DNA of 34,883 bases. Origin: Eubacteriales Family XIII. Incertae Sedis bacterium (GTDB lineage: Bacteria; Bacillota; Clostridia; Peptostreptococcales; Anaerovoracaceae). Positions within the stretch are counted from its first letter, which is position 1. The number at the start of each line of letters is the position of its first letter. The stretch covers positions 1 to 34,883 of the forward strand of contig JAITMX010000066.1 in the NCBI GenBank assembly GCA_031290775.1. Reading direction: 5' to 3'. This document shows positions 1-34,883 of this stretch, in pieces. The position numbers and the translations under genes were made by a program. Under the pieces are notes generated by a model that saw only the letters and a program-made list of their open reading frames with translations, was not told where the DNA came from and searched no databases.

Positions 1-171
1 GAAAGGATTGTAAATGGACGGCAATATAAAACGCGAACGCTTGAGCGCGAGCTGTCGTCGCTGCGCGGCATAGACGACAGCCCGAAATATTTGCTGGCCC
101 TTGACCCGGAAGAGCGCAATTTTGACGGGATCCGGCAAATCAACGCGATCAAGTGGCTGTTGGGCAAATAA
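1..171 (+). CDS. C-terminal part of a CDS truncated by the window start (…PKYLLALDPEERNFDGIRQINAIKWLLGK*); product unknown
   Basis: Frame 1 is open from base 1 to TAA at 169-171; protein-like composition. Confidence 0.45.
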   Translation, partial: ERIVNGRQYKTRTLERELSSLRGIDDSPKYLLALDPEERNFDGIRQINAIKWLLGK

Positions 172-180
172 AGCGGCAGA

Positions 181-297
181 CTGTGTGGAAAGCCCGTCAT
201 TGCGAGCAAAGCGAAGCAATCCATGAGCATTGCAATTCTAATAATCCAAAATGGATTGCTTCGCTTCGCTCGCAATGGCAGCAGCGTTTCCACACAG
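181..297. repeat. Long imperfect palindrome (REP-like; ATTGCGAGCRAAGCGAAGCAATCC family)
   Basis: CTGTGTGGAAA…CATTGCGAGCAAAGCGAAGCAATCCAT…ATGGATTGCTTCGCTTCGCTCGCAATG…TTTCCACACAG; a second relative is at 2382-2453. Confidence 0.8.
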
Positions 298-377
298 CCT
301 GAACCGTATCGCCAATTTTCTGCCGGGATGCCCCGCGCTTTGTTATGGAAGCGCTTCCTTATGTTACAATGGACGGT

Positions 378-1319
378 ATGAAAACGATCAACTGGTATCC
401 CGGGCATATGAAGAAGACGCGCGAGCTGATTGAGGCGCATCTCAAACTCGTTGATGTCGTGGCCGAGGTTTGCGACGCGCGCATACCGGCATCAAGCCGC
501 AACCCGATCATAGACGATTTGACCGCAGGCAAGCCCCGTGTCTTGGTTTTGAACAAAAGCGATTTGGCGGACGAGGATGCTACAAAAGCTTGGCTTGGGC
601 ACTTCCGGGGCAACGGGCGGCTGCGCGCCGCGCTCGCGCTGAACGCCATGAGCGGGCAGGGCGCCAGCCAATTCATGGGCAGGCTCGAACGCGTCGCGGC
701 GGACAAGGCGGCGTCCGGCACGGCACGGGCGCAGATTCCGCTGCGCCTCATGATCGTCGGCATCCCCAATTCCGGCAAGTCGTCGCTCATCAACAGGCTG
801 ACGGGCCGCAGGGCCGCCCAGGTCGGCGACAGGCCCGGCGTCACACGCGGCAAGCAATGGCTGACGCTCGAAAACGGGATGCAATTGCTCGACACGCCGG
901 GCATCCTCTGGCCCAAGTTTGAAGACCCGCAGGTCGGGCTCAACCTCGCGTTTTGCGGCTCGATCCGCGATGAGATCATGGACGTGCCCACGCTCGGGCT
1001 CGAGCTCATCCGCGTGCTTTTGCGCCGGCATCCGGGGCTGCTCGAAGCGCGCTACGGGGGGATGGGGGGGGGCGCCCGTGCAGCCGGCGGCCAAACAGGC
1101 GATGAAGGCGAAACGGAAGACGACGCGCTTGCCGCCATGGAGGCCATCGCGCTGGGGCGCGGCTTTATCCTGCCGGGCAAGCGCATCGACTATGAGCGCG
1201 CGGCGCGCGCGGTGCTCGACGAATTTCGCGCGGGCAAGCTCGGCCGCGTCACGCTTGAGCTGCCGCCGAGCCCGGGCGCGGGGCCCTCGATAGAAATGAC
1301 AGGGGCACCGGGCAAGTGA
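378..1319 (+). CDS. rbgA: Ribosome biogenesis GTPase YlqF/RbgA
   Basis: NWYPGHMKKTRELI start, LNKSDL, GIPNSGKSSLINRL, DTPGILWPKF; circularly permuted GTPase motif order. The ATG at 378 fits the family N-terminus better than 345. Confidence 0.93.
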   Translation: MKTINWYPGHMKKTRELIEAHLKLVDVVAEVCDARIPASSRNPIIDDLTAGKPRVLVLNKSDLADEDATKAWLGHFRGNGRLRAALALNAMSGQGASQFMGRLERVAADKAASGTARAQIPLRLMIVGIPNSGKSSLINRLTGRRAAQVGDRPGVTRGKQWLTLENGMQLLDTPGILWPKFEDPQVGLNLAFCGSIRDEIMDVPTLGLELIRVLLRRHPGLLEARYGGMGGGARAAGGQTGDEGETEDDALAAMEAIALGRGFILPGKRIDYERAARAVLDEFRAGKLGRVTLELPPSPGAGPSIEMTGAPGK

Positions 1320-1990
1320 AGAAAGCGGAGCGCGAAGAATACCTGAAGCAAAAACTCGAGGATATGCTCTCCTATGAGCGGGCGCTCTGGGAAAGCGGCG
1401 TCCCGTATGCCGCGGGCATCGACGAGGTCGGGCGCGGCCCGCTCGCCGGCCCCGTCTGCGCCGCCTGCGTCGTATTGCCGCAGGGCTTTGATGTCATTGG
1501 CGTCAACGACTCAAAAAAGCTCAGCGAAAAAAAGCGCAAGGAGCTTTACGGCTTGATTGTCGGGCGGGCGCTCGCCTACGGCATCGGCCTCGTCGGAAAC
1601 GAGCGCATCGACGAGGTGAATATTTTGAACGCGACAAAAGAGGCGATGCTCGTCGCAATCACAGGCGCGGCGGCGATGCTCGCCGCAAAAGCGCCCGCAG
1701 GCGGGGGCGGCGCGGAAGCAAAGATCGGGCATCTGCTCGTCGACGCCGTCAAGCTGCCCGAGGCCGGCATCCCGGGCACGGCCATCATCAAAGGCGACGA
1801 AAAAAGCGTTTCGGTCGCGGCAGCCTCCATTGTGGCAAAGGTGACGCGCGACCGCATCATGGCCGAATTTGACAGCATCTATCCGGGTTACGGGTTTCCG
1901 TCCAACAAAGGCTACGGCACCGAAGCGCATTACGCGGGATTGCGCAAACTGGGCATGACGCCGATCCACCGCCGCACTTTTTTGAAATGA
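1316..1990 (+). CDS. rnhB: Ribonuclease HII
   Basis: AGIDEVGRGPLAGPVCAA, NDSKKLSEKKR, GDEKSVSVAAASIVAKVTRD; GTG start overlaps the rbgA stop. Confidence 0.95.
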   Translation: MKKAEREEYLKQKLEDMLSYERALWESGVPYAAGIDEVGRGPLAGPVCAACVVLPQGFDVIGVNDSKKLSEKKRKELYGLIVGRALAYGIGLVGNERIDEVNILNATKEAMLVAITGAAAMLAAKAPAGGGGAEAKIGHLLVDAVKLPEAGIPGTAIIKGDEKSVSVAAASIVAKVTRDRIMAEFDSIYPGYGFPSNKGYGTEAHYAGLRKLGMTPIHRRTFLK

Positions 1991-2052
1991 TTTCCCCGTA
2001 AAATTCCCGGCCTTTGTGCAAAATCACAATAATGCCAAAACGGGGTAACAGT

Positions 2053-2335
2053 TCAGACACTAACCGTCAACCGTAGAGTGCCACGGTAGACGACCACGCG
2101 CTGTCGTCCTCGAATGGGACATTCCAGCGGTGAAGCACCACGCGGCGAAGCCGCTGTGATTCTCGAATGACACCTACCTGCGATTTGCTTCGAAAACCGG
2201 GTTTGGTGTTCAAACGGTCGCAAGCGACCGGGATACGTCCGCAACGCGCTAAAGCGCTGCACTCCTGACAGCCGTCCTTCCAACGATTCGCAAGGCGAAT
2301 CGGGATGCCTTTTTTCCACCCGCTTTAGCGGGTAA
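2053..2335. repeat. Intergenic array of short stem-loops with different stems
   Basis: GCGGC-GAA-GCCGC (2142-2154), CGGTCG-CAAG-CGACCG (2215-2230), GCGCT-AA-AGCGC (2246-2257), CGATTCGC-AAG-GCGAATCG (2284-2302), ACCCGCT-TT-AGCGGGT (2318-2333). Confidence 0.6.
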
Positions 2336-2381
2336 TGGAAAAACGGACAGCGAAGCGAACGAAGTGAGCGGAGGTAGGACT

Positions 2382-2453
2382 GTCATTGCGAGCGAAGCGA
2401 AGCAATCCAGTGGTTCATGGATTGCCGCAGTCGCTACGCTCCCTCGCAATGAC
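2382..2453. repeat. Second REP-like inverted repeat of the ATTGCGAGCGAAGCGAAGCAATCC family
   Basis: GTCATTGCGAGCGAAGCGAAGCAATCCA…TGGATTG…CTCGCAATGAC. Confidence 0.8.
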
Positions 2454-2595
2454 GGCATTCCGGCAAGTGTCTGAATTGTTACAAAACGGGCCAAAACGCC
2501 GCAAATCTCAAAACACTTTCTCATTGCATACGGGGCGGGAGGGTGTAAAATACAGTATACCGTCTGTATGCAGGATTTGAGGGAAGGGAGAAGCC

Positions 2596-3732
2596 ATGTC
2601 CGAAGAAAAGATGAAACTTCGCGGGGATTTGCTTGCCGGGCGCGTTCCAAAGCGCGTGTTCATGCAGTTGACATTCACGCCGGAAGCCGCCTGCGGGTTG
2701 GCGGGCGTCGACCTTGTCAAAGCGCATTTCGACCCGGCGGTGAAGCAGAAAGCCTATCGCTCGGTTTGCGAGACTTTTTATTCCGATGCCTATCCGATAG
2801 AAAACGTGCGCTGGCCGGAAGTTTACGCGCCGCTCGGCGCGCGCAATTGGGTCATGAGCTCGACGGGCGCGATGCAGCACCCCGAGGTCACGTCGCTCTA
2901 TGAGGAAGACTTTGACGAATACATCGACGACGCTTTCGGCACGATCGTGAAAAAAGTCCTGCCGAGGCTCTATCCCAAGCTCGATCCCGCAAACCCCGGC
3001 GCAGGGCTCAGCCTTGCGAAAGCCTACCAGCGCTATCAGCAAACGGCCGGCGAGGAAGTCGGCTTTCAGATGCAGGCGAGCGAGGAGTTTGACTACGCGC
3101 CCGGGTTTTTCGTCGGGCTGTTTTGCGAAGCTCCGTTCGATTTTCTTTCCGACCAATTGCGCGGTTTCAAAAATATCACGATCGATGTGCGCCGCAACCC
3201 AGGCAAGGTCGAAAAGGCCGTGAATGCCTCGCTGCCGCTCATGCGCAGGCAGGCGATCCCGAGGAACCCCGCGCCCGGCGCCACCGTATTCATGCCGCTG
3301 CACTTGGCGCCCTATCTGCGCCCTGCGGATTTCGAGCGGTTTTATTGGCCGACCTTCAACGCGCTCGTGCAAGAGATACACGAGGCCGGCATGTCCTCTT
3401 TCCTGTTCGCGGAGCAGGACTGGACGCGCTATTCGGACTATCTTGCGAGCTTCCCGGAAAACCAGATCATCAAATTTGAGGACGGGGACGTGAAAAAGAT
3501 CAAGGAGGTCGTTGGCAAAAAGCAAATCATCGGCGGCTTTTTCGACCCGACGCACACGCTCACGCGCTCAAAAGAGGACTGTATCGACGAGGCAAAACGG
3601 CTGCTCGAGATCGGTATGCCGGGCGGGCGTTTCTACTTTGCGTTTGGCCGCCACGTCATCGATATCCACAGCATCGACATCGGCAAATTGGCGGCGGTCA
3701 TCGATTACGTCCACGAAAACGCGGTTTATTAA
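2596..3732 (+). CDS. Uroporphyrinogen decarboxylase (URO-D) family protein, methyltransferase-like
   Basis: 378 aa with URO-D-like layout (STGAMQHPEV, FFVGLFCEAPFDFLSDQLRGF, LFAEQDWTRYSDYLASFP, IIGGFFDPTHTLTRSKEDCIDEAKRLLEIGMPGGRFYFAFGRHV). Confidence 0.75.
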   Translation: MSEEKMKLRGDLLAGRVPKRVFMQLTFTPEAACGLAGVDLVKAHFDPAVKQKAYRSVCETFYSDAYPIENVRWPEVYAPLGARNWVMSSTGAMQHPEVTSLYEEDFDEYIDDAFGTIVKKVLPRLYPKLDPANPGAGLSLAKAYQRYQQTAGEEVGFQMQASEEFDYAPGFFVGLFCEAPFDFLSDQLRGFKNITIDVRRNPGKVEKAVNASLPLMRRQAIPRNPAPGATVFMPLHLAPYLRPADFERFYWPTFNALVQEIHEAGMSSFLFAEQDWTRYSDYLASFPENQIIKFEDGDVKKIKEVVGKKQIIGGFFDPTHTLTRSKEDCIDEAKRLLEIGMPGGRFYFAFGRHVIDIHSIDIGKLAAVIDYVHENAVY

Positions 3733-3784
3733 GGAAGCACGCGCTTCCTGAACGCTTCCTATGGCAGGGAAAGGGGAAAATACC

Positions 3785-3937
3785 ATGGCAAACGAAAAGC
3801 TTGTTTACGAAACATACGGGGACTTCAGCGCCGAACATCCCGAGTACGCCGAAAAATGGCGCGAATTCACCGAGCCGGTGATTTTGGCGGAGGACGACGG
3901 CATCTATGGATTTTTATTTGGGTATCTGCTGATTTGA
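3785..3937 (+). CDS. 50-aa small ORF; may be the N-terminal remnant of a carboxymuconolactone-decarboxylase-like protein
   Basis: MANEKLVYETYGDFSAEHPEYAEKWREFTEPVILAEDDGIYGFLFGYLLI*, preceded by a purine-rich SD (aggga…ggggaa). Confidence 0.4.
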   Translation: MANEKLVYETYGDFSAEHPEYAEKWREFTEPVILAEDDGIYGFLFGYLLI

Positions 3938-4034
3938 GAGGATTGACATTTTACAGCAGGCTTGATATAAGTCTGTCGTATGGTTGCGTTATCCCATTTT
4001 GGGCGGTAACGGGAAAAACAAGGAGGAGGCAAAA

Positions 4035-5357
4035 ATGAAGTTCAAAGGAAAGAAAGCTTGGGTCGTATTGCTCGCGCTCGTTTGCGCGCTGGCGCTTTCG
4101 CTTGGCGCCTGCAGCAGCGGCGGCGGAAACGCGCCGGCGCAGGGCGGCGACAGCGGCGCGCCTGCGGCCGCAGCCACAGGCGACACAATCAAGATCGGCT
4201 ATGTGCTCCCGCTCACAGGCCCGATGGCGAGCTACTCCGTCGGCGGGGTCGGCGCAAAATACATTGCCGAGGAAGCGCTCAAGGTCATCAATGACGAAAA
4301 GGGCGGCATCGACATCGGCGGCCAAAAGATGAAAGTCGAAATCGTCTGGGGCGACACGGAAAGCGATCCGACCAAGGCGCAGGAAGTCGCGACAAAGCTC
4401 GCGACAAGCGACAAGGTCAACCTGCTCTTCGGCGAGTGGACGCCCGCGACGACCAGCCCTGTTTCGGCGGTTGCCGAGCGCAACAAGATCCCCGCGATCC
4501 TCGCGAACGGGCCGGACACAAGCTGGCTCGAGGGCGGCCCCTATGATTGGTCGTTCGGTTTGTTCTTCAATTACGACTACTTCATCGACGAGTACTTCAA
4601 CGGCTGGGACAAGATGGACACGAACAAAAGGATCGGCCTCGTGCTTGACTCCAATGTTGACGGCGTCGGCATGGCGGAAATCATGAAGGCCAAAGCGCCG
4701 GAGCGCGGCTATACGATCGTCGACCCCGGACGTTTCCCCGAGGGCACAAATGACTATATGCAGGTCTTGACGCAGATCCAGAATGAAGACTGCGACATCC
4801 TCGTCGCGAGCCTGCTCAACCCCGAGCTCGTCACGGTTTGGAACCAGTGCCAGCAGCTTGGCTACACGCCGAAGACGGCGGTGCTCTCCAAAGGCATGCA
4901 TCTTGCCGCAGAGATCAACGCGCTCGGCGAGGGCAAGGGCGAGGGGCTCTGCATCGAAACGCAGTGGTCGCCGCAGTTCCCATGGATCAATTCGCTGAAC
5001 GGCAAGGATGCGCAGACGCTGTCCGATGAGTACGAAGCGGCGATTAGCTCTTCGCCGGACCTCGAGCTCGGCTGGGACTGGACGCTCTTTGAGGTCGCCT
5101 ACGACGCGCTGTCGCGCGCCGGCAGCCTCGATCCCGAAGCGATCCGCCAGGCGCTCATCGCCACCGATCTCGAAACCACCTACGGCAACATCGTGTTTGC
5201 CGAAAACCATGTCGGCTACTGCCCAATCGTGTTTGGACAGTGGGTCAAAGACGAAAAATGGGGTTACAAAAAGGTCCTCATCGCCGCAGGCCATGTACCC
5301 GAAGTGACGCAGTTCGCCGAGCCGATCTACATCCCGGGGTATGACAGCGGCAAGTAG
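4035..5357 (+). CDS. Branched-chain amino-acid/amide-type ABC transporter substrate-binding lipoprotein
   Basis: Lipoprotein signal MKFKGKKAWVVLLALVCALALSLGACSSGG; IKIGYVLPLTGPMASYSVGG; strong SD AGGAGGAGG; followed by liv-type genes. Confidence 0.9.
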   Translation: MKFKGKKAWVVLLALVCALALSLGACSSGGGNAPAQGGDSGAPAAAATGDTIKIGYVLPLTGPMASYSVGGVGAKYIAEEALKVINDEKGGIDIGGQKMKVEIVWGDTESDPTKAQEVATKLATSDKVNLLFGEWTPATTSPVSAVAERNKIPAILANGPDTSWLEGGPYDWSFGLFFNYDYFIDEYFNGWDKMDTNKRIGLVLDSNVDGVGMAEIMKAKAPERGYTIVDPGRFPEGTNDYMQVLTQIQNEDCDILVASLLNPELVTVWNQCQQLGYTPKTAVLSKGMHLAAEINALGEGKGEGLCIETQWSPQFPWINSLNGKDAQTLSDEYEAAISSSPDLELGWDWTLFEVAYDALSRAGSLDPEAIRQALIATDLETTYGNIVFAENHVGYCPIVFGQWVKDEKWGYKKVLIAAGHVPEVTQFAEPIYIPGYDSGK

Positions 5358-6090
5358 CGTTTTGGACGAGATTTTAAGAGTAGAAAATCTTTCCATTGCG
5401 TTCGGCCACAACCGGGTCTTAAATGACCTGAGTTTTGAAGTCTTTGAAAACGAGGTGTTGGGCATCATCGGCCCCAACGGCGCGGGCAAGACGGTGCTGC
5501 TGAATGTGTTGACGGGAATCCTCAAACCTGATTCAGGCCGCATTGTTTACAAAGGCAAGGATATCGCAAAAACAAAGATCGCCCTGCGGACGCGCATGGG
5601 CATCGGGCGCACTTTCCAGGTGCCCCGTTCGTTTGAAGGCATGAGCGTCTACGAAAACATCATGGTCGGCGGCGTATACGGGCGGCTGCTTTCGGAAAAG
5701 GAAGCGGGCGCGGGCGCGGACGAAATACTGGAGCATATCGGCATGGCGGGCCGGCGTGGCGAGATCGCGGGCGCGCTCGGCCTGCTCGACCGAAAAAGGC
5801 TCGAAATCGGCGTCGCGCTCGCGTCGAAGCCCGACCTGCTCCTGATTGACGAGGCGGCGGGCGGCCTGACGGAATCCGAAATCGCGAATATCCTCGAAAT
5901 CGTCCGCGGCGCGAAGCAAAAAGGCGTGACGGTCATCTGGATCGAACACGTCCTCCAAACGATGCTCGAAGGCACGGACCGCACGCTGTGCATCGCGGAG
6001 GGGCGCAATGTGATTTGCGGCCCGCCGCGCATGGTCATGGATTCGCCCGAAGTGCACGCGGTATACCTGGGGACGGAAGAGGATGAATAA
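5341..6090 (+). CDS. livG: ABC transporter ATP-binding protein, LivG type
   Basis: GPNGAGKT Walker A, GIGRTFQVPRSF, LLLIDEAAGGLT; the true start may be slightly downstream of 5341. Confidence 0.9.
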   Translation: MTAASSVLDEILRVENLSIAFGHNRVLNDLSFEVFENEVLGIIGPNGAGKTVLLNVLTGILKPDSGRIVYKGKDIAKTKIALRTRMGIGRTFQVPRSFEGMSVYENIMVGGVYGRLLSEKEAGAGADEILEHIGMAGRRGEIAGALGLLDRKRLEIGVALASKPDLLLIDEAAGGLTESEIANILEIVRGAKQKGVTVIWIEHVLQTMLEGTDRTLCIAEGRNVICGPPRMVMDSPEVHAVYLGTEEDE

Positions 6091-6805
6091 TATAATTGAA
6101 ATAAGCGGGCTGAATGTCATGCACGGGGACCTCCGCGCGCTTGCCGACGTTTCCATGAATATCGAAAGCGGAAAAATCGTTTCGATCATCGGCGCGAACG
6201 GCGCCGGCAAATCCACCCTGCTCAATACCATCATGGGCGTACACGCGCCTGCGGCCGGGGCGATACGCTTTGAGGGCAGGGACATCACGAAAATGCGGAC
6301 GAGCAAGATCGCCTCGCTCGGCCTCGCGATGACGCCCGAGGGCAGCCGCGTTTTCGCGGACATGAGCGTCATGGAAAACCTGCTGATGGGCGCGTATCTG
6401 CCCGGCGCGAAAAAAGCGAAAGCGGGGCAGCTCGAAAAAGTTTACGATATGTTCCCGGTTCTGAAAGAAAAGTCCGCGCAGCTTGCCTCGTTTCTGTCCG
6501 GCGGGCAGCGGCAGATGCTCTCGATCGCGCGCGCGATCATGATGAACCCCAAGGTGATTATCTGCGACGAAATCTCGCTCGGCCTTGCGCCCGTGATTAT
6601 CCACGATATCTACGCGAAGGTAAAGGAATTGAACGCGGAGGGGATCACGTTCCTGCTCGTCGAACAGGAAATCAAGCGCAGCCTGCGCCATGCCGACTAT
6701 TCGTATGTCATGGTCAAGGGCCGCGTCGTGATGGAAGGCAAATCGTCCGGGCTCTCCCGCGAGGCCGTCAGCGACGCGTATTTCGGAATCAACCAATTTG
6801 CGTGA
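6083..6805 (+). CDS. livF: ABC transporter ATP-binding protein, LivF type
   Basis: GANGAGKSTLLNTIMG, LSGGQRQMLSIARAIM, ICDEISLGLAP; start overlaps the livG stop. Confidence 0.92.
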   Translation: MNNIIEISGLNVMHGDLRALADVSMNIESGKIVSIIGANGAGKSTLLNTIMGVHAPAAGAIRFEGRDITKMRTSKIASLGLAMTPEGSRVFADMSVMENLLMGAYLPGAKKAKAGQLEKVYDMFPVLKEKSAQLASFLSGGQRQMLSIARAIMMNPKVIICDEISLGLAPVIIHDIYAKVKELNAEGITFLLVEQEIKRSLRHADYSYVMVKGRVVMEGKSSGLSREAVSDAYFGINQFA

Positions 6806-6863
6806 CGGGAATTTACGGGAATTTTCAGGGATGCTTTTTCAATGAAAAAGGTGGAGGGATGGA

Positions 6864-7739
6864 ATGCTTGAAACATTGCCGCAGGCAATCGTAACGGGGG
6901 TGCTGCTCGGCGGCCTGTACGCGATCATCGGGATCGGGATGTCGCTCATCTTCGGCATCATGAAACTCACAAACATCGCGCACGGCGATATCATGATCCT
7001 CGGCACTTTTCTGACGATGCACATCACGCAGTCCCTGACGGGCAACCCCATCATCGGCCTGCTGCTCACGATTGCGATCATGCTGGCTTTCGCTTTCGCG
7101 ATACAAAATTTCCTCATCAACAAGGTCATCACGAAAGGCGCGGAGCCCGCGCTGCTCGTGACATTCGGGCTGTCGATCATCATTTCAAACGCGCTGTTTC
7201 TCGTCTTCGGCGCCAATACGCATACCATCCCAAGCACGCTTGTCACGACAAACCTGATCCGCACGGCGCACGTATCCGTTTCCATGATGTATGCCGTCAG
7301 TTTCATCGTCGCCGTGGCCGTCATCGTCGCGCTTTCGCTTGTGATGAACAGGACTTCTTTCGGGCGCGCGATCCGCGCCGCGTCAAGCGACACCGTGATG
7401 TCCGAGCTGCTCGGCATCAATACAAAGCATATGTATATTTTTGCGATGATGCTGACGGTCGTGACCGCGTCCATCGCCGGCATGCTCGTGGGCATGACGT
7501 TCCCGTTCTATCCGACGACGGGCACGCAGTACCTGATCATCGCGTTCGGCGTCGTCGTGATCGGCGGCATGGGTTCGCTCCTCGGCACGTTGGTCGGCGG
7601 CATCATTTTGGGCCTCGCCCAGCTCGTCGGCGCAAACCTCATCGGGGCCACATACCAGCAGCTGATCGGGTTCATCGTGCTGCTTGTCATTCTCGCAGTC
7701 CGGCCGCAGGGGCTTCTGTCCAAAGCGGCCAGGAAATAG
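6864..7739 (+). CDS. livH: Branched-chain amino-acid-type ABC permease, LivH
   Basis: Hydrophobic 291 aa; GGLYAIIGIGMSLIFGIMKLTNIAHGD; VIGGMGSLLGTLVGG. Confidence 0.92.
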   Translation: MLETLPQAIVTGVLLGGLYAIIGIGMSLIFGIMKLTNIAHGDIMILGTFLTMHITQSLTGNPIIGLLLTIAIMLAFAFAIQNFLINKVITKGAEPALLVTFGLSIIISNALFLVFGANTHTIPSTLVTTNLIRTAHVSVSMMYAVSFIVAVAVIVALSLVMNRTSFGRAIRAASSDTVMSELLGINTKHMYIFAMMLTVVTASIAGMLVGMTFPFYPTTGTQYLIIAFGVVVIGGMGSLLGTLVGGIILGLAQLVGANLIGATYQQLIGFIVLLVILAVRPQGLLSKAARK

Positions 7740-7749
7740 GGGGTGCGAT

Positions 7750-8769
7750 ATGGGCGCCGTATTCAGCAAAATCAAAGACAACCTCAAAGAGGGCATCCGC
7801 GAGAACAGCGAAAATTCGCTGGCACGAAAAATCGCGCACGGCAAAAACGCGAAATTCATCTGGATCGCCGTCATGGCCGTCCTGTTGACGGTGCCCGCGT
7901 ACGCGGGCGATTACGCGATCAACGTCATGATCCTCATGCTGTTTTATATGGCGCTCGGGCAGATGTGGAACCTGCTCGGCGGCTATGCCGGCCTCGTGTC
8001 GCTCGGGCAGCAGAGTTTCATCGGCATCGGCGGCTACGCGCTCGCGATCGTTTCGGAAAAATACGGCCTGCCCGCCCCGCTGGCCTTTGCCGTGGCGGCG
8101 GGCGTCTCGGTCCTCTTTGCGCTGGTCATCTCGATCCCGATCTTCAAAATGCAGGGCGTCTACTTCACGATCGGCACATGGATCGTGTCAGAATGCCTCG
8201 CGCTTTGGTTTTCGACATGGGCTTGGGTCCATTACGCCCAGGGGTACAACATCACGGTCACGTACAACCTGTCCGCGAAACAGATCTATTATGTGGCATT
8301 TGCGGTCGGGATCGGTTCGCTTGCCGTCGTCTATTTCATCCTGCGGTCAAAACTCGGGCTCGCGCTCATGGCGATGCGCGACAATTCGGCGGCGGCCGAG
8401 GTGCGCGGCGTTGAGCTCTACCGCACAAAGCTCAAATGCTTTGTCATCTCCGCCTGCGTCACGGGCGTCGCGGGCGCGGCGATCTATTTGCAGCAGGCTT
8501 TCATCCAGCCTTCAAACGCTTTCGGGATCAGCTGGACGGTCTCGATGGTTTTCATCGTCGTCATCGGCGGCCTCGGCACCGTCGAGGGGCCGATCATCGG
8601 CGCCGTGATCTATGTGCTGATCCGCCAGTTTCTGTACAACTTTCCGGGCTTCAGCATGGTCATCCTCGGCATCATCGCAATCGCGATCATCCTGCTCGCG
8701 CCGCGGGGGATCATGGGTCTGGTCCAAAAATGGGTTTCGATCGACATCTTTTCCGTGCGCAGACGCTAA
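7750..8769 (+). CDS. livM: Branched-chain amino-acid-type ABC permease, LivM
   Basis: LGQMWNLLGGYAGLVSLGQQSFIGIGGYA, VVIGGLGTVEGPIIGA; start reassigned to 7750. Confidence 0.92.
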   Translation: MGAVFSKIKDNLKEGIRENSENSLARKIAHGKNAKFIWIAVMAVLLTVPAYAGDYAINVMILMLFYMALGQMWNLLGGYAGLVSLGQQSFIGIGGYALAIVSEKYGLPAPLAFAVAAGVSVLFALVISIPIFKMQGVYFTIGTWIVSECLALWFSTWAWVHYAQGYNITVTYNLSAKQIYYVAFAVGIGSLAVVYFILRSKLGLALMAMRDNSAAAEVRGVELYRTKLKCFVISACVTGVAGAAIYLQQAFIQPSNAFGISWTVSMVFIVVIGGLGTVEGPIIGAVIYVLIRQFLYNFPGFSMVILGIIAIAIILLAPRGIMGLVQKWVSIDIFSVRRR

Positions 8770-8830
8770 TCAGCGTTTCCCTGCGGGGATTGTGATAGAA
8801 TAAGGGGTCAATTATCGGGGTTGTTTTGGG

Positions 8831-9592
8831 ATGGAAAATCATATGTCGGAAGCGGTACCTTTATTTACGATGCGGCGCTCTGTCACGGATACGGACGCCG
8901 ATTTTGCGAGGAGGCTCAAGCCGACCGCCATGTTCGGTTTTTTTCAGGATATCGCGGCGCTGCACGCGGCAAACCTCGGCGCCTCTGTCGAGCGGCTGCA
9001 TGAAGAGCTGAATGTGGCGTGGATCCTCATGCGTGTGCGCCTCGAGATCGACCGCTATCCCGTGCTCGCGCAGGACGTCACGGTGGAAACATGGCCGCAG
9101 GAGCCGCGCGCGCTTTATGAACGCGACTACACGATCCGCGATACGGGCGGAAACGCGCTCGTACGCGCGGGGTCGACTTGGGTCATCATGAATCTCGGCA
9201 CGCGCGAAATCAAACGGGACAAATTTCTTGACTACGCGGGGGTCGAAGTGAAGAAAGACCGTGCGCTCGGCAGCGGCGTCGCCCGCCTCAAACCGATCGC
9301 GGACGCGGACGTGATTTATGAAAAGGAAATCAAGTACAGCGACCTCGATTACAACATCCATGCCAACAACGCGAAATATGTTGATTACATCATGGACAGT
9401 TTTTCGTTTGGCGAGCATCGCGGCCGAGAAGTGAAGGCGATTGAAGTACATTATGTCAACGAGACCGGGCCGGGCAGCGTCCTTGAGATTCGGCGCAAAA
9501 GGCTCGGCGGCGGGCAGGAATACGTTGGCGGGGTGAGAAAGGGCGACAGGGCGTCGGTTTTCAACGCGATTGTCGAATGGGGGGAAATATGA
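8831..9592 (+). CDS. Acyl-ACP thioesterase (FatA/FatB-like, double hotdog)
   Basis: Hotdog repeats; WILMRVRLEIDRYPVLAQDVTVETWP; DLDYNIHANNAKYVDYIMD. Confidence 0.82.
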   Translation: MENHMSEAVPLFTMRRSVTDTDADFARRLKPTAMFGFFQDIAALHAANLGASVERLHEELNVAWILMRVRLEIDRYPVLAQDVTVETWPQEPRALYERDYTIRDTGGNALVRAGSTWVIMNLGTREIKRDKFLDYAGVEVKKDRALGSGVARLKPIADADVIYEKEIKYSDLDYNIHANNAKYVDYIMDSFSFGEHRGREVKAIEVHYVNETGPGSVLEIRRKRLGGGQEYVGGVRKGDRASVFNAIVEWGEI

Positions 9593-11445
9593 AAAAAGAT
9601 TCTGATGCCAGGATTCCGGAGGCGTACAGGCGGCGTTTTGAAGACGAGCGCCTGTCGCAAAATATAGGCCGTATGCTCGGCTTGTCGATCTACATCATCG
9701 TGATGCAGATCGTGCTGCAAGTCGTCAACGCGGCCATCCCGATGCAAACCGGCGAGGGCATGCAGCTCCCGCTGTTTTATTACATCGCGCTGTCGCTCAT
9801 TTCGATGGCCGTCGGCGCGGTTTGGGCCGTGCTGCTGGCGCTGGCGCGCAAGGGAAAGATCAGGAGCCGAGCCGTGAAGGCTTTCCTCGTGAATTGCCTG
9901 CTTTACGCCTATGTCGTGATTACGCTGTTTTTCCATACGTTCAACATCCTTACGCGGAATGGGCTCAACAGCTACTTCATCCTCGTCCTCATCCTCGGCT
10001 TGCTGCCGATCCTGCCGCCGCCGCAAAGCGTCATCAGCATCGTGGCCGTCTTCCTCTATACGATCGTGGCGATGAATTTGGCGAGCGGCATCGTGGACAA
10101 GGAGGGCATATCGGAGCTTCAGGCGTTTGCCACGACGGACATCCGCTCCTCGTTCATCATCATCACATTTGGCGCGATTTTCATCTCGGTCGTCGTCTAC
10201 CGCCTTTTCGCGCAAAATTTCCTGAAGGGCATGGCGCTTGAAGAGGCCAACGCGGGCCTCGAGGAAACGGTGCGCCAGCGCACAAAGGCGCTTGAGGAAA
10301 AGACCCTTGCCGCAGAAACGGCGGCAGCCGTCAAGAGCCGCTTCCTCGCGAGCATGAGCCATGAGATCCGTACGCCGCTCAATGCCATCATCGGCATGGC
10401 GCGGGTGGCGGAAAACGCGGATTCAAAGGAAAAGATGCTCGTCTATCTCGACAAAATCGATGGCGCGTCGATTCACCTGCTTGGCATACTCAACGACATC
10501 CTGGAGACGTCAAATATCGAATTCGGGCAGCTCAAGCTCGATGACGAGGCTTTCGACCCCGGCCGCGTCGTCTTTGAAACCGCAAACAGCATGCGGGCGA
10601 AAAGCGATGAAAAACGGATCGGCTTTACTTTGGAAAACGGGGCGGAAAACTGCGGAAACGTCAAAGGCGACCGCCTCAAGCTCCAGCTTGTTTTGACCAA
10701 CCTCATCGGCAACGCGATCAGGTTCACGCCGGTGGGCGGGCACGTTGATTTCAAAGTCGCGCTTTCGGGCGGCGGCAGGGATTCGGTTTCGCTGGCGTTC
10801 ACCGTGTCGGACGACGGCATAGGGATTTCGGAAGAGCAAAAGGGGCGGCTCTTCAAGGCTTTTGAGCAAGGCGCGACGGGCGAGATGAAAAACAGCGGCG
10901 CAGGGCTTGGGCTTGCAATCAGCCAGAGCATCGTCAGGCTCATGGGCAGCGAGATCGCCGTCGAAAGCGAGGAAGGCAAGGGTTCGGTGTTTTCCTTTGC
11001 GATTGCCCTGCCCCGGCCGACGGAGGAGGAGGCTGCGGCCGAGATGGAAATACCGGACCTGTCGGGCAAGCGGGTTTTGATCGTCGAGGATATCGAGATC
11101 AACCGCGTTGTCCTTGCGGAAGTCTTGCGCGAAGTCGGCGCGATTGTCGAGGAAGCGGAGGATGGCGCCGTGGCGGTTTCGATGTTTGAGGCTTCGCCGG
11201 AAGGCTATTATTCATTCGTGTTCATGGATATCATGATGCCCAATATGGACGGGCGGGAAGCCACGCGCCGCATCCGCGCGCTTGACCGCACCGATGCTTT
11301 GCGTGTGCCAATCATCGCGGTTTCCGCGAACGCCTTTGAAGAGGACGTGGTCGCGTCGATCGATTCCGGCATGAACGAGCATCTCGCGAAACCCGTCGAT
11401 TTTATGAACATCATGAGAGCGGTGGCGCGGGAGATGGTTCGGTGA
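9589..11445 (+). CDS. Membrane hybrid sensor histidine kinase/response regulator
   Basis: N-terminal TM segments, SHEIRTPLNAIIGMA (HisKA), GAGLGLAISQSIVRLMG (HATPase), VLIVEDIEINR…FMDIMMPNMDG (REC). Confidence 0.92.
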   Translation: MKKDSDARIPEAYRRRFEDERLSQNIGRMLGLSIYIIVMQIVLQVVNAAIPMQTGEGMQLPLFYYIALSLISMAVGAVWAVLLALARKGKIRSRAVKAFLVNCLLYAYVVITLFFHTFNILTRNGLNSYFILVLILGLLPILPPPQSVISIVAVFLYTIVAMNLASGIVDKEGISELQAFATTDIRSSFIIITFGAIFISVVVYRLFAQNFLKGMALEEANAGLEETVRQRTKALEEKTLAAETAAAVKSRFLASMSHEIRTPLNAIIGMARVAENADSKEKMLVYLDKIDGASIHLLGILNDILETSNIEFGQLKLDDEAFDPGRVVFETANSMRAKSDEKRIGFTLENGAENCGNVKGDRLKLQLVLTNLIGNAIRFTPVGGHVDFKVALSGGGRDSVSLAFTVSDDGIGISEEQKGRLFKAFEQGATGEMKNSGAGLGLAISQSIVRLMGSEIAVESEEGKGSVFSFAIALPRPTEEEAAAEMEIPDLSGKRVLIVEDIEINRVVLAEVLREVGAIVEEAEDGAVAVSMFEASPEGYYSFVFMDIMMPNMDGREATRRIRALDRTDALRVPIIAVSANAFEEDVVASIDSGMNEHLAKPVDFMNIMRAVAREMVR

Positions 11446-11692
11446 TGGAGCGATATCGAGATCGCGCAAGCCGCAAAGCCTGAGAAGACGTCAATCTGCA
11501 TTTCACGGGCGATATGCACGCGGTCGGGGCGGCAAACAGCCTGCTTGCGGCCATGCTCGACAACCATATCTATCAAGGCAACGCGCTCGGCATCGACCCC
11601 CGCTGCATCACGTGGCGCAGGTGCGTCGATATGAACGACCGGCAGCTTCGTTTCATCACGGACGGCCTCGGCGGGCGCGTATACGGCGCTGT
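11445..11692 (+). pseudogene. fhs: Formate-tetrahydrofolate ligase (fhs) remnant with internal deletion and 3' truncation
   Basis: ATG 11445, then [12 protein letters not shown] (11449-11484) out of frame with the ATG, then in another frame [67 protein letters not shown] (from 11487), matching the FTHFS N-terminus and internal INLHFTGD…DNHIYQGN…VDMNDR block. Confidence 0.85.
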
Positions 11693-12378
11693 GGAAAGCC
11701 ATTCCGGAGGATGTGGAGATAGACCTGCCCGTGCCGCCGACGCCTATACCGCCGACACCTATGCCGCCGACGCCTGTACCGCCCGTCGATCTGCCGGAAC
11801 CCCGGGCGACAATAGAGCCGCCGGAACCGGACGAGCCACCTGTGCCGCCGACGGAAACCGCAGACGAACCTTTGGGGCCGGAAGTCCCCGCCTTGGTCAA
11901 GGAAGGGTTCAGCCAAGTTGATGTTGAGAAGTTCGAGGCGCAGACCGGCAATATCTTGGCCGATCTCGCGAACGGCAACATCCCGCTCGGAAACCGCGTG
12001 AGTTCTGCGGTCTGGAGCCTGCTCTCGCTGATCCTCGCGGCCATTGCCGCCATCATATCGATCTTGCTCGTGATTGGCGAAGCTCGCCGCAGGAGAAAGG
12101 ATGGCGAGCTTGACGGCTACGAACGCGAAGAAGCGGAGAGGAGGCAGAAGCGCGGCCGGGTACTGAAAGCGCCGGCCTGTATCGTCGGCGTCCTGACCTT
12201 GGTGGTCTGGCTCGTCCTCGACGATCTGAGCCTGCCGGTGGCATGGATCAACAAATATACGGTCGTCGCCGCTATCGTGTTTGCCGTACACCTCGCGCTG
12301 TTTGCGCTCTACAAGGCGCGCAAGGGCAAGCGGGCCGAGGATGTGGGCAAAGACGAGGCGGACAGCGGCGTTGCATAG
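11680..12378 (+). pseudogene. C-terminal fragment of a proline-rich, cell-surface-like protein with TM segments, fused to the fhs remnant
   Basis: [42 protein letters not shown]… then hydrophobic segments (AVWSLLSLILAAIAAIISILLVI, CIVGVLTLVVWLVL, VAAIVFAVHLALFALY); no signal peptide or N-terminal domain upstream. Confidence 0.55.
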
Positions 12379-12446
12379 GCAAAGAAAACGCGGTTGGCGG
12401 CGGGCCCTTTTGATAATAACGGCCACGGTCGTGGTATACTGTCATT

Positions 12447-12773
12447 ATGGGTTTCACAACAGGAAAGAAAACGGATAAACCCGGTTCGCCGCCACAGGGT
12501 TTTGTGAACGAAGCGGCGGCGGCGAAGATGCTCAGCCGCCTGCCGGCAGATGAGTTTGCCTTGCGGCTTTCGTCAAAAATGCCGGTGCCCGGCGGCGGCG
12601 TGCTTTCAAAGGCCGCCATGCAGGCGGCTTGGCTCAACGTCCGCATCAACGTGCGGCTCATCAAAGATGAAAAATTTGCGTGAGAGGCGGGCGAAAGGGG
12701 AAGCGCTTTGCTTGAAGCAAGCCTGCCGCTCGCCGACCGAATCTACGAAACCGTCAAAAACAAATTGGAATAA
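12447..12773 (+). pseudogene. fchA: Methenyl-THF cyclohydrolase/formiminotransferase-cyclodeaminase (fchA) remnant: internal deletion and in-frame TGA
   Basis: MLSRLPADEFALRLSSKMPVPGGG (FchA N-terminus) joined to VLSKAAMQAAWLNVRINVRLIKDEKFA, TGA (12681-12683), then same frame EAGERGSALLEASLPLADRIYETVKNKLE* (FchA C-terminus). Confidence 0.85.
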
Positions 12774-12815
12774 TAATGAATAGATATCATAGATGGGATA
12801 TGTAATAGCAAGGGT

Positions 12816-13769
12816 ATGGCAGGGACAAAAATGCGCGAAACAAAAAAATTAGCGGGGAAGCCGATCGCCGACGAGATGAGGCAGCGGGACAGGGCGCGCG
12901 CGGAGCTTCTGCTTTCGCGCGGCGTGGCGCCGCTGCTGCGCGTGATTCGGGTCGGCGAAAAGGCCGACGACCTCGCTTATGAAAAGCGTATACTCTCTGC
13001 GGCCGCGTCCGCCGCTGTGTCGGTATCGGTCAAGGCGCTCGATGCGGATGCGCAAACGGGGGCTTTGCTTGCGGAGATCGAAAGGGCAAACCGCGACAGC
13101 GAAGTCCATGGCATCCTGCTCTTCCGCCCCTTGCCCAAGGGCATGGACGAAAAAGCGGCGTCCGACGCGATTTCGCCCCGCAAGGACGTCGACGGCGTTT
13201 CCGGCGTTTCGATGGCGAGGCTGTACGAGGCCAAGAGCCTGCCCGAAAAGACAGGCGGCGGGGCGGCGGGCGGGCGGTTTTTCCTGCCCTGCACCGCCGA
13301 GGCCGTTTTGGAAATACTGCGGTATTACGGGGTGCCAATCGAGGGCAAACGCGCTGTGGTCATCGGGCGCAGCACCGTGATCGGCAAACCTGCCGCGCTG
13401 CTGCTGCTCGCAAAGGACGCGACGGTCACGGTTGCGCACAGCCGGACGGAAAACCTGCCGGAGATTTGCGCGGGCGCCGACATCCTTGTCTGCGCGGCCG
13501 GCATGACGGCGGAAGATGGCGAAGGCGGCGTGCGCGGCGGCATCGGCAGGGAATATCTGTCGGAAAAGCAGGCCGTGATCGATGTCGGCATCCATGTCGG
13601 CGCGGACGGCGCGCTTTTTGGCGACGTGGACGCGGCGGCACAAGGCTGCCCTGCGGCGTTGACGCCGGTGCCGGGCGGCGTCGGCAGCGTGACGGCGCAG
13701 ATCCTGCTCGCGCACGTGATCGACGCGGCGGAAGACGCTGCGGCACGCGCCGCAGCCGCTGAAGATTGA
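12816..13769 (+). CDS. folD: Methylenetetrahydrofolate dehydrogenase/cyclohydrolase
   Basis: GILLFRPLPKGMDEKAASDAISPRKDVDGVS, VVIGRSTVIGKPAALLLL, VIDVGIHV, TPVPGGVGSVTAQILLAH. Confidence 0.93.
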   Translation: MAGTKMRETKKLAGKPIADEMRQRDRARAELLLSRGVAPLLRVIRVGEKADDLAYEKRILSAAASAAVSVSVKALDADAQTGALLAEIERANRDSEVHGILLFRPLPKGMDEKAASDAISPRKDVDGVSGVSMARLYEAKSLPEKTGGGAAGGRFFLPCTAEAVLEILRYYGVPIEGKRAVVIGRSTVIGKPAALLLLAKDATVTVAHSRTENLPEICAGADILVCAAGMTAEDGEGGVRGGIGREYLSEKQAVIDVGIHVGADGALFGDVDAAAQGCPAALTPVPGGVGSVTAQILLAHVIDAAEDAAARAAAAED

Positions 13770-13779
13770 GGGCGTGGCG

Positions 13780-14550
13780 ATGGACCCGAAAATACTAAGC
13801 AACCTGCTGAAAGACGTCGCGGACGGCAAACTCACGCCGGACGCCGCCGCCGAAAGGCTCAAAACACTGCCCTACGACGACTTGGGATTTGCGAAGCTTG
13901 ACACCCACCGGGCGCTTCGCACGGGCCGGGGCGAGGTGGTTTTCGGGATTGGCAAAACGCCCGGCCAGGTCGCGGCCATCATGAAACGGCTCTCGGAGAG
14001 CGCCTCGCTCGTCATTGCGACGAAGGTCGGCGCGGAATACTGCGAAGCCGTGCGCGCGGCCTTGCCCGAGGGGCTGGCGTACTACGAAACAGCCAAACTG
14101 CTTGTGTACCAAAGCGGGGCAGGCGGCACTGCCCAGCCTTCCCCAAAAGAGCAAAAGGGGACGGTGGCCGTCGTCTGCGCGGGCACTGCCGACATCCCCA
14201 TCGCCGAAGAAGCGGCGGTCACGGCGGAGCTTTACGGCGTGGCGGCGGAACGGTACCGCGATGTCGGCGTCGCCGGCATCCACCGCCTGCTCGACAAGGC
14301 GGACGATATCCGAAAGGCGGACGCCGTCATCGCCGTCGCGGGCATGGAGGGCGCGCTCGCGTCCGTCGTCGGCGGCCTTGTCGGCGTGCCCGTCATCGCG
14401 GTGCCGACATCGGTCGGATACGGCGCCTCGATGGGCGGCCTGGCGGCGTTGCTTGCGATGCTCAATAGCTGCAGCCTCGGCGTCAGCGTCGTCAACATCG
14501 ACAACGGGTTCGGCGCGGGCTATCTCGCGTCTTTGATTGTGAAAGGATAG
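13780..14550 (+). CDS. larB: Nickel-pincer cofactor biosynthesis protein LarB
   Basis: LDTHRALRTGRGEVVFGIGKTPGQV, GTADIPIAEEAAVTAELYG, VAGMEGALASVVGGLVGVPVIAVPTSVGYGAS. Confidence 0.92.
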   Translation: MDPKILSNLLKDVADGKLTPDAAAERLKTLPYDDLGFAKLDTHRALRTGRGEVVFGIGKTPGQVAAIMKRLSESASLVIATKVGAEYCEAVRAALPEGLAYYETAKLLVYQSGAGGTAQPSPKEQKGTVAVVCAGTADIPIAEEAAVTAELYGVAAERYRDVGVAGIHRLLDKADDIRKADAVIAVAGMEGALASVVGGLVGVPVIAVPTSVGYGASMGGLAALLAMLNSCSLGVSVVNIDNGFGAGYLASLIVKG

Positions 14551-14554
14551 TGTG

Positions 14555-15454
14555 ATGGCGAACCATAAGATTTTGTATTTTGAAGCACCGGACGGGATCA
14601 GCGGCGATATGGTTCTCGGCGCGCTCATTGACCTCGGTGCGGACATCACGGCAATCAGAAAAGAGCTCGACAAGTTTGTGCCCGGCGAGTACGGGCTTGT
14701 GCCGCGGCCCTTTGAGCGCAACGGCATTCACGGGGTCAACTTAGACGTGCTCGTTTCGGAAGCGGCGTCCGGCACAAGCGGCGCGGAAAGCGGGCTTGGC
14801 GATTTGGTTCATGAGTTTGAGTTTGCGGAAGAAGACCGGAACGCGCCCGGGCTTGACGACCATGTCCACGAATATCAGTTTTTGGGTTCGCCGGCGCACA
14901 CGCATGAGCATACGCATCGGCGCCACCGCGACATCAAGCGGATGATTTCGGAAAGCGGGATCGCGGGGCGCGCCAAGGCCTACGCGCTCGCGATTTTTGA
15001 AACGATTGCCGATGCGGAAGCGGCAGTCCACAAAACAGACAAAGAGCTTGTCGCCTTCCACGAGGTCGGCGCCATGGATTCCATTATCGATATCGTCGGC
15101 ACCGCAATCGCCATCGATCTTTTGGGCGTTTCGGAGTTTTGCTGCTCGGCGCCGCACGACGGCAGCGGCAGCATCGTCTGCCGGCACGGGATCATCCCCG
15201 TGCCCGTGCCCGCCGTCGTGGAAATGGCAAAGGGCGCCGGCATTCCCATCATCATTGAGAGCGATGTGAAAACGGAAATGATTACGCCGACCGGGTTTGG
15301 TATAATAAAAGGGCTTGGCGCAAAATTCGAGCCTCGGCTCGGGATACTGCCCGAAAAGGCCGGCTACGGTTTCGGCAAGCGCGATACCGGGCGGCTTGGC
15401 GCCGTGCGCGTCACGCTCGGCGAAAAATACGTGGAAGTGGAAAAAGAAGAATAG
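14555..15454 (+). CDS. larC: LarC-like nickel insertion protein, LarC1 portion only
   Basis: ILYFEAPDGISGDMVLGALIDLGAD, His-rich HVHEYQFLGSPAHTHEHTHRRHRDI, FHEVGAMDSIIDIVG, EMITPTGFGIIKGL, AGYGFGKRDTGRLGAVRV; ends at 299 aa. Confidence 0.88.
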   Translation: MANHKILYFEAPDGISGDMVLGALIDLGADITAIRKELDKFVPGEYGLVPRPFERNGIHGVNLDVLVSEAASGTSGAESGLGDLVHEFEFAEEDRNAPGLDDHVHEYQFLGSPAHTHEHTHRRHRDIKRMISESGIAGRAKAYALAIFETIADAEAAVHKTDKELVAFHEVGAMDSIIDIVGTAIAIDLLGVSEFCCSAPHDGSGSIVCRHGIIPVPVPAVVEMAKGAGIPIIIESDVKTEMITPTGFGIIKGLGAKFEPRLGILPEKAGYGFGKRDTGRLGAVRVTLGEKYVEVEKEE

Positions 15455-15460
15455 GGAAGC

Positions 15461-18154
15461 ATGAAAGAACTTGCGAAAACTTACGATCCGAAGAGTTTTG
15501 AAAAACGCATCTATGAGAATTGGGAAAAGGACGGTGATTTCCGCGCGCTGACAGACCCCGCGAAAAAACCTTTCACGATTGTCATGCCGCCGCCCAACAT
15601 CACGGGGCAGCTCCATATGGGGCACGCGCTCGACGAGACGCTGCAAGACGTGCTCACGAGATGGCGCAGGCTGCAGGGCTATTCCGCGCTTTGGCTGCCC
15701 GGGACGGACCACGCGAGCATCGCGACGGAAGTCCGGGTCGCCGACGAGATTTTTGCGAGCGAGGGCAAGACCAAGGACGAGCTTGGGCGCGAGGAGTTTT
15801 TGAAACGCGTCTGGCAGTGGAAGGAGATTTACGGGGGGCGCATCACCGAACAGCAGCGCCGCCTCGGCAACTCCTGCGACTGGGGGCGCGAGCGCTTTAC
15901 GATGGACGAGGGCTGCAACAAAGCCGTCGTCGAGTTTTTCGTGCGTTTGTACGAAAAGGGCCTCATCTACAAGGGCAGCCGGCTCATCAACTGGTGCCCG
16001 GCCTGCGGGACCTCGCTTTCGGACGCCGAGGTGGAGCATGAGGACGTGGACGGAAAGTATTGGTATATCCGCTATCCCGCAGCGGACGGCGGGGAAGGCG
16101 TCACGGTTGCGACTTCACGGCCCGAGACGATGTTTGCGGATGTCTGCATTGCCGTCAGCCCGGATGACGCGCGCTACACGGATATGGTAGGCAAGACCGT
16201 ATTTCTGCCCATCATAGGCCGTGAGATCCCCATCATCGCGGACTCCTACCCAGACCCGGAAAAAGGGACGGGCGCGGTCAAGATCACGCCCGCGCACGAC
16301 CCCAACGACTTTGAGGTCGGCGAGCGGCACGGCCTGCCCCAGCCCGTCTGCATCGGCTTCGACGCAAAGATGACGGCGGAGGCCGGCGTATACGAGGGGC
16401 TTGACCGTTTTGAATGCCGCAAGCAATGGGTCGCCGCGCTTGACGAGGCGGGTTTCCTTGTGAAGACGGAAGACGTCGTCATTCCGACAGGGCATTGCTA
16501 CCGCTGCGCGACGGTCGTCGAGCCGATGGTCAGCGAGCAGTGGTTTGTGCGCATGGAGGCGCTTGCCAAGCCCGCGATAGAAGCGGCAAAGCGCGGCGAT
16601 CTCAAGCACGTGCCCGCGCGTTTTGAAAAAACCTACCTGCACTGGCTCGAGGAAATCCGCGACTGGTGCATCAGCCGCCAGCTCTGGTGGGGGCACCGCA
16701 TCCCGGCTTGGTACTGCGGCGCCTGCGGCGGGGTTGCCGTCGCGCGGGAAAGACCGGATGCCTGCCCGGCCTGCGGCGTGCGGGGCGGCGAGGGCGGCGC
16801 GCTGCGGCAGGACGAGGACGTTTTGGACACCTGGTTTTCATCCGGGCTCTGGCCTTTTTCGACGCTCGGCTGGCCCGAGGACACGCCGGACCTGCGGTAT
16901 TTCTTTCCGACGAGCGTGCTCGTGACGGGCTACGACATCATCTTTTTCTGGGTCGTCCGCATGGTGTTCAGCGCGATCGAAACGCTTGGCGAGCCCCCCT
17001 TCGAGTACGTGTTTGTGCACGGCCTTGTGCGCGACGGGCTTGGGCGCAAGATGAGCAAATCCCTCGGCAACGGCGTCGACCCGATCGAAGTCATCGAGGC
17101 CTACGGCGCGGATGCCCTGCGGTTTTTCCTGCTCAATGGCAGCGCGGCCGGCAGCGATATGCGCTTCATCATGAAAAACGTGGAGTCCACGCGCAATTTC
17201 GCGAACAAACTCTGGAACGCGTCGCGTTTTGCGCTCATGAACCTCGGGGACGATTCCGCCGCCATACCGCCGCTGTCCGCTGTCCCCCGCGCGGAGTTGC
17301 GCGACGAGGACCGATGGATGCTCGCAAAGTCGGAAAGCGTGGCGGCGGCGGCCACGGAAAACCTCGAAAAGTTTGAGCTTTCGGTCGCGACGCAAAAGAT
17401 ACACGATTTGATTCGAGACGAATACTGCGATTGGTACATTGAGCTCGTCAAGCCACGGCTTTACGGGGAAGACGAAGAGGCGAAGGCTGTCTGCCGCGCC
17501 GTGCTCGTGTATGTGCTTTCGGACTTGCTCAGGCTGCTGCATCCTTTCATGCCCTTCATCACGGAAGAAATCTGGGGCTACCTCGGCAAACCGGGCAAGC
17601 TGATATGCGACGTTTGGCCGACGGCGCGGGGCTTTGCCGACGACGCGGATTTTGCCGCCGCTTCCGCAAAGATAGAGATGACGAAGGACGTGATTCGGGC
17701 GGTGCGCAATATCCGCGCCGAGGCAAACGCGGCGCCGGCGCGCAAGCTGCCCATCCTCATCAAACTCGACCCGAAAACGGGCGGGGCGGCCCGCGCCGCG
17801 CTGGGCGGGGACGCCGCCGCGCACATCAAGGGCCTTGCGGGCGTTTCGGACGTGCGCCTCACGGCGGACGAGGCGGATGTGCCGGAAGAGTCGGCATCCG
17901 CGATCATAGGCGGCCTTGTGGTTTATGTGCCGCTTGACGAGCTCATCGACTTTGCGGCGGAACGCGAAAGGCTTGAAAAGGAGCGGGCAAGGCTTGAGGG
18001 CGAAACGCTGCGCCTGTCGGGCAAACTCGCAAACGGGGGCTTCACGGCAAAGGCGCCCGCGCAGGTCATCGAGGCCGAGCGCGCAAAGCTCGCGGCGGCG
18101 GAAGAAGCGCTCGCGAAAGTGGCGGCCCGCTTGCTCGCGGTAAAGGGCAAATAA
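15461..18154 (+). CDS. valS: Valyl-tRNA synthetase
   Basis: PPPNITGQLHMGHALDETLQD (HIGH), GRKMSKSLGNGVDP (KMSKS), C-terminal coiled-coil arm. Confidence 0.97.
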   Translation: MKELAKTYDPKSFEKRIYENWEKDGDFRALTDPAKKPFTIVMPPPNITGQLHMGHALDETLQDVLTRWRRLQGYSALWLPGTDHASIATEVRVADEIFASEGKTKDELGREEFLKRVWQWKEIYGGRITEQQRRLGNSCDWGRERFTMDEGCNKAVVEFFVRLYEKGLIYKGSRLINWCPACGTSLSDAEVEHEDVDGKYWYIRYPAADGGEGVTVATSRPETMFADVCIAVSPDDARYTDMVGKTVFLPIIGREIPIIADSYPDPEKGTGAVKITPAHDPNDFEVGERHGLPQPVCIGFDAKMTAEAGVYEGLDRFECRKQWVAALDEAGFLVKTEDVVIPTGHCYRCATVVEPMVSEQWFVRMEALAKPAIEAAKRGDLKHVPARFEKTYLHWLEEIRDWCISRQLWWGHRIPAWYCGACGGVAVARERPDACPACGVRGGEGGALRQDEDVLDTWFSSGLWPFSTLGWPEDTPDLRYFFPTSVLVTGYDIIFFWVVRMVFSAIETLGEPPFEYVFVHGLVRDGLGRKMSKSLGNGVDPIEVIEAYGADALRFFLLNGSAAGSDMRFIMKNVESTRNFANKLWNASRFALMNLGDDSAAIPPLSAVPRAELRDEDRWMLAKSESVAAAATENLEKFELSVATQKIHDLIRDEYCDWYIELVKPRLYGEDEEAKAVCRAVLVYVLSDLLRLLHPFMPFITEEIWGYLGKPGKLICDVWPTARGFADDADFAAASAKIEMTKDVIRAVRNIRAEANAAPARKLPILIKLDPKTGGAARAALGGDAAAHIKGLAGVSDVRLTADEADVPEESASAIIGGLVVYVPLDELIDFAAERERLEKERARLEGETLRLSGKLANGGFTAKAPAQVIEAERAKLAAAEEALAKVAARLLAVKGK

Positions 18155-18232
18155 GTGTGAATAATTATGTTGTTTAAGAATGATTTATGGCGAAATTTGC
18201 GCGGTCGCATACCGACCGCAGGGTGGTAAACC

Positions 18233-19936
18233 ATGCCCATCATCGGTATCGATCTCGGAACGACAAACAGCCTCGTGTCCTGCATGACGCCGGACGGCCC
18301 CGTCGTGATCCCCAATTCTTTCGGGGATCATTTGACGCCTTCGGTCGTCAGCGTCCTCGCGGACGGAGAGATACTGACAGGCAAGATTGCGGCCGAGCGG
18401 CGTTTCACGGACCCGCTGAATACGGCCTCCGTATTCAAGCGCGGCATGGGCACGAAAAAGGAATACAAGCTCGGCGGCCGCGTTTTTTTGCCGGAGGAGC
18501 TTTCTTCCTTCATCGTGAAAAAGCTCAAGGAGGACGCGGAGGTCTTTCTCGGCGAGCCGGTGGCTGAGGCGGTGATCAGCTGCCCCGCCTATTTTGGTGA
18601 GGCGCAGCGCCGCGCCACCAAGACGGCGGGCGAGCTTGCGGGGCTGAAAGTCGAACGCATCGTCAGCGAGCCGACAGCGGCGGCAATCGCCTACGGCTTG
18701 CACGAGCGCGGAGGCTCCTCAAAGTTCCTCATCTTCGATTTGGGCGGCGGGACGTTCGATGTTTCGATCCTCGAATACTCTGGCAGCATCATGGAAGTGC
18801 GCGCCGTGGCCGGGGACAACTATCTCGGCGGCGAAGATTTCACAAGCGTGCTGGAAGCGCTTTTTCTGGCGCGGTTCAAGCTGAAGGAAGCCGCGCTCGC
18901 GCCTTTGGAAAGGGCGGCGCTTTACAAGGCGGCGGAGGCCGCGAAACGCGCTTTTTCCAAGGAGCGCACGTTCACGATGCGGGTCACGGTCGGCGGGGAG
19001 CCGATGGAGGCGGCGTTTGCCGCAGCTGAGTTTGAGGATTACTGCGAGCCGCTGCTGACGCGCCTGAAAACGCCGGTGATCCGGACGCTTTCAGACGCGT
19101 CGCTGCGCGCCTCGGACATCGACGCGGTCGTGCTCGTCGGCGGCGCGGCAAAGATGCCTGTCATACGCAATTTTGTCGGCAAGCTCTTCGGCTTGATTCC
19201 CTCGTCCACGATCGACCCGGACGAGGCGGTCGCGATCGGCGCCGGTATTCAGGCGGCGATGAAGGAGCGCAACGAAACGGTGAGGGAGCTTTTGCTCACG
19301 GATGTCTGCAGCTATACGCTCGGCATCGAGACGGCGCACCGCCAGCCGAGCGGGCTCATTCGCTCGGGGCTCTATTCGCCGATCATCGAACGCAATACGG
19401 TCATCCCGGCTTCGCGGGCCGAAAAGTTTTATACGATGCACGACGGCCAGGAACAGATTGACGTCAAGATTTACCAGGGCGAGTCGCGCAATACGCGGGA
19501 CAATGTTTTTCTCGGCAATCTTGAAATCTCCGTGCCGCCGCGCCCGGCGGGCGAGGAGTGCGTCGAGGTGCGTTTCACCTACGACATCAACGGCATCCTC
19601 GAAGCCATCGTGACGGCCGGTTCGACGGGCGATCTGCACAGCATTGTGATCGAAAAAAATCCGGGCGCCATGTCGGAGGGGGAGATACGCGAGAGCCTCG
19701 AAGCGCTGAAGGCGCTCAAGATCCATCCGCGCGACAAGGATGAGTACCGCTTCCTGCTCGAAAAAGGGGAACGCCTTTACGTGGAACAGACGGGGGAGAG
19801 GCGGCAGTTTGTCGCGGAGGCCCTCGCGTCGTTTGAGGAAACGCTTGAACGCCAGGACTGGGCGGAGATTGAAACAGCCGCCGCAAAGCTCAGGGAGATT
19901 TTCGAGGAGCTGGAGCACACCGATGAATCCTTCTGA
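18233..19936 (+). CDS. hscC: HscC-like short Hsp70 chaperone
   Basis: IIGIDLGTTNSLVSCMTPDGPVVIPNSFGDHLTPSVVS, FDLGGGTFDVSILEYSG, 567 aa with a shortened C-terminus. Confidence 0.88.
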   Translation: MPIIGIDLGTTNSLVSCMTPDGPVVIPNSFGDHLTPSVVSVLADGEILTGKIAAERRFTDPLNTASVFKRGMGTKKEYKLGGRVFLPEELSSFIVKKLKEDAEVFLGEPVAEAVISCPAYFGEAQRRATKTAGELAGLKVERIVSEPTAAAIAYGLHERGGSSKFLIFDLGGGTFDVSILEYSGSIMEVRAVAGDNYLGGEDFTSVLEALFLARFKLKEAALAPLERAALYKAAEAAKRAFSKERTFTMRVTVGGEPMEAAFAAAEFEDYCEPLLTRLKTPVIRTLSDASLRASDIDAVVLVGGAAKMPVIRNFVGKLFGLIPSSTIDPDEAVAIGAGIQAAMKERNETVRELLLTDVCSYTLGIETAHRQPSGLIRSGLYSPIIERNTVIPASRAEKFYTMHDGQEQIDVKIYQGESRNTRDNVFLGNLEISVPPRPAGEECVEVRFTYDINGILEAIVTAGSTGDLHSIVIEKNPGAMSEGEIRESLEALKALKIHPRDKDEYRFLLEKGERLYVEQTGERRQFVAEALASFEETLERQDWAEIETAAAKLREIFEELEHTDESF

Positions 19937-22898
19937 AATATGGGCGCTGCTCGGCGTCCCGCCTACGAAGGACGCGGCCGAGATACGGGAAGCCTACCTG
20001 AAAGCCTTGCCGGACCACCACCCCGAGGACGACCCCGCGGGCTTTTTGAAACTGCGCGCGGGGTATGAAGAGGCGCTCAAGGCGGCTGGGGATTCGGGGC
20101 CGGCTGGGGGGGAGCGGGAAGCGGACGACCCGATAGCCTTTGCGATCAAGGCGATTTTGGATGATTTTCCGCGGCGCATGGACGAGGCGGCGTGGCGCGG
20201 CGTATTGAATGTGGACGCGAATACCGGGATCGACCGCCAAGAGGACGTTTCGGAAAAACTGCTCACCGCGCTCATGGACGACTATTATCTCCCGAGGCGG
20301 ATCTGGCGGTATTTCGACGAGGCCTTCGCCTGGTCGGCACGCGCCTCCCGGCTGAAAGAGACGTTCCATCCGAGATTCATCGAATACGTGCTGGATGGCG
20401 CCCGCTATGAGCGCGCCGTGCGGGATGTTTTTTTTGACTACAGCCGGGATGCCGGGGAGGATTTCGACGGCTTCATCGATGCCTGCTACAAATTTTCAAA
20501 GGCTTTGCAGGAAAATGACATGGGCGAGGCCGCAAGGCTTGTGGCCCAAAATACCGGAAAACTCTTTGCGCATCCCGATTATCGGCTTTTGATTGCCCGC
20601 ATGCATACCTTGCGGGGGGAGTATGGACAATCTCTCGCGATTTTGCGGGAATTGGACGAGGCCTATCCAAATGACCCGTACATCCTTGCCGCGATCGGCG
20701 GCTCTCTCTTGAATGAGGAAAAATTTGAAGCGGCGCTTGCGGTGTATTTGCGCATACTCGATGCCGATGCGGGGTTTTATGCCGCCCGGCTCGGGGCGGC
20801 GCGCGCGCGGCTGGCGACCGGCGCTTTGGAAGAGGCAAAAGCAAATGCCTACGGCCTTCTCATGGACGACCCCTGCGATGTCGGCGCCATGGGCCTCTTT
20901 GGCGCGGCAAACGAGGCGCTCGTCCCGATCTTCCGCGGGCGGTTAGACAAAGACGCGGGGGACGCGGATGCGCGTTACAAACTTGCAAGCTGCTGCTTCA
21001 ACCTCGGCGACCATGCGGCGGCTTTTGGCCTAATCGCGGATGAAACGCCAGACGAAGCGCACCTCGCGAAGCATTGCGAACTCTATGCCGATCTGTATAT
21101 TTTGACGCACGGCGAGCTGACGGAAGAAGACCGGCGGCTTCTGCTTGAATATGTCAAGGCGTGGGAGGAAAACGAAACCGACCGCCAGCGGTTCCGGTTT
21201 CTGCCCGACAAATATCTGCGCCTCGGCATGGACGAGGCGGCGCTTCAAAAAGCGGACGTCCTTTTGCGTGAGTTTCCGGGCGATCCGGAGATTTGCCGCG
21301 TGAACGCGGCGACTTTTCAGCGCCGCTCCGATTCGCACGCCGCTTTTCGCGCCATTGCGGAGGGGCTTGCGCAAAATCCGTCCCACGCCGGCCTGCTGTC
21401 CGTTGAGGCGCTGCTCCTTGAAGAAACAGGCAACCTTGATACAGCCGCGAACAGCGCGGAAGCCTCGCTGCGGAGCTATCCCTACAATCTTTCGATGTGG
21501 GAGCTGCTCGGCCGGCTTTATGAGCGTTCGGGCAAGTACGGCGAAGTCCTGAAGGTCGTGCAGCGCGCCGAAGCGGCGGGGCTTTGCGGCAGCGGGCTTT
21601 CGCTGATGAAGGCGGTCGCGCTTTTTGAAACGGACGGCCCGAAAGAAGAGGCGCAGGCGCTGTTTGAAGAAGCAAAGGGCCTATATCCCGATAAAGAGGC
21701 CGTGCTCGAAAAACTTGGAATCCTGTACGCGAGGGGGGGGCGCGTGTCGGAAGCCGCAGAGTTGTTTGACAGGCTCATAGAGCTGCGCGAAACGCCCTAC
21801 GCATATCTGCTGCGCGGTTGGCTTTTTGCAAACTTTCCGAAGACGACGGACTCGTTTGGGAAAGCGCGCGCGCGTTTGAACTTCAAAAAAGCGATCGAAT
21901 TGGACGGGCATTACGCGCCGGCTTGGTACCAGCTCGGCGTTTTGGCCTACGATGAGGGGCAGATGGAGGAAGCATCTGCGGATTTCCAAAGGACGCTTGA
22001 CGCCGACCCCGGTTTTTCGGATGTGCATCTGTATCTTGCGATTGCGCATAAAGCGTCCGGCGACATCGAAAGCGCGCTGCGCGCCCTTGACGAAGGCATG
22101 GCGCTTGCGAAAGAAAATGATGAAGCCGCATACAACCGCCTGTTTCTGAAAAAGTCGGATTTTTTGTATGAGGACCATCGATATGAGGCGCTTGCCGCTC
22201 TCGGCGAAGCGCCGGCGGCAGGCGCAGACGAAGAGCAGCCTCAATACAGCCGAATCGGAATGTTCGCCTATGCCTGTTATGAAATCGGCGATGACGTGCG
22301 CGCGGAAGCCTTGTTTCAGGAGGCCTTGGCCGCGCTGCCGGCCGGCAAGGAACCAAGCGATGCGGACAGGAAGCAATTGTATGTCCGGTACGCGGAATTT
22401 TTACAGACCGCAAAGCGCGATCCCGAAGCGGCGCTGCCGTATTTTGCGCACGCGTACGAGGGGTCGGACACCTTTCGCGATGTCGTCGAACTTGCGCGGG
22501 CGTATGCCGCCGCAGGCCGGCAAAAGGAAGCGGAAAAGCTGTACCGGGCTAGGCTTTCGATGCGGCGGGGCGGCGCGGCTTTTCAAAAACCGCAAAACCC
22601 GGCCAAAGACCGGGCCGATACCGCTTGCGCCGACTGCATGACGGGCGAGTGTTTTTTTGGGCTGGGAATGTATCGGCAGGCGAAGAGGCATCTGCTGCGG
22701 GCAGTGCGCGATGCGGGAAACTGCACGCTATGCGCGAAGCGCGTTTGCCATGAGGCTTTGTTTGCGCTTGCGAAGATTTCGCTTGCGGAGGGCGACCCGG
22801 AGGCGGCGCGCGCGTATTACGGCCATGTCGTCTCGGCCGTGCGCGACCGCGCCTACCTCGAAGCGGCCGCGTTGTTTGGATCTGGGCAGGGAGTTTGA
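19923..22898 (+). CDS. J-domain-like N-terminus plus long TPR protein, presumed HscC partner
   Basis: MNPSEIWALLGVPPTKDAAEIREAYLKALPDHHPEDDPAGFLKLRAGYEEAL then many TPR-like helical repeats; start overlaps the hscC stop by 14 nt. Confidence 0.8.
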   Translation: MNPSEIWALLGVPPTKDAAEIREAYLKALPDHHPEDDPAGFLKLRAGYEEALKAAGDSGPAGGEREADDPIAFAIKAILDDFPRRMDEAAWRGVLNVDANTGIDRQEDVSEKLLTALMDDYYLPRRIWRYFDEAFAWSARASRLKETFHPRFIEYVLDGARYERAVRDVFFDYSRDAGEDFDGFIDACYKFSKALQENDMGEAARLVAQNTGKLFAHPDYRLLIARMHTLRGEYGQSLAILRELDEAYPNDPYILAAIGGSLLNEEKFEAALAVYLRILDADAGFYAARLGAARARLATGALEEAKANAYGLLMDDPCDVGAMGLFGAANEALVPIFRGRLDKDAGDADARYKLASCCFNLGDHAAAFGLIADETPDEAHLAKHCELYADLYILTHGELTEEDRRLLLEYVKAWEENETDRQRFRFLPDKYLRLGMDEAALQKADVLLREFPGDPEICRVNAATFQRRSDSHAAFRAIAEGLAQNPSHAGLLSVEALLLEETGNLDTAANSAEASLRSYPYNLSMWELLGRLYERSGKYGEVLKVVQRAEAAGLCGSGLSLMKAVALFETDGPKEEAQALFEEAKGLYPDKEAVLEKLGILYARGGRVSEAAELFDRLIELRETPYAYLLRGWLFANFPKTTDSFGKARARLNFKKAIELDGHYAPAWYQLGVLAYDEGQMEEASADFQRTLDADPGFSDVHLYLAIAHKASGDIESALRALDEGMALAKENDEAAYNRLFLKKSDFLYEDHRYEALAALGEAPAAGADEEQPQYSRIGMFAYACYEIGDDVRAEALFQEALAALPAGKEPSDADRKQLYVRYAEFLQTAKRDPEAALPYFAHAYEGSDTFRDVVELARAYAAAGRQKEAEKLYRARLSMRRGGAAFQKPQNPAKDRADTACADCMTGECFFGLGMYRQAKRHLLRAVRDAGNCTLCAKRVCHEALFALAKISLAEGDPEAARAYYGHVVSAVRDRAYLEAAALFGSGQGV

Positions 22899-22922
22899 TT
22901 TTTATAAGGAAGCGGGAGATTG

Positions 22923-24215
22923 ATGGGCAAGGGGAACGCGCAGGGGCGCATCCATGAATATCTGAAGTTTGGCAGCAAGCTCGGGCTCGAGCGCATGGAA
23001 GCGCTGTGCGCGATGCTCGGCAGCCCTGAGAAAAAGCTGCGCGTCATCCACGTGGCAGGCACAAACGGCAAGGGTTCCGTCTGCCGCTATCTTTACGAGA
23101 CGCTGCGCGCGCTCGGCTATACGGCGGGTATTTTCACTTCGCCGTATGTGGGCGATTTTCGCGAGCGCATCGAGGCGGACGGCGAGATGATTTCCGAGGA
23201 AAAACTCGAGGCCCTGGCAGAGCTCGCGCTCGCGTCCGCTGAAACCCTCGCGCGTCGCGGCGACTCGCCGACGGAGTTTGAGATCGTGACGGCGATCGGG
23301 TTTTTGCACTTTGCGGAAATTGCCCCGGATTTTGTCGTGCTCGAGGTCGGGCTCGGGGGCCGCGGGGATTCGACAAACATCGTCAAGGCGCCGCTCGTTT
23401 CTGTCATTACGCAAATCGCGCTCGACCACACAGACAGGCTTGGCGAAACAGAGGAACAGATCGCGTTTGAAAAGGCCGGGATCATCAAGGCCGGCCGCCC
23501 CGTCGTTTCCGGCGCGGCAGGCGCCGCTGCGGCCGTCATCGCAAAAAGGGCGTATGAGCTCGGCGCGCCGCTTTTCGATTCATCCAAGATCAAGTACAAG
23601 ATCACGCAAAGGGCGCCGGGCGGCTATACGTTTGACACGGCCATCGGCGGCCGGCATTACAGCGCGATCGGGCTTTCGATGGCGGGCGAGCACCAAGTGC
23701 AAAACGCCGTGACGGCGCTTTGCGCGATCGATCTGCTGCGCGCGCAAAAATACATCGTGTCGGATGGCGATGCGCTGCGGCGCGGCATGAAAAACGCGCG
23801 GCTCCTTGCCCGCTTCTATGTCGCTTCGGAAAACCCGCTCGTCATCTTTGACGGCGCCCACAATCCGGACGGCGCGCGGGCGCTGTCAAAGACGCTGCGC
23901 GAGCTTTTGCCGGGAAAAGGCATCCTCTTTGTGGTTTCGATCCTGCGCGACAAGGCGGCGCAGGAAATGCTTGGGGAATTTGCGGGCGTAGCCGCAGGTT
24001 TTGTCGCCGCGGCGTCGAGCAACGAGCGCAGCCTCCCTGCGGCCGAGCTTGCGGGCCTCATACGCGCGTCGGGGGGCTTCGTGGCGGCGGAAGCGCCGAA
24101 TCCCGCAGAGGCGTATAATATAGCCATGGGGCTTTCGGGCGGATACGGCGCGGTCGTGTTTGCGGGTTCGCTTTACATGATCGGAGACGTCATCCGCTCC
24201 GCAGAGGGGAGGTAA
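22923..24215 (+). CDS. folC: Folylpolyglutamate synthase/dihydrofolate synthase
   Basis: VAGTNGKGSVCRYLYETLRALGYTAGIFTSPYV, VLEVGLGGRGDSTN, FDGAHNPDGARALSKTL. Confidence 0.93.
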   Translation: MGKGNAQGRIHEYLKFGSKLGLERMEALCAMLGSPEKKLRVIHVAGTNGKGSVCRYLYETLRALGYTAGIFTSPYVGDFRERIEADGEMISEEKLEALAELALASAETLARRGDSPTEFEIVTAIGFLHFAEIAPDFVVLEVGLGGRGDSTNIVKAPLVSVITQIALDHTDRLGETEEQIAFEKAGIIKAGRPVVSGAAGAAAAVIAKRAYELGAPLFDSSKIKYKITQRAPGGYTFDTAIGGRHYSAIGLSMAGEHQVQNAVTALCAIDLLRAQKYIVSDGDALRRGMKNARLLARFYVASENPLVIFDGAHNPDGARALSKTLRELLPGKGILFVVSILRDKAAQEMLGEFAGVAAGFVAAASSNERSLPAAELAGLIRASGGFVAAEAPNPAEAYNIAMGLSGGYGAVVFAGSLYMIGDVIRSAEGR

Positions 24216-24219
24216 AGAA

Positions 24220-25101
24220 ATGAAACGGGTGCTTTTGATTTACAATCCAAACGCCGGCAACGGCGTGATCAAAAACCATCTCGATCAGATCGTCGGGGCT
24301 TTTGAGGAGGCGGGGCTGCTCATCATCCCGTACCGGCTTGGCGGCGCGATGGACGTCGACAAGATTTTGACGGAACTGCCGATCCACGATTATTACAAGA
24401 TCATCGCTGCGGGCGGCGACGGCACGGTCAATCTCGTCGTGAACGCGATGGTGCGGCACGATATCCATATCCCGCTCGCGATTTTTCCGGCGGGCACGGC
24501 GAACGATTTGGCCGGGTATCTCGAGATTCCGACGAGCGTGGACGGCATGATCCGGGTCGCTCTGTCTGACAATTATATCAAGGCGGACGTGGGGACGGCC
24601 GGGAAACGCTGCTTCATCAATGTGCTGGCGATCGGCATGCTCGTCGACATCAGCCAACGGACAGACCCCGCGATCAAGAACACGCTGGGGCTCGGCGCCT
24701 ACTATTTGCGCGGGTTGGCGGAAGCGCCGTTTGCGCGGCCGACGCGGATACGCATCGAGGCGGATGACCGCACAATTGAAACGGAGATCAGCGCGGTCAT
24801 TGTCATGAACGGGCGCGCGGCAGGGGGCTTCAATGTGGCGCCCTACTCGGAGATCGGGGACGGCCTGCTTGACGTCGTGGTCTTTCGCAAGCTCATGCTG
24901 CCCGCCATGCTTCCGGTGCTGATCGGCGTCATGACCGGGCAGCACGCGAACGACAAACGCGTCGAATATTTCCGGACGGCGCAGCTGCATATCGAGTCCG
25001 ATGAGGACGGTGCCGTCAACACGGACATCGACGGGGAACGAGGCGACCCGCTGCCCCTCGATATTGGGGTGCTGCCGGGCCGCCTGCTCATCAATACCTG
25101 A
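24220..25101 (+). CDS. Diacylglycerol/lipid kinase (YegS/DagK family)
   Basis: LLIYNPNAGNGVIKNHLDQIV, AAGGDGTVNLVVNAM, FPAGTANDLAGYLEIP, GDGLLDVVVFRK. Confidence 0.92.
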   Translation: MKRVLLIYNPNAGNGVIKNHLDQIVGAFEEAGLLIIPYRLGGAMDVDKILTELPIHDYYKIIAAGGDGTVNLVVNAMVRHDIHIPLAIFPAGTANDLAGYLEIPTSVDGMIRVALSDNYIKADVGTAGKRCFINVLAIGMLVDISQRTDPAIKNTLGLGAYYLRGLAEAPFARPTRIRIEADDRTIETEISAVIVMNGRAAGGFNVAPYSEIGDGLLDVVVFRKLMLPAMLPVLIGVMTGQHANDKRVEYFRTAQLHIESDEDGAVNTDIDGERGDPLPLDIGVLPGRLLINT

Positions 25102-25116
25102 ACAATCGATTTTTGG

Positions 25117-25599
25117 CTATGCTGTTTTGAAGACGATTTTTTCGGCCCATTTGCCGACAAGCGGGATCTCGTAGATCTCGTAGCGATAGCCTTTGACCGC
25201 TGCGAGAATCGCAAGGGCAAGGATGCCGATGCCGACGACGAGGGCGATGACAATGGTGATGATGCTTGCGACGCCCGCGCCGAACACGCCCAAGCCCCCG
25301 GCCGCGCCGAACGCAGCGCCGACAAGAGCAACAGCGGTGATAATCCCGATGATGATATAGATGACGAACGCGACGACTTCAAGCAAAAACGCCTGTATCG
25401 CGTGGAATGCGATGAATTTGTTTTCCTTGTCGATAAAGTAAATAATCAATGGGATGAGCCACGAAATATACTTTACGCCCGGAACAAATCCGAGTACGGT
25501 GGCTCCGAGGTATGCGATGAGGATCATGTACCTTGCGTCCAGATCGCCGAGTTTGGATTTCGAGGGTTGAAATAGCTGTTTGTTCATTTCGCCAATCAT
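25117..25599 (-). CDS. DUF4870-like small membrane protein
   Basis: Multi-TM 160 aa with KFIAFHAIQAFLLEVV and C-terminal GYRYEIYEIPLVGKWAEKI; SD GGAGG before ATG. Confidence 0.75.
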   Translation of the reverse strand: MIGEMNKQLFQPSKSKLGDLDARYMILIAYLGATVLGFVPGVKYISWLIPLIIYFIDKENKFIAFHAIQAFLLEVVAFVIYIIIGIITAVALVGAAFGAAGGLGVFGAGVASIITIVIALVVGIGILALAILAAVKGYRYEIYEIPLVGKWAEKIVFKTA

Positions 25600-25784
25600 A
25601 ATAAAACCTCCAATAATAAAAATAAAAATACATTATGGAATATTTTAACAACTAACCCGTTCCCTGTCAAGCACAATTTTCAACGGATTTTTTACCTGAA
25701 TTTTTTACCGTAGCGCAGCATAGATGACAGAGGGCGGCTCGATTTTGTATAATAAAGCTGTAATGCAAAATCGGGCCATTCGGT

Positions 25785-25811
25785 TTTCCGGCATTTTGGT
25801 ATTGCCGGAAA
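25785..25811 (+). promoter_or_regulatory. Leader stem-loop upstream of the FMN reductase gene
   Basis: TTTCCGGCA-ttttggtat-TGCCGGAAA perfect 9-bp stem, downstream of a TATAAT -10 (25749-25754). Confidence 0.5.
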
Positions 25812-25846
25812 GCGCGGGGCGGCAACATAAAGAGGGAGGCAGAGAA

Positions 25847-26410
25847 ATGGCACAACTGAATATCGCAATACTGGCGGGCAGCCTGCGCGCCGAATCATAC
25901 AGCCGGAAAATCGCAAAACAAATCGCGGCGGGCATGCCGGAAGACGCTGAGGCGAAGCTCGTGGAACTCTCGGATTTGGAGATGTTCAACCAGGACTATG
26001 ATGATGACGGGCGCCCGCCCGCGTCATGGCAGCGTTTTCGGCGCGAGATCGCGGAAGCGGATGGCATCATCTTCGTGGCGCCGGAGTACAATCGGTCGTT
26101 TCCCGCCGTGCTGAAAAACGCGATCGATATCGCTTCGCGCCCGCACGGCGAAAATCTGTGGAACGGCAAACCATGCACGATCGTCGGTGTCACGCCGGGC
26201 AAGACATTTGCCATCACGGGCGCTTTCCATCTGCGCCAGCCGCTCGGGTTCCTGGGCGTCCTGCCGCTCGGCGAGCCGCAGGTCTTTATCCCGGATGTCG
26301 CCGCGACCATGGGCGAAAACGGCACAGTGGTTTCCCCGTATCATATCGATTTGCTGAAAGAGCTTGCGGATGCTTTCGTGGATTGGATCCGGAGCTGCAA
26401 GCGGGCGTAG
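25847..26410 (+). CDS. NAD(P)H-dependent FMN reductase family flavoprotein
   Basis: LNIAILAGSLRAESYSRKIAKQIA, FVAPEYNRSFPAVLKNAIDIAS. Confidence 0.9.
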   Translation: MAQLNIAILAGSLRAESYSRKIAKQIAAGMPEDAEAKLVELSDLEMFNQDYDDDGRPPASWQRFRREIAEADGIIFVAPEYNRSFPAVLKNAIDIASRPHGENLWNGKPCTIVGVTPGKTFAITGAFHLRQPLGFLGVLPLGEPQVFIPDVAATMGENGTVVSPYHIDLLKELADAFVDWIRSCKRA

Positions 26411-26518
26411 GCCCCGGCCCTTTCCGACTGCAAGCCAGCCATTCCCACGCACTACGGTAGAATGCCACGGTAGACGACGCGCTAAAGCGTTGCACTCCTC
26501 GCATAAGTAGTTCCATCT

Positions 26519-26570
26519 AAAAAACCACCTATCGTTTTTATACCCGGTTGGGGCGCGGGTCGATAGATGG
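26519..26570 (-). terminator. Terminator downstream of the tRNA-Arg 3' end (minus strand)
   Basis: Minus strand: CCATCTATCG … ACCCG/CGGGT inner stem … CGATAGGTGG followed by TTTTTT. Confidence 0.65.
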
Positions 26571-26579
26571 TTAGTTTTA

Positions 26580-26627
26580 TGGCGCCCGCGAGATGATTCG
26601 AACATCCGACACCCGGTTTAGGAAACC
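26580..26627 (-). other. Displaced 3' half of tRNA-Arg(CCT): att remnant of the integrated element
   Basis: Minus strand GGT-TTCCTAA-ACCGG-GTGTC-GGATG-TTCGAAT-CATCT-CGCGGGC-G-CCA: anticodon loop TTCCTAA, T-arm and CCA-bearing acceptor 3' strand; the 5' half is absent because the integrase begins there. Confidence 0.85.
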
Positions 26628-26646
26628 ATAGTCAAACGTTGAAATT

Positions 26647-27750
26647 TCAAACTGGCTTTATTTGTTCCCCGTTCAGTTCCCCATCGGCGGGGGCGGGGTT
26701 GTGCGCGACCGCTTGGCTTATGATCCTGCGGCCAAGCTCAAACGCCTCCTCTGATCTGTGGGTGTATATCTCTGTCACGTCGGGTTTGTGCCCGAGGTAC
26801 TCCGCCTTGATTTCCAAAGGGACGCCAAAGGACGTCAGATCAGTGGCGTATGTGTGGCGGAAGCAGTATGGCACCAGGCCGGGCGGAAAGGGTTGGTGCA
26901 GCCCTGCCGGCCTGCCCTCGTTCAAAACAGCCAAATAGGCGCGCTGCAGGCTCTCCCACCACCGCCGGCGCGATGCCTTGCCGGAGGGCGTTTTGCCGTC
27001 CCGCATGGGGAACAGTGGCGTGAAGGGGTCGCGCGCCGCTGCCGCGAGGAAGCCCCGCAGCCTCGGCGATATGTCGTCGCGGATAGGCACCCACCTCTTG
27101 CTTGCCCTGCTCTTTGTCCCGTCGATGAAGACGCGGCCGCCCTCCATGTCGATGTGCCGGCCATACACCCTCGCCGTCTCGCCTGTGCGCGGCCCGAACA
27201 TCAGCATAAATTCCGCCCATGGGCCATGCGCATGGTCGCGGAACAGGACGGCGAATATCCCGCGCTCTTCTTTTGCGAGCGCCCGGCGCTGCCCGTTTTC
27301 GGCTTGCGGCATGACGAGCCGCCGCGCAGGGTTCGATGCGATCAGGTTTTCCTCTGCCGCCTCCTCGAACATTGCCCGGAGCAGCTGGTTGATTTTCATG
27401 ATGTGGGATTTTGAGCAGCCCCGCGCCTCGTTCAGTATCTTTTGGCAGATGGCCTTTTTCACGTCGCGGATGGGCAGGTTCCCGATAAATCTGTTGATCC
27501 ATCTTTCCATGATATAGCACAGGGATTCATACTGCGCCGCGCCGCACTTTGGCTCGCGGAATGTTTCGAGGTAAACCTCCGACCAATGCCGCACGGTGGA
27601 GCTGCCGCGGACGATCCGCCGGTCGCCGTCAATGGCCGCTTTTTTGTTTGCGATCTTTTCGCCAAGCGCGCGCTCGGTATCGGCGACAATATCGCAGGCG
27701 ATGCCGTTGTAGGCAAACCGCGCCCGGTGCTTGTATTTCTTTTTACCCAT
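26647..27750 (-). CDS. int: Tyrosine recombinase/phage-type integrase
   Basis: FGPRTGETARV (R), YCFRHTYATDLTSFGVPLEIKAEYLGH (RHT…LGH), EIYTH (Tyr); start MGKKKYKH with GGAGGG SD. Confidence 0.93.
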   Translation of the reverse strand: MGKKKYKHRARFAYNGIACDIVADTERALGEKIANKKAAIDGDRRIVRGSSTVRHWSEVYLETFREPKCGAAQYESLCYIMERWINRFIGNLPIRDVKKAICQKILNEARGCSKSHIMKINQLLRAMFEEAAEENLIASNPARRLVMPQAENGQRRALAKEERGIFAVLFRDHAHGPWAEFMLMFGPRTGETARVYGRHIDMEGGRVFIDGTKSRASKRWVPIRDDISPRLRGFLAAAARDPFTPLFPMRDGKTPSGKASRRRWWESLQRAYLAVLNEGRPAGLHQPFPPGLVPYCFRHTYATDLTSFGVPLEIKAEYLGHKPDVTEIYTHRSEEAFELGRRIISQAVAHNPAPADGELNGEQIKPV

Positions 27751-27792
27751 AGTCCCTCCGGGTTCAAGGGCGCTCGGCATCCGGCCAAGCCC

Positions 27793-28209
27793 TCATGCGG
27801 TCTTGTTTCCGCCGCCCGCAACCGCCATGTCAAAGAGGGCGTCTTGCAGCACTTTTGAAAAATTGATGTCGTGCGATTCCGCAAAAGTGTTCAGCCATGC
27901 GGGAATGGTGAGGTTTTTCCGGACAGCCTTGCTTCCGAATTTTTCCGCATACGCATCCATGTCAAGGACAAGGACGCTCGTGAACGCATCGGCGCCGCCG
28001 GCCTTGATCTCTTTGATGTCGCTGGCCGATGGCACAGGGTTGCCGGATTCCCATTCCCCGAGAATCCATCCCCCTGCGGCGTCAATGCCCATGCCGATCG
28101 CTTCTTCAAGGGTATCGCCCTCCGAGACGCATCCGGGAAGGTCGGGGACCGCGACGGTGAAGCCGCCCTCCTCGCAAGGGTAAAATATCGCCGGGTATAC
28201 TAATTTCAT
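27793..28209 (-). CDS. HicB-family antitoxin-like protein
   Basis: MKLVYPAIFYPCEEGGFTVAVPDLPGCVSEGDTLEEAI … C-terminal helix-rich DNA-binding-like region. Confidence 0.85.
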   Translation of the reverse strand: MKLVYPAIFYPCEEGGFTVAVPDLPGCVSEGDTLEEAIGMGIDAAGGWILGEWESGNPVPSASDIKEIKAGGADAFTSVLVLDMDAYAEKFGSKAVRKNLTIPAWLNTFAESHDINFSKVLQDALFDMAVAGGGNKTA

Positions 28210-28421
28210 TTTGAAACTCCTTTTTCTGCCGGAAAAACCCTCCGCCTCCAAAAATTATTATACGCATTGTGCGCATATGCCGTCAAGCTGTTTCCGGTCC
28301 GGCATTCCGGGATTTCCGGACAGTTGACGGTCTGGCAATCTGCAGCTTTCTCTTTTTTCAACAAAATATGTTATACTCGGGGCAGGACGTGATACAATGT
28401 CACGCCAAGGAGGTGCTGGAC

Positions 28422-28670
28422 ATGAAAGATTACGAATATTTCAAAACCAATCTCGCCCAATTGTTTGATGCATATGGGCACAGTTTTGTTGTTATAAAAA
28501 ATCTTGCTGTATTGGGCTCTTACGATACTTTTGAAAAAGCCTATACCGAAACGGTCAAGACGGAACCCCCCGGGACGTTCATTATACAAGAGTGTGTTGA
28601 GAATCCAGAAGAGCTGATGCAAACTTTCCAGGGGAATGTCGCGTTTGCGCAGCACGATTTGGCGGTGTAA
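28422..28670 (+). CDS. Small hypothetical protein, first gene of the retropepsin operon
   Basis: SD AAGGAGGTG then [65 protein letters not shown]…; stop overlaps the next start (TAATG). Confidence 0.75.
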
Positions 28671-29212
28671 TGCCCGGCGATTGTTTTACATCTGCATATG
28701 ACAGACTATCCCATGTGCTGATAAATGACGTGGATGTGCAGGGCATCAGCACAACGCTGAAAACAAACGAGTTTGTTCAAGCAAAAGCGCTTTGGGATAC
28801 GGGCGCGACTTCAACGTGTATCCGGCCAGAGTTGGTCGCCAGACTTCAATTAAAACCAGTGGCCGTCACCACGATGAACACGCCAAGCGGGACAAAAGAA
28901 TGCAGCCAATATTATATAAATCTGCATCTTCCGAATCGCGTGGTAGTCGAGCGTATTCTTGCAGTCGAGGCAATCCCGGCCAATTGTGATGTCCTTATCG
29001 GCATGGACGTGATAGGTCTTGGAGATTTTGCTGTTTCCAACCATAGAGGGCAAACTGTTTTTAGTTTTCGAATGCCGTCAATGGAAAAAATTGATTTTGT
29101 AGCACACTCATACTTGACTCCGACAAACAAGCAGAAATCGACAGGCCGCAATGTGCCCTGCCCTTGTGGTTCTGGAAAGAAATATAAAAATTGTTGCGGC
29201 AAAAGCGTTTAG
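28670..29212 (+). CDS. Retropepsin-like aspartic protease with C-terminal SEC-C zinc motif
   Basis: [12 protein letters not shown] (DTGA) and [14 protein letters not shown]-terminal [19 protein letters not shown]. Confidence 0.85.
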
Positions 29213-29409
29213 CCCCTCTCTCCCTCGATCAGATCCTCGATCCGGCAGCCGAGGGCGGCGGCCAGCGCCGCCGCCCTCTTGATCCCCATGCCGTTTATGT
29301 CGCGATATCCACGTTCATACTGCTGGATCGCGCTCACAGGCAGCCCAGCTGATTTGGCGAGCTGTGACTGGGACAGCCCGGCGCCCTTGCGCCGTTCTTG
29401 GAGCGTCAT
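29209..29409 (-). CDS. XRE-family HTH regulator (copy 1)
   Basis: [66 protein letters not shown]. Confidence 0.85.
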
Positions 29410-29573
29410 GAGCGTTTCCCCTCTTTGCGTTCCGACAATGCCGTGACGATAGCGAGGACAGCCCAAAGGATGGCCGCCAAAGCAAATAGACCCCGTGGGA
29501 TTCCGTGCCATAATGCCGCCGTCAGGAAAAACGCCGCCGCGCAGCTCGAGTAAATAATGCTTGTTTTTTTCAT
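29406..29573 (-). CDS. 55-aa small TM protein (TM2, copy 1)
   Basis: [59 protein letters not shown] overlap with the XRE start; same length and position as 31530-31697. Confidence 0.65.
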   Translation of the reverse strand: MKKTSIIYSSCAAAFFLTAALWHGIPRGLFALAAILWAVLAIVTALSERKEGKRS

Positions 29574-29633
29574 GATATTCGCGTATCGTTTAGGGTGGAC
29601 TGGGTGAGGGCTTGCGCCCCCACCCCTTTCGGA

Positions 29634-29768
29634 TTACCGCTTGCGTTTTTGCTTCTTGGGCTTTTTGCGTTTGGCGGTTTTCCTGTCTTTAAGGGCGATT
29701 ATCAGCAGGATTGTTCCAAGCACGTCGGCCCATATTCCGCTGATTGCCGCTATCCATTCCTTATCGAT
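29634..29768 (-). CDS. 44-aa small TM peptide with Lys/Arg-rich tail (TM1, copy 1); apparent ATC start
   Basis: SD AAAGGAGG, 8-nt spacer, then ATC: (I/M)DKEWIAAISGIWADVLGTILLIIALKDRKTAKRKKPKKQKRKR*; aligns with copy 2 at 31775-31882. Confidence 0.5.
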   Translation of the reverse strand: MDKEWIAAISGIWADVLGTILLIIALKDRKTAKRKKPKKQKRKR

Positions 29769-29815
29769 ACGCCTCACCTCCTTTTTGTCTGTGTTTTGCT
29801 TTAACTTATAATATA

Positions 29816-29844
29816 ATTATAGAGCTATTGCGCTATAATGTCAA
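29816..29844 (-). promoter_or_regulatory. Consensus sigma-70 promoter with dyad operator in the spacer (copy 1)
   Basis: Minus strand TTGACA-17-TATAAT; dyad ATTATAGMGC…GCKCTATAAT across the spacer. Confidence 0.8.
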
Positions 29845-29898
29845 GCCTTTTTTCTAACTTTTTTTCAAAATATTTTCATGTTTTTGCTCCAACTATGC

Positions 29899-29904
29899 TA
29901 TACT
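29899..29904 (+). promoter_or_regulatory. Extended -10 promoter for the candidate ncRNA
   Basis: TGCTATACT (extended -10); predicted +1 near G29911. Confidence 0.55.
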
Positions 29905-29910
29905 TATTTT

Positions 29911-30056
29911 GTCGGAGGGGTTCCCTCGTCCGGCCAACAATCGCTTTCCTTGGAAAATGGTTGTGAAGATGGCTCGTGAAGGACTAAGGCTGGGTTCCCG
30001 AATGGGAGTAGGTCAATGACCAAGAATCCTTTGCCCCTGGGGTCATCTTTTTTTTA
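29911..30056 (+). ncRNA. Candidate structured ncRNA adjacent to the Abi_2/AbiF gene
   Basis: Hairpins GAGGG-GTT-CCCTC, ACAATC…TTTCC-TT-GGAAA…GGTTGT, TTCCC-GAAT-GGGAG, long-range CCGGCC/GGCTGG, possible GAAGGA/TCCTTT pairing, terminal ATGACC…GGTCAT stem followed by TCTTTTTTTT; no convincing ORF. Confidence 0.7.
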
Positions 30057-30253
30057 CCCTTTCTTTCAAATTCGCAACGATGTTTTCGGGATCTTTGCAT
30101 ATCTCGTCAAAGATAAAATCAATAGCCTGTATCGAATAACTATAAACCGGTTGCGCTGATTGCCGTCTGCCGCAGTTGCTCGAAAAATTCGAGCAACTCA
30201 ATCTTGCTTACTTCATCATCAGGTAACGAATCTGGCAGCTTGGCGTTTTCTGA

Positions 30254-31117
30254 TTACCGCAACAACTTCTCCCAGTCGTCAGGAAACCCCATATGCCTTG
30301 GCAATGCAAAAGGATGATTGGTGAATATCGTTTTGATTTCCGAAACCAATTGCTCTTGCGCGGTGTCAAACGGCAGCAAATTGTATATCGCGTAGATAAA
30401 AGCGAAAGCCCGTGTCGGTATAATATCTTTTTTGTGCTTGTTCGGCAGCCGGACTGGACAAGACCGCAAATCGCGGTTGTAAAATCTGCCGCCGTGGGCC
30501 GCGATGTTGCGAACATACACACAGCATTGCAGCCAATTCTCTATATATTTTCGGTTGTATCGAAAACACCTCTTTGCGATATCTTCACGGTCCTCTGTGT
30601 GCATATTCTTGAACATCATCGACGACACCCCAAAAGAGGTTGCTTCGATAGCGACCCAAAGAGGAAACACGCTATTTAGATCTTCAACATGATGGTGAAC
30701 AAAGGCATCGTCAGAACGCGACAGCTCATCATCCAATTTTGCAAGAAAACGGGCATGGTACTGAGGATTGTCAAAAGCGCTCGCGTCAAGATAGCCGAGC
30801 GCCCCGTATTTCCCCGCATGGAAGTGTGCAACGCAGGTGCGTAGAGCCACCTCGATGAACGCTGTATAAGCATATATGGTTTTTCGGAAATCGTAGTCAA
30901 AATAGTACAGGTCGCATACATCCCCAAACGACACATCGTTATAAAAGCGATCATGCTTTTGCAAAGTCAAGGCATAAGCGCTGAAACGATAATAATTGAC
31001 GCGTTTCAAGAAATCGGTTGCTGCCGCCTCATCGTCAATCCGCAGCCCGCGACCACGCAAAAGCTGGACTTGCTCGGTATAGGTCTTATATTCTTTTGTA
31101 TTCCCGGCATTCAACAT
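30254..31117 (-). CDS. Abi_2 family abortive-infection protein (AbiD/AbiF-like, HEPN-type)
   Basis: VNYYRFSAYALTLQ, FRKTIYAYTAFIEVALRTCVAHFH, PLWVAIEATSFGVSSMMF, NWLQCCVYVRNIAAHGGRFYNRDL, HMGFPDDWEKLLR; SD GGAG before ATG 31117. Confidence 0.88.
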   Translation of the reverse strand: MLNAGNTKEYKTYTEQVQLLRGRGLRIDDEAAATDFLKRVNYYRFSAYALTLQKHDRFYNDVSFGDVCDLYYFDYDFRKTIYAYTAFIEVALRTCVAHFHAGKYGALGYLDASAFDNPQYHARFLAKLDDELSRSDDAFVHHHVEDLNSVFPLWVAIEATSFGVSSMMFKNMHTEDREDIAKRCFRYNRKYIENWLQCCVYVRNIAAHGGRFYNRDLRSCPVRLPNKHKKDIIPTRAFAFIYAIYNLLPFDTAQEQLVSEIKTIFTNHPFALPRHMGFPDDWEKLLR

Positions 31118-31190
31118 GATTTTCTCCAAAAACTCAAAATCCCCGCCGTGTTACGCATCGTTGAGAGGCTTGGTGGGGTCCGTTGTATTT

Positions 31191-31219
31191 ATATAACCAC
31201 ATCTTGATTGTGTTGTCAA
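31191..31219 (-). promoter_or_regulatory. Promoter for the Abi_2 gene
   Basis: Minus strand TTGACA (31214-31219), 17-nt spacer, TTATAT (31191-31196). Confidence 0.6.
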
Positions 31220-31228
31220 ACAAAACTT

Positions 31229-31324
31229 TTATCGGGGGGTTGCCCTGTATTTCGTCAGCTCGACGGCAACCATAAACGCCTCGACTGACTTGTTTAATAA
31301 TTTCACTTCAATTGCTTCATTCAT
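31229..31324 (-). CDS. 31-aa small ORF translationally coupled to XRE copy 2
   Basis: MNEAIEVKLLNKSVEAFMVAVELTKYRATPR*; ATG overlaps the XRE TGA. Confidence 0.4.
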   Translation of the reverse strand: MNEAIEVKLLNKSVEAFMVAVELTKYRATPR

Positions 31325-31533
31325 TCCGGCTCACTCTCTCCCTCAATCAGATCCTCGATCCGGCAGCCGAGGGCGGCGGCCAATGCCGCCGCCCTCTTGA
31401 TGCCCATGCCGTTTATGTCGCGGCGGCCTTGTTCGTAATCCCTGATCGTGGCGGCGGGTATCCCGCTTTTGTAGGCGAGGCCGTCTTGCGACAGCCCGGC
31501 GGCCTTGCGCCGCCCCTGCAGCGTCAGCGTCAT
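31321..31533 (-). CDS. XRE-family HTH regulator (copy 2)
   Basis: [70 protein letters not shown]. Confidence 0.85.
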   Translation of the reverse strand: MTLTLQGRRKAAGLSQDGLAYKSGIPAATIRDYEQGRRDINGMGIKRAAALAAALGCRIEDLIEGESEPE

Positions 31534-31697
31534 GGCTTCGCCTTTCCCGCGCGGATTGTCAGCGCGAGCGATACGATGGACGCCGCCGCCGCGATGATGA
31601 CCAGCGCCATTTTTCCCGGTCCGCCCACAGCGAGCGCGCAGACAAGGCACACGGCTGAAATGGCGGGCGTCGCAATCCTGATTTTGTAGTTTGACAT
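31530..31697 (-). CDS. 55-aa small TM protein (TM2, copy 2)
   Basis: MSNYKIRIATPAISAVCLVCALAVGGPGKMALVIIAAAASIVSLALTIRAGKAKP*; SD GGAGG; overlaps the XRE start. Confidence 0.65.
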   Translation of the reverse strand: MSNYKIRIATPAISAVCLVCALAVGGPGKMALVIIAAAASIVSLALTIRAGKAKP

Positions 31698-31774
31698 TTC
31701 TTTTTACCTCCTGTAATATTTGAGTCAAGACGGCTCCCCCAAGGGGGAGAGGGGCTTGCGCCCCTCTTGTTGGG

Positions 31775-31882
31775 CTATTTGCCTTTCTTGTCGGGCTTGG
31801 CGGCTGCTATCATTATCACTGTTTGGGCTATGGCGTTCAGAGTGGTGACGATGGCAGCCGCTGCTATTATTTTCTCTTCCAT
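31775..31882 (-). CDS. 35-aa small TM peptide with Lys-rich tail (TM1, copy 2)
   Basis: SD AAAGGAGG, 8-nt spacer, ATG: MEEKIIAAAAIVTTLNAIAQTVIMIAAAKPDKKGK*. Confidence 0.6.
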   Translation of the reverse strand: MEEKIIAAAAIVTTLNAIAQTVIMIAAAKPDKKGK

Positions 31883-31907
31883 GCTGCTGACCTCCTTTCT
31901 ATATATA

Positions 31908-31936
31908 ATTATAAGGCAATTGCCGTATACTGTCAA
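31908..31936 (-). promoter_or_regulatory. Consensus sigma-70 promoter with GGCAATTGCC operator-like dyad in the spacer (copy 2)
   Basis: Minus strand TTGACA-17-TATAAT; perfect dyad GGCAATTGCC in the spacer. Confidence 0.8.
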
Positions 31937-31977
31937 GCCTTTTTTTAACTTTTTTTCAAAATATTTTCATTTGTTTT

Positions 31978-32472
31978 TCAGGCGGTCCCGCGCTTTTCGG
32001 AAGCTGGCGATGTTCCCCCCTTTTGCTCTGCCTCAAGCTCTTGCCTGTATGCCTCGACCTCGGCCTCGAGGGCGGCGGCCCTTTCGGCGGCTTCGCTGCC
32101 CGGGCGGCGGTACTTGTCCGTGATCTCGAGAATCCAGTCTTTGGCCTCGTCGATCTTTTCCGGCGGCAGCTTGACGAGCGCGGCGATCACGTCTTTTAGA
32201 AACGGGTCTGCGATGCCCCATTTTTTGATGAGGTATTCGGCGTCCCTTTCGGCGTCGGCGGCGTACATCTCGCCCGTCCCGTCCCGCAGCCACGCCTCGG
32301 ACACGCCGAACTCCTTGTGAAATAATGCAATGTTTCGTTCAGTGACGCCCTGTGTCTCTAACTCCATTGCGGAAACCGCAGCTTTTTTTATTCCAATTCG
32401 TGCGCCAAGTTTCTCCTGCGACAGCTTTTCCGATTTCCGAAATTCCCTGACCCGTTCCCCGACCGTCCCCAT
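31978..32472 (-). CDS. XRE/CI-like phage repressor-type regulator
   Basis: MGTVGERVREFRKSEKLSQEKLGARIGIKKAAVSAMELETQGVTERNIALFHKEFGVSEAWLRDGTGEMY…; SD GGAG. Confidence 0.87.
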   Translation of the reverse strand: MGTVGERVREFRKSEKLSQEKLGARIGIKKAAVSAMELETQGVTERNIALFHKEFGVSEAWLRDGTGEMYAADAERDAEYLIKKWGIADPFLKDVIAALVKLPPEKIDEAKDWILEITDKYRRPGSEAAERAAALEAEVEAYRQELEAEQKGGTSPASEKRGTA

Positions 32473-32531
32473 TTTCATTTTCTCCAATCTGTGGCCTCCC
32501 ACGCTCAATGGCCGCCAAAACGCGCCCAACC

Positions 32532-32660
32532 GTCTATTTTCAGAGGATAACAGGAAAAAAAATTTTTTGCAATAAAAAAATCTTCTAAATAGACAAATTT
32601 ATTAAAAAAATGCTTGACAAGGTACTTTTAACAGATTATTATGTCCATACAATAGACAAA
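32532..32660. promoter_or_regulatory. Element control region: rightward sigma-70 promoter plus repeated AATAGAC operator-like sites
   Basis: TTGACA (32614-32619), 17 nt, TATTAT (32637-32642) on +; AAATAGACAAA (32587-32597), AATAGACAAA (32651-32660), inverted GTCTATTTT (32532-32540). Confidence 0.65.
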
Positions 32661-32727
32661 CGAGTTTGCTACCTATACGGCAGCAAACTACCACAGGGGG
32701 GATGCCCTTGACAGGGCCTCCCCCCAA

Positions 32728-33195
32728 CAAAGGGCCTTGATGAATCTTGAAAAGTGAATACTGTGCCCACCGCCCATTATAGGCGCCGCAAGGCCGCCGG
32801 GCAAAAAAGCAAAGTGCGCCGCTGGTTGCGCAACGGCGCCCTTTGCCCCGCCAAACGGGCAAACAAACAAAGAACGCCGATGGTTGTGCATCGACGCCCT
32901 CAGTCCCGATTTGTTTACCTGTATTCTGTTGCAATCCACGGCGCCGAATGCTATCCAGCATCCGATGCCGCCGATACAGAACCACAACATTCCGCTTCTA
33001 TGGCAGAACGTTTCACTTTGGCGATTCGGGTTTCGCCTGCCGCCTATGGCATCGGCACGGGGCGTGGCTGTCCAGCCAAACCCCGCACAAGAACCGCGCG
33101 GCACAAAAGGGCGCTCAAAAAGACCACCGCCTTTCTACCGCCATGATGGGCGGTGGGCACAGTATAACACTTTCAAAGCAAAGGGCCTTGATGAA
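32728..33195. mobile_element. Candidate MITE-like element: ~38-40-bp terminal inverted repeats with flanking 17-bp direct repeats
   Basis: DR CAAAGGGCCTTGATGAA at 32728-32744 and 33179-33195; IR CTTGAAAAGTGAATACTGTGCCCACCGCCCATTATAGG (32746-32783) against the reverse complement of 33138-33178 (CTTTGAAAGTGTTATACTGTGCCCACCGCCCATCATGGCGG). Confidence 0.6.
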
Positions 33196-33206
33196 GAGGA
33201 TTGAAA

Positions 33207-33380
33207 ATGAACAAACAAGACAGAGACTCCATTTGGTGGGAGATACGGCAAAGTGTTTTGCAGAAAGCCGATCAAGAACAAAGAAAAGCGTTTGGGAAAG
33301 GCCTTGTCGTTTCGACGGCGGCTGCGGCAATCACGGCAGCGGCGGTGACATTATTAATGACTGCAGGGCGAGGATGGTGA
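33207..33380 (+). CDS. 57-aa small TM protein
   Basis: MNKQDRDSIWWEIRQSVLQKADQEQRKAFGKGLVVSTAAAAITAAAVTLLMTAGRGW*. Confidence 0.55.
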   Translation: MNKQDRDSIWWEIRQSVLQKADQEQRKAFGKGLVVSTAAAAITAAAVTLLMTAGRGW

Positions 33381-33404
33381 GCGTGGTGACAAGGAGGAAA
33401 GAAA

Positions 33405-33614
33405 TTGGATAGATTTGTGCACGCGGACGGAAGCCGCCCCGGCGGCGGCACTATGAAAGGGAAAGACAGTGATTCCTTTTGCCGGCAAGACGAAATGAGC
33501 CACAAAGACCAGGACAGCAGAATCAAACAGCTTTACAGAATCTGCGTTGTCAATTCCATCGGGATCATTATTGCAGCGCTTGCAATAATAGCGGTTTCCA
33601 CGCTTCGCGGGTAG
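33405..33614 (+). CDS. Small TM protein (TTG start 33405 or ATG 33453)
   Basis: SD AAGGAGG; …MSHKDQDSRIKQLYRICVVNSIGIIIAALAIIAVSTLRG*. Confidence 0.5.
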   Translation: MDRFVHADGSRPGGGTMKGKDSDSFCRQDEMSHKDQDSRIKQLYRICVVNSIGIIIAALAIIAVSTLRG

Positions 33615-33927
33615 ACCAGATGAAAGAAGCGACTGCGACAACCATTCCGATGACGGCGACGGCCAGCGCCCTTTGCGAACTGCGTTGCGCTTCCATTCGG
33701 ATTCTCGCCGCCTCCTTGTTGATCGCCTCCGTCTCTTTTCGGATGGCTTCGGACTCGGAGCGGAGCCGCTCTGTGTCCTCGCGGAATTTGATGTTTTCGC
33801 GCTCGGTATGTTCGCGGAACTCCTCAAAGGTCATCGGGCCCGGCAGTATCGGAATATACAAGTCCTGCGGCGGCGATTCAACGACTCTGCGTATAGCGTC
33901 CATGGCGCTGTCTGGAAACAAGCTCAT
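33568..33927 (-). CDS. Coiled-coil protein with a C-terminal TM segment
   Basis: EEFREHTERENIKFREDTERLRSESEAIRKETEAINKEAARIRMEAQRSSQRALAVAVIGMVVAVASFIW; GGTGAT SD. Confidence 0.6.
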   Translation of the reverse strand: MSLFPDSAMDAIRRVVESPPQDLYIPILPGPMTFEEFREHTERENIKFREDTERLRSESEAIRKETEAINKEAARIRMEAQRSSQRALAVAVIGMVVAVASFIWSTREAWKPLLLQALQ

Positions 33928-34008
33928 AATATCACCTCGCGGGGATTATATCACAAACGGGCAAAGGGCATTGATGAAGAGGTGCGGAGGCGCAGGAAGG
34001 AGAAGGTT

Positions 34009-34215
34009 ATGACAGCGGAAATTGATGGGACAGGGCTGACAATTGAAATCACATTAAAAAACAGCAACAGCGAAATGGATAGAAAGGTTTATGAATTTAT
34101 CCGGACGATTCGCAACAATTGCAGCTATCTGGTGGTGTCGGACAGTTCAAGATTGCCGGGCCATTCGTACTGCTCACGCGGATACAAACGGCCCGTACAG
34201 GAAACGACATGCTAA
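34009..34215 (+). CDS. Hypothetical 68-aa protein
   Basis: AGGAAGGAGAAGGTT-ATG; MTAEIDGTGLTIEITLKNSNSEMDRKVYEFIRTIRNNCSYLVVSDSSRLPGHSYCSRGYKRPVQETTC*. Confidence 0.5.
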   Translation: MTAEIDGTGLTIEITLKNSNSEMDRKVYEFIRTIRNNCSYLVVSDSSRLPGHSYCSRGYKRPVQETTC

Positions 34216-34436
34216 CGGATATTCGTAGTTATGTTCGGGGCATGAGAATCAACGGCATCGATTTCTTCATAATCAACAGCCGTGACGCCATTCTTTTTCC
34301 ATGCTTGAACCAACATCCACGCAGGGGAATCGGTTTCTGCCTCATACAGGGACAGTTGGCAATAGTCCATTTTGTCATTGCCCACCTCCTGCAGTTTTGT
34401 CAAAAGGTCAGAGACCTTAACAATGATGGTATCCAT
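34212..34436 (-). CDS. Hypothetical 74-aa protein
   Basis: SD AAAGGAGG; MDTIIVKVSDLLTKLQEVGNDKMDYCQLSLYEAETDSPAWMLVQAWKKNGVTAVDYEEIDAVDSHAPNITTNIR*. Confidence 0.55.
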   Translation of the reverse strand: MDTIIVKVSDLLTKLQEVGNDKMDYCQLSLYEAETDSPAWMLVQAWKKNGVTAVDYEEIDAVDSHAPNITTNIR

Positions 34437-34500
34437 ATGAGCGCCTCCTTTCGTGGGGATTATAGCACAAACGCGCCGGAGGCGCAGAAAGGAAGAAGTT

Positions 34501-34683
34501 ATGACAGCGGAAATTGAAAGCAGGATCAAGATCGTCGGGGACGCCCTCTGCGGCATTCCCATCACGGAGTTCGAGAAGGGGCGGATCGTCGGCAAGCTCG
34601 AGGGGATCGTGTCGCAGATTGCGGCGGCGCCGGAGGGCATTGGCGCCGATGAGCCGCCCGCGCCCGCGGCGATGGAGGCGTAG
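34501..34683 (+). CDS. Hypothetical 60-aa protein
   Basis: SD AAAGGAAGAAG; MTAEIESRIKIVGDALCGIPITEFEKGRIVGKLEGIVSQIAAAPEGIGADEPPAPAAMEA*. Confidence 0.55.
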   Translation: MTAEIESRIKIVGDALCGIPITEFEKGRIVGKLEGIVSQIAAAPEGIGADEPPAPAAMEA

Positions 34684-34690
34684 GCCAGGC

Positions 34691-34765
34691 ATGACGGTTT
34701 ACGGCAAAAGGCAAATGACGTTCAACGACTATGAGAATGAAGAGGAGCCGCAATGGCATCGTTAA
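34691..34765 (+). CDS. 24-aa small ORF
   Basis: MTVYGKRQMTFNDYENEEEPQWHR*, followed by an overlapping start at 34753. Confidence 0.3.
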   Translation: MTVYGKRQMTFNDYENEEEPQWHR

Positions 34766-34883
34766 CAGCAAAGATCAAAATAGAAAATCTCGAAGCGTAT
34801 CAGGAGAAAACAAAAGAACTGATTGCCCTGCTCAAAGAGGGAAGGCAATTGATCGCCGAACTTGGCGATCAGTCAAGCAGCCG
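34753..34883 (+). CDS. Start of a CDS truncated by the window end (phage/ICE-type small helical protein)
   Basis: MASLTAKIKIENLEAYQEKTKELIALLKEGRQLIAELGDQSSS…. Confidence 0.5.
   Translation, partial: MASLTAKIKIENLEAYQEKTKELIALLKEGRQLIAELGDQSSS

Follow-up and report, generated by a model that had tools for sequence, protein, structure and literature searches.

Positions 29911–30056 of the window (the whole 34,883-nucleotide contig JAITMX010000066.1, from a Eubacteriales Family XIII. Incertae Sedis bacterium) raise two questions: whether this stretch encodes a functional RNA and, if so, which gene that RNA serves. The original prediction, made from the sequence, described a multi-branched RNA of about 140 nt with an extended -10 promoter and a U-run terminator. 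In the following, we describe the conserved part of this RNA, the protein gene with which it is associated, and the roles that the pair may play in bacteria and their phages.

Fold, extent and promoter of the RNA

The window RNA is a small folded RNA that is new to the public RNA-family library (Rfam). It occupies positions 29967–30055 of the + strand, as delimited by a match to our model R1, by alignment A1 and by covariation. A search pattern built from the conserved hairpin yielded 87 loci in viral records and at least 119 in genomes, and A1 comprises 61 DUF3644-linked copies, with the window (linked through a gene remnant) as the first row. Seven of the pattern hits (L157, L191, L204, L222, L226, L229, and L232) were dismissed as chance matches, as they show little motif beyond the pattern itself. 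The window copy scores 98.2 bits against R1 (E=1e-23), its row being one of the 61 behind the model, and its homology was also seen independently of R1, through blastn of the window. When the region was compared with phage and plasmid records by blastn, the RNA matches started at 29965 or later; those in phages lie mostly near integrases, with hypothetical or DUF3644 genes next to them on the other strand. The proposal of a structured, multi-branched RNA stands, with a three-way junction at its centre, but its extent does not: the family unit is a + strand RNA of about 85 nt that begins at about 29966, and the 5′ 55 nt are unconserved. Rfam 15 has no family for this RNA, and an Rfam search of 29780–30250 up to E=5 returned nothing but a chance snoRNA match, RF03085 not being matched. 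Features of 6S RNA (a long hairpin with a central bubble and an Rfam match) are likewise absent from this three-way junction. No second copy was found in a DNA search of 99 relatives, and a search of E. coli genomes gave no match.

In the fold supported by A1, P1 closes the molecule and doubles as the terminator stem, while P2, P3, and P4 form the three-way junction. The 5′ strand of P1 (29967–29975) pairs with 30040–30048, bringing GGUCAU together with AUGGCU, and six of its nine pairs show compensatory changes; a run of eight T residues follows (30048–30055), in agreement with the terminator originally proposed. The 5′ strand of P2 (GGC-U-GGG, 29988–29994) pairs with 30028–30035 (CCU..GCC), the partner of GGCUGGG being UCCUUUGCC, with compensatory changes at four of six pairs. 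P3 (UUCCC-GAAU-GGGAG, 29995–30008) is nearly invariant in A1, and compensatory changes at three of its pairs appear when A1 and alignment A4 are taken together. P4 (GGUC-AAU-GACC, 30011–30021), which includes AUGACC, is a variable hairpin that also carries compensatory changes. Most of the pairings put forward from the sequence are not part of this fold: a 5′ leader (29911–29965) that no homolog found shares contains GAGGG/CCCTC and ACAATC+TTTCC/GGAAA+GGTTGT, and CCGGCC/GGCTGG, GAAGGA/TCCTTT, and ATGACC/GGTCAT are incompatible with it, since P2, P4, and P1 use these strands.

Across A1, 97.3% of the cells are paired, and compensatory changes occur at 13 pairs; both sides of a pair have changed in 151 cells, whereas shuffles give 36.6 such cells and slid controls no more than 24. 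RNAalifold, applied unprompted to the 61 relatives, recovers the identical fold. G-U cells (266) far outnumber A-C cells (14), an asymmetry that places the structure on the + strand. Moreover, in loci recruited through the protein (45 distinct RNA sequences, in an alignment fitted to the model), compensated changes appear in P3 and P4 at pairs to which the search pattern had left no, or almost no, freedom. Covariation among homologs, which the original prediction had named as a check, is present. Folding energies equal to those of shuffled sequences had been named there as evidence against it, and by energy alone the RNA is indeed unexceptional (z=-1.31 for the whole 146 nt; z=-0.34 for the conserved 91 nt), the window’s minimum-energy fold departing in part from the covarying one. 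The fold is accepted on covariation, not on folding energy.

The extended -10 element expected ahead of the RNA is present (TG-C-TATACT, 29896–29904, + strand), with a putative start at about 29911, although its best -35/-10 pair reaches 8/12 and is weak by consensus scan. Among 92 non-redundant linked RNAs, 88% have a sigma-70-like promoter of at least 9/12, as compared to 25% of mononucleotide shuffles, and in 74 of the 81 promoter-bearing linked copies the -10 element ends 4–10 nt ahead of P1. In the window, unlike in these relatives, it ends 61 nt upstream, so the transcript would have an extra leader. This leader (29911–29965, + strand) would form two hairpins (folding z=-2.3); it lies outside the blastn matches and, as far as the homologs seen indicate, appears private to the window copy. 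As originally noted, the RNA segment holds no long ORF and no gene follows on the same strand. Its reading as a functional RNA, not a leader, is well supported by the covarying structure, the + strand asymmetry, the promoters directly upstream in relatives, and the terminator.

The convergent DUF3644 gene

Linkage shows that mobile elements pair this RNA, as a dedicated partner, with a HEPN protein of the DUF3644 type; the original prediction missed the gene of this protein, which is reduced in the window to its two ends. A DUF3644 ORF or fragment lies near 128 of the 217 pattern loci, convergent with the RNA in every case (128/128). In these RNA-found pairs, counting from the motif start, the gene mostly ends after 52–64 nt, which places its end at the RNA terminator; the 3′ ends of RNA and gene meet or overlap by a few nucleotides, and the stop codon falls in or next to the terminator. 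The reverse test, starting from the protein, located the RNA at the same convergent place in 77 of 80 viral loci, a set that overlaps the pattern set and includes near-identical phages and so represents fewer independent cases (45 distinct RNA sequences); in the remaining three, the sequence stops no more than a few bases from the gene. All six genomic loci found by protein also have the RNA. There is one R1 match per protein-found locus and one in the window, with no tandem repeats of the RNA. Distances between the RNAs correlate with those between the proteins (Mantel r=0.61), and the linkage spans at least six phyla as judged by record titles. In the phylum sample, DUF3644 proteins more distant than these gave no R1 match. 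The same holds for other DUF3644 proteins of about 325–435 aa (L239–L243), which may have another RNA or none.

The partner proteins combine DUF3644 with an EC042_2821 domain and match the PADLOC candidate PDC-S19; a protein of this architecture has been classed as HEPN (PMC3710099). The HEPN R-x4-6-H motif is present, with R96 and H101 invariant in 65 partner proteins, and the N-terminal part is helical in an AlphaFold model (pLDDT 86.8). A Foldseek search placed HEPN structures near the top, none of them at E<=0.001, and a PDB sequence search gave no match. HEPN nuclease activity is accordingly a prediction for this partner. Across this subfamily (alignments A2/A3), the ‘REase-like’ C-terminal EC042_2821 domain lacks any nearly invariant acidic residue, and its model consists of helices and two strands; judged from the alignments and the model, it may bind nucleic acid rather than act as a catalyst.

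In the window, a 3′ remnant of the DUF3644/EC042_2821 gene (30043–30201, - strand) corresponds to the last 40 profile positions (288–327; Pfam EC042_2821, E=1.8e-8; profile E=7e-11, match 30049–30168), and its stop codon falls inside P1 of the RNA. A 5′ remnant (31256–31324, - strand, start codon at 31324) corresponds to the first 21 (positions 2–22, match 31256–31318); this match, with E=0.0036 in the ORF set, is a weak one, yet its place and strand are as expected. Between the two lies an AbiD/Abi_2 HEPN gene (30254–31129, - strand; Abi_2 E=2.6e-43, PADLOC AbiD E=1.5e-84), just upstream of which is an abiF RNA (RF03085; 31141–31177, - strand; 37.1 bits against a gathering score of 37), an element separate from the RNA at 29967–30055. 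Full-length DUF3644 protein is absent from the window, and no PF12358 match occurs in the window’s genome (G000, an assembly 86% complete); relatives have the full-length PDC-S19 protein. The simplest account of this arrangement is that the AbiD cassette took the place of the middle of the gene. With the gene reduced to its ends, the window RNA is an orphan copy.

Similar 3′ remnants occur at other orphan loci (L215, L055/L133, and L007), and AbiD-like genes also adjoin the RNA in L055/L133 and L169, where Rfam shows no abiF RNA. Some of the other genes beside orphan RNAs are SIR2-like, Abi_2-like or HsdM-like, as classified by eye and not by profile. Around the window’s RNA/AbiD locus lies a duplicated module, with two XRE-type regulators (29216–29408 and 31334–31526) and matching promoter segments (29811–29869 and 31903–31961), each repeated about 2.1 kb apart. 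The same region holds a FuFi-1 RNA (RF02986; 32868–33059, - strand, 85 bits), and at 28670–29209 (+ strand) of the window a retroviral-type aspartyl protease domain is fused to a SEC-C motif.

There is a sizeable minority chance that the window RNA is a decaying, functionless leftover, a question that is scored separately because such decay is compatible with any role elsewhere. The partner gene has shrunk to two ends, and the promoter position has changed and a leader has been added relative to relatives, all of which would fit decay; however, the R1 score lies within the range of linked copies and every helix still pairs, although a recent loss would look alike.

Orphan and permuted cores in phages

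Model R1 also detects cores without P1 in phage records. Several orphan cores abut same-strand tRNAs, including those of Corynebacterium phage Darwin and of contigs L070, L076, and L089, and in Eggerthella phage LE2-3 tRNAs lie about 0.5–1.5 kb from the core. A tRNA is found within 250 nt at 10 of 89 loci without DUF3644, compared to 1 of 128 with it (Fisher p=0.0007, with related loci not independent). For the tRNAs of phage Darwin (L235), the strand given in GenBank is opposite to that given by ARAGORN. Twenty orphan-core records have no DUF3644 match, some of them being fragments in a set without a positive control, and LE2-3, Darwin, and a 210-kb contig show no tyrosine-integrase match. 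Intact pairs and orphan cores are found in phages of the same hosts: among phages of C. vitaeruminis, Poushou has the intact DUF3644–RNA pair and Darwin the orphan core, and within staphylococci the intact pair of StB20-like phages stands against the orphan core of phi11.

In two groups, the staphylococcal phi11-type phages and L028/L168, the core appears to be circularly permuted, an opened P4 serving as the closing stem, as judged by inspection and pattern search rather than by a calibrated model. A staphylococcal variant (L266/L279) carries a compensatory C-G to U-A change in this opened stem. The permuted core of the phi11-type phages (L236, L254–L281) lies past the endolysin, in a stretch without an annotated gene in phi11. 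We tentatively regard these stripped-down, even permuted cores, many of them in tRNA arrays, as RNA counter-defences that would disarm the DUF3644 HEPN system, a reading to which we give slightly under even weight. If it is true, the permuted forms, which keep the junction and open a different stem, would point to selection on shape for enzyme binding.

Roles of the RNA and relation to known systems

We favour, with moderate confidence, an account in which the RNA is the partner, most likely the antitoxin, of the DUF3644 HEPN protein, with phage copies as decoys and an intact orphan in the window. The RNA would be transcribed from its own promoter, convergent to the DUF3644 gene, and its three-way junction would bind the HEPN protein and keep the RNase inactive; in the manner of the type III-like systems AbiF/RCd22 and ToxIN, infection would halt the RNA supply and free the enzyme, which would then abort the infection. 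Phages with the RNA alone, many of them in tRNA arrays, would deploy it as a decoy, and in the window the AbiD cassette would have replaced the DUF3644 gene and left the RNA behind. The obligate tie to a predicted RNase, the retention of the RNA where the enzyme is gone, and the lone phage copies are as an antitoxin predicts; it is from this pattern that we infer inhibition. The convergent layout with its own promoter, unlike that of type III operons, speaks against an antitoxin, and the linkage in itself also fits a cofactor or substrate role.

Foremost among the alternatives, the RNA could be an activating or recognition cofactor, such that the HEPN protein works only when RNA-bound, as Cas13 does with its crRNA, and orphan phage copies would be competitive inhibitors or leftovers. 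Obligate linkage and co-inheritance of RNA and protein fit this equally, but we consider it unlikely, given that variation within the RNA falls mainly in the short P4 hairpin, leaving no variable guide segment, and that an essential cofactor would have no reason to persist intact where its gene is lost. It is quite improbable that the RNA has its own role in mobile elements (as a small ribozyme, a tRNA-array processing element or a phage regulator) and was acquired by the DUF3644 gene: orphans do abut phage tRNAs and are also present in phages that show no DUF3644 match, yet wherever there is flanking DNA, the DUF3644 genes of this subfamily all have the RNA in the same geometry. Least probable of all is that the RNA serves mainly as a terminator or antisense element for the convergent DUF3644 mRNA, for although the stop codon and the meeting 3′ ends would suit such control, the overlap falls short of what antisense action would need, a terminator needs no conserved three-way junction, and the P2–P4 core is kept in phages lacking both the gene and P1. 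We thus return to the antitoxin account, under which the RNA probably restrains the HEPN enzyme and phage copies may disarm it.

Three known systems bear comparison with this pair. With ToxIN it shares an RNA proposed to act as the antitoxin of an RNase, as well as copies of that RNA in phages, and phages escape ToxIN by RNA mimicry (PMC3475682, PMC5772629). ToxI is there a co-transcribed pseudoknot antitoxin made of repeats, whereas here a single, non-repeated three-way junction has its own convergent promoter and a predicted HEPN toxin. The layout of type III toxin–antitoxins (ToxIN, CptIN, and TenpIN), with the RNA upstream and co-transcribed, is not found: all 128 pairs are convergent, with the RNA under its own promoter. 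AbiF/RCd22 (RF03085) of Clostridioides difficile, in which the RCd22 RNA directly binds and neutralises the AbiF toxin (PMC12373285), likewise joins a HEPN abortive-infection protein to a small structured RNA on prophages. The protein here is DUF3644, not Abi_2, the RNA has no RF03085 match, and it converges on the 3′ end of the gene, while the abiF RNA lies upstream. We claim membership in neither the type III toxin–antitoxins nor the abiF RNA family. The third, PADLOC PDC-S19 (DUF3644 HEPN plus EC042_2821; PMC3710099), is the protein partner itself in relatives, of which the window keeps only the gene ends. Searches for DUF3644, EC042_2821, PDC-S19, and the core sequence in literature outside subscription papers and preprints returned only PMC3710099, which describes no RNA component; an earlier description elsewhere is possible. 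The present work supplies the RNA half of a candidate defence gene for which only the protein was known, and the phage copies allow a possible counter-defence by RNA, concealed in tRNA arrays, to be tested directly. It also adds, beside AbiF and Cas13, a further HEPN lineage linked to a structured RNA, a finding relevant to the origin of RNA-controlled HEPN nucleases.
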